The notes beneath the pieces were generated by a model that saw nothing but the letters and a program-made list of their open reading frames with translations, did no database searches and was not told the DNA's origin. Below are positions 1-40,706 of a stretch of DNA of 40,706 bases, one piece after another; within the stretch, counting starts at the first letter, position 1, and each line of letters starts with the position of its first letter. Where the stretch lies: contig JAQXAR010000059.1 of NCBI GenBank assembly GCA_029252805.1, positions 1-40,706 on the forward strand. Direction: 5' to 3'. This stretch comes from Rickettsiales bacterium (GTDB lineage Bacteria; Pseudomonadota; Alphaproteobacteria; Rickettsiales; JALZUV01). A program made the position numbers and the translations under genes.

Positions 1-828
1 GGAGGCCTTGGTCGCGATTATATGAGGGGCGATGCGGGTACCGATCTATTCATCATCGGAGTCGAGGCAAACCAATATGATGTTATCAATTCATTTGCTC
101 CCGCTACAACGGCAGATAAAGTGGATATTTCAGCCTTTAGTGATATTTATTTTGATGATGCTCTGAGCCAAGTGAGTGCACATGTTTATGTAGACCTTGG
201 TAATGGACAGGAGATACGTTTCTATAACGTAAATATTGCTGACTTTACCATTGATAACTTTATTGGCATGAATCCAGGAAGCGGCGTTTCCACTTCTCCA
301 ACGCTAGGGAATGATAGCATTACGGGTACTGCTGCTGCTGATATTATTGATGCCCTAGCGGGAGACGACACTCTAAACGGTGGCGATGGTAATGATTATT
401 TATCTGCCGGACTTGGCAATGATAGTGTGACTGGTGGCGATGGTAATGACACGATTGCTGATGTTGATCTCTATAGTTCAACAATAGAAGTGGGTGGAGA
501 TGACTATCTCTATGGAAATAACGGTAATGACTCTCTGGTAAGCACGGGGGGGAATGATCACCTCTTTGGTGGAAGTGGAAATGATGAGTTCATGTTTCTT
601 CCCTATAACGGAAGCCTCGGTGCTGTTGCTGAAGATTTTATTCAGGGCGAAGATATTATCTATATTTTAAGTATCTCAGGCTCAGGCACTCTTATTCTAG
701 AAGTAGATTTCTCCACATTAAATATTTCTGAAAGCGGCGGAGACTCAAATATCTCTTTTGCTAACGGGAGTGCAATCCAAATTGCAGGAGTTACTGGACT
801 TACTGAAGCCGATTTCTACACTATATAG
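1..828 (+). CDS. RTX-type calcium-binding secreted protein, C-terminal part (5' end outside window)
   Basis: The reading frame is open from base 1, and its first codons (GGLGRDY) already form an RTX repeat, so the ATG at 22 is internal and the gene starts left of the window. Visible are one RTX unit at the very start, a non-repetitive stretch with a serralysin-like feel (D-V-I-x-x-F, then K-V-D-I-S-A-F), and a second block of glycine/aspartate nonapeptides at about 304-597 (units such as GGDGNDYL, GGDGNDTI, GGSGNDEF). It ends in an acidic, hydrophobic tail with the stop at 826-828. RTX repeats bind calcium outside the cell, and such proteins normally leave by a type I secretion system through an uncleaved C-terminal signal. 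No type I transporter genes are visible here. The N-terminal effector part is missing, so protease, lipase, adhesin or S-layer roles cannot be separated. A run of seven G (546-552) lies in the coding frame. Confidence 0.9.
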   Translation, partial: GGLGRDYMRGDAGTDLFIIGVEANQYDVINSFAPATTADKVDISAFSDIYFDDALSQVSAHVYVDLGNGQEIRFYNVNIADFTIDNFIGMNPGSGVSTSPTLGNDSITGTAAADIIDALAGDDTLNGGDGNDYLSAGLGNDSVTGGDGNDTIADVDLYSSTIEVGGDDYLYGNNGNDSLVSTGGNDHLFGGSGNDEFMFLPYNGSLGAVAEDFIQGEDIIYILSISGSGTLILEVDFSTLNISESGGDSNISFANGSAIQIAGVTGLTEADFYTI

Positions 829-1056
829 GCTGAGCACACCTCAAAACTAGATAGCATTATTTCTCTAGAAACAGTCATAAAACTGTAACTCTTTGTTGAT
901 AAGATGGATATATATTTCTTTTCTAGAACCTGTTGCTGCAAGGGTTGGGGCTTCAACAGATTTCGAAAGACTAGCTATTTACCGCAATAGAAGCGGTGGT
1001 GGAGCGGCTGGCAGGAGTTTGAATAACTTCTGCAGGATTACAATCTACAGCCCTGA

Positions 1057-1458
1057 TTAAGCATTCCACGTGTGGATGTGCCGTTTATGGGCGTCGGCAA
1101 TAGAACGATAGCGCTTCGCAACGATCTCTTGAGCCTCAAGTGTTTCGGTCTCAGAAGAGAATGCTGCATCAAAAACGTTCCCAATCACACTCTTTCCTGT
1201 CGCTTCTTCAAAAACGGTGTCGATCGCAGAAAGAGCAAACCCCACCGGACCGCCCAATAAAGCACTACCAACCATACGCACGACCGGCGAAACAGGGTTA
1301 TCCTGCAAGTCAGAAACAAGAGGAATATGGTTAAGCGGGTTCATCACCTCCAACACATCATCAAAGGTGATCTGTGCAATCTCATGCGTTTGCTTTTGCA
1401 CAGAGTGCCATCCGCGCGGGCGCACAGAGGAGTTAATCGAAAGTGTTCCTGTATCCAT
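1057..1458 (-). CDS. Small conserved-looking protein of unknown function
   Basis: A protein of 133 residues if the ATG at 1458 is used; a TTG at 1470 is the longer alternative. I do not recognise a characterised family. The centre carries the phrase D-V-L-E-V-M-N-P-L-N-H-I-P-L-V-S, followed by a glycine-rich hydrophobic patch (GSALLGGPVGFALS), an arrangement I associate with uncharacterised alphaproteobacterial proteins. The C-terminus is charged and helical. There is no signal peptide and no clear membrane segment beyond the glycine-rich patch. It converges on the RTX gene, with a 228-base gap (829-1056) in which I see only a weak five-pair hairpin (871-886). The function is unknown. Confidence 0.7.
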   Translation of the reverse strand: MDTGTLSINSSVRPRGWHSVQKQTHEIAQITFDDVLEVMNPLNHIPLVSDLQDNPVSPVVRMVGSALLGGPVGFALSAIDTVFEEATGKSVIGNVFDAAFSSETETLEAQEIVAKRYRSIADAHKRHIHTWNA

Positions 1459-1500
1459 AACAGATAACAAGAAGCAAGGAACGTGCCAGAAGTAGGGAGA

Positions 1501-1824
1501 TTACAGGGCGTAAGCGACTTGGTAAGCACCACCAACAAAAGCGAAAGCGCTAAAGGCCATCATCCAACCGATCGGTTTGACCGTCGTGCGATCACGACGA
1601 TGCACCGCCTCACACAAAACCGGCATAAAGAAATCAAAGCAAAGCCATAAGCCAATGAGAGAAACAAAACCAAGCACAACGATAAAGTCTGCAAAAGGAT
1701 TATGCAAACCAAGCAAGATCGTTTTCGTACTGCCATACAGCACAAAATGCATCAACAAGAACATCAAGTTAAGCTGTAGGACCTTATTTAAACGGTTCCG
1801 CGTGGTATCTATTTCCCCATACAT
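1501..1824 (-). CDS. Small multi-pass membrane protein of unknown function
   Basis: A protein of 107 residues with three or so hydrophobic segments: around residues 17-35, 44-66 (VVLGFVSLIGLWLCF) and 86-105 near the C-terminus. A basic loop (EAVHRRDRTTVKP) separates the last two, as expected for a cytoplasmic loop in an inner-membrane protein. A TAAGG Shine-Dalgarno-like sequence precedes the ATG. It ends 42 bases before the ATG of the 133-residue gene on the same strand, so the two may be co-transcribed. I do not recognise a family. Confidence 0.65.
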   Translation of the reverse strand: MYGEIDTTRNRLNKVLQLNLMFLLMHFVLYGSTKTILLGLHNPFADFIVVLGFVSLIGLWLCFDFFMPVLCEAVHRRDRTTVKPIGWMMAFSAFAFVGGAYQVAYAL

Positions 1825-1898
1825 AGTCCAACCTTAGATTAAACCCGTTAAGATTTCATTAATAAATTGCTCTCAGCCACTACCGAGGCGCTTTTTTC

Positions 1899-1926
1899 TT
1901 GCCTCCTGTCGCTTGACTCTCATAGT
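1899..1926 (+). promoter_or_regulatory. Candidate promoter of the M16-like gene, leaderless geometry
   Basis: TTGCCT (1899-1904), a 16-base spacer and CATAGT (1921-1926), with the -10 box ending 6 bases before the ATG at 1933. If transcription starts 6-8 bases after the -10 box, the mRNA begins at or next to the start codon. The -10 match is imperfect, so confidence comes mainly from the same arrangement recurring at other genes in this window. Confidence 0.4.
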
Positions 1927-1932
1927 GAGCGC

Positions 1933-3225
1933 ATGAAATTATTGATCTCTGTTCTGTTCCTCCTCGCCAACATGCTGTCGCCCTGCTGGGCAGAAGTAAA
2001 ACCAATCACTCTGCCTAACGGACAAAGCATCTTGACGCTCCCGGCCCAAAGCTTGCCCATGGCCGTTATCCAGATTAGCTTTCAGGATGCAGGCAGCATT
2101 AGCGATAGTGACGGCAAAGCTGGACGGGCTTACGTAGCGGCCGCCATGCTTAAAGAGGGTGCCGGCACCTTAAATAGCCCCGCACTGAGCCGTCGCTTGG
2201 AAGATAAAGCGATTGAGCTATCGGTTTCGGCCAACCGCGAAGAAACGACACTCACCTTGCAAGCATTAACCAAACATATTCCGGAAGCGCTCGATCTCGC
2301 CACTCAGATACTGACTCAGCCGCGCTTTGAGACAAATTCATTTGAGAAAATACGCTCGCAGGCTTTGACCGATTTGAAACAGCGGTCGCAAAGCCCAGGC
2401 TGGTTAGCTTCGATTCACTTTGATGCAGAAGCGTTTGGTGAGCATCCCTATGCCTTACCGACAGTGGGGACTGAAAAATCCATTAAGGGCCTGACCGTCG
2501 ATGACTTACGTCATTGGCATAAACACTTAACCGCACAAAATATGATAGTAAGTGCCGCCGGTGATATTGACGAAGATAGCCTCTCACAAGCCATTACGAA
2601 GCTATCCCTCGCATTACCCAAGAAGGCTAAAATCACGAAACTTACGTCCGCGCCGGCCATCCCGCAAAAAATAGAACCAACTCTTATCAAACAGACCGTG
2701 CCGCAAACGGTTGCAATGTTTGGCTTAGCCGCTCCAAAGCGCAATGACCCCGATTTCTATGCTGCCTATGTGATGAATCATATTTTAGGCGGTGGAGGCC
2801 TGACAAGCCGCCTATCCAACGCAATCCGCCAACAACGAGGGCTCGCTTACTATGCCTCCACCTCCCTCTCACCAGGACGTTACAGCGCGGCTATTTACGG
2901 GAGCTTTGCCACACGCAACGAAAGCGCGTTAGAGGCACTCAACGTCGCAAAAGAGGTGTTATCAACTTTTGCCGAAAAAGGGGCGACTCAAGAAGAGGTT
3001 CAAAATACCATTGATTACCTCACCGGCTCTTTCCCACTGGCGCTCGACAATTTACGCACGCAAGTCAGCTATCTCACCTCGATACAGCGCTACGGGCTCG
3101 GCACCGATTATCTCAAAAAACGCAATGCTTACTTCAAGGCGGTGACGCTTGACGAAGTAAACCGCGCCGCCGCGAAAATCCTTGCCAAGCCGCCGCTAGT
3201 AGTGTTGGTAGGCGACCCTAAATAA
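1933..3225 (+). CDS. M16 family peptidase-like protein, non-catalytic (no HxxEH)
   Basis: A protein of 430 residues from the ATG at 1933. The frame stays open upstream to 1867, but only 1933 gives a proper signal peptide (MKLLISVLFLLANMLSPCWA), so the product should be periplasmic. The two-domain M16 (insulinase/processing-peptidase) fold is suggested by the opening PITLPNGQSI, the middle section with GEHPYALPTVG and HLTAQNMIVSAAGD, and the late motif RQQRGLAYYASTSLSPG. The HxxEH zinc motif expected near residue 60 is absent (GRAYVAAAMLKEGAG is there instead), which is typical of the non-catalytic partner in bacterial M16 pairs. The usual catalytic partner gene is not adjacent. pgi follows after 22 bases, probably in the same transcript. 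Confidence 0.88.
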   Translation: MKLLISVLFLLANMLSPCWAEVKPITLPNGQSILTLPAQSLPMAVIQISFQDAGSISDSDGKAGRAYVAAAMLKEGAGTLNSPALSRRLEDKAIELSVSANREETTLTLQALTKHIPEALDLATQILTQPRFETNSFEKIRSQALTDLKQRSQSPGWLASIHFDAEAFGEHPYALPTVGTEKSIKGLTVDDLRHWHKHLTAQNMIVSAAGDIDEDSLSQAITKLSLALPKKAKITKLTSAPAIPQKIEPTLIKQTVPQTVAMFGLAAPKRNDPDFYAAYVMNHILGGGGLTSRLSNAIRQQRGLAYYASTSLSPGRYSAAIYGSFATRNESALEALNVAKEVLSTFAEKGATQEEVQNTIDYLTGSFPLALDNLRTQVSYLTSIQRYGLGTDYLKKRNAYFKAVTLDEVNRAAAKILAKPPLVVLVGDPK

Positions 3226-3247
3226 TGACAAATCGTGCGAGCTTCTT

Positions 3248-4522
3248 ATGACTCTTCCTTATCTCCAAGATATCTCTTCTTCCCTTTCTCATACAATAGC
3301 CACTGAGGGCGTATCTCAGGCCGATATTGATACGGCTTTGGCGCGCATTCCAAACATCATCGCTAGCTTAAAAGCACGTAATAAAGCTGGTGAGCTTTCG
3401 GTCATTTCGGAGCCGTTTAAAACCGACGACCTACCGCTCATCCTGCACAAAGCCCAAAAAATTCGCGAGGATTTCTCGCATTTGGTCGTGATGGGAACAG
3501 GCGGTTCAAGCCTCGGCGCACTCACTTTGTGCAGCACGAAACAGCCCCGTTTCGGCACGAGCGGCATGACAACGCATTTTGTCGATAACACCGACCCAGA
3601 CAGCATGGACCAGCTCTTCAGCCAGTTACCTTTAGCTAACACTTACTTCCTACTGGTTAGTAAATCTGGAAATACGGTCGAAACTATGATGCAAGCGATG
3701 CTCGTCATCCAACGCCTTGAGGCGGAGAGCCTTCCCGTTAAGGAACATTGCATGGCGGTTAGTATGCCTATCGATAGCGCATTGCGCAAAATGGCGACAA
3801 AATACGAGATGGAAATTTGGGAACATGACCCTGAACTGGGCGGACGTTTCTCCATACTTTCATGGGTTGGCCTGCTCCCCGCAGCGGTCGCCGATCTTGA
3901 TATCCACGGATTACGCAACGGTGCCAAAGCCGTTATGGAGCAAATTGCTGAATCGCCAGAGACCTCTCCTGCCGCCATTGGCGCCGCGCTGAATTACACA
4001 CTCAGCCTTAAAGGCAAGAGTATCTCGGTCGCCATGCCTTATGTCGATCGCTTGCAAAACCTTGGTCGCTGGTATCAGCAGCTTTGGGGCGAGTCTGTCG
4101 GCAAGCAAGGCAAAGGCACCACCGCCGTTGCGGCTTTGGGTGCGGTCGACCAGCACAGCCAGTTGCAGCTTTATGCTGAAGGGCCCAAAGACAAGCTCAT
4201 CACCTTCATCACACTCGAAAATGCGGGTAAAGGCGATAAAATCAACCCGGAGCTCGCGGCAAGTATCGGCATGAATTATCTCGGCGGCCTCACCATCGGC
4301 GATGTGATCGACGCCCAAGCGAAGGCAACGCAACAAAGCCTTATCAATTCTGGCGTCGCAACACGCCATATTGGATTGAAAGATGATTCCGAATTCTCAA
4401 TCGGCGCCTTACTCCAGCATTATATGATGGAAACTATCTTCATGGCCGGTCTGATGGAAGTGGATGCTTTTAACCAACCCGGCGTCGAAGAAAGTAAGAA
4501 TATTACCCGCGAAATTTTATAG
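3248..4522 (+). CDS. pgi: Glucose-6-phosphate isomerase
   Basis: Interconverts glucose-6-phosphate and fructose-6-phosphate in the cytosol (glycolysis, gluconeogenesis, sugar-nucleotide supply). The 424-residue protein shows the sugar-isomerase core: VMGTGGSSLG at about residues 81-90, LVSKSGNTVETM at about 137-147 for phosphate binding, and the signature WGESVGKQGKG at about 280-290 with the catalytic-region glutamate. It is shorter than the roughly 550-residue E. coli form and resembles the compact bacterial type. It lies 22 bases after the M16-like gene with only a weak GCGAG upstream of the ATG, which suggests translation within a shared mRNA. Confidence 0.95.
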   Translation: MTLPYLQDISSSLSHTIATEGVSQADIDTALARIPNIIASLKARNKAGELSVISEPFKTDDLPLILHKAQKIREDFSHLVVMGTGGSSLGALTLCSTKQPRFGTSGMTTHFVDNTDPDSMDQLFSQLPLANTYFLLVSKSGNTVETMMQAMLVIQRLEAESLPVKEHCMAVSMPIDSALRKMATKYEMEIWEHDPELGGRFSILSWVGLLPAAVADLDIHGLRNGAKAVMEQIAESPETSPAAIGAALNYTLSLKGKSISVAMPYVDRLQNLGRWYQQLWGESVGKQGKGTTAVAALGAVDQHSQLQLYAEGPKDKLITFITLENAGKGDKINPELAASIGMNYLGGLTIGDVIDAQAKATQQSLINSGVATRHIGLKDDSEFSIGALLQHYMMETIFMAGLMEVDAFNQPGVEESKNITREIL

Positions 4523-4527
4523 GGCTA

Positions 4528-4555
4528 TTGCCTCTTCCCTAATAGCAGCTTAAAC
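4528..4555 (+). promoter_or_regulatory. Candidate promoter of the Kef-type gene, leaderless geometry
   Basis: TTGCCT (4528-4533), a 16-base spacer and TTAAAC (4550-4555), with the -10 box ending 8 bases before the ATG at 4564. No Shine-Dalgarno sequence is visible. A six-pair inverted repeat (4524-4529 with 4541-4546) overlaps it and could instead act as a weak terminator after pgi. Confidence 0.35.
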
Positions 4556-4563
4556 TTTTGGGC

Positions 4564-6339
4564 ATGGATGCGATTCTTCAACTTTTAATTTTACTAGCGG
4601 CGGCCGTTGGCGTTGTGGCGGTGTTTCGTAAATTACGCCTTAGTTCTGTTTTGGGCTACCTTGTCGCTGGCGCACTGATTGGCCCTTTTGGCTTTAGTAT
4701 CATTGAAGATGTGGCAGAGATTTCACATATTGCAGAATTAGGCGTCGTTCTGCTCCTGTTCGTTATCGGTACCGAGCTTTCTTTCACCCAGATGCGCGCG
4801 ATGCGTACTCAAGTCTTCGGCTTTGGTGGGCTGCAAGTGCTGCTTTCAGGCATTATCATCGGTTGGCTTGCCCATCTGACAGGACAATCCGTTGAGGCCT
4901 CGATCATTATCGGCTTTGGTCTTGCGCTTTCATCCACCGCTTTGGTTCTGCAAATTGTCGCGGAGAAGCGCAAACAGCAGGCACAATTGGGGCGTTTATC
5001 GCTTTCCGTGCTGCTCATGCAGGATCTCGCCGTCGTGCCATTGTTGGTGCTCGTACCGCTATTGGCGGTTACAGACTCCTCCATTACCCAAGCCCTGCAA
5101 GAGGCTGGGCTAAAGGCAGTCATCACCTTCGCGCTTGTGTTTATCGGCGGTCGCTTATTATTGCCACCGATCTTCCGCCTGATCGCTTCTTTGGAACAAA
5201 GTGAAGTTTTTTCCGCGTTTACCTTACTGGTCGTACTCGGCATCAGCTACGGTTTTCATGCCGCCGGCTTATCCATGGCTTTGGGCGCCTTTGTCGCAGG
5301 CTTACTCGTCGCCGAAACCGAATATAAACATCAGGTTGAAGCCGATATTCTGCCCTATAAGGGGATCTTACTAGGCCTCTTCTTCATGGTGGTCGGCATG
5401 TCGGTCGATATTGCCTTGCTCATCAAAGAACCGGTAACCATCTTCGGACTCGCCTTTGCTCTCATGCTCGGCAAAGCCGCCGTTATTGTTGCCCTCTGCC
5501 GCCTCTTTCACTTCAGCATGGGCGCCTCCATGCATGCCGGCTTACTTCTGTCGCAAGGCGGAGAATTCGCCTTCATTCTCTTCGGACAGGCCCTCACAAC
5601 CGGATTGTTAAGCGCGGAACTTGCCCAACATCTGATGCTGGTCGTTGCCGTAACCATGGCACTGACCCCGCTGGCTTACGCTCTAGGTGCGCATCTCGCG
5701 CAGAAACGCCGCTTGCCGGAAATTCCTGAAGCGACCGATAGCACCGGCGAAACGCTCGATCTTGCTAACCACGTCGTGATCTGTGGCTATGGCCGCGTAG
5801 GACAAACGGTCGCCAAACTTCTGGCAGCCGAAGGCATTAACTATATCGCCCTCGATACCGACCCATCTATCGTCAATCTCTGCCGTAAAGACGGAAAATC
5901 CGTCTATTTTGGGGATGGCACCCGCCGCGAGGTACTGCACGCCGTCTCCCTTGAAAAAGCCAGCGCAGCTGTGGTGACCATGAATGATTTCCCCAGCGCC
6001 CATAAAACGGTGATTGCCATGCATAGTATGGCTCCAGACCTTCCCATTATCGCGCGAGCCGATGATTTGCAAAATCTGCTTAAGTTGGAAGGGGCTGGCG
6101 CGAGCCTCGCCGTTTCGGAAATGTACGAGGCTAGCCTGCAATTAGGGGCCGCTGTTTTGGGCCGCATGGATATTGCCGAACATGAAATTAGCCGCATAAC
6201 TTCGCTTTACCGCGAACGTGATTATGCCCTCACACGGGCCAATGAGATTAAGAGTGTCGAAGATGCAAAGCCCGCAAAGACACAGAAATCCTTGCTTTTT
6301 AGGACAATTAACTCCATAAACACCCCTCAAGATAAATGA
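4564..6339 (+). CDS. Kef-type K+/H+ antiporter (CPA2 family) with TrkA-N domain
   Basis: A protein of 591 residues from the ATG at 4564; a TTG at 4558 is in frame but less likely. Residues 1 to about 380 are a chain of hydrophobic segments typical of CPA2 sodium/potassium-proton exchangers, including a conserved-looking VLLLFVIGTEL and FGLALSSTALVLQ. From about residue 400 a cytosolic Rossmann domain starts (HVVICGYGRVGQTV), the TrkA-N/RCK nucleotide-binding module that gates KefB/KefC/YbaL-type proteins. It acts in the inner membrane in potassium or pH homeostasis or electrophile protection. Whether it is closer to KefC or YbaL is not decidable by eye. ilvC follows directly, and the ilvC ATG is 15 bases past this stop. 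Confidence 0.9.
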   Translation: MDAILQLLILLAAAVGVVAVFRKLRLSSVLGYLVAGALIGPFGFSIIEDVAEISHIAELGVVLLLFVIGTELSFTQMRAMRTQVFGFGGLQVLLSGIIIGWLAHLTGQSVEASIIIGFGLALSSTALVLQIVAEKRKQQAQLGRLSLSVLLMQDLAVVPLLVLVPLLAVTDSSITQALQEAGLKAVITFALVFIGGRLLLPPIFRLIASLEQSEVFSAFTLLVVLGISYGFHAAGLSMALGAFVAGLLVAETEYKHQVEADILPYKGILLGLFFMVVGMSVDIALLIKEPVTIFGLAFALMLGKAAVIVALCRLFHFSMGASMHAGLLLSQGGEFAFILFGQALTTGLLSAELAQHLMLVVAVTMALTPLAYALGAHLAQKRRLPEIPEATDSTGETLDLANHVVICGYGRVGQTVAKLLAAEGINYIALDTDPSIVNLCRKDGKSVYFGDGTRREVLHAVSLEKASAAVVTMNDFPSAHKTVIAMHSMAPDLPIIARADDLQNLLKLEGAGASLAVSEMYEASLQLGAAVLGRMDIAEHEISRITSLYRERDYALTRANEIKSVEDAKPAKTQKSLLFRTINSINTPQDK

Positions 6340-7377
<1,038 letters not shown>

Positions 7378-7397
7378 TTTCTGACTTCCATTTAAAC

Positions 7398-7441
7398 AAA
7401 ATAAAAGCCCCTGCAGCACGTTGCTCAGGGGCTTTTATTTT
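7398..7441. terminator. Strong bidirectional intrinsic terminator between ilvC and aspartate aminotransferase
   Basis: Perfect 16-base inverted repeat (7398-7413 with 7426-7441) with a GC-rich core GCCCCTG/CAGGGGC, flanked on both sides by A-rich and T-rich arms, so it can work for the plus-strand ilvC transcript and for the converging minus-strand operon. The 12-base loop can pair further (AGCA with TGCT). Confidence 0.92.
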
Positions 7442-7517
7442 GTCAGACTCTTTTGAACCTATATTTAAGAACTATCACCCTTTTGGGAAAGCCGGAAGAG
7501 AGAGATTTAAACTAAAA

Positions 7518-8705
7518 TTAAAGTTTCGCAACCGCCGCAGCAATACGTGTACAAGCTTCTTCGAGGGCTTCGTCGCTGGTGGCGTAGGAGATGCGGAAGT
7601 GACCGTCCATGCCGAAGGCTTCACCCATGACGACGGCGACTTTGGCTTCATCCAGCAAGTAAGCGCTAAAATCGGTTGCCGTTTTGAGTGTGCCGCCTAG
7701 CAAGGCTTTGCAGCTTGGGAACACGTAAAATGCGCCTTCAGGAGTGAGGCAATCGATACCTTCAATGGCGTTCAATTTGCTCACGACGAGATCACGGCGA
7801 CGCGCGAACGCAGTACGCCACTCCTTAAGGAAGCTTTGGTCGCCATTTAAGGCTTCCACCGCTGCCGCTTGAGAGATGGAGCATGGATTGGACGTGCTTT
7901 GCGACTGAATCTTGCTCATGCCTTTAATCAAGGCTGCCGGGCCACCCGCATAACCAATACGCCAACCAGTCATACCATAGGCTTTCGATACGCCATTGAC
8001 GGTAAGGATACGTGATTTTAACTGCGGGGCGAGCTGCGCGAGCGTGTAGAATTTCGTATCGCCATAAACCAAATGCTCGTAAATATCATCAGACATCACC
8101 ATGAGGTGCGGGTGGCGTTCAATCACGGCGATAAGCGCGAGCAGCTCGTCCTTAGTATAAACGGCACCGGTTGGATTTGATGGACTGTTAAGAATGAGCC
8201 ATTTTGATTTGCTCGTAATCGCCGCTTCTAGGCTGTCAGCCGTTAGTTTGAAGCCTTGCTCTGCCGGACAATCCACCATTACGGGCAGGCCTTCTGCAAA
8301 ACGCGTCATATCCGGGTACGACACCCAGTATGGCGCGGGAATGATCACTTCATCACCTGGGTTTACGCTGGCAAGCAATGCATTAAATAGCACTTGTTTA
8401 CCGCCACAGCCGACGATGATTTCGTCCGCCGCATAGTCAATGTCATTTTCGCGTTTAAATTTAGCAACAATCGCTTGTTTTAACGCAGGAGTCCCACCCA
8501 CTGGCGTATAGCGCGTCTGACCCTCGTCCATCGCCTTTTTCGCGGCATTACGGATCGGCTCTGGTGTATCGAAATCAGGCTCACCCGCACCAAGGCCAAT
8601 CACATCAATGCCTTCAGCCTTCATCTGTGCTGCTTTTGCCGTTACCGCCATGGTCGGCGAAGGTTTCATCGAATTTAAGCGATCAGCAAGGACGAGTTCA
8701 GACAT
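7518..8705 (-). CDS. aatA: Aspartate aminotransferase, class I PLP enzyme
   Basis: A 395-residue cytosolic aminotransferase that transfers the amino group between aspartate and 2-oxoglutarate; many alphaproteobacterial members also accept prephenate. Seen: GLGAGEPDFDTPEPI near residues 37-51, NSPSNPTGAVY at about 173-183, SDDIYEHL at about 205-212, and the PLP-lysine motif VSKAYGMTGWRIGYAGG with Lys241. The late FRISYATS contains the arginine that binds the substrate carboxylate. The start follows the stop of the FKBP-like gene by 5 bases, giving a probable operon pgsA, FKBP-like gene, aatA. The gene symbol is by family resemblance. Confidence 0.92.
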   Translation of the reverse strand: MSELVLADRLNSMKPSPTMAVTAKAAQMKAEGIDVIGLGAGEPDFDTPEPIRNAAKKAMDEGQTRYTPVGGTPALKQAIVAKFKRENDIDYAADEIIVGCGGKQVLFNALLASVNPGDEVIIPAPYWVSYPDMTRFAEGLPVMVDCPAEQGFKLTADSLEAAITSKSKWLILNSPSNPTGAVYTKDELLALIAVIERHPHLMVMSDDIYEHLVYGDTKFYTLAQLAPQLKSRILTVNGVSKAYGMTGWRIGYAGGPAALIKGMSKIQSQSTSNPCSISQAAAVEALNGDQSFLKEWRTAFARRRDLVVSKLNAIEGIDCLTPEGAFYVFPSCKALLGGTLKTATDFSAYLLDEAKVAVVMGEAFGMDGHFRISYATSDEALEEACTRIAAAVAKL

Positions 8706-8710
8706 GTTAT

Positions 8711-9784
8711 TTACTTTTCAATTTGAGGGTTAATGACAGGCGCTTGCGTAGCAGGGCTTTGCATCTGAGGCAAGCGTGGGCTTGCGGCAGCCGGCAGTTC
8801 TTTTGGATAATCAATATCGACCAAAACCATCTGACCTTCCGGCAATTCTAAATCCATCGGGAACGCTTGCACCGCGTAAGGCGGAGGCGGACTTACCGTG
8901 CCTCCTTGTACGAGAGGCTTCATCAGCTCTGGCGAGAGTGCAAGGCTATATAAACCCTCCGGCGCCATTTTCAGCACGCCGCGCTCAATCCCGTAAGGCG
9001 CTTTCCCTTCACCCAGATAAAAATAAACCGGCGCGCCACCAAGCGAGCTAAAGAGTTTTTTACCTTCACCACTCCAGAGCGTTAAATGCATAATTGCGAG
9101 ATCACCGCATCGTAGCGGAAACCCGCTCCCACCACGTATCAAGAAGCGGCGCAATGGCATTTCTGCTTGCGGCACCTCGCCGGCAATCTTTTGCAATTCT
9201 GCCGTGACATGGGTTACTTGAATGGGCGGCCCTTCTGTTGGGCGAGCGCCCGTCCAAAGCGCTGGCGGAATGCCTATTTTGCGCACTTCGCCTACACGCA
9301 TGCCTTCCAAGCCGAGCGTTAAACCCTGCGGCGCATCAACGCTACCAAGCCTTAGGGTTTTCGGTTCGCTCACCGTCTGGTCGCTACCAAATCCGCTAAT
9401 TAAACGATAGGTCACTTCTTGCCCACAACTTGCCGGAGCGCCGGCACCCTCTTGCAGTGCCTGCCATGTTACGCTTGAACGTTCCTGTGGGAAAATACGC
9501 GAAAGCGCATTAGCGCGTTGATGGTGCTTTAACCGATCAATACGCGGATCTCCTGCGCGCGGCGTTTCTATGACATCGAGCTGATCGCCCAACTCATTGA
9601 GTATGCCTGCATCTCCGCCCCTTTGCATATAAAGATAAAGAGCATAGGCCATAAAGGCGAGAATAAAGAGGTTAAACGCTTTATTCGCAGGGTGCGATTT
9701 TTTGCGCTTTTCAATATGCGGCAACTTACCCTTTGGGCGACTGCCGCCTAAGCGAGCATCTTTTGGTTCTTTATCCGTCATCAT
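8711..9784 (-). CDS. Membrane-anchored protein with two FKBP-like domains
   Basis: A protein of 357 residues. The basic N-terminus (residues 1-34) is followed by one membrane segment (about 36-53), so the bulk lies in the periplasm. Two FKBP-type peptidyl-prolyl isomerase-like units can be read: the first around residues 100-195 (CGQEVTYRLISGFG, then LTLGLEGMRVGEVRKIGIP) and the second around 200-330 (GDLAIMHLTLWSGEGKKLF, then VYFYLGEGKAPYGIERGVL and MAPEGLYSLALSP). The C-terminus is rich in Pro, Gln and Ala. Catalytic residues cannot be confirmed by eye, so it may be a chaperone-like relic rather than an active isomerase. AAAGGA precedes the paired ATGs at 9784 and 9781. It sits between pgsA (8-base gap) and aatA (5-base gap). 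Confidence 0.75.
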   Translation of the reverse strand: MMTDKEPKDARLGGSRPKGKLPHIEKRKKSHPANKAFNLFILAFMAYALYLYMQRGGDAGILNELGDQLDVIETPRAGDPRIDRLKHHQRANALSRIFPQERSSVTWQALQEGAGAPASCGQEVTYRLISGFGSDQTVSEPKTLRLGSVDAPQGLTLGLEGMRVGEVRKIGIPPALWTGARPTEGPPIQVTHVTAELQKIAGEVPQAEMPLRRFLIRGGSGFPLRCGDLAIMHLTLWSGEGKKLFSSLGGAPVYFYLGEGKAPYGIERGVLKMAPEGLYSLALSPELMKPLVQGGTVSPPPPYAVQAFPMDLELPEGQMVLVDIDYPKELPAAASPRLPQMQSPATQAPVINPQIEK

Positions 9785-9792
9785 GGGTCCTT

Positions 9793-10347
9793 TTAGAAAT
9801 GTTTCAAACCCTGCACGAGGTAATTATACCCAGTATAAAGCGTTAAGGTAGCGGCAAGCCACAATAGTAGCAGGCCAAAACTATCGCCGCCCAGCCATAA
9901 GGGCGTGATCGGCCCAAGCAGCATGAAAAATAACGCACCCATCTGCACGCCGGTTTTCCATTTCGCCAAATTCGTCACAGGTACGACCACTTTTACTTCG
10001 GCCAGAAACTCACGTAAGCCGGACACGAGAATCTCACGGCAGAGGATCGCAATAGCCGGCAAAATATGCCAACCCTCAACCACTCGCGCATCAACGAGAA
10101 GGATTAAAATAGCCGCGATCAATAGCTTATCGGCAATCGGATCTAGAAAGCGCCCCATAGAAGATTGCACATTCCATTTGCGCGCTAAATAGCCATCGAA
10201 GAAATCTGAAATGCTCGCCAACACGAATAAACCCGCCGCAACCACGTTGCCTATACCGTCCGGGATCACGAATACCGCCAGCATAAGCGGGATAATCGCA
10301 ATCCGCAGAGCCGTCAGATAATTCGGTATATTTTGTTTTAAGATCAT
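9793..10347 (-). CDS. pgsA: CDP-diacylglycerol--glycerol-3-phosphate 3-phosphatidyltransferase
   Basis: Inner-membrane enzyme making phosphatidylglycerophosphate from CDP-diacylglycerol and glycerol-3-phosphate, the committed step to phosphatidylglycerol and cardiolipin. The 184-residue length is usual. The full CDP-alcohol phosphotransferase signature D-x2-D-G-x2-A-R-x8-G-x3-D-x3-D is present at residues 48-73 (Asp48, Asp51, Gly52, Ala55, Arg56, Gly65, Asp69, Asp73). Several hydrophobic segments follow. It is first in a minus-strand operon and divergent from the DUF3576 gene; the 65-base gap should hold both promoters. Confidence 0.95.
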   Translation of the reverse strand: MILKQNIPNYLTALRIAIIPLMLAVFVIPDGIGNVVAAGLFVLASISDFFDGYLARKWNVQSSMGRFLDPIADKLLIAAILILLVDARVVEGWHILPAIAILCREILVSGLREFLAEVKVVVPVTNLAKWKTGVQMGALFFMLLGPITPLWLGGDSFGLLLLWLAATLTLYTGYNYLVQGLKHF

Positions 10348-10377
10348 GTTCCTAATTTAAACATAAAAGATAAGCTA

Positions 10378-10405
10378 TTGCCATGCCAATCCTATCTGCT
10401 AAATC
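10378..10405 (+). promoter_or_regulatory. Candidate promoter of the DUF3576 gene, leaderless geometry
   Basis: TTGCCA (10378-10383), a 16-base spacer and TAAATC (10400-10405), with the -10 box ending 7 bases before the ATG at 10413. No Shine-Dalgarno sequence is present. If real, the upstream ATG at 10383 lies inside the promoter, which supports 10413 as the start. Confidence 0.4.
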
Positions 10406-10412
10406 TAGCACC

Positions 10413-10931
10413 ATGATAAAATGGATAATGATAGCAACCACCGCCCTTTTCCTAAATGGCTGTGATGTATTAAAGGGCGGTGTAAATGACACCCCCCTTA
10501 CCCCTGAAGATGCACGTGAAGAGCGCCGCGGCAAGTTAACGGGCTCCGATGGATGGAATATCCTTGGCGGCGATGGTGGCGCAAGCGAAAGCGGCGCTCG
10601 TCTCGGTGTGAACAGCTTCCTATGGCGCGCAACCCTTGATACGCTCGCTTTCATGCCCTTCACCGCAGCGGATCCTTTTGGTGGCACGGTATTAACTGAT
10701 TGGTACGAAGATCCGAACAGCCCGGGCGAACGTTTTAAAGTTAACGCCCTGATTTTAGATTCCACCTTGCGCGCAGATGCGATTAAATTGACGCTCTTTA
10801 AGCAAGCAATCGGCAGCGAGGGCAACTGGCGCGACATTAAAGTTAGCCCTGATTTGGCTCGTAAGCTTGAAAATACCATCCTCACGCGGGCACGCGAATT
10901 ACGTGTTAACCGCTTGAGGGATGAATCTTAA
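10413..10931 (+). CDS. DUF3576 family lipoprotein
   Basis: A protein of 172 residues from the ATG at 10413, which begins a lipoprotein signal peptide with lipobox L-N-G-C (MIKWIMIATTALFLNGC); the upstream in-frame ATG at 10383 would bury it. The body matches my recollection of DUF3576: RLGVNSFLWRATLDTLAFMP, then ADPFGGTVLTDWYE, GERFKVNALILDS and a C-terminal ARELR helix. The function is not known; the lipid anchor implies an envelope role. Alphaproteobacteria often carry this gene just before leuS, as here (22-base gap), and often have the LPS-assembly gene lptE after leuS, which hints at an envelope link, but that is inference. Confidence 0.85.
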   Translation: MIKWIMIATTALFLNGCDVLKGGVNDTPLTPEDAREERRGKLTGSDGWNILGGDGGASESGARLGVNSFLWRATLDTLAFMPFTAADPFGGTVLTDWYEDPNSPGERFKVNALILDSTLRADAIKLTLFKQAIGSEGNWRDIKVSPDLARKLENTILTRARELRVNRLRDES

Positions 10932-10953
10932 CCCTAAATTATCCTAGAATATT

Positions 10954-13473
10954 ATGATTGATACTCCTGAGCGTTACCCCTTCCGCGCCGCTGAAACCAA
11001 GTGGCAAAAACGTTGGGATGAGAAAGAGTGCTTCAAGGCTGAAAGCAATAGCGACAAGCCCACTTACCATGTGATGGAAATGTTCCCATATCCTTCGGGT
11101 AATATCCATATGGGACACGTGCGTAACTATACGCTCGGCGATGTTGTTGCGCGCGCGCGTAAAGCTCAGGGCTATAATGTACTGCACCCTATCGGTTGGG
11201 ATGCGTTTGGTTTGCCGGCAGAAAATGCGGCGATTGAACGTAACGTGCATCCGGGTGACTGGACTAAACAAAATATCGACACCATGCGCGAGCAGCTTAA
11301 GGCTATCGGTTTTTCTTATGATTGGAGCCGCGAGCTCGCCACCTGCACGCCCGAATATTACCAGCATGAGCAAAAGTTCTTCCTCGATTTTGTAAAGAAC
11401 GGCCTCGCTTACCGCAAAGAATCCTACGTCAATTGGGACCCGGTCGATAATACCGTACTCGCCAATGAACAAGTCATCGATGGCCGCGGGTGGCGCTCTA
11501 ACGCCTTAGTTGAGCGTCGCAAGCTCAATCAGTGGTTCCTTAAGACGACTGAATTTTCTGAAGAACTTCTCAGCGCGCTAGATGAGCTACCCAACTGGCC
11601 TGACCGTGTTAAAATCATGCAGGAAAAGTGGATCGGCAAGTCGATCGGCGCCACCCTTAAGTTCGACCTTAGCAGCGGCGAAAAACTGGAAGTCTATACA
11701 ACCAGACCCGATACACTGTTTGGTATGAGCTTCGCGGCACTTTCTCCGGGCCACCCAATCGCCATAGAGCTCGCTAAAACCAATGCGGAACTGCAAGAAT
11801 TTATTGATGATTGCAACCGCAGTGGCACCTCTGAAGAGGCCATTGAAACAGCGGAAAAGCGCGGCTTTGATACGGGCCTGACCGCCACTAACCCTTTCAC
11901 CGGCAAGGCGCACCCGCTCTATATCGCGAACTTCGTGTTGATGGATTACGGTACCGGCGCCATTTTCGCCTGCCCCGCGCATGATCAACGCGATTTCGAT
12001 TTCGCCAAGAAGTACGATTTACCCATTCTTCCCGTCATTCAAGGTGATGAAAAAGGCGAACTCACTGAAGCCTATACAGGCCCCGGCGCGTTGATAAATT
12101 CAGAATTCTTGAACGGCCTAACGAGCGATGAAGCAAAAGCAACAGCGGTTGCAAAACTAGAAGCGCTTGATATCGGCACCAAACAAACCAATTATCGCCT
12201 GCGTGATTGGGGTATCTCTCGTCAGCGTTATTGGGGCTGCCCAATCCCGATGATTCACTGCGAAGACTGCGGTATCGTGCCGGTTCCAGAGGATCAGCTC
12301 CCCGTAGAACTCCCCGAAGATGTTACGTTCGATAAGCCCGGAAACCCGTTGGACCATCACGCAACCTGGAAGCATGTCGATTGCCCAGAATGTGGCACCG
12401 CCGCGCTGCGCGAAACCGATACGTTCGATACGTTCTTTGAATCGAGTTGGTATTTCGCACAATATGCCTCCGAAGACCAGAATCGTCTTTTCACTCCTGA
12501 AGAAGCCAATAAATGGCTGCCGGTGGATCAATATATTGGCGGGATCGAACATGCGGTGCTGCATCTGCTCTATGCACGATTCTTCACGAAGGCATTAAAG
12601 AAATGCGGCTATCTTAACGTCTCAGAGCCATTTAAGGGCCTAATGACCCAAGGCATGATCTGCCACGAAACCTATCAAGATGCCAATGGCGACTGGCTTT
12701 ACCCTGACGAAGTGGAAAAAGATGATTCCGGCATATGGGTGAAGATCGAAAGCCAAAAGCCAATCATCCTCGGTCGTATCGAGAAGATGAGTAAATCCAA
12801 GCGCAATACGGTCGACCCGCGCGGCATTATTGAAGGCTACGGTGCCGATACCGCCCGCCTCTTCATGCTGTCCGATTCGCCGCCAGAGCGCGATCTGGAA
12901 TGGACTGAAGCCGGCGTTGAAGGTGCATGGCGCTATCTCAACAAGCTATGGCGGTTGGCTAGCACCCCTGCTGAAGGCAAAGCCTCCGACGGCGAAGTGC
13001 TGGAGTTACGCCGCACAACGCATAAGACAATTGAAAGTGTGACAGCCGATATTGACGGCTTCCACTTTAACAAAGCGGTCGCCCGTTTGCGTGAGTTAAC
13101 CAACGCCATCACCGCGCACCAAGGTGCATCTAATGCACGGTCAGAGGCTATCTGTGCTCTATTACAAATGCTAAACCCGTTCCTACCTCACTTTACAGAA
13201 GAATGCTGGGAGTTGCTCGGCAATAAGGAATGGTTGGTGGATACGGCTTGGCCAAAAGCCAACCTCGAATTCCTAGTGGAAGATAAAATCACGCTCGGCA
13301 TTCAAGTCAATGGCAAGCTGCGCGGCACGATTGACGTCCCAGTCGATCATCCCAAAGACGCAACAGAAGAAGCAGCACTTAAAGTGGATAATGTCGCCAA
13401 ATTCCTCGAAGGCAAAACCGTGCGTAAAGTGATTGTTGTGCCTAATAAGATTGTGAATGTCGTCGCCGCTTAG
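10954..13473 (+). CDS. leuS: Leucyl-tRNA synthetase
   Basis: Class I aminoacyl-tRNA synthetase that charges tRNA-Leu. The 839-residue length is within the bacterial range. Seen: the HIGH-type motif as HMGH at residues 52-55 (within [15 protein letters not shown]), the CP1 editing domain with [10 protein letters not shown], the catalytic-core phrase [15 protein letters not shown], the leucine-specific region [11 protein letters not shown], and KMSKS at about residues 611-615. The C-terminus ends with the usual small domain ([12 protein letters not shown]). There is no obvious Shine-Dalgarno sequence. The lptE and holA genes that commonly follow leuS in alphaproteobacteria are absent; miaA comes next after 74 bases. 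Confidence 0.97.
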
Positions 13474-13547
13474 ATTCTTTACTCTCATCGCCTACAAACG
13501 TGTTTCTCAGCACATGCTAACAAATTTTACGTTAAGGTAATCTGATT

Positions 13548-14402
13548 ATGACCCAAAACAAAATCCACATCATCGCCGGCCCCACCGCTAGCGGAAAATC
13601 TGCACGAGCCATTGAGTTAGCGACCGCCGCAAATGGCGTGATTTTAAATGCCGATGCCACGCAATGTTACGCAGATTTACAGATTCTTTCTGCGCGGCCA
13701 AGCGCGGAAGAACTCGCACAGGCTGATCATCGCCTTTACGGTATTTGGTCCGGCGATAAAGTCGCGAGCGTCGGCGATTGGCTCAGCATGCTTAAACCTG
13801 AAATCGAACAATGCTGGACTGAGAATAAATTACCGATCGTCTGCGGCGGCACAGGATTTTACTTAAAAGCGCTGATGGAAGGCCTCTCACCGATCCCCGA
13901 TATTGCGCCTGAAATTCGCGCAGAAATCACCCGAGAAACAGAGTCAGACGGTAACTCTAGCATTTATGAGAAACTCTCTAGAGTTGATCCGAAGGTCGTA
14001 AAGAACATCCCGCCGGCCAATACTCAGCGCATGATTCGTGCCTATGAAGTCTATCTGGGAACAGGCAAACCAATGAGCGAATGGCAAGCCATGCCAAAAG
14101 AACCGCCCTTCCCACAAGCGACCTTCGAATTAGACATTATCGAACTGCCCCGCAAAGAGCTTTATGAACGCTGCGATACTCGATTTGAGAGCATGCTAGC
14201 CGCCGGAGCCTTGGATGAGGTGAAGGGCCTACTTGCCAAGAAATATGCGCCGGATGTGCCCGTGATGAAAGCGGTTGGAGTGGCGGAGTTAGCCTCTCAC
14301 CTTGCCGGAGAGCTCTCCATCGAAGAAGCGGGCGCCCTGTCTAAACAGAACACCCGCCACTATGCAAAACGCCAATTAACTTGGCTTCGCAATCAGTTCT
14401 AG
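13548..14402 (+). CDS. miaA: tRNA dimethylallyltransferase
   Basis: Adds a dimethylallyl group to A37 of tRNAs reading UNN codons, which helps frame maintenance. The 284 residues are slightly short for the family. Seen: the P-loop GPTASGKS at residues 11-18, a diverged tRNA/substrate loop NADATQCYADLQILSARPS (the usual form reads D-S-M-Q-V-Y), GGTGFYLKALMEGLS at about residues 100-114, and the C-terminal NTRHYAKRQLTWLRN that is diagnostic of MiaA. A TAAGG sequence is about 10 bases before the ATG. Its stop overlaps the dodecin gene end by 4 bases on the opposite strand. Confidence 0.95.
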   Translation: MTQNKIHIIAGPTASGKSARAIELATAANGVILNADATQCYADLQILSARPSAEELAQADHRLYGIWSGDKVASVGDWLSMLKPEIEQCWTENKLPIVCGGTGFYLKALMEGLSPIPDIAPEIRAEITRETESDGNSSIYEKLSRVDPKVVKNIPPANTQRMIRAYEVYLGTGKPMSEWQAMPKEPPFPQATFELDIIELPRKELYERCDTRFESMLAAGALDEVKGLLAKKYAPDVPVMKAVGVAELASHLAGELSIEEAGALSKQNTRHYAKRQLTWLRNQF

Positions 14403-14596
14403 TTCTTTACTTCGAACGTGATTTTTACGTTCACGCGAAATTTAGTCACTTCGTTATCTTCAACAACGGTGCTAAATTCTTGTACGTAAGCAGAACGAAT
14501 GTGCTTGATGGTTTTGCCAGCATGTTTAACGCCTTTTTTCGTCGCGTCTTCCCATGATTTTTCTGACTCAGATAGTAATTCGATAACTTTAAGCAT
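14399..14596 (-). CDS. Dodecin (flavin-binding)
   Basis: Small 65-residue protein of the dodecin family, which forms hollow dodecamers that bind and buffer flavins in the cytosol. The whole sequence fits the family: V-I-E-L at the start, a central helix with S-W-E-D-A-T and T-I-K-H-I-R-S, then three strands ending I-T-F-E-V. The position that carries the flavin-stacking tryptophan in the best studied dodecins is tyrosine here (S-A-Y-V-Q-E-F), a variant I believe occurs in other bacterial dodecins. A clean AGGAG Shine-Dalgarno site precedes the ATG. It lies just after the ApbC gene on the same strand (30-base gap). Confidence 0.9.
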   Translation of the reverse strand: MLKVIELLSESEKSWEDATKKGVKHAGKTIKHIRSAYVQEFSTVVEDNEVTKFRVNVKITFEVKN

Positions 14597-14626
14597 GATA
14601 TATTCTCCTATTTACTTGGAGCGCAC

Positions 14627-15391
14627 TTATAGGTGCTTAAGTATTTCGCTGTAAAGAGAAACCTCTGTTGAATTGGGCTGCGCGCCCCTATCCATTGCCG
14701 TGACAAGCGCTGGAATCTGCGGGATTTGCGCTAGTAACGGCACGTCTATTGCTTCCGCCAGCTTTGCTCCCCCCCCCTCGCCAAATAGGGCGTGGTGGTT
14801 ACCTTGCGCATCTTCAAACCAGCTCATATTCTCGACCACGCCTAGGATGGGAATATTCACCTTCTGGAACATATCAGCTGCTTTGCGCGCATCGGCCACT
14901 GCGACATCCTGCGGCGTCGTGACGATAACCACACCATCCATCGGCACTTGCTGCGCCATCGAAAGCTGCACATCACCGGTTCCTGGCGGGAAATCGACAA
15001 GTAACTTCGTCTGCTCACCTTGCGCCGTCCACCGCGTGCCGCGCGCTAATTTAGCCAGCGCCTTAGTGACCATTGGCCCGCGCCATACAGCAGCAGTCTC
15101 TTCTGGCAACAAAAAGCCCATGGAGTTGCAGCCAATGCCGTAATTGGCTGGCGGAATCATCAGACCCTCTTCTAGCTCAGGCTGACCGGCAAGGTTCAAC
15201 ATTCGCGGAACGGAAGGGCCGTAAATATCAGCATCTAGAATGCTAATCGACTGACCTTGTGCGGCTAAAGCATGCGCAAGCATGACGGTGGTTGTTGATT
15301 TTCCAACACCGCCTTTGCCTGAAGCAATGGCAATAACACGCTCGACTCCATTGAGCGGGAGATGATTTATCTGCGGGGGCTTCAGTGCCAT
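14627..15391 (-). CDS. Mrp/ApbC/NBP35 family P-loop ATPase (iron-sulfur carrier type)
   Basis: A 254-residue cytosolic deviant-Walker ATPase of the MinD/Mrp superfamily, whose members carry and transfer Fe-S clusters. Seen: IAIASGKGGVGKSTT at about residues 20-34 (deviant Walker A with the signature lysine), SILDADIYGPSVPRML, DFPPGTGDVQLSM and the closing VVENMSWF. Two differences from classical Mrp/ApbC: there is no N-terminal DUF59 domain, and the CxxC that normally follows VVENMS is missing (F-E-D-A-Q-G-N-H-H). Many alphaproteobacterial homologues also lack the first cysteine, so loss of function is not implied. The segment F-G-E-G-G-G-A-K is encoded by a run of nine G (14769-14777). AGGAG precedes the ATG; divergent from hflK. 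Confidence 0.88.
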   Translation of the reverse strand: MALKPPQINHLPLNGVERVIAIASGKGGVGKSTTTVMLAHALAAQGQSISILDADIYGPSVPRMLNLAGQPELEEGLMIPPANYGIGCNSMGFLLPEETAAVWRGPMVTKALAKLARGTRWTAQGEQTKLLVDFPPGTGDVQLSMAQQVPMDGVVIVTTPQDVAVADARKAADMFQKVNIPILGVVENMSWFEDAQGNHHALFGEGGGAKLAEAIDVPLLAQIPQIPALVTAMDRGAQPNSTEVSLYSEILKHL

Positions 15392-15459
15392 TTTATTCTC
15401 CTGATCTTAAAGGTAGGTGAACAAGGACGTAAATAAAGCGACCAATCGTCGAGATATCC

Positions 15460-15487
15460 TTGAACCAGTGAGTTGAATGCCTATATA
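15460..15487 (+). promoter_or_regulatory. Candidate promoter of hflK-hflC-degP
   Basis: TTGAAC (15460-15465), a 16-base spacer and TATATA (15482-15487). The in-frame ATG at 15487 overlaps this -10 box, so the hflK start is more likely the ATG at 15523, leaving a leader of about 30 bases that contains AGCAGGG. Confidence 0.5.
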
Positions 15488-15522
15488 TGGAGCATCACAA
15501 CAAAAACACAAGCAGGGTAAAT

Positions 15523-16602
15523 ATGGCGAATGATTCAGGCCCATGGGGTCGTCCAAAACCAGGAAGTTCAGGCGGCGGCGGTAAACGTCCCCCTCCTCCA
15601 GGCAACGATTTTGATGATATGTTCCGTAAAGGACAGGATCAATTCAAACATATGTTCAATAAAGGCGGTGACGAACCTGATCAGAAAAAAGGGATAATCC
15701 TTGCGGTTGTCGCAATTTTCGTATTGTGGCTTGCTTCAGGCATCTACCGTGTCGGTGCTGATGAACAGGGCGTTGTGCTTCGCTTCGGTCAATATACGAA
15801 CTCGACGGGTCCAGGCTTACATTACCACCTACCTGCCCCGTTTGAGACGGTTTACACACCTTCGGTTACCAGTATCAACAAGGTAGAAATTCGTGGCGAC
15901 CAATTTAGCCGTAACGAAGATAACCGCATGCTCGCCGGTGATTTGAACCTCGTAGACATTAACTTTGATGTTCAGTGGAAAATTGATCCAAACCGGACGG
16001 CAGATTTCTTGTTTAACATCCGTCAACCGGTGGAAACGATCCGTCCTGTTGCAGAATCTGTGATGCGCGAAGTGATCGGTCAAATGCCTTTAGCCTATAT
16101 TATTGACAAAGGTCAGGCAGAAATTGCGGAACGCAGCACGAAAAGTATCCAAGACGTTCTCAACCAATATAAGGCCGGTATCACGATTGTCGGCGTTAAC
16201 TTGCGTAAGCCTGATGTGCCCGATGAAGTCATTGACTCCTATCAGGACGTCAAAAAGGCAGAGCAAGATTTAGAGACCGAAGTCAGTAAAGCGAACCGTT
16301 ATAAAAACCAGATCATTCCGGTGGCCAAAGGTAAGGCGGCTCAAATGGAGCAGCGTGCTTTAGCTTATAAAGCGGAAACGGTGGCTGAGGCTAAAGGTCA
16401 GGCTTCACGCTTCTTATCGGTTTATAACGAGTATAAAGTGGCAAAAGATGTCACGCGAAAGCGTATGTATTTGGAGTCTATGGAGAAAATCATGGCGGAC
16501 ATGCCAAAAGTGATTATCGACAAAAAAGCCTCTGGCGGGGTGCTGCCTTATTTGCCGCTGCCAGAAGTGCAAAATAACCGTTTGAAGAAAGCTGGTAATT
16601 AA
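15523..16602 (+). CDS. hflK: HflK, band-7/SPFH membrane protein (FtsH modulator)
   Basis: A protein of 359 residues from the ATG at 15523 (AGCAGGG upstream, start MANDSGPWGRP as in family members); the ATG at 15487 is a longer alternative. The order is a Gly/Pro-rich N-terminal tail, one membrane segment at about residues 57-75, the SPFH/band-7 domain starting RVGADEQGVVLRFGQY, then a long charged coiled-coil region and a Pro-rich C-terminus. With HflC it forms a large periplasm-facing complex around the FtsH protease that modulates membrane protein turnover. HflC follows after one base and DegP after that, an order common in alphaproteobacteria. Confidence 0.95.
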   Translation: MANDSGPWGRPKPGSSGGGGKRPPPPGNDFDDMFRKGQDQFKHMFNKGGDEPDQKKGIILAVVAIFVLWLASGIYRVGADEQGVVLRFGQYTNSTGPGLHYHLPAPFETVYTPSVTSINKVEIRGDQFSRNEDNRMLAGDLNLVDINFDVQWKIDPNRTADFLFNIRQPVETIRPVAESVMREVIGQMPLAYIIDKGQAEIAERSTKSIQDVLNQYKAGITIVGVNLRKPDVPDEVIDSYQDVKKAEQDLETEVSKANRYKNQIIPVAKGKAAQMEQRALAYKAETVAEAKGQASRFLSVYNEYKVAKDVTRKRMYLESMEKIMADMPKVIIDKKASGGVLPYLPLPEVQNNRLKKAGN

Positions 16603-16603
16603 G

Positions 16604-17548
16604 ATGAAAAAAACTCCTTTCCTCATTGGTATTTTGGCTGTTGGCGCATTTGCGTTGATGCAGGCCGCGTTTATTGTGCATCAAACCGAGCAAGTGCTGG
16701 TGCTACAATTTGGTAAACCGATCCGTAGCATACAAGAGCCTGGGCTTTATTTTAAAACACCGTTCATTCAGGATCTTACGCGTTACGACAAACGGATCTT
16801 GGAATTTAACGCCAAACCCGAAGAGATCAACATGGTCGATGAAAAGCGCGGCATTCAAGAGCGTGTCGTCGTCGATGCATTCGTGAAATACGTGATTGTT
16901 GACCCGCTCCTTTTCTATCAATCGGTGCGTAATGAACGGAACTTGAACGAGCAACTTCGCTCTATCGTTTTCTCTTCTGTGCGTGAAGTCTTGGGTAAAA
17001 AGGGTCTGCGCGATCTACTTTCGGATCAACGGGTGCAAATTATGCTCGATATCCGTAAGGAAGTGAACCGTCGTCTCCTTCGCTCCGCGCGTGAAACCGT
17101 AGAGAGTCTTGCAGCAGCAGCGGTCGATGGCTTCGTAAAAGAAGAAGTGGCGCGTCGTGGCTTCGGTATTGATGTGGTTGATGTTCGTATCAACCGTGCC
17201 GATTTACCGGAAGAAATCTCGCTCTCTACCTTTAACCGTATGCGGGCAAATTTTGCTGAAGAAGCACAGAAATTCCGCTCGCAAGGTCAAGAAGAGTCGT
17301 TGAAGGTTAAATCAACAGCGGAACGTGAGCAGGCTGAGATCATGGCCGATGCGAACCAGAAAGCTCAAACCATCCGTGGTGAAGGCGAAGGAATAGCAAC
17401 GAAGATCTATGCGGAAGCATTTGAACAAGATGCTAGCTTCTTCGAGTTTTACCGTGCGCTACAAGCTTACGAAACTTCTATCGATAGCGATGATACGACG
17501 ATGATTCTCTCTCCCGATAGCGACTTTCTTAAGTATTTGGGGAACTAA
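16604..17548 (+). CDS. hflC: HflC, band-7/SPFH membrane protein (FtsH modulator)
   Basis: A 314-residue partner of HflK. An N-terminal membrane segment (about residues 6-24) is followed by the band-7 domain (VHQTEQVLVLQFGKPIRS, then EPGLYFKTPFIQ), a region with DVRINRADLPEEIS, and a charged coiled coil (AEREQAEIMADANQKAQT). The C-terminal FFEFYRALQAYE and MILSPDSDFLKYL are typical HflC endings. It starts one base after the hflK stop and ends 3 bases before the degP ATG, so the three are almost certainly one operon. Confidence 0.95.
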   Translation: MKKTPFLIGILAVGAFALMQAAFIVHQTEQVLVLQFGKPIRSIQEPGLYFKTPFIQDLTRYDKRILEFNAKPEEINMVDEKRGIQERVVVDAFVKYVIVDPLLFYQSVRNERNLNEQLRSIVFSSVREVLGKKGLRDLLSDQRVQIMLDIRKEVNRRLLRSARETVESLAAAAVDGFVKEEVARRGFGIDVVDVRINRADLPEEISLSTFNRMRANFAEEAQKFRSQGQEESLKVKSTAEREQAEIMADANQKAQTIRGEGEGIATKIYAEAFEQDASFFEFYRALQAYETSIDSDDTTMILSPDSDFLKYLGN

Positions 17549-17551
17549 TTG

Positions 17552-19027
17552 ATGATGCGTCTTTTTAGCTCAATTTTTGCTGGTTTATTCATGTTAACCG
17601 CCCCCGCCTTTGCGCGGGGCGCGCCGGAAAGCTTTGCCCCTTTAGTGGAAAAGCTTACTCCAGCCGTTGTTAACATCTCAACCACGCAGAAGGTGAAGCA
17701 AAAGAAAGGCGAAATGGCCGGCATGCCGTTCATGTTCCAGCTCCCGGATGATCCACAATTTGATCCGTTCCGACAGTTTTTCGACCAGCTCGAAAAACAA
17801 CAAGGCGGTCGCGGTGGCATGGCCAAACCCAAAGAGCGCGAGGTCACGTCACTCGGTTCCGGCTTTATCATCGATGCAGCAGGCTATGTCGTGACCAACA
17901 ACCACGTGATTGCGGAAGCGGATGAAGTGAGTGTTATCCTGCAAGATGACACATCGCTAAAAGCCAAAGTTGTAGGTCGCGATCCTAAAACTGACCTCGC
18001 CTTGCTCAAAGTAGAGAGCAAAGAGCCACTGCCTTTCGTACGTTTCGGAGGCTCTGATAGCGTTCGTGTGGGTGACTGGATTATGGCAATCGGCAACCCG
18101 TTTGGCCTTGGCGGAACGGTCACTGCGGGGATTATCTCTGCGCGCTCTCGTTCTATTAATGCCGGCCCGTTTGATGATTTCCTACAAACCGATGCTGCGA
18201 TCAATCGCGGCAACTCCGGCGGCCCTATGTTCAATATGGACGGCGAAGTGATTGGTATCAACACGGCTATCTTCTCGCCTTCAGGCGGTAATGTCGGAAT
18301 CGGTTTTGCCGTTCCTTCTGCATTAGCAAAGCCCGTGCTCGATCAATTACGCGAACATGGCCGGACCTATCGCGGCTGGTTGGGCGTCAAAATTCAAGAA
18401 GTCACCGATGAAATGGCCAGCGCCGTTGGGTTAACGGATGCCGCCGGCGCGCTCGTATTGGAAATCACCAAGGATTCTCCCGCCGCTAAAACAGACCTCA
18501 AACCCGGTGATATTATTCTCAGCTTTGATGGCAAGCCCGTCACCGGAATGCGCAAATTACCGCGTATTGTGGCAGAAACGAAAGTCAGCAAAGAAGTCGC
18601 AATCGCGTATTACCGCGATGGAAAGAAGCGCTCAACCAGCGTTATCCTTGGCGAGCTAGACGAAACGAGTGAATTGGCCGACGGTAAAGACGCTAAGCCA
18701 AAGGCCGATATGCCCGCAGGCGTAAAAACGAAAAAACTCGTAGGTCTGGAGCTTGCCACGATCGATGGCGTGATGCGCAAGAAATACCGCTTACCCGAAG
18801 CATTAAGCGGCGTGCTGATTGTTGATATCAAAAACGATTCGGCGGCCGCGAAGCAAAACCTGCGCATCGCCGACATTATTGTTCGTATTAACGATCAAGA
18901 GATCAAAGTGATCGCAGATGTTGAGAATGCTCTAAGCTCTGCACGCAAAGCCGGTCGCGATTATGCACTCACCCGCCTTATCCGCGATAAAAACGAGCTC
19001 TTCACGACCATTCCAACCGGGAAGTAA
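17552..19027 (+). CDS. degP: DegP/HtrA family periplasmic serine protease (Do)
   Basis: A protein of 491 residues from the ATG at 17552 (GGGGA about 10 bases upstream; a TTG at 17549 and an ATG at 17555 are neighbours). A signal peptide ends near AFARGAPESF. The trypsin-like domain has the full triad: His118 in VVTNNHVI, Asp148 in PKTDLALLK and Ser222 in NRGNSGGPMF. Two PDZ domains follow, at about residues 275-365 (GWLGVKIQEV) and 395-485. The product degrades or refolds misfolded periplasmic proteins. It sits behind hflKC, so one transcript couples inner-membrane and periplasmic quality control. The symbol is by family; paralogues such as DegQ cannot be excluded. Confidence 0.95.
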   Translation: MMRLFSSIFAGLFMLTAPAFARGAPESFAPLVEKLTPAVVNISTTQKVKQKKGEMAGMPFMFQLPDDPQFDPFRQFFDQLEKQQGGRGGMAKPKEREVTSLGSGFIIDAAGYVVTNNHVIAEADEVSVILQDDTSLKAKVVGRDPKTDLALLKVESKEPLPFVRFGGSDSVRVGDWIMAIGNPFGLGGTVTAGIISARSRSINAGPFDDFLQTDAAINRGNSGGPMFNMDGEVIGINTAIFSPSGGNVGIGFAVPSALAKPVLDQLREHGRTYRGWLGVKIQEVTDEMASAVGLTDAAGALVLEITKDSPAAKTDLKPGDIILSFDGKPVTGMRKLPRIVAETKVSKEVAIAYYRDGKKRSTSVILGELDETSELADGKDAKPKADMPAGVKTKKLVGLELATIDGVMRKKYRLPEALSGVLIVDIKNDSAAAKQNLRIADIIVRINDQEIKVIADVENALSSARKAGRDYALTRLIRDKNELFTTIPTGK

Positions 19028-19051
19028 TGAGCCCCGGGTAAGCGGCTTAGG

Positions 19052-20062
19052 CTAGAGCAGCGTATCAGCGAGTACTCTAAGGCGCTTAATATGATTCGTG
19101 ATAATGCCCAGAGGCAGGCCACATTTTGAAACTCTCTCAATCACTCCCATAATTGTGGCGTCCATCGCTTCATTCGCATTCTCTTGTAAGCACCACGTAT
19201 TAACAGCGAGCTTCTTACCTATCGGCGAACGGTAGCACTTATCTTGACTCAGCGCCGTCAAAAGATCGCGCGCGTCATCTGGCCTTACCAAATGTGTCAT
19301 TTCTGGATGCACGGCGCAGAGCTCTAATTGCGCATGCAATTGCCTCACTCGGTCAGATGCAAACGCGTCATAACAGGATACATCCCCGTTATCTGCCTCA
19401 TGCAGAAACGTCTTTTGTCCGTATCCTTGATCTTCCACCGCCGTAAAAAGCATGCCGCGCGCAATGTTCGGCATAACCTCTTTCGTCTCTTTTAAGTACG
19501 TCTGCACAAAGGAAGACAATAAAATATGCTCCGGCTGTAACTCGCTCGCCTCTATCGCTTTGTGCACTGCCTCGGCCAAATGGGGAGATTTCCTGCGCGG
19601 GGCATCAGTTCCCCGCACACCTTTCAGTTCGATATTGAGCATAATGGCAGGTCGATCCCGTGACTTTGAGGCACGATTACGCTTTGCCAGCATTTCCATC
19701 ACTTGCATTAACGTGGGGATCGTCGCATCGCGAGATTCTCTGCGACCAACACGCATTCCCTGCAGCTCTTGACTGGTATATTGCCCGACAAAATATTTAT
19801 CCTCGGGCAGCTCCTGCTTAAACACATGCTCGCGCAGATCGTTACCGTGAATCACCATCGGAATGGCATCTTTGGAGAGCACGACATCTATTTCGATAAA
19901 ATCGGCGCCCGCTTTAATCGCGGCTTCAATTGAGGCAAGCGTATTCTCAGGGTACTTCTGCACGTAGTCATTCGCGTTCAAATCGGGATGGTCCGTTTGG
20001 CCGTTTCCGCGATGCCCGCCAATGCTCAACTTATACTTTCGTTTTGGGTTATTCTTTGTCAT
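19052..20062 (-). CDS. Glycerophosphodiester phosphodiesterase family protein
   Basis: A protein of 336 residues from the ATG at 20062, preceded by GAGGGG; a TTG at 20074 is the longer alternative. The GDPD barrel is recognisable: IGGHRGNG near the N-terminus (catalytic His-Arg), YPENTLASIEAAIKAGADFIEIDV (metal-binding Glu and Asp), then a second catalytic histidine in VIHGND. Family members hydrolyse glycerophosphodiesters from phospholipid turnover to glycerol-3-phosphate. No signal peptide is visible, so it is probably cytosolic. An insertion rich in charged residues (RNRASKSRD) and a long C-terminal part make it larger than the usual 250 residues. It converges on degP with a 24-base gap. 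Confidence 0.88.
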   Translation of the reverse strand: MTKNNPKRKYKLSIGGHRGNGQTDHPDLNANDYVQKYPENTLASIEAAIKAGADFIEIDVVLSKDAIPMVIHGNDLREHVFKQELPEDKYFVGQYTSQELQGMRVGRRESRDATIPTLMQVMEMLAKRNRASKSRDRPAIMLNIELKGVRGTDAPRRKSPHLAEAVHKAIEASELQPEHILLSSFVQTYLKETKEVMPNIARGMLFTAVEDQGYGQKTFLHEADNGDVSCYDAFASDRVRQLHAQLELCAVHPEMTHLVRPDDARDLLTALSQDKCYRSPIGKKLAVNTWCLQENANEAMDATIMGVIERVSKCGLPLGIITNHIKRLRVLADTLL

Positions 20063-20123
20063 TCGGCCCCTCAACGCATGAGACTATCAGCAAAAGCCTA
20101 CCATAAAGTTAAACGAATCATCA

Positions 20124-20152
20124 TTGGCATAAGAATTATTCCTGCGTTATAG
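20124..20152 (+). promoter_or_regulatory. Candidate promoter of the YejA-like gene, near-leaderless geometry
   Basis: TTGGCA (20124-20129), a 17-base spacer and TTATAG (20147-20152), ending 9 bases before the ATG at 20162. Only a weak TTAGG lies between. Both boxes are close to consensus, making this one of the better promoters in the window. Confidence 0.55.
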
Positions 20153-20161
20153 CATTAGGCC

Positions 20162-21940
20162 ATGCGCATTTTATTTTTACTCCTTTTTCTATTGCCGCTT
20201 TCAACGCAAGCCGCGAGCTGGAATCATGCACTCGTGCTGTTTGGCAGTCCGAAATATTCAGCGGATTTCACGCATTTTGACTATGCCCACCCCAACGCGC
20301 CTAAAGGCGGCACGGCGAAGATGGCGAGCTCCTCTAGTTTCGATAGTGTGAATGCCTTTATCCTCAAAGGCGTCAAAGCGCCTGGATTAAACCTGATTTA
20401 TGACTCACTCATGACAGGTGCGCTGGATGAGCCGCAAACCTATTACCCCTTGCTCGCCAAACGCTTCAAGCTGGCAGATGATAAAAGTTGGATTGAGTTT
20501 GAGCTCAATTCTAAAGCAACGTGGCAGGACGGAAGACCGGTCACACCCGAAGATGTGATCTGGACGCTAGAGACCCTTAAGACAAAGGCTGACCCTGTTT
20601 ATCGCATCACCTATCAGCCACTGGAGAAAGCCGATAAAACCGGCCCTAATCGCGTGAGAATCACCTTCACCGATGACACAAATCGCGAAGCGCCCATCCT
20701 CGCCGCGACCCTGCCGATCCTACCAAAACACTATTATGAAACGGTCGAGTTTGAGAGAACCACCCTCACTCCCCCCGTTGCAAGCGGCCCCTACCGCATA
20801 TCTCAGGTCGATGTCGGGCGCAGCATCACCTATCAACGCAACCCTGATTACTGGGGTAAAAACCTCCCCGTAAATCGCGGTCATTATAATATGGATACGC
20901 TGCGTTACGATGTGTATCGCGATTCGACCATACAGCTGGAAGCGCTCAAAGCCGGCGAGTTCGACATTCACCGTGAATACATCTCACGCAATTGGGCCAC
21001 AGCTTATGATTCTCCAGCCGTCAAAAACGGGCGTCTGATTAAAATCGCACTGCCCGATGCCACGCCGCAAGGTATGCAGGCATTTTTCTTCAATCTACGC
21101 CAACCGGACTTATCCGATCGTGCCGTGCGCGAAGCCATTGCACTCACCATGGATTTTGAATGGACCAATAAAGCACTCTTTTACGGTGCTTATTTGCGCA
21201 ACGCGAGCTTCTTCGGAAAAACGCAATTTGCGGCTACTGGCCTGCCCTCAAAAGCTGAACTTATACTGCTAGAGCCATTTAGAGACTCATTGCCTGCTGA
21301 ACTTTTTACACAAGAACATAAGGTGCCCGCCTCCGATGGCAGCGGCCAGAATCGCGACAATTTACTCAAAGCGCAGGCAATTTTGAAGGCGGCTGGCTAT
21401 GAGCTAAAAGAAGGCAAGCGCATCAACCCTGTGACCGGAAAACCTCTAAGTATCGAGTTCATGCTAAACCAGCCGACCATGCAGCGTGTGATTATGCCTA
21501 TGCTGCGCGGGCTTAAGAAACTCGGCATTGAGGGGCGCATTCGCTTAGTTGATGATGCACAATATCAGCGCCGAGTCGAAACCCGTGACTTCGATATCGT
21601 CAGCAACTGGATCAATCTGGGCGTCGTCTTCCCCGGCATTGAGCAGGTCAATTACTGGCATTCGAGCCAAGCCAAGGTGGAAGGCAGTAATAACATGACC
21701 GGCATGAGCCACCCTGCTGTGGATGCAATGCTGACGCGCATTAGCCAAGCCCGAACTTTGGAAGATTTAGAACCTGCCGCACGCGCCTTAGACCGTATTC
21801 TACTGCATGAGCAGGTTATTATTGCGCATTGGTATAGCGGTAGCTTCCGCATGGCTTTTTGGAATAAATTTGGCCGCCCGAAAACTCCGCCGCAATATGG
21901 GCTCGGCTTCGATACTTGGTGGATTAAACCTGAAAACTAG
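20162..21940 (+). CDS. Extracellular solute-binding protein family 5 (YejA-like oligopeptide-binding)
   Basis: A 592-residue periplasmic binding protein with a clear signal peptide (MRILFLLLFLLPLSTQA). The opening of the mature protein, with YPNAPKGG-type wording (DYAHPNAPKGGTAKM) and FDSVNAFILKG, is characteristic of the YejA branch of the peptide/nickel-binding (SBP_bac_5) family. Further signs are YPLLAKRF, DGRPVTPEDVIWTLETLK, ASGPYRI and RNPDYWGKNLPVNRGHYN. YejA delivers peptides or peptide antibiotics such as microcin C to the YejBEF ABC transporter. No yejB, yejE or yejF follows, so it must work with permeases encoded elsewhere or may be an orphan. hemJ follows after 14 bases. Confidence 0.9.
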   Translation: MRILFLLLFLLPLSTQAASWNHALVLFGSPKYSADFTHFDYAHPNAPKGGTAKMASSSSFDSVNAFILKGVKAPGLNLIYDSLMTGALDEPQTYYPLLAKRFKLADDKSWIEFELNSKATWQDGRPVTPEDVIWTLETLKTKADPVYRITYQPLEKADKTGPNRVRITFTDDTNREAPILAATLPILPKHYYETVEFERTTLTPPVASGPYRISQVDVGRSITYQRNPDYWGKNLPVNRGHYNMDTLRYDVYRDSTIQLEALKAGEFDIHREYISRNWATAYDSPAVKNGRLIKIALPDATPQGMQAFFFNLRQPDLSDRAVREAIALTMDFEWTNKALFYGAYLRNASFFGKTQFAATGLPSKAELILLEPFRDSLPAELFTQEHKVPASDGSGQNRDNLLKAQAILKAAGYELKEGKRINPVTGKPLSIEFMLNQPTMQRVIMPMLRGLKKLGIEGRIRLVDDAQYQRRVETRDFDIVSNWINLGVVFPGIEQVNYWHSSQAKVEGSNNMTGMSHPAVDAMLTRISQARTLEDLEPAARALDRILLHEQVIIAHWYSGSFRMAFWNKFGRPKTPPQYGLGFDTWWIKPEN

Positions 21941-21954
21941 GCTAGAAGACCCTC

Positions 21955-22398
21955 ATGGACGCAAATCTCTATCTCACGCTTAAAGCGCTGCACATCATTA
22001 GTTTCACTGCATGGATGGCCGGGTTATTTTACCTGCCGCGTCTTTATGTTTACCATGCGGAGGCGAAGGTCGGTTCAGAACTCTCTGAAACACTGAAGGT
22101 GATGGAAAATAAGCTCCTACGTTACATCATGAACCCTGCGATGATTCTTACCTTCGGCCTCGGTATCTGGCTTGTGGTGATCACCGGCTATGGCGGCCCG
22201 GGTACCGGCGCGTGGATTCACGCAAAATTAGCGCTCGTGCTTGGCCTTGCCGGCTTTCACGGTGCCTGTTCTGTTTGGCGCAAAAAATTCGCCGCCGATA
22301 CCAACACAAAAAGCCATAAGTTCTTCCGACTCGCCAATGAAGTACCAACCGTGCTGCTGATTCTGATTGTCTTTCTGGCGGTGCTGAAACCGTTTTAA
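21955..22398 (+). CDS. hemJ: HemJ protoporphyrinogen IX oxidase
   Basis: A 147-residue inner-membrane protein with four hydrophobic helices; it oxidises protoporphyrinogen IX to protoporphyrin IX, the step before ferrochelatase. Family marks: LKALHIISFTAWMAGLFYLPRLYVYH with the conserved histidine, a central MNPAMILTFGLGI, WIHAKLALV with a second conserved histidine, and the closing FFRLANEVPTVLLI. In alphaproteobacteria hemJ commonly lies near rho and hemE-hemH; here rho is nearby and hemE-hemH are at the right end of the window, so this strain has all three late haem genes within 19 kb. Confidence 0.93.
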   Translation: MDANLYLTLKALHIISFTAWMAGLFYLPRLYVYHAEAKVGSELSETLKVMENKLLRYIMNPAMILTFGLGIWLVVITGYGGPGTGAWIHAKLALVLGLAGFHGACSVWRKKFAADTNTKSHKFFRLANEVPTVLLILIVFLAVLKPF

Positions 22399-22401
22399 TC
22401 T

Positions 22402-22817
22402 TTATGGAAAGGTGATCTCCTTCTCACCAGATTTTCCGTTTGCAATTTGCTCTCCGATTGCTTCTCTCCAGCCAGACGGGGAGAAATTTCTTTTATTAAG
22501 AACAGCGTTTTTCTCTTCAATTCCTAAGCGACTTTGGTGCGTTGCTACCTTATCAGGCTCTGAAGTGGCAAACATGATCGGGGTTGTTACCCCCCCCTAC
22601 GCAAACTGAATTGAGCGTTAACGCCCGTTCTTTCCGTACCCTCCTGTAAGTTATAGTCACTGACAATAAGATCGTACTTTCCATTGCCTTTTTGTATCGC
22701 CTCATCGTAATTCTCTGCAAATTCAATGTCAAAATTGCGTTCAAAAGCAAATCCCATATTTATTCTCATATTCTTGTCATCTTCGATCCAAAGAATTTTA
22801 GGTTTCTTTTCTTCCAT
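22402..22817 (-). pseudogene. CheY-like response regulator receiver gene, frameshifted at a run of eight G
   Basis: The frame starting at ATG 22817 gives 76 residues (EEKKPKILWIEDDKNM at the start with the acidic Glu-Asp-Asp pocket, then YDLIVSDYNL with the phospho-acceptor Asp) and stops at 22587, right after eight G (minus strand, 22597-22590). Adding one G, or removing two, opens a further 61 residues to a stop at 22402: T-T-P-I-M-F-A-T-S-E-P-D carries the conserved Thr, and V-L-N-K-R-N-F-S-P the conserved Lys. Together they make a full single receiver domain of about 138 residues with no output domain. A perfect AAAGGAG lies 8-14 bases before the ATG, so expression signals are intact. It may be a phase-variable gene, a pseudogene or a sequencing error in the homopolymer. 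Confidence 0.85.
22590..22597. repeat. Homopolymer of eight C (eight G on the coding strand) at the receiver-gene frameshift
   Basis: This is the exact point where the receiver-domain reading frame breaks. G/C runs of this length are prone to slipped-strand gain or loss of one base, so the tract could switch the gene on and off. Confidence 0.9.
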
Positions 22818-22891
22818 TTCAAATACTCCTTTACTATCAGTTATTTAAAATACCTCACTTTTGTTAAAGATTCATTAAGTAAGTGCCTCTC

Positions 22892-22918
22892 TTGACTTTT
22901 CCCGCCTAATCCTATACT
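22892..22918 (+). promoter_or_regulatory. Candidate rho promoter
   Basis: TTGACT (22892-22897) and TATACT (22913-22918) with a 15-base spacer (16 if the -35 is read as CTTGAC). It leaves a pyrimidine-rich, purine-poor leader of about 60 bases before the rho ATG at 22986. Rho is known to limit its own expression in its leader in other bacteria, and the C/T-rich leader would be compatible with that. Confidence 0.5.
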
Positions 22919-22985
22919 CATGCTCCTGCAGCGCATTCGCGCTCTTTGTCCTTTTTCTCATTTTTTCATTTTCTAAGGTTTTTCC

Positions 22986-24257
22986 ATGTCTGCTAGTATT
23001 AAAGAACTCAAACGTAAGTCTTCTGACGAACTCCTCAAATTAGCCGAGGAGCACAATGTCGAAGATGCCTCTGGTATGCTCAAACAGGAGCAAATTTTTG
23101 CGATTCTAAAAGCGATGGCAGAATCAGGCGAAACCGTGGTCGGCGAAGGCGTGGTTGAATTTCTGCAAGACGGATTTGGTTTCCTACGCTCATCACAATC
23201 TAATTACCTAGCGGGCCCGGATGATATTTACATCTCTCCAAAGCAGATAAAGACTCACGGCCTAAGAACCGGCGATACGGTTGAGGGCGAATTGCGCTCT
23301 CCCAAGAATAACGAACGTTATTTCGCGATGGATACAATCACTGCGATTAACTATGACCCCCCTGAAATGGCGCGCAAGAAAGCAACTTTCGATAACCTTA
23401 CGCCGCTCTATCCTGACCAACGCATGCGTCTGGAAATAGAGCAAACAGAGGTGGTCAAGAAGCCCGACCTCTCGATGCGTGTTGCCGATTTGGTTTCACC
23501 GCAAGGCAAGGGCCAGCGTACACTGATCGTCGCACCGCCGCGTACGGGTAAAACTGTTTTGCTGCAAAATATTGCCCATTCTATCACCGCCAATCACCCA
23601 GAATGCTATCTCATCGTTCTACTCGTTGATGAGCGTCCGGAAGAAGTGACGGATATGGATCGTTCCGTGAAAGGCGAAGTAGTTTCTTCGACCTTTGATG
23701 AACCCGCCCACCGCCATGTCGCGCTGGCCGAAATGGTGATTGAAAAAGCCAAACGTCTTGTGGAGCATAAGAAAGATGTCGTCATCTTGCTTGATTCCAT
23801 CACCCGCTTAGGCCGTGCTTATAACACCGTCGTGCCGAGTTCTGGTAAAGTCCTCACCGGGGGTGTAGATGCGAACGCATTGCAACGTCCGAAACGTTTC
23901 TTCGGTGCGGCACGTAACATCGAAAATGGTGGTTCTTTGAGCATTATTGCCACGGCCCTTATCGAAACCGGTAGCCGCATGGATGAAGTGATCTTTGAAG
24001 AATTCAAAGGAACCGGTAACTCCGAGCTCGTGCTTGATCGCAAACTCTCTGATAAACGCGTCTATCCTTCAATGGATATCGCTAAATCAGGCACGCGTAA
24101 GGAAGAGCTGCTCTATGATAAAGACGAGTTGGCTAAAGTTTGGGTCTTACGCAAAATCCTCAATCCGATGAGTCCTTTGGATGCAATGGAGTTCCTAACC
24201 AGCAAGTTGAAAGACACGAAATCTAACGACGATTTCTTCCAACAAATGAATAGCTAA
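22986..24257 (+). CDS. rho: Transcription termination factor Rho
   Basis: A 423-residue hexameric RNA-dependent ATPase that ends transcription. The order is an N-terminal helical domain ([19 protein letters not shown]), a cold-shock-like RNA-binding domain ([27 protein letters not shown]), then the RecA-like motor with Walker A PPRTGKT at about residues 182-188, [10 protein letters not shown], Walker [17 protein letters not shown] and the R-loop phrase [20 protein letters not shown]. The length and motifs are complete. The AEC permease starts 8 bases after the stop and is probably co-transcribed. Confidence 0.98.
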
Positions 24258-24265
24258 ATTCGGCG

Positions 24266-25186
24266 ATGGATCTTGGTTTCGAGCTTTTGTTAAAAATGAC
24301 AGGGCTTTACCTATGTATTGCGCTTGGTTTTTACGCTGCTCGAAAGCTGGAGATAGAGGGTAAGGGCATATCTCGCCTACTTTTCTACATCATTGTTCCC
24401 TTAATGTTCTTGGGCGGAATCAGCAAAGCACAGATCGAGCAGCAATATTTGCTCCTTCCGGTCTTCATCTTTCTGATTTCTTGCACACTGAGCCTTGGCC
24501 ATTACCACATTGCACGCCGCATGTTTCACGATAAATCGGCCAATATTCTGGCCTTCACCAGCGGTAATGGCAATCTCGGTTATTTTGGTATCCCTGTAGC
24601 AGCACTGCTGTTCGAACCAGACGTTCTCGGCATCTATATGATGATGATCATCGGCACCATGCTTTATGAGACGACGCTTGGCTATTATATCACCACCAAG
24701 GGTGATTTTTCGACCCGTGAGGCCCTGCAAAAGATGATCCGCCTGCCCATGCTGCATGGCGCGCTGATTGGCCTGCTGCTGAGCTTGCTAGAGACTCCCC
24801 TGCCGCATTTCCTGGAAGGATTCTTCACCGCCATAAGCGGGGCCTATAGCACGCTGGGCATGATGATGGTCGGCATTGCACTGGCCGGCGTCACCTCGCT
24901 CAAGCTTGATTGGAAATTCATTAGCATGGCCTTCGCCGTCAAGTTCATCGCATGGCCGCTCATGGTACTTGGGCTTATCGCGCTAGACAGCCACGTGATG
25001 CATCTGTTTAACGAGGATATACACCATGTTGCGCTGCTGCTTTCCTTTATGCCGCTGGCCGTCAATTCCGTCATATTCGCCACCTTGCTAGAAGCTGAGC
25101 CAGAGAAAATGGCCAGCGCCGTATTCCTCAGCACCGCCTTCGCTCTGTTCTTCGTCCCCGCTATGGTCAGCTGGTTGATTTTATAG
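24266..25186 (+). CDS. AEC (auxin efflux carrier) family permease
   Basis: A 306-residue inner-membrane protein with about ten hydrophobic segments in two sets of five, as in the AEC/bile-acid-symporter-like fold. Signature phrases: YIIVPLMFLGGISK in helix 2 and SGNGNLGYFGIPVA in the central discontinuous helix, with the N-x-G-x-x-G-x-P pattern usual for this family, and LMMVGIALAG-type wording in the second half. Bacterial members export or import small organic acids; the substrate is not known here. It is 8 bases after rho with no Shine-Dalgarno sequence, so it is probably translated from the rho mRNA by coupling. Confidence 0.88.
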   Translation: MDLGFELLLKMTGLYLCIALGFYAARKLEIEGKGISRLLFYIIVPLMFLGGISKAQIEQQYLLLPVFIFLISCTLSLGHYHIARRMFHDKSANILAFTSGNGNLGYFGIPVAALLFEPDVLGIYMMMIIGTMLYETTLGYYITTKGDFSTREALQKMIRLPMLHGALIGLLLSLLETPLPHFLEGFFTAISGAYSTLGMMMVGIALAGVTSLKLDWKFISMAFAVKFIAWPLMVLGLIALDSHVMHLFNEDIHHVALLLSFMPLAVNSVIFATLLEAEPEKMASAVFLSTAFALFFVPAMVSWLIL

Positions 25187-25292
25187 ATTCTACGCCACCT
25201 GTGGCAGGCAGGCCTTGCTCCCCCATCCTTCAAACATCACGCTTCCTATTTCTCAACAAACTGCTAGGCTCGCAAAAAAAGGAAATGAGCTT

Positions 25293-25415
25293 ATGCGTTT
25301 TTTCAATTGGTTTCAGAATCTCTGGCGTCGCCCACAATGGGGTGGCTGGTGGGCTATTAAGCGAACAAAGGTCGACGACTCAGATGAGTGGCGCGACATG
25401 AATAATCACTTTTAA
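25293..25415 (+). CDS. Tryptophan-rich 40-residue small protein
   Basis: A 40-residue ORF with six tryptophans, most in the hydrophobic/basic first half (F-N-W-F-Q-N-L-W-R-R, then W-G-G-W-W) and an acidic second half with D-D-S-D-E-W. An AAAGGAAATGAG sequence lies about 5-16 bases upstream, a credible ribosome site. In-frame sequence extends to 25215 but without a better start. I recognise no family. The amphipathic, Trp-rich N-terminus would suit a membrane-surface peptide. A 14-base near-direct repeat (25229-25242 and 25424-25437, 13 matches) flanks it. No neighbour suggests a function. Confidence 0.5.
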   Translation: MRFFNWFQNLWRRPQWGGWWAIKRTKVDDSDEWRDMNNHF

Positions 25416-25475
25416 CTTAAGCATTCAAACATCGCGCCGCCTCACCTTGTTCGTCTATCCTTGAGATCAAGATTT

Positions 25476-25661
25476 TTAGAGAGTCGCTTTGCCGCTATGG
25501 CTTGTTTTGAGCTGATTTAGACGATCCTTAAATTCTTCACGCGTCATTTCCAACAAAGAGGTTGGTTTTGCTTTTAACGTGTTTGGTTTAGCCGTGCTGC
25601 GCATGAAGCTCATCGTGAGCAAATCATTGTGCTTTTTTCTTACGATAATTTCCGTATCCAT
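25476..25661 (-). CDS. Small protein of unknown function, 61 residues
   Basis: A 61-residue, strongly basic, soluble-looking protein. The second half has a helix-like stretch, LLEMTREEFKDRLNQLK. No recognisable domain and no signal peptide. A GCGGGAAACACACT sequence precedes the ATG, a weak ribosome site at best. It converges on the Trp-rich small ORF with a 60-base gap. It is plausible as a real gene because the amino-acid make-up is protein-like and no larger frame occupies this interval, but evidence is limited. Confidence 0.5.
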   Translation of the reverse strand: MDTEIIVRKKHNDLLTMSFMRSTAKPNTLKAKPTSLLEMTREEFKDRLNQLKTSHSGKATL

Positions 25662-25930
25662 AGTGTGTTTCCCGCTTTCTTGTTTTTGGTATTTAACGCC
25701 TCTATGTGCGCTATACCTAAGCAGTAACAGCCAAATATTAAGGCTTCATTACTTTGGGGAAATACCGTTCGAAACAGAACTTATCCACAGGCGCTGTGCT
25801 GTTATTGCACCAGAATGTTCCATTTACCCACAATACCAAGGGCAAGGGCGCTAGCAGCGCTCAAAAGATCTCTGACGCAGCATGTGTGGGTGTACGGGCA
25901 CCCCTTTCATCACCGATAGAAAGTAAAAGC
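25662..25930. other. Non-coding gap with a DnaA-box match and small hairpins
   Basis: This 269-base stretch lies upstream of the 61-residue gene and beyond the end of the giant GDH gene. It holds a perfect TTATCCACA (25781-25789) and, 35 bases on, a one-mismatch copy TTACCCACA (25824-25832). It also has small inverted repeats: GTGC/GCAC (25796-25810), GCGCT/AGCGC (25848-25860) and GGGTG/CACCC (25888-25903). None has a T-run that would make a convincing terminator. No clear AT-rich unwinding element is seen. Confidence 0.4.
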
Positions 25931-28900
25931 TTAACCGATCGCCTCCACATTACGCAAGGCAATCACCAGCATCGGGAAGGTCACTTCTTCAGCCTTCTTC
26001 AGATCATCAATGAAAAGGCGGAAACGCGAGAGCGTCTTATCATATTCCGCTTCCCATTCATCCAACGCATCGGACGGGCACTTGCCATTAGAGCAGACTC
26101 TCACAATGGCAGTGGATGCCAGGCGGCGCTGCTGATCGAACATTTCACTAATCATCGCTTTAGCCGCCAAACGCTCCCAATAGCTATTGACCGGCATACG
26201 GGACGCCTCACGACGCAACCAGCCAAGGCGCAAACGTGCGCCAAGCTCGAAGTAAATCTTCCCGGCCTGTTCCTCTTTTAACTTATGATCCTGTGCAAGC
26301 TTCAACACATCCAGCGCGGAGGAAGCGATCTCCAAACGTGCAATGCGGCTCGCCAGTTTTGGAGACACCTTCATATCAATAAAGCGCTGCTTCTTATCAC
26401 CATAAGCCTTCTTCAGCGTATCGGTAATAAGGCTCTCGCAGATTTTAAGATACTTAATAATACCATCAGAGAATTGTGCCATGGTATCGTCAACCTTCAG
26501 CGGTTGCGGCTGATTGCGTAACATCCAGATCACCACACGCTCAAGAAACATGCTCGTTTGGGCGAACATCTCTGCACGGGCGGAGGCCGGTATGTTATCA
26601 TCCTCTTCAATATCACGCCAAAGTTCGCGAATCCCAAATGCATCACGTGCCACAATATAGGCGCGGGCAATGTCACATGGCGGAAGACCAGTATCTTCCT
26701 GAATCTGGAAGAAGAACGTAATACCTGCGCGGTTCACAATTGAATTCGTCACGCTCGTCGCCACAATCTCACGCTTTAGACGGTGAGACATAATCTGCTC
26801 AGCAAAGTCTTTGCGCATCTGCTTAGGGAAATAGCGAAGCAGGTCCTGCTCTAAATACGGCTCATCCGGAAAACTTGAATCTAGCAGACTTTGATAGATC
26901 GACATCTTCGCATAGGAAATCAAAACGGAAAGCTCTGGACGAGTAAGAGACTCACCACTTACTTTACGTTCTTTCATCTGCTTAGAGTTTGGTAAAAACT
27001 CCACTTTTCGATTAAGCAGTCCCTTTTGCTCAAACGCCGCCATCATACGCGCTTGCGACTCTAATAGATCAAGACCCTGTATCTGTGCCGTTGTGATCGC
27101 CTGTGTTTGCAACATATTATCGCGCAATACCAAACGGGAAACCTCATCCGTCATTTTCTCTAGCACGCTATTGCGGCGCTTCATGGTTATGCCGCCCGCC
27201 TCTAACAATTGACGGAAGGCAATCTTGATATTCACCTCATGATCCGAACAATCCACCCCAGCGGAATTATCAATCGCATCGGTGTTAATACGACCGCCCT
27301 GGCGTGCATATTCAATACGTCCAAGCTGGGTGAATCCGAGATTTCCGCCCTCGCCTATCACTTCACAACGAAGTTCGTGTCCGTTAATACGCAAGGCATT
27401 GGTCGCGCGATCACCCACTTGCTCATGTGTTTCAGACTCGGCTTTCACATAGGTTCCGATACCACCATTCCAAAGCAGCTCCACCGGCGCCTTAAGCATC
27501 GCACGGATTAATGCATTCGGAGAGAGCGTTTTCACATCACTCGCTAGATCGAGCATCTTACGCACTTGCGGCGTAATCTTGATGCTTTTCTCTTTCCGTG
27601 AGAAAATGCCGCCGCCTTTGGAGATAAGCTTACGGTTATAATCCTGCCATGAGCTGCGTGGCAGCTCAAACAGGCGTTTGCGTTCTTTAAACGTCTTTTT
27701 CGCATCCGGCTCTGGATCAAGGAAAATGTTCAGATGGTTAAACGCACCTTGCAAGCAAATATGCTCGCTGAGCAACATGCCATTGCCGAACACATCACCC
27801 GACATATCGCCAATGCCCATAACGGTAAAATCTTCAGTTTGGGTATCAATGCCCATCTCGCGGAAATGGCGCTGAACCGAAATCCACGCGCCTTTCGCGG
27901 TAATCCCCATCGCTTTATGATCATACCCAACCGAGCCACCCGATGCGAAAGCATCATCAAGCCAGAAATCATATTCCGTTGAAATCGCATTTGCATAGTC
28001 GGAGAAAGTGGCTGTGCCTTTATCTGCAGCGACAACGAGATACGGATCATCATCATCATGGCGCACGACATCTTTGGGCGGTACGATCTTGCCTTTCACC
28101 AAATTATCCGTGATATCAAGCATGCCGCGCAAGAAGGTTTGGTAGCAGGCAATACCCTCTGCCATAAAGGCTTCGCGACCGCCACTGGTTGGCGCTTGTT
28201 TCAACACAAACCCGCCCTTAGAGCCAACGGGCACGATCACCGCATTCTTGACCATCTGCGCCTTCATGAGGCCCAAGACTTCGGTACGATAATCCTCGCG
28301 GCGATCGGACCAACGCAGCCCCCCACGCGCCACTTTACCACCGCGCAAGTGAATGCCTTCAACGCGGCGAGAATAAACAAAAATCTCTGCAAGCGGCCTT
28401 GGAAGCGGTAACTCAGGCACTTTACTCGAGTCGAATTTGAAGGAAATATAATCTTTCACATCACCATTCGCATCTTTTTGGTAATAATTCGTACGCCAGG
28501 TCGCGGCGATTAGTTCACGGAAGATGCGCAAAATCGTATCTTCTTCAAGATTTGAAACACCCTCTAATAGAGACTCAACCTCTTTCTCAAACTTCTCAAC
28601 ATGCGTAGAGACGGTTTTCTTCTTATTTAATACTGGATCAAAGCGAGCTTTAAAATACCCCATGAGTGCGCCAGCAATTTTTGGATTTGCCGTCAACGCA
28701 CTTACCATCGCTTTATTTGAATAGCTCATCTTTGTTTGGCGGGCATAGCGGCTATAGGCGCGTAACAAACTAATTTGCCGCCAATCGAATCCACCAAGTA
28801 AGGCAAGCGCATTAAAGCCATCATTATCGGCTTGGCCTTCCCAAATACGCAGGAGAATTTCCTCCAAAAGTGGTTTCAATGCCTCGATATCTAAATCGGG

Positions 28901-30730
28901 TTGCGCTGATTTAAGCTCCAGCGTAAAATCACGTACCCAAACTTCTTTCACGCCTTCATTAAGCGGAACCACGCGGAACGGGTGCTCATCAATCACATGA
29001 AAACCAAGATTCTCCAACATAGGAAGAATCTCCGATAGAGCCGCCTGCGATTCTGGATTATAGAATTTTAAATGCAGCGTGCCTTCCGGTTCATGCTTCG
29101 TATGATAAAGCTCAATCCCCATACTTGAAGACGCAATAATCTGGCGAATTTTCGTGATATCATGCATGCCATTGCGCGGTTCATAATATTGCCCGTAAGA
29201 GGTGCTAAATGCGTCTTTATAGGCTTGAAATATAGACTGAGACTCTTTCTCACCATGTTGTTTCACCAACTCCCGGCGAAGTTTTTCTTGCCAATCATAG
29301 GTAACGGTTGCAATTTCTCTTTCCAATGCATCAATCGGTAAAGACGGAATATCACCCGGCGTGGTTTTGATAATTAAATGCACACGGGCCAAAGGCGAAT
29401 CAGTCATCTGCGTATAGAAATCGCTCACCTCGCCTTGCAATCTATCGGCAAGAATCTTCTGAATTTTCTCACGCAGCGCCGTGTTAAAATGATCGCGCGG
29501 GACGAACACCATACAGCTCACAAATCGTTCAAAAATATCACGACGGACAAAGAGATGCACTTGCGGGCTAGACTCAACCGAGAGCACACCAATCGCATAA
29601 TTAAACACATCCTCATCAGACATTTGGAAGATCTCATCACGCGGCGCGAATTCAAGAATCGTCTTAAGTGCTTTGCCATCGTGACTGTTCGGATCAAAAT
29701 TCGCACGGGCCATCACTTGGCCTAACTTGCGGCGAATAATAGGAATCCGCTCCGCGCTCTGGAAATAGACGTTCGACGTAAATAAACCAAGGAAGCGACG
29801 CTCGCCAATCACTTTGCCCTTTTTATCGAAACGTTTAATCCCAATATAGTCCATCTGCACCGGGCGATGAACCACCGAGATCGTATTAGATTTGGTAATT
29901 TCAAGCAGGTTTGGCTGCAGAGCAAAATGCTGCGATTCTGCCGGCATCGCCGTATAGCCTTTTGGTTTTAGAGGGAAATCATCCATCGCAAAAACACCCT
30001 GTTCGGTATTTTTCACAATGCGGAACGCATTTTTACCATCGCTAAAATCGTAATCCACCGCACCGAGAAAAATGAAATTTCCGTCCATAAGCCAATTGAG
30101 AAAGTCGGTGACTTCCGCGACTTCATCACTGTTTTTCGGGTTATCTTCAAGCAGGGTCGCCACCGTCTGACGGGCGCGCTCTACCATTGGCTCCCAATCA
30201 ACCACCACTTGATGCAGAACTTTCAAAATGCCTTCTAGCTTGCTTAGGAGTTCCTTCTTTGCCAAGCCTTCCGGCAGGCTTACAAACTCAAACCGAATAA
30301 AGGACTCTCGCGACGCGGCCTTATTTGTTTGCGCTGCGATAGAAACATATTTGCCTTTCGCGTCACGAACCATATGCAAGATAGGATGAATGACGCGAGA
30401 CGGTGTCAAGCCCAGGCGACTTAACTCAGCCGAAACCGAATCAACCAGAAACGGCATATCATCGTTCAACAGCGTCAGAACGACTTTTCCCGTCACGCTT
30501 TCCGATAAGTTCGCTTTTATCTGCTTTAATTTACGCTGCCCAACGAATTTATACGCCTCTTTAACCACCACCGCCGCCTCTTCGGGGGGCAGGTTTTTCA
30601 ACTCTTTGACTGGCATTTTCTGATAGAAGTCGCGAGTAAAGTCGTGCAAATCTTTGCTTACTCTTCCCCCCAGTGCCTTATCAATTTTTTTCAGATGGCT
30701 CGTCATTTGACTCGTGTAATTCTTTGGCAT
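25931..30730 (-). CDS. NAD-specific glutamate dehydrogenase, large (about 180 kDa) class
   Basis: At 1,599 residues this fits the L_180 class of bacterial NAD-glutamate dehydrogenases, which deaminate glutamate to 2-oxoglutarate and ammonia, feeding amino acids into the TCA cycle. The long N-terminal part (about residues 1-700) holds ACT-like regulatory segments. The catalytic core begins near residue 800 with RGGKVARGGLRWSDRREDYR, then MKAQMVKNAVIVPVGSKGGFVL (substrate lysines), DMSGDVFGNGMLLS, and NGGIGTYVKAE. The C-terminal third is family-specific. It stands alone in its strand with a 150-base gap to the divergent polysaccharide genes. No frameshift is seen over its whole length. Confidence 0.96.
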   Translation of the reverse strand: MPKNYTSQMTSHLKKIDKALGGRVSKDLHDFTRDFYQKMPVKELKNLPPEEAAVVVKEAYKFVGQRKLKQIKANLSESVTGKVVLTLLNDDMPFLVDSVSAELSRLGLTPSRVIHPILHMVRDAKGKYVSIAAQTNKAASRESFIRFEFVSLPEGLAKKELLSKLEGILKVLHQVVVDWEPMVERARQTVATLLEDNPKNSDEVAEVTDFLNWLMDGNFIFLGAVDYDFSDGKNAFRIVKNTEQGVFAMDDFPLKPKGYTAMPAESQHFALQPNLLEITKSNTISVVHRPVQMDYIGIKRFDKKGKVIGERRFLGLFTSNVYFQSAERIPIIRRKLGQVMARANFDPNSHDGKALKTILEFAPRDEIFQMSDEDVFNYAIGVLSVESSPQVHLFVRRDIFERFVSCMVFVPRDHFNTALREKIQKILADRLQGEVSDFYTQMTDSPLARVHLIIKTTPGDIPSLPIDALEREIATVTYDWQEKLRRELVKQHGEKESQSIFQAYKDAFSTSYGQYYEPRNGMHDITKIRQIIASSSMGIELYHTKHEPEGTLHLKFYNPESQAALSEILPMLENLGFHVIDEHPFRVVPLNEGVKEVWVRDFTLELKSAQPDLDIEALKPLLEEILLRIWEGQADNDGFNALALLGGFDWRQISLLRAYSRYARQTKMSYSNKAMVSALTANPKIAGALMGYFKARFDPVLNKKKTVSTHVEKFEKEVESLLEGVSNLEEDTILRIFRELIAATWRTNYYQKDANGDVKDYISFKFDSSKVPELPLPRPLAEIFVYSRRVEGIHLRGGKVARGGLRWSDRREDYRTEVLGLMKAQMVKNAVIVPVGSKGGFVLKQAPTSGGREAFMAEGIACYQTFLRGMLDITDNLVKGKIVPPKDVVRHDDDDPYLVVAADKGTATFSDYANAISTEYDFWLDDAFASGGSVGYDHKAMGITAKGAWISVQRHFREMGIDTQTEDFTVMGIGDMSGDVFGNGMLLSEHICLQGAFNHLNIFLDPEPDAKKTFKERKRLFELPRSSWQDYNRKLISKGGGIFSRKEKSIKITPQVRKMLDLASDVKTLSPNALIRAMLKAPVELLWNGGIGTYVKAESETHEQVGDRATNALRINGHELRCEVIGEGGNLGFTQLGRIEYARQGGRINTDAIDNSAGVDCSDHEVNIKIAFRQLLEAGGITMKRRNSVLEKMTDEVSRLVLRDNMLQTQAITTAQIQGLDLLESQARMMAAFEQKGLLNRKVEFLPNSKQMKERKVSGESLTRPELSVLISYAKMSIYQSLLDSSFPDEPYLEQDLLRYFPKQMRKDFAEQIMSHRLKREIVATSVTNSIVNRAGITFFFQIQEDTGLPPCDIARAYIVARDAFGIRELWRDIEEDDNIPASARAEMFAQTSMFLERVVIWMLRNQPQPLKVDDTMAQFSDGIIKYLKICESLITDTLKKAYGDKKQRFIDMKVSPKLASRIARLEIASSALDVLKLAQDHKLKEEQAGKIYFELGARLRLGWLRREASRMPVNSYWERLAAKAMISEMFDQQRRLASTAIVRVCSNGKCPSDALDEWEAEYDKTLSRFRLFIDDLKKAEEVTFPMLVIALRNVEAIG

Positions 30731-30846
30731 CCGTGCCTACCCCAAACCTCTCGATTTAGGCTCCCTATTATTTCAACTCACGATGGCGCGCCTTTTTCGC
30801 CTAAGCAAGCCAAAAACATAATCATTAGATTTATGAGTTACGATAA

Positions 30847-30874
30847 TTGAAACTTCGCGGCGCTTAGGTTATAC
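30847..30874 (+). promoter_or_regulatory. Candidate promoter of the polysaccharide gene pair, leaderless geometry
   Basis: TTGAAA (30847-30852), a 16-base spacer and TTATAC (30869-30874), ending 7 bases before the ATG at 30882, with CCCTACC in between and no purine-rich ribosome site. This is the clearest leaderless candidate in the window. Confidence 0.6.
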
Positions 30875-30881
30875 CCCTACC

Positions 30882-31925
30882 ATGTTATTCGGTCTTTACA
30901 GTATCACTCTGGTTATTTCTGCCTTTCTGTTTTCATGGATTGGCTGTCACGTAGCACGTTATTTACTCAGCTCGGCACAGCTCATGGACGAGCCGAATGA
31001 GCGCAGTAACCACGACACACCGGTTCCACGTGGCGGCGGTATTGCGGTGATGACCTCGATCGTTGGATTTTTATGCGTCGCGGGCACGCCTTCTACTTTG
31101 CTGCTCGCCGCAACCGGAATCGCCATCATCTCCTTTATGGATGACCGCGGTGGTATCAGTATTAAATGGCGCCTACTCATTCAAACACTCGCCGTCCTAT
31201 TGCTTTTCTTGCCAAATGGCATGATCGCGACTGTGTTTGATGGCCCGGTCTTCCAAGGCCTGCTTTCACCGCTCGCCGATAAACTGCTCGCTGGATTCTT
31301 ACTTATCGGATTCATGAACCTGTTTAACTTTATGGATGGCATTGACGGCATTACCGGTGTTGAAACAATTTCCATCGGCCTTGGTCTCTTCATTTTATCC
31401 TTCTTTGTTGTTGGCATTCGCATCCTCGGTGTAGAAGGCTTAATCTTAGCCTCTGCAATCGCGGGCTTCTTATGGCTCAATTGGCACCCGGCTAAATTAT
31501 TCCTCGGCGATGTGGGTAGCGTTGCGCTTGGGTTCCTTCTCGGGTTCTTTCTGTTGCAGCTGGCAGCAGAAGGTTACTGGGCGGCCGCGCTTATCCTACC
31601 AGCCTATTATTTAGTGGATGGCGGATTAACGTTCCTCAAACGCCTGTTCACCGGCGAAAAGGTCTGGGAAGCTCATTCGCAGCATGCTTATCAAAAAGCG
31701 GTCCGCAGCGGATACGGGCATGATTGGGTCGTCATCCGTATCGGCTCGCTCAATGTTGCGCTGGTTGTTCTCGCTGTTTTCGCATGCGTCGAGCCCGCTT
31801 ACGCGCTCCAGTTCACCGCTGCCGCTTATGGTATTAGTCTCGTCGGTTGGTTCATTTTGCTAAACGCGAAAAAGCCTGCAACTCAAACCATTATCACGCC
31901 ACAAGGCAATGCACTTTCCACGTAA
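30882..31925 (+). CDS. Polyprenyl-phosphate sugar-1-phosphate transferase (WecA/MraY-like, glycosyltransferase family 4)
   Basis: A 347-residue multi-pass inner-membrane enzyme that transfers a HexNAc-1-phosphate from a UDP-sugar to undecaprenyl phosphate, the first step of O-antigen or capsule repeat assembly. Family motifs: DEPNERSNHDTPVPRGGG at about residues 36-53, the aspartate pair in SFMDDRGGISIKWRLL at about 85-100, NLFNFMDGIDGITGVE at about 144-159, FLGDVGSVALGFLLG at about 206-220, and the His-rich loop HSQHAYQKAVRSGYGH. The exact sugar is not predictable by eye. It overlaps the next gene by 17 bases, so the two are co-transcribed and probably translationally coupled. Confidence 0.92.
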   Translation: MLFGLYSITLVISAFLFSWIGCHVARYLLSSAQLMDEPNERSNHDTPVPRGGGIAVMTSIVGFLCVAGTPSTLLLAATGIAIISFMDDRGGISIKWRLLIQTLAVLLLFLPNGMIATVFDGPVFQGLLSPLADKLLAGFLLIGFMNLFNFMDGIDGITGVETISIGLGLFILSFFVVGIRILGVEGLILASAIAGFLWLNWHPAKLFLGDVGSVALGFLLGFFLLQLAAEGYWAAALILPAYYLVDGGLTFLKRLFTGEKVWEAHSQHAYQKAVRSGYGHDWVVIRIGSLNVALVVLAVFACVEPAYALQFTAAAYGISLVGWFILLNAKKPATQTIITPQGNALST

Positions 31926-33768
31926 CTGGCGTAGCGGTTCGGCGCTCATTCACGATTTAATCGTCGCTGGGGCGAGTTTCTGGCTCGCGCATTATTTGCG
32001 ACTGGGCGATTTGATGATGGATTTCAGTGGCGAGCTTCTCACCCACGCGATCCTCCCTTTCATCGTATTTTCAGGCTTTGTTTTCATCGCCGCAGGGCTT
32101 TACCGTGGCCTTTGGAGATACGCTTCCATGCAGGATTTGCTGACCTTGAGCAAAGCAGCAACGATCATCATTGTCATTTTCTATCTCACCCTTTTCTTCG
32201 CAACTCGTTTGGAAGGTGTACCGCGTTCCGTCCCTGCTATTCATTGGCTACTACTGCTTGCGATGCTCGGCGGGCCTCGCTTCTTATACCGTATGGCAAA
32301 AGATCGCCGCTTAGGGATCGATTTTACCCTCGCCGCGCCACATAAGGTGCCCGTTCTGCTTATCGGCGCGAATGACGCCGCAGAGCTTTTCATCCGCGAA
32401 TCTCGGCGCAATGCCCAGGCGCCTTACCATGTCGTGGGGCTGGCCGATGATGATGAAAAACGCCGGGGCCAACAAGTGCATGGCGTACGTATTTATGGCG
32501 GCAGCGATGTCCTGACCCGCATTGTCGGAAAATTGGAACGCAAAGGCCGTAAGCCACAGCGTGTTATCTTGGCTGAATCTCGCCCCTCAGGTGAGCGCGT
32601 CCGCGCATTGCTCGAAGAGTGCGATACACTTGGCCTGCCACTTTCACGTATTCCCCAAACATTAGAGCTACAATCCAACACGGTTGAGAAGCTCGAGACC
32701 AAGCCGATTCAGGTGGAGGACCTCTTACGTCGTCCGCAAAAAGTGCAGGATGTTTCCGGCGTCAAAACGCTGGTCGATGGCAAAACGGTGCTCGTAACCG
32801 GCGCCGGTGGCACAATTGGCGGCGAGCTTATTCGCCAATTAGCCGGCTTTAAACCCAAAGAAATTATCCTGTTTGAGCAATGCGAGTACCTGCTTTACTT
32901 GATGGAGCGCGAGCTGGTCGATCACTTCCCAGACTGTCAGTTCCAAGCCTATCTCGGCGATATTCGTAATGCCGCACGGGTGGATGAGGTGTTTAAATCT
33001 CACACCCCGCAGATCGTGTTCCACGCAGCCGCCCTTAAGCATGTGCCACTCGCCGAAGCCAACCCGATTGAAACCATCACCACTAACGCACTGGGAAGTT
33101 TCGCTATTGCTCAAGCCGCGGCGAAATATAAAGCCGAGGCGATGGTACTTATCTCAACCGATAAAGCCGTGCGTCCAAGCAGTGTGATGGGCAGCACTAA
33201 ACGCCTTGCCGAAACCATCATGCAGGCGATGGCCACTGAGAAAGGCGATACACGCTTTGTAGCCGTGCGCTTTGGTAATGTGTTGGGCAGTACGGGCTCC
33301 GTCGTTCCGCGCTTCCAAAAACAACTAGAGCGTGGCGGCCCACTCACTGTTACCCATAAAGACATGACCCGCTATTTCATGACCGTTCGCGAAGCGGTAG
33401 AGCTTGTTTTACAATCTGCCAGCCTCGGCTTTGAGGCCGAAGAAAAGGGCGGACTCTATGTGTTAGACATGGGCACACCGGTCAAAATTGATGATCTCGC
33501 GCGCCAGATGATCCAACTTGCCGGCCTTTCCGAGGTTGATATCAGCATCGAATATACCGGCCTTCGTCCCGGCGAGAAAATGCATGAGGAGTTGTTCTAT
33601 GAGGCGGAAGATCTAACCAAAACCTCGCATGCAGGCATTACGCTTTCCAAAGCCGATAAAATTAGCCTGCCGGCTTTAAAGAAAAAGCTGACTGCTCTTT
33701 CTAACCATTGCGAAAAGCGCGCTAACGATAAAGCCCTCGCTGCCTTAGAAAAACTGGTAAAAAGCTAA
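31909..33768 (+). CDS. CapD/WbpM/PglF-like UDP-N-acetylhexosamine 4,6-dehydratase, membrane form
   Basis: A 619-residue protein with four N-terminal membrane helices (residues 1 to about 110), a CoA-binding-like Rossmann domain (PVLLIGANDAAELFIRE near 145-160), and an SDR epimerase/dehydratase domain from about residue 290 with VTGAGGTIGGELIRQ. The active-site segment STDKAVRPSSVMGSTKR has Met where typical SDR enzymes have Tyr, as known for WbpM and FlaA1 dehydratases. RPGEKMHEELF near the end supports this. Family members make UDP-4-keto-6-deoxy sugars such as precursors of QuiNAc, FucNAc or bacillosamine, consistent with the adjacent initiating transferase. Confidence 0.93.
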   Translation: MHFPRNWRSGSALIHDLIVAGASFWLAHYLRLGDLMMDFSGELLTHAILPFIVFSGFVFIAAGLYRGLWRYASMQDLLTLSKAATIIIVIFYLTLFFATRLEGVPRSVPAIHWLLLLAMLGGPRFLYRMAKDRRLGIDFTLAAPHKVPVLLIGANDAAELFIRESRRNAQAPYHVVGLADDDEKRRGQQVHGVRIYGGSDVLTRIVGKLERKGRKPQRVILAESRPSGERVRALLEECDTLGLPLSRIPQTLELQSNTVEKLETKPIQVEDLLRRPQKVQDVSGVKTLVDGKTVLVTGAGGTIGGELIRQLAGFKPKEIILFEQCEYLLYLMERELVDHFPDCQFQAYLGDIRNAARVDEVFKSHTPQIVFHAAALKHVPLAEANPIETITTNALGSFAIAQAAAKYKAEAMVLISTDKAVRPSSVMGSTKRLAETIMQAMATEKGDTRFVAVRFGNVLGSTGSVVPRFQKQLERGGPLTVTHKDMTRYFMTVREAVELVLQSASLGFEAEEKGGLYVLDMGTPVKIDDLARQMIQLAGLSEVDISIEYTGLRPGEKMHEELFYEAEDLTKTSHAGITLSKADKISLPALKKKLTALSNHCEKRANDKALAALEKLVKS

Positions 33769-33775
33769 AACTTTC

Positions 33776-33803
33776 TTGCACTTCGCGCAATATCGCCTAT
33801 CAC
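33776..33803 (+). promoter_or_regulatory. Candidate purH promoter, leaderless geometry
   Basis: TTGCAC (33776-33781), a 16-base spacer and TATCAC (33798-33803), ending 6 bases before the ATG at 33810 with no Shine-Dalgarno sequence (CACACGCGC precedes the start). The -10 match is moderate. Confidence 0.4.
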
Positions 33804-33809
33804 ACGCGC

Positions 33810-35357
33810 ATGACTATTAAACGCGCGCTGCTTTCTGTTTCTGACAAAACAAACCTCGTGCCTTTTGCGAAAGCATTGGCCGATAAAAATATCACTCTCC
33901 TTTCCACGGGCGGCACGGCCAAAGCCTTACGCACCGCCGGGTTGGAAGTAACCGATGTTTCTTCTGTGACCGATTTCCCCGAGATTATGGATGGCCGCGT
34001 CAAAACGCTTCACCCGAAAATCCACGGCGGTATCCTTGCTAACCGCGATAAAACAGAACATCTAGCCGCAATGGATAAGCATGGCATTACCGGCATCGAT
34101 CTCGTCGTGCTGAACCTCTACCCCTTTGAAGCAACCGTCGCTCGTGGCGCGGATTACGCCGAAACGGTTGAGAATATCGATATTGGCGGCCCTGCTATGT
34201 TGCGCGCCTCTGCCAAGAACCATGCGCATGTGACCATCGTCACGGATCCAGTGGATTACGATACGGTACTCGCGGAACTAGACACCAATAATGGCGCAAC
34301 CACATTAGAGTTCCGCAAAACCCTCGCATTGAAGGCATTTTCACTCACCGCGCATTACGATTCTGCCATTTCTAAATGGTTGGCGAAAAGCCAAGATACG
34401 CAGTTTCCTGCACGTTTCAGCCAATCGGCACAACTTGAGTCTGTTCTTCGCTATGGCGAAAACCCGCACCAAAATGCGGCGCTTTATAAAACGGATGCTA
34501 AACCCGGTACCCTCGCTGGCGCGAAGCAACTTCAGGGCAAAGCGCTTAGCTATAATAATCTGAACGATACCGATGCCGCTTGGGCGCTGGCTAACGAATT
34601 TAGCGAACCCTGTGTCGCGATCATCAAACACGCCAACCCGTGCGGCGTCGCACTTGGCTCTAACATTGTAGAGGCCTTCCATAAGGCACTCGCATGCGAC
34701 CCAACATCGGCTTATGGTGGCATTATTGCAACCAACCAGCCGCTCACGGCAGAATTTGTCGAAGCGATGGGCAAGCTCTTCGCCGAAGTTGTGATCGCAC
34801 CTTCTGTTGAGCCAGCAGCAGCCGATGCGCTAACAAAGAAAAAGAATCTCCGCTTGCTCGATGCCGGTGGCTTGCTTCCGAAAGATTCTAAGCCCCTGCT
34901 AACGACGCAAATTTCAGGGGGAATTCTACTGCAAGATACTGACTCAAAGCGTATTAGCGAGTCTGACCTTACCATCGTTTCAGCAGCACAGCCCGAAGTA
35001 GCGCAGCTAGAAGACCTACTCTTCGCCTTCCGTATTTGTAAACATGTGAAATCCAACGCAATCGTAATCGTACGTGACGGCGCAACGGTTGGCATTGGCG
35101 CCGGTCAAATGAGCCGTGTCGATTCTGTTCGCATCGCGTGCTGGAAAGCCGGTGAGGCCGGTCTATCAACCAAAGGCGCCGTACTCGCCTCCGATGCCTT
35201 CTTCCCCTTCGATGATAATGTCCACCGCGCCGCCGATGCAGGCATTGCCGCGCTGGTTCAGCCTGGCGGGTCGATTCGTGATAATGAGGTGATCGCCGCT
35301 GCAGATAAGCATGGCATGGTGATGGTTACGACGGGTATTCGTCACTTTAGGCATTAA
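33810..35357 (+). CDS. purH: Bifunctional AICAR transformylase / IMP cyclohydrolase
   Basis: Catalyses the last two steps of purine synthesis: formylation of AICAR with 10-formyl-THF and ring closure to IMP. The 515-residue length is usual. The N-terminal cyclohydrolase (MGS-like) domain shows ALLSVSDKTNLVPFAKAL, LLSTGGTAKAL and DGRVKTLHPKIHGGILA. The transformylase part has LRYGENPHQNAALY, the catalytic Lys-His pair in IIKHANPCGVA (Lys273-His274), TSAYGGIIATN, and the C-terminal SDAFFPFDDNVH and QPGGSIRDNEVI. It is the last plus-strand gene of this run and is followed by a palindromic element. Confidence 0.98.
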   Translation: MTIKRALLSVSDKTNLVPFAKALADKNITLLSTGGTAKALRTAGLEVTDVSSVTDFPEIMDGRVKTLHPKIHGGILANRDKTEHLAAMDKHGITGIDLVVLNLYPFEATVARGADYAETVENIDIGGPAMLRASAKNHAHVTIVTDPVDYDTVLAELDTNNGATTLEFRKTLALKAFSLTAHYDSAISKWLAKSQDTQFPARFSQSAQLESVLRYGENPHQNAALYKTDAKPGTLAGAKQLQGKALSYNNLNDTDAAWALANEFSEPCVAIIKHANPCGVALGSNIVEAFHKALACDPTSAYGGIIATNQPLTAEFVEAMGKLFAEVVIAPSVEPAAADALTKKKNLRLLDAGGLLPKDSKPLLTTQISGGILLQDTDSKRISESDLTIVSAAQPEVAQLEDLLFAFRICKHVKSNAIVIVRDGATVGIGAGQMSRVDSVRIACWKAGEAGLSTKGAVLASDAFFPFDDNVHRAADAGIAALVQPGGSIRDNEVIAAADKHGMVMVTTGIRHFRH

Positions 35358-35373
35358 AAAAAGTTCTGCCTGC

Positions 35374-35436
35374 ATTGTGAACGCGCTGAAGAATCCTCGG
35401 ATCCTTCTCGTCGCAGAAGCTCCTCAGAATGACAAT
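35374..35436. repeat. Palindromic element resembling a dispersed REP/MITE-like repeat
   Basis: Terminal inverted repeat ATTGT (35374-35378) and ACAAT (35432-35436), with inner CTGA (35386-35389) and TCAG (35424-35427), and a tight 20-base near-palindrome in the middle (35388-35407, GAAGAATCC..GGATCCTTC). On the minus strand it contains TGTCATTCTGAGGAGC, a phrase seen in abundant dispersed repeats of several bacteria. It lies between purH and the convergent unknown gene and touches that gene's stop codon (35436-35438). It may also act as a terminator-like hairpin. Confidence 0.55.
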
Positions 35437-35789
35437 TAAGCTAGTAAGTCGAGAATGTTGCCTTGATTGCCGAAAAGCTCAGCTGCAGCTGTTGAGCCAC
35501 TGCTTTCGCTCTCACTCACCACGCCATTGAATTTATCAATCGCAGCGATATCAGCGAGTAAAGACTCTGCCGCGCCCTCGTCTAGATTATCGGTGATGAA
35601 GTTTATCAATTCCTGACTAAAGCTCGTCGTCACTGCCGGTTGCGTAATATTAAATTCGGCATTTAGCAGATTTGTCGTAATAGTCGCAAGTGTCGCATCT
35701 TGCTGGTTAAAGATAGACGGAACCTCATTATTACCCAGCACCGAAGATGCTGAACCTAAAAGAGCAGAGGTCTGTAAGATACTAACCAT
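35436..35789 (-). CDS. Acidic protein of unknown function, 117 residues
   Basis: A 117-residue protein, rich in Ser, Ala, Leu, Asn and acidic residues with very few basic ones and no Cys. The first 40 residues are a hydrophobic/Ser mix without a classical signal peptide. The rest includes ELINFITDNLDEGAAESLL and a Ser-rich segment ESESSGSTAAAELFG. The Ser/Ala/Leu composition resembles secreted or flagellar-associated small proteins, but I recognise no family. It lies 32 bases downstream of the DUF4349 gene stop. There is no clear Shine-Dalgarno sequence. Confidence 0.6.
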   Translation of the reverse strand: MVSILQTSALLGSASSVLGNNEVPSIFNQQDATLATITTNLLNAEFNITQPAVTTSFSQELINFITDNLDEGAAESLLADIAAIDKFNGVVSESESSGSTAAAELFGNQGNILDLLA

Positions 35790-35821
35790 GCATCCATATT
35801 AACACAGATTAACGTTTTTAC

Positions 35822-36760
35822 CTATTTCTTTACGATAGGGTCTTTTTTCCAGAACCTTAGCTTGCCGAAAGACCCACCCGCTTTACGAAAAGCAAAGCGA
35901 ACGATTTTCACAAGCAACCATCCACCGATAAACCAAATCGGAACCCACGGGATGATCTTCAGCACAAAGGATATTACATCAGATACGGAGCGTAGGAAGC
36001 CGTTCCAAGCATATCTAAAGCTGTTCTCAATATCGTGATATTCAATCTCTATGCCTTTAGGAGGAATGGTGTAATTCACGTTCACAGTCGCCTTACTGGT
36101 GACTTTCTTTAGGGAACGCATCTGACCGGTTAGAGAATCAATCTGACTCTGTACGCGCGTTAACTCACGTTCAATATTCAGAATTTCCTGAATCTTTCTT
36201 GCTTTCAAACTATCAAGCAACTTAAGCAGGCGATCGCGCAGCGCAACTTGGTTCTTCAGTTTGGATTCTGTATCTACGTATTGCATAGTTTTATCGGTCG
36301 CCGAAACCTGATGGCTCTCTACTTCACCCGGACCGCTACTTAAAAAGTCGAGATATTCCCCGAGCTTCTCCGGCGAAACACGCGCATTAAGATAGCCGCT
36401 ACCACTACTTTGAATACGTGAACCGGTCATATCGCACCCTAGCGCGATACATTGCTGCATATCGCGTTGATAACGCGCCTGCAGCGACTCTTTCGCTACC
36501 TTTACCTGCATATGATGGTTCTCAGCAATGCGGCGCCCTTCAAATTTTGAACGGTCCAGCACCATATTGGATGCTTTCATCGCTCGCTTAGCCATTCTCG
36601 GCGCAGCAGCAGGAGCAAAATCCATCGCCCCTTCCATTTCCATCGCATAGCCACCGACCATATCAGCCTGTGCTACCAAATTATGGGAAATACGATCTTC
36701 ATCGTCAAAACATGCGGTCAGGCTTAGCGCCCATAAAACAATAAGTAGCTTTTTCATCAT
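35822..36760 (-). CDS. DUF4349 family lipoprotein
   Basis: A 312-residue protein. The N-terminus is a lipoprotein signal with the lipobox L-T-A-C at residue 17. A structured region with ARVSPEKLGEYLDFLSSGPGEVESHQVSATD is characteristic of DUF4349, followed by a predicted coiled coil at about residues 165-220 (KLKNQVALRDRLLKLLDS.. and IQEILNIERELTRVQSQID) and one membrane segment at about 262-285, then a basic cytosolic tail ending KKDPIVKK. Lipid anchor plus membrane helix is an unusual combination in one protein but is known for this family. Function unknown. It starts 21 bases after the AmpG-like gene, so probably the same mRNA. Confidence 0.82.
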   Translation of the reverse strand: MMKKLLIVLWALSLTACFDDEDRISHNLVAQADMVGGYAMEMEGAMDFAPAAAPRMAKRAMKASNMVLDRSKFEGRRIAENHHMQVKVAKESLQARYQRDMQQCIALGCDMTGSRIQSSGSGYLNARVSPEKLGEYLDFLSSGPGEVESHQVSATDKTMQYVDTESKLKNQVALRDRLLKLLDSLKARKIQEILNIERELTRVQSQIDSLTGQMRSLKKVTSKATVNVNYTIPPKGIEIEYHDIENSFRYAWNGFLRSVSDVISFVLKIIPWVPIWFIGGWLLVKIVRFAFRKAGGSFGKLRFWKKDPIVKK

Positions 36761-36781
36761 GGCGCCATGTTAAAACAATTT

Positions 36782-38059
36782 CTAAGATTCAGCAAGCTCG
36801 CGAAACATTGCCCGCTTTTTCCAAAAGATAAAAAGGCACGGCAACCCTAGCACGGCGGAAAGAGCAAACATCGCTGTCCAACCATGCTCCTGCGCGATCC
36901 AACCGGCGCCCCCTGCCATAACGATACTGCCAAGACTTGCCAATGAAGCCAGTAACGCATATTGCGTTGCCGTATAATGATCGCTCTGACATAAGCGCAT
37001 CATAAAGGCGATGGCCGCCGCCGTAACCATGCCCCCGGAGAGATTATCCATAGTAATCGCAAAGGTGAGTGCCCCAACATCTTTACCAACAATAGAAAGC
37101 GCTAAATACGCTAAATTGGCGACAAGTTGGAAAAGAGCAAAGCTCCAAAGCGAAGTAAAGAGCCCAAGCTTAGCAATCATCGCCCCGCCCAAGAACATGC
37201 CACCTAACGTCGCGCCAAAACCAAATAGTTTGGCGATACCCGCAATGGTCGGTTTATCAAACCCGATTTGTAGGAAGAATGGCGTTGTCATAAAGCCGAT
37301 AAATCCATCCGACAAACGATAGAATAAAATAAATGCCAGCAGCCAAACCCACGCCGGAAAACGCGTTATGAAGTCTTTAAACGGCGCAATAATAGCTCCC
37401 TTGAAAAACCCCTCTTCGCTAGAGTGAGTGGTTAACTTAGCGCGCTCTTGCGGATTCGTAACCAGTAGGGTGGTAATCATCCCCACGATCATACAGGCAG
37501 CCATCGTCAAATAGGCACTCGACCAATCAACCATTTCAGCCATATAGAGTGCGCCAGCACCCGCGACCAACATGCCCAGACGATAACCAAACACTGCCAT
37601 AGCCGCGCCCTCGCCATATTGTGATTTATCAAGATACTCCGTGCGAAAAGCATCAATCACAATATCTTGACTAGCCGAGAGAAAAGCGACCAACAAGGCA
37701 GCAGCAGCCACATAAAACGGCGCTTCAGCTGGATTAACAAAGGCCAGAAGCACAAGGGAAGCCATCAGTAAAACTTGCGTCAAAAACATCCAACTGCGGC
37801 GGTGACCCAGTTTCTTGGTAAGATACGGAATGGAGAAATAATCCACCAAAGGTGCCCAAAGAAAGTTGAAACTGTAAGGCAATGCAACATAAGCAAACAG
37901 GCCAACTGTCGCCATTTCCACCGCATTATCGGTTAATAATGCTCCAAGCGTCGAGGCGACTAATAGACGTGGCAAACCACTCGAGAAACCTAAAAACATG
38001 ATAGCCAAAACCCTCGGATGAAAGTAAATTTTACACCAATTAAAGACTTTGTTGATCAT
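36782..38059 (-). CDS. AmpG-like major facilitator permease
   Basis: A 425-residue, 12-helix inner-membrane MFS protein. AmpG family marks: AIMFLGFSSGLPRLLVAS near residues 19-36, FNFLWAPLVDYFSIPYL in the second-third helix loop, SASQDIVIDAFRTEYLD, and YALLASLASLGSIVMAGGAGWIAQ near the C-terminus. AmpG imports GlcNAc-anhydroMurNAc muropeptides for cell-wall recycling; other members of this branch carry different solutes. An AAGGAG site lies about 13 bases before the ATG. Divergent from the 153-residue gene; followed by the DUF4349 gene. Confidence 0.88.
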   Translation of the reverse strand: MINKVFNWCKIYFHPRVLAIMFLGFSSGLPRLLVASTLGALLTDNAVEMATVGLFAYVALPYSFNFLWAPLVDYFSIPYLTKKLGHRRSWMFLTQVLLMASLVLLAFVNPAEAPFYVAAAALLVAFLSASQDIVIDAFRTEYLDKSQYGEGAAMAVFGYRLGMLVAGAGALYMAEMVDWSSAYLTMAACMIVGMITTLLVTNPQERAKLTTHSSEEGFFKGAIIAPFKDFITRFPAWVWLLAFILFYRLSDGFIGFMTTPFFLQIGFDKPTIAGIAKLFGFGATLGGMFLGGAMIAKLGLFTSLWSFALFQLVANLAYLALSIVGKDVGALTFAITMDNLSGGMVTAAAIAFMMRLCQSDHYTATQYALLASLASLGSIVMAGGAGWIAQEHGWTAMFALSAVLGLPCLFIFWKKRAMFRELAES

Positions 38060-38102
38060 TCTCTCGTAATTCTCCTTAAATTAGATTAGTTTAGACGCTA
38101 CT

Positions 38103-38564
38103 ATGGAACCTAAAGAACCTAAAGAACCTAAAGAAGATATCAGCGATCCGTACCGGAATCTCGCGAAAAAATATTATCATCGCTTTTTGGAAAAAGAGGG
38201 GATGCCTCTTTATATGGATAATAACACCTGTGACCGGCTCGAAAATCATTTAAAAGTTTCTTATAAATTTGATTGGGATGCTGAAATTGTTGAAAAAACA
38301 ACAAATGATATCAGCGCCTTAAGTCCAAAGTCGCATTTAGTGCCAGCGGGTTGGAAAGAAGTTGAAAAGTCCTGCTATCAATTCCTAGAGACCACACACC
38401 CTAAAGAAAGCCTGAACAACCCTCAGGACGACCTAGAGAAGCTTTTTGAGGTTAAAGCTTTTTCATCCTCTAGTGCGAAAGATACGGTCTTAAACTACAA
38501 AAAAACAAAAATGCAGCCTCAACAAAATTTACTTTCTACTTTACTAAAGAAGCTAGGTTTTTAG
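38103..38564 (+). CDS. Hydrophilic protein of unknown function with N-terminal EPK repeats
   Basis: A 153-residue, hydrophilic cytosolic-looking protein with no recognised domain. The start has three Glu-Pro-Lys repeats encoded by an exact 9-base tandem (GAACCTAAA x3, 38106-38132). The remainder mixes aromatic and charged residues (NLAKKYYHRFLEKEGMPLY, FDWDAEIVEKTTNDI) and ends LLSTLLKKLGF. Codon use looks A/T-richer than the neighbouring genes (Lys AAA/AAG, Phe TTT), suggesting either foreign origin or weak selection. No Shine-Dalgarno sequence is clear. It is convergent with hemH. Confidence 0.6.
   Translation: MEPKEPKEPKEDISDPYRNLAKKYYHRFLEKEGMPLYMDNNTCDRLENHLKVSYKFDWDAEIVEKTTNDISALSPKSHLVPAGWKEVEKSCYQFLETTHPKESLNNPQDDLEKLFEVKAFSSSSAKDTVLNYKKTKMQPQQNLLSTLLKKLGF
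38106..38132 (+). repeat. 9-base tandem repeat, three exact copies
   Basis: GAACCTAAA repeated three times at the start of the 153-residue gene, encoding Glu-Pro-Lys each time. Copy-number change would alter the protein by three residues without a frameshift. Confidence 0.9.
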
Positions 38565-38577
38565 TAGCCTCACCTAA

Positions 38578-39645
38578 TTAAGCGGCATCCCGGCAGGCGC
38601 AATGGATAAATTCAGGTGGGCACAAACGTCCTCCCGTATGCGATCCTGTATGATCCAACTTAGCCTCTAAGCAAAGCTTCTTAAGCGCTTTAATATAGTA
38701 CGGTTGAGTTCCAAGGGATGGCACACGCTCATAGCCCTTAATACCGTGTGTTTCAGCCAACTCACGATATTCAATATCGAGCTCTACCAATGTTTCAGAA
38801 TGCTCTGACACAAAGGCAATAGGTAGAATCACGACCGGGACACCGTCTTTCGCTGCACGCTCAATTTCCGTCTCAGTCGATGGTTTTAACCACTCTAAAG
38901 GCCCCACCTTACTTTGATAACAAACGACCGTATCTAAAGGCTCTTGCTCGTCCTGCTGGCCATCCTTCATTGTTTTTTCAAGTTCTTCTACAATCGCGGC
39001 GGCTGTTTGCTGGATTTGCCATTGATAAGGGTCGCCACCATCCACAATTTTTTGTGGCAAGCCATGCGCCGAGAATAAAATCCGCGGAGTGCCGTATGAT
39101 TTGGCTTTCTCATACGTCTTCTTAATCAAAACAGCATGCGACTTAATAAAGTCGCTTTGCGTTGGATAGCATCCAACACGCGCCACCGGCACATTTAAGC
39201 CTTGTTGTTTGGCCTGTTTCTCCCAGTCTTTGAAGGAGCTCCCTGTCGTCGTCGTTGAAAATTGCGGATAGAGCGGCAATAAAATTACCTCATCAGGTCC
39301 CCAGTCTTTTACCTGAGATACCGACTCAGCCGACATTGGATGCCAATAACGCATGCAAAGGAAGCTTTTATACTCCGCCTTTTTATTCGTTTTTAAGGCT
39401 TTATCTAATGCAACCGCCTGCTCCTGCGTCAACTCAAGTAAGGGCGATTTCCCCCCTAAATACTCATAAATTTCGCGAGCAATGGGCGCGCGACGGGTTG
39501 AAATAAGTTTCGCTATCATCCAACGAATCGGCTGTGGTGCGCTAATAATGGCTTTATCGTTAAAAAGATTAAACAAGAATGGTTGTACCGATTCTAGCTT
39601 ATCTGGGCCGCCTAGATTAAGTAAAACAACAGCAATTTTTTTCAT
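38578..39645 (-). CDS. hemH: Ferrochelatase
   Basis: A 355-residue enzyme that inserts Fe2+ into protoporphyrin IX, the last step of haem synthesis. Seen: KKIAVVLLNLGGPDKLESV at the start, MRYWHPMSAE, LPLYPQFSTTTTGSSF (porphyrin loop), LFSAHGLPQKIVDGGDPY with the catalytic histidine, YQSKVGPLEWLKPST, and IAFVSEHSETLVELDIEYRE. The C-terminus has four cysteines (Cys325, Cys342, Cys349, Cys351), a placement reminiscent of ferrochelatases that hold a [2Fe-2S] cluster. It overlaps the hemE stop by 4 bases, so translation is probably coupled. Confidence 0.97.
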   Translation of the reverse strand: MKKIAVVLLNLGGPDKLESVQPFLFNLFNDKAIISAPQPIRWMIAKLISTRRAPIAREIYEYLGGKSPLLELTQEQAVALDKALKTNKKAEYKSFLCMRYWHPMSAESVSQVKDWGPDEVILLPLYPQFSTTTTGSSFKDWEKQAKQQGLNVPVARVGCYPTQSDFIKSHAVLIKKTYEKAKSYGTPRILFSAHGLPQKIVDGGDPYQWQIQQTAAAIVEELEKTMKDGQQDEQEPLDTVVCYQSKVGPLEWLKPSTETEIERAAKDGVPVVILPIAFVSEHSETLVELDIEYRELAETHGIKGYERVPSLGTQPYYIKALKKLCLEAKLDHTGSHTGGRLCPPEFIHCACRDAA

Positions 39646-40661
39646 GATTTTAGTAATTCCACTAAACGCTCTACATTTTTAATCGGGGTTTCCGGAATAA
39701 AACCGTGACCTAAATTAAAGATAAATGACACATCCCGGTACGCTTTTAACAGTGACTTCGCTTGCTTTATCGCTGCATCGCCATCGGTTGCGAGTAAGAT
39801 TGGATCTAAATTTCCTTGAACCACCGCAAATTCGGATAGATGGGACTTCGCCCAAGCAGGTGAGATTTGCACATCAATACTCACACCATCAATGCCAGTT
39901 TGCTTCACATAACGACGATAGCCCGTTCCGGCCAAACGCGGAAAACCAATAATCGGAATGGTTGGGTGTTTCGCTTTTAACGCTGCTACAATCCGTTTAG
40001 TAGGTGCCACAACCCAATCATCAAATTCTTGTTCAGAACATACCCCTGACCAACTATCAAAAAGTTGAATCACCTCAGCACCGGCTATAATTTGGCGACT
40101 ACAATAATCAATAATCGCATATTCAAGTTTGGCTAAAAGTTGTGAAAAAGCAGCGGATTGAAGATGTCCAAATTTACGAGCTTTCGCAAAATCTTTGCTC
40201 CCTCCTCCCTCAATCATATAACAAGCTAACGTCCAAGGGCTGCCGGAAAATCCGATAAGGGTTTTATCTTTCGGTAACTCTTTCGATAAAATCCCCAAGG
40301 TTCCATAAATCGGAAAGAGCTTTTCTGGATTATATCTCAGAGCTTCAATCTCACCCGAAGACGTGATGGGAGGAAGTTTCGGTCCTTCCCCTTTCACAAA
40401 ACCAACTTCCTGTCCCAGAGCCAACGGAATAACTAAAATATCGGAAAACAGAATTGCCGCATCCATATCAAAACGATTAATCGGTTGTAACGTTACCTCA
40501 GCGGCTTTTTCAGGTGTAAAACAAAGATCTAGAAAACCACCACATTTTGCTCGTGTTTCAAGATATTCAGGTAGATACCTCCCAGCTTGACGCATAAACC
40601 AAAAAGGAGGTCTATCAAGAATTTCACCAGAAAGAGTTTGTAAGAATCGTTTTGCTATCAT
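39642..40661 (-). CDS. hemE: Uroporphyrinogen decarboxylase
   Basis: A 339-residue cytosolic enzyme that converts uroporphyrinogen III to coproporphyrinogen III. Motifs: PPFWFMRQAGRYLPEY near residues 19-34 with the substrate-binding arginine, AILFSDILVIPLALG (conserved Asp), GFSGSPWTLACYMIEGGGS, IQLFDSWSGV, and the closing NLGHGFIPETP with the conserved histidine. It starts 45 bases from the window's right end and overlaps hemH by 4 bases. In many alphaproteobacteria the region upstream of hemE, here just outside the window, contains the chromosomal replication origin. Confidence 0.97.
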   Translation of the reverse strand: MIAKRFLQTLSGEILDRPPFWFMRQAGRYLPEYLETRAKCGGFLDLCFTPEKAAEVTLQPINRFDMDAAILFSDILVIPLALGQEVGFVKGEGPKLPPITSSGEIEALRYNPEKLFPIYGTLGILSKELPKDKTLIGFSGSPWTLACYMIEGGGSKDFAKARKFGHLQSAAFSQLLAKLEYAIIDYCSRQIIAGAEVIQLFDSWSGVCSEQEFDDWVVAPTKRIVAALKAKHPTIPIIGFPRLAGTGYRRYVKQTGIDGVSIDVQISPAWAKSHLSEFAVVQGNLDPILLATDGDAAIKQAKSLLKAYRDVSFIFNLGHGFIPETPIKNVERLVELLKS

Positions 40662-40669
40662 GGCCGATG

Positions 40670-40697
40670 GTTTAAACCAGATTCCTCAATGAAACAA
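40670..40697 (-). promoter_or_regulatory. Candidate hemE promoter, leaderless geometry
   Basis: Read on the minus strand: TTGTTT (40697-40692), a 16-base spacer and TTAAAC (40675-40670), ending 8 bases before the ATG at 40661. No Shine-Dalgarno sequence sits at the right distance. The -35 match is weak. Confidence 0.35.
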
Positions 40698-40706
40698 ATA
40701 ATATAA

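Follow-up and report, generated by a model that had tools for sequence, protein, structure and literature searches.

We analyzed a minus-strand gene that sits between two intact plus-strand genes within a window of 40,706 nucleotides (the whole stretch of DNA that was analyzed). On one side lies a convergent hemJ-like gene at 21955..22398, which ends 3 bp from the stop codon of the minus-strand gene; on the other side lies the divergent rho gene (22986..24257). The minus-strand gene is divided between two reading frames. Its first part (22587..22817) is a 76-residue open reading frame (ORF) that starts MEEKKPKILWIEDD and ends SLRRGG, with its TAA stop codon directly after GGGGGGGG (22590-22597), a run of eight G. 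One extra G would keep the frame open for 62 residues through the second part (22402..22589), up to a TAA at 22402-22404. The G8 run is the longest run within the gene and lies exactly at the frame break, where a change in its length would switch the frame.

Inspection of the sequence showed a Shine-Dalgarno-like AAGGAG (22826..22831, minus strand) 8 nt upstream of the ATG. The probability of encountering 62 stop-free codons by chance was ∼0.02, as judged from shuffled sequence. Codon usage in the coding frame scored 0.18 bits/codon for the first part and 0.05 bits/codon for the second, a weak value just under the host 5% quantile of 0.07, while the other same-strand frames scored between −0.30 and −0.44 bits/codon. 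Beyond the single frame break, no other stop or further damage was observed in the 62 codons, as is expected of a young pseudogene. An earlier, sequence-only reading had reported the frameshift, the well-formed ribosome site, and a decay that is not advanced, all of which we confirmed; it was also correct that a ninth G restores additional residues carrying the missing Thr and Lys, except that these number 62 rather than 61. A separate split product that initiates at an internal ATG (MFATSEPD...) is unlikely, as that ATG lies 14 nt from the G run and the product would be half a domain. We also noted a plus-strand terminator-like hairpin with a T-rich tail (22462-22485), which lies downstream of the hemJ-like gene and falls within the 3′ portion of the receiver gene. 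A 15-nt inverted repeat with 80% complementarity (22397-22411 and 22858-22872) occurs on both sides of the gene and was judged to be at chance level; no direct repeats were found around the gene.

The joined product of 138 residues matched the receiver-domain profile PF00072 with 32.2 bits, above the cut-off of 30.2 bits, consistent with the receiver identity that the sequence-only reading had proposed, along with this profile search. The first part alone scored 22.9 bits, below the same cut-off, and the second part alone gave no match to PF00072. Together, the joined frames contain the conserved residues expected of a CheY-like receiver. The first part carries the strand-beta1 acidic pocket E-D-D (WIEDD) and the phospho-Asp (IVSDY), as had been read from the sequence, and the second part carries the beta4 Thr (FATSEPD) and the beta5 Lys (VLNKRN). 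The break falls in the loop before beta4, at residues RRGGV. Distant receivers align over the junction without a gap, several of them with R-K-GGVTCP or R-A-GGVTTP where the gene here has RRGGVTTP. This gap-free alignment argues that the intact state was one base longer, and thus that a receiver that was once intact has been broken by the loss of one base. The distant homologues that were checked encode GGV as GGG GGC GTG, as GGC GGC GTT, or with a single GGG, and are devoid of a G run. The sequence-only reading had named the lack of a G run in functional homologues as a finding that would count against a switch, and this is partly the case, for distant homologues only.

No close homologue of the receiver was detected among genome contigs, viral contigs, plasmids, and phages, nor in ∼900 genomes from the same order, class, and phylum; the best matches in these searches were generic receivers of at most 43% identity. 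The hemJ-rho adjacency is common to many genomes of the order, and the gap between the two genes is 587 bp here vs 95 bp in the sister species (G001), the one other species of the genus compared, where the gap lacks the receiver gene. No match to the receiver was found elsewhere in the G001 genome, which is 86% complete. The GC content of the receiver gene is 41% vs 49% for the window. The low GC content and the lack of the gene in one sister genome hint weakly at transfer, and a loss of the gene in G001 is a possible alternative to a gain; nevertheless, lateral gain would be the simplest reading, and the receiver gene is probably a lineage-specific orphan that was gained by lateral transfer. 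The host genome holds ∼30 other receiver matches, and the loss of one orphan is therefore plausible.

We surveyed G/C runs across the draft assembly (63 contigs, 2.19 Mb) by pattern searches and compared their numbers with the expectation from a first-order model. There were 33 runs of at least eight vs ∼24 expected, and 14 runs of at least nine vs ∼5 expected, a mild excess; the longest run was 11. The G8 run is by itself ordinary for this genome. Of these 33 runs, 19 lie within long ORFs that continue intact across them, and a G9 run in mrp (14769-14777) stays in frame. By codon scoring, the receiver's run was the sole one whose flanks are both coding-like in different frames, and no other frame break at a G run with both flanks scoring as coding was found in this genome. 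A G10 run (C10 on the coding-like strand; L060, G000:C23:858-867) has coding-like sequence on one side only; the ORF at this run had no Pfam match, and the locus is possibly another damaged gene.

Long runs were also seen in other members of the order. One relative (L172, G020:C1:189500-208500) has eleven minus-strand ORFs of 203-208 residues, spaced by ∼0.9-1.6 kb, which form a tandem paralogue array; ten of the eleven carry a C run located a few codons upstream of the stop codon (C10 in nine, C11 in one). G14 runs are present in two relatives (G007:C1:91180-91193 and G006:C55:10133-10146) and exceed any run in the window's genome.

We reasoned that the locus is best explained as a young null allele, or fresh pseudogene, of a lineage-specific and probably laterally acquired orphan receiver, a reading to which we give about an even chance of being right. 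A single-domain CheY-like receiver gene would have entered the hemJ-rho gap of this lineage, probably by lateral transfer, with Arg-Gly-Gly codons that happened to form a G run, from which one G would later have dropped. Translation would then end 76 residues in, short of beta4 and beta5, and the truncated product, which lacks the Thr and Lys conserved in receivers, is not expected to function as a phospho-receiver. We infer a lateral origin, a loss of function, and a deletion that is real and fixed. A lone frameshift of this kind is usually taken to reflect a recent indel or a sequencing error, as in a survey of frame transitions across prokaryotes (PMC3711429). Two observations count against a null allele: the undamaged second part is expected also of a switchable or still-functional gene, and an anomalous G11 run in rpoC suggests that the assembly can err at G runs.

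The main rival explanation, which we regard as less likely but possible, is that the gene of the organism is intact and that the consensus lost one G through an assembly or sequencing error. The assembly is a draft of 63 contigs, the rest of the receiver frame is free of decay, and lone validated frameshifts often turn out to be sequencing errors (PMC3711429). Furthermore, at the G11 run in rpoC (L093, G000:C58:12581-12591) of the same assembly, the four residues VDAL are replaced by GGGV within the otherwise conserved KRMLQESVDALFDNGRR, with intact flanks, a change that is hardly credible biologically; VDAL is kept in G001 and in all other relatives with a readable rpoC motif. Judged from this conservation, the rpoC run is probably a base-calling or assembly artefact. 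With a second G run that looks artefactual in the same assembly, an error in the receiver tract also becomes more likely, and a dropped G there is possible. However, in 19 long ORFs the other runs, of 8-11 G, keep their frame, which argues against a general homopolymer miscount, and the residues encoded by the receiver's run (GGV) agree with those of homologues, which gives the run a natural look and makes it unlikely that the stretch was overwritten.

The sequence-only reading had left the choice between a phase-variable regulator and a fresh pseudogene. Slipped-strand mispairing could switch the G run between 9 G (receiver on) and 8 G (receiver off), as in a contingency gene. A tract of eight G is of a length at which slippage starts to be noticeable, which speaks for such a switch, as does the exact coincidence of the break with the gene's longest run, between intact upstream signals and an intact downstream frame. 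FlgR of Campylobacter jejuni is a documented phase-variable response regulator, switched through A/T runs (PMC3930126); the idea of a switchable response regulator is therefore not absurd, and the earlier statement on the rarity of such tracts in response regulators should be qualified accordingly. On the other hand, G runs in this genome are modestly above chance (33 vs ∼24) and none exceeds 11, no second run divides two coding-like frames, and the run is not conserved in distant homologues. We compared tracts using about a quarter of the G001 genome, in which an orthologue that could be aligned over the run was available for only four of them: those in a glycosyltransferase-like gene (in a divergent stretch), a TsaD-like gene, a membrane protein, and rpoC. 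The receiver itself is missing from G001 and is a lineage-specific orphan, not a surface, lipopolysaccharide (LPS), or restriction-modification gene. The position of the tract is thus the one support for phase variation, which we consider improbable, and a shade more so in its full form, in which a stand-alone alphaproteobacterial receiver is turned on and off at random by a poly-G tract to give heritable mixed signalling states in the population. The fresh pseudogene fits better.

Lastly, −1 ribosomal frameshifting on G-GGG-GGG or polymerase slippage might yield some full-length protein from the G8 allele, given that the run permits perfect P- and A-site codon re-pairing after a −1 slip and that both frames are coding-like by codon usage, but this is very unlikely: no stable stimulatory RNA structure was found downstream of the run (folding z-score −0.6), transcriptional insertions were reported in A/T runs only, with G/C runs not prone to slippage (PMC5574713), and no homologue has the same two-frame arrangement, so that nothing points to its conservation.

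Compared with known systems, the gene resembles single-domain response regulators (CheY-like, PF00072) in its acidic pocket, phospho-Asp, beta4 Thr, and beta5 Lys once the frames are joined; it differs from them in being spread over two frames, in having Arg-Asn instead of the usual Pro after the Lys, and in that no close homologue was found for it. It shares with C. jejuni FlgR a response regulator coding sequence whose frame is set by a homopolymer, whereas FlgR is an NtrC-type activator with A/T runs for which switching has been shown, and here a G8 run lies in an orphan receiver of which one allele was seen. If the tract were a true switch, the reach of poly-G contingency control would widen to include an alphaproteobacterial orphan signalling protein. 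The gene also resembles the singleton frameshifted genes of the GeneTack survey (PMC3711429), with which the receiver shares a lone frame transition and the lack of a conserved recoding site in relatives, no difference being evident. As it stands, the locus is a worked example of how a gene gained recently may come to bear a single frameshift at a homopolymer that formed by chance.
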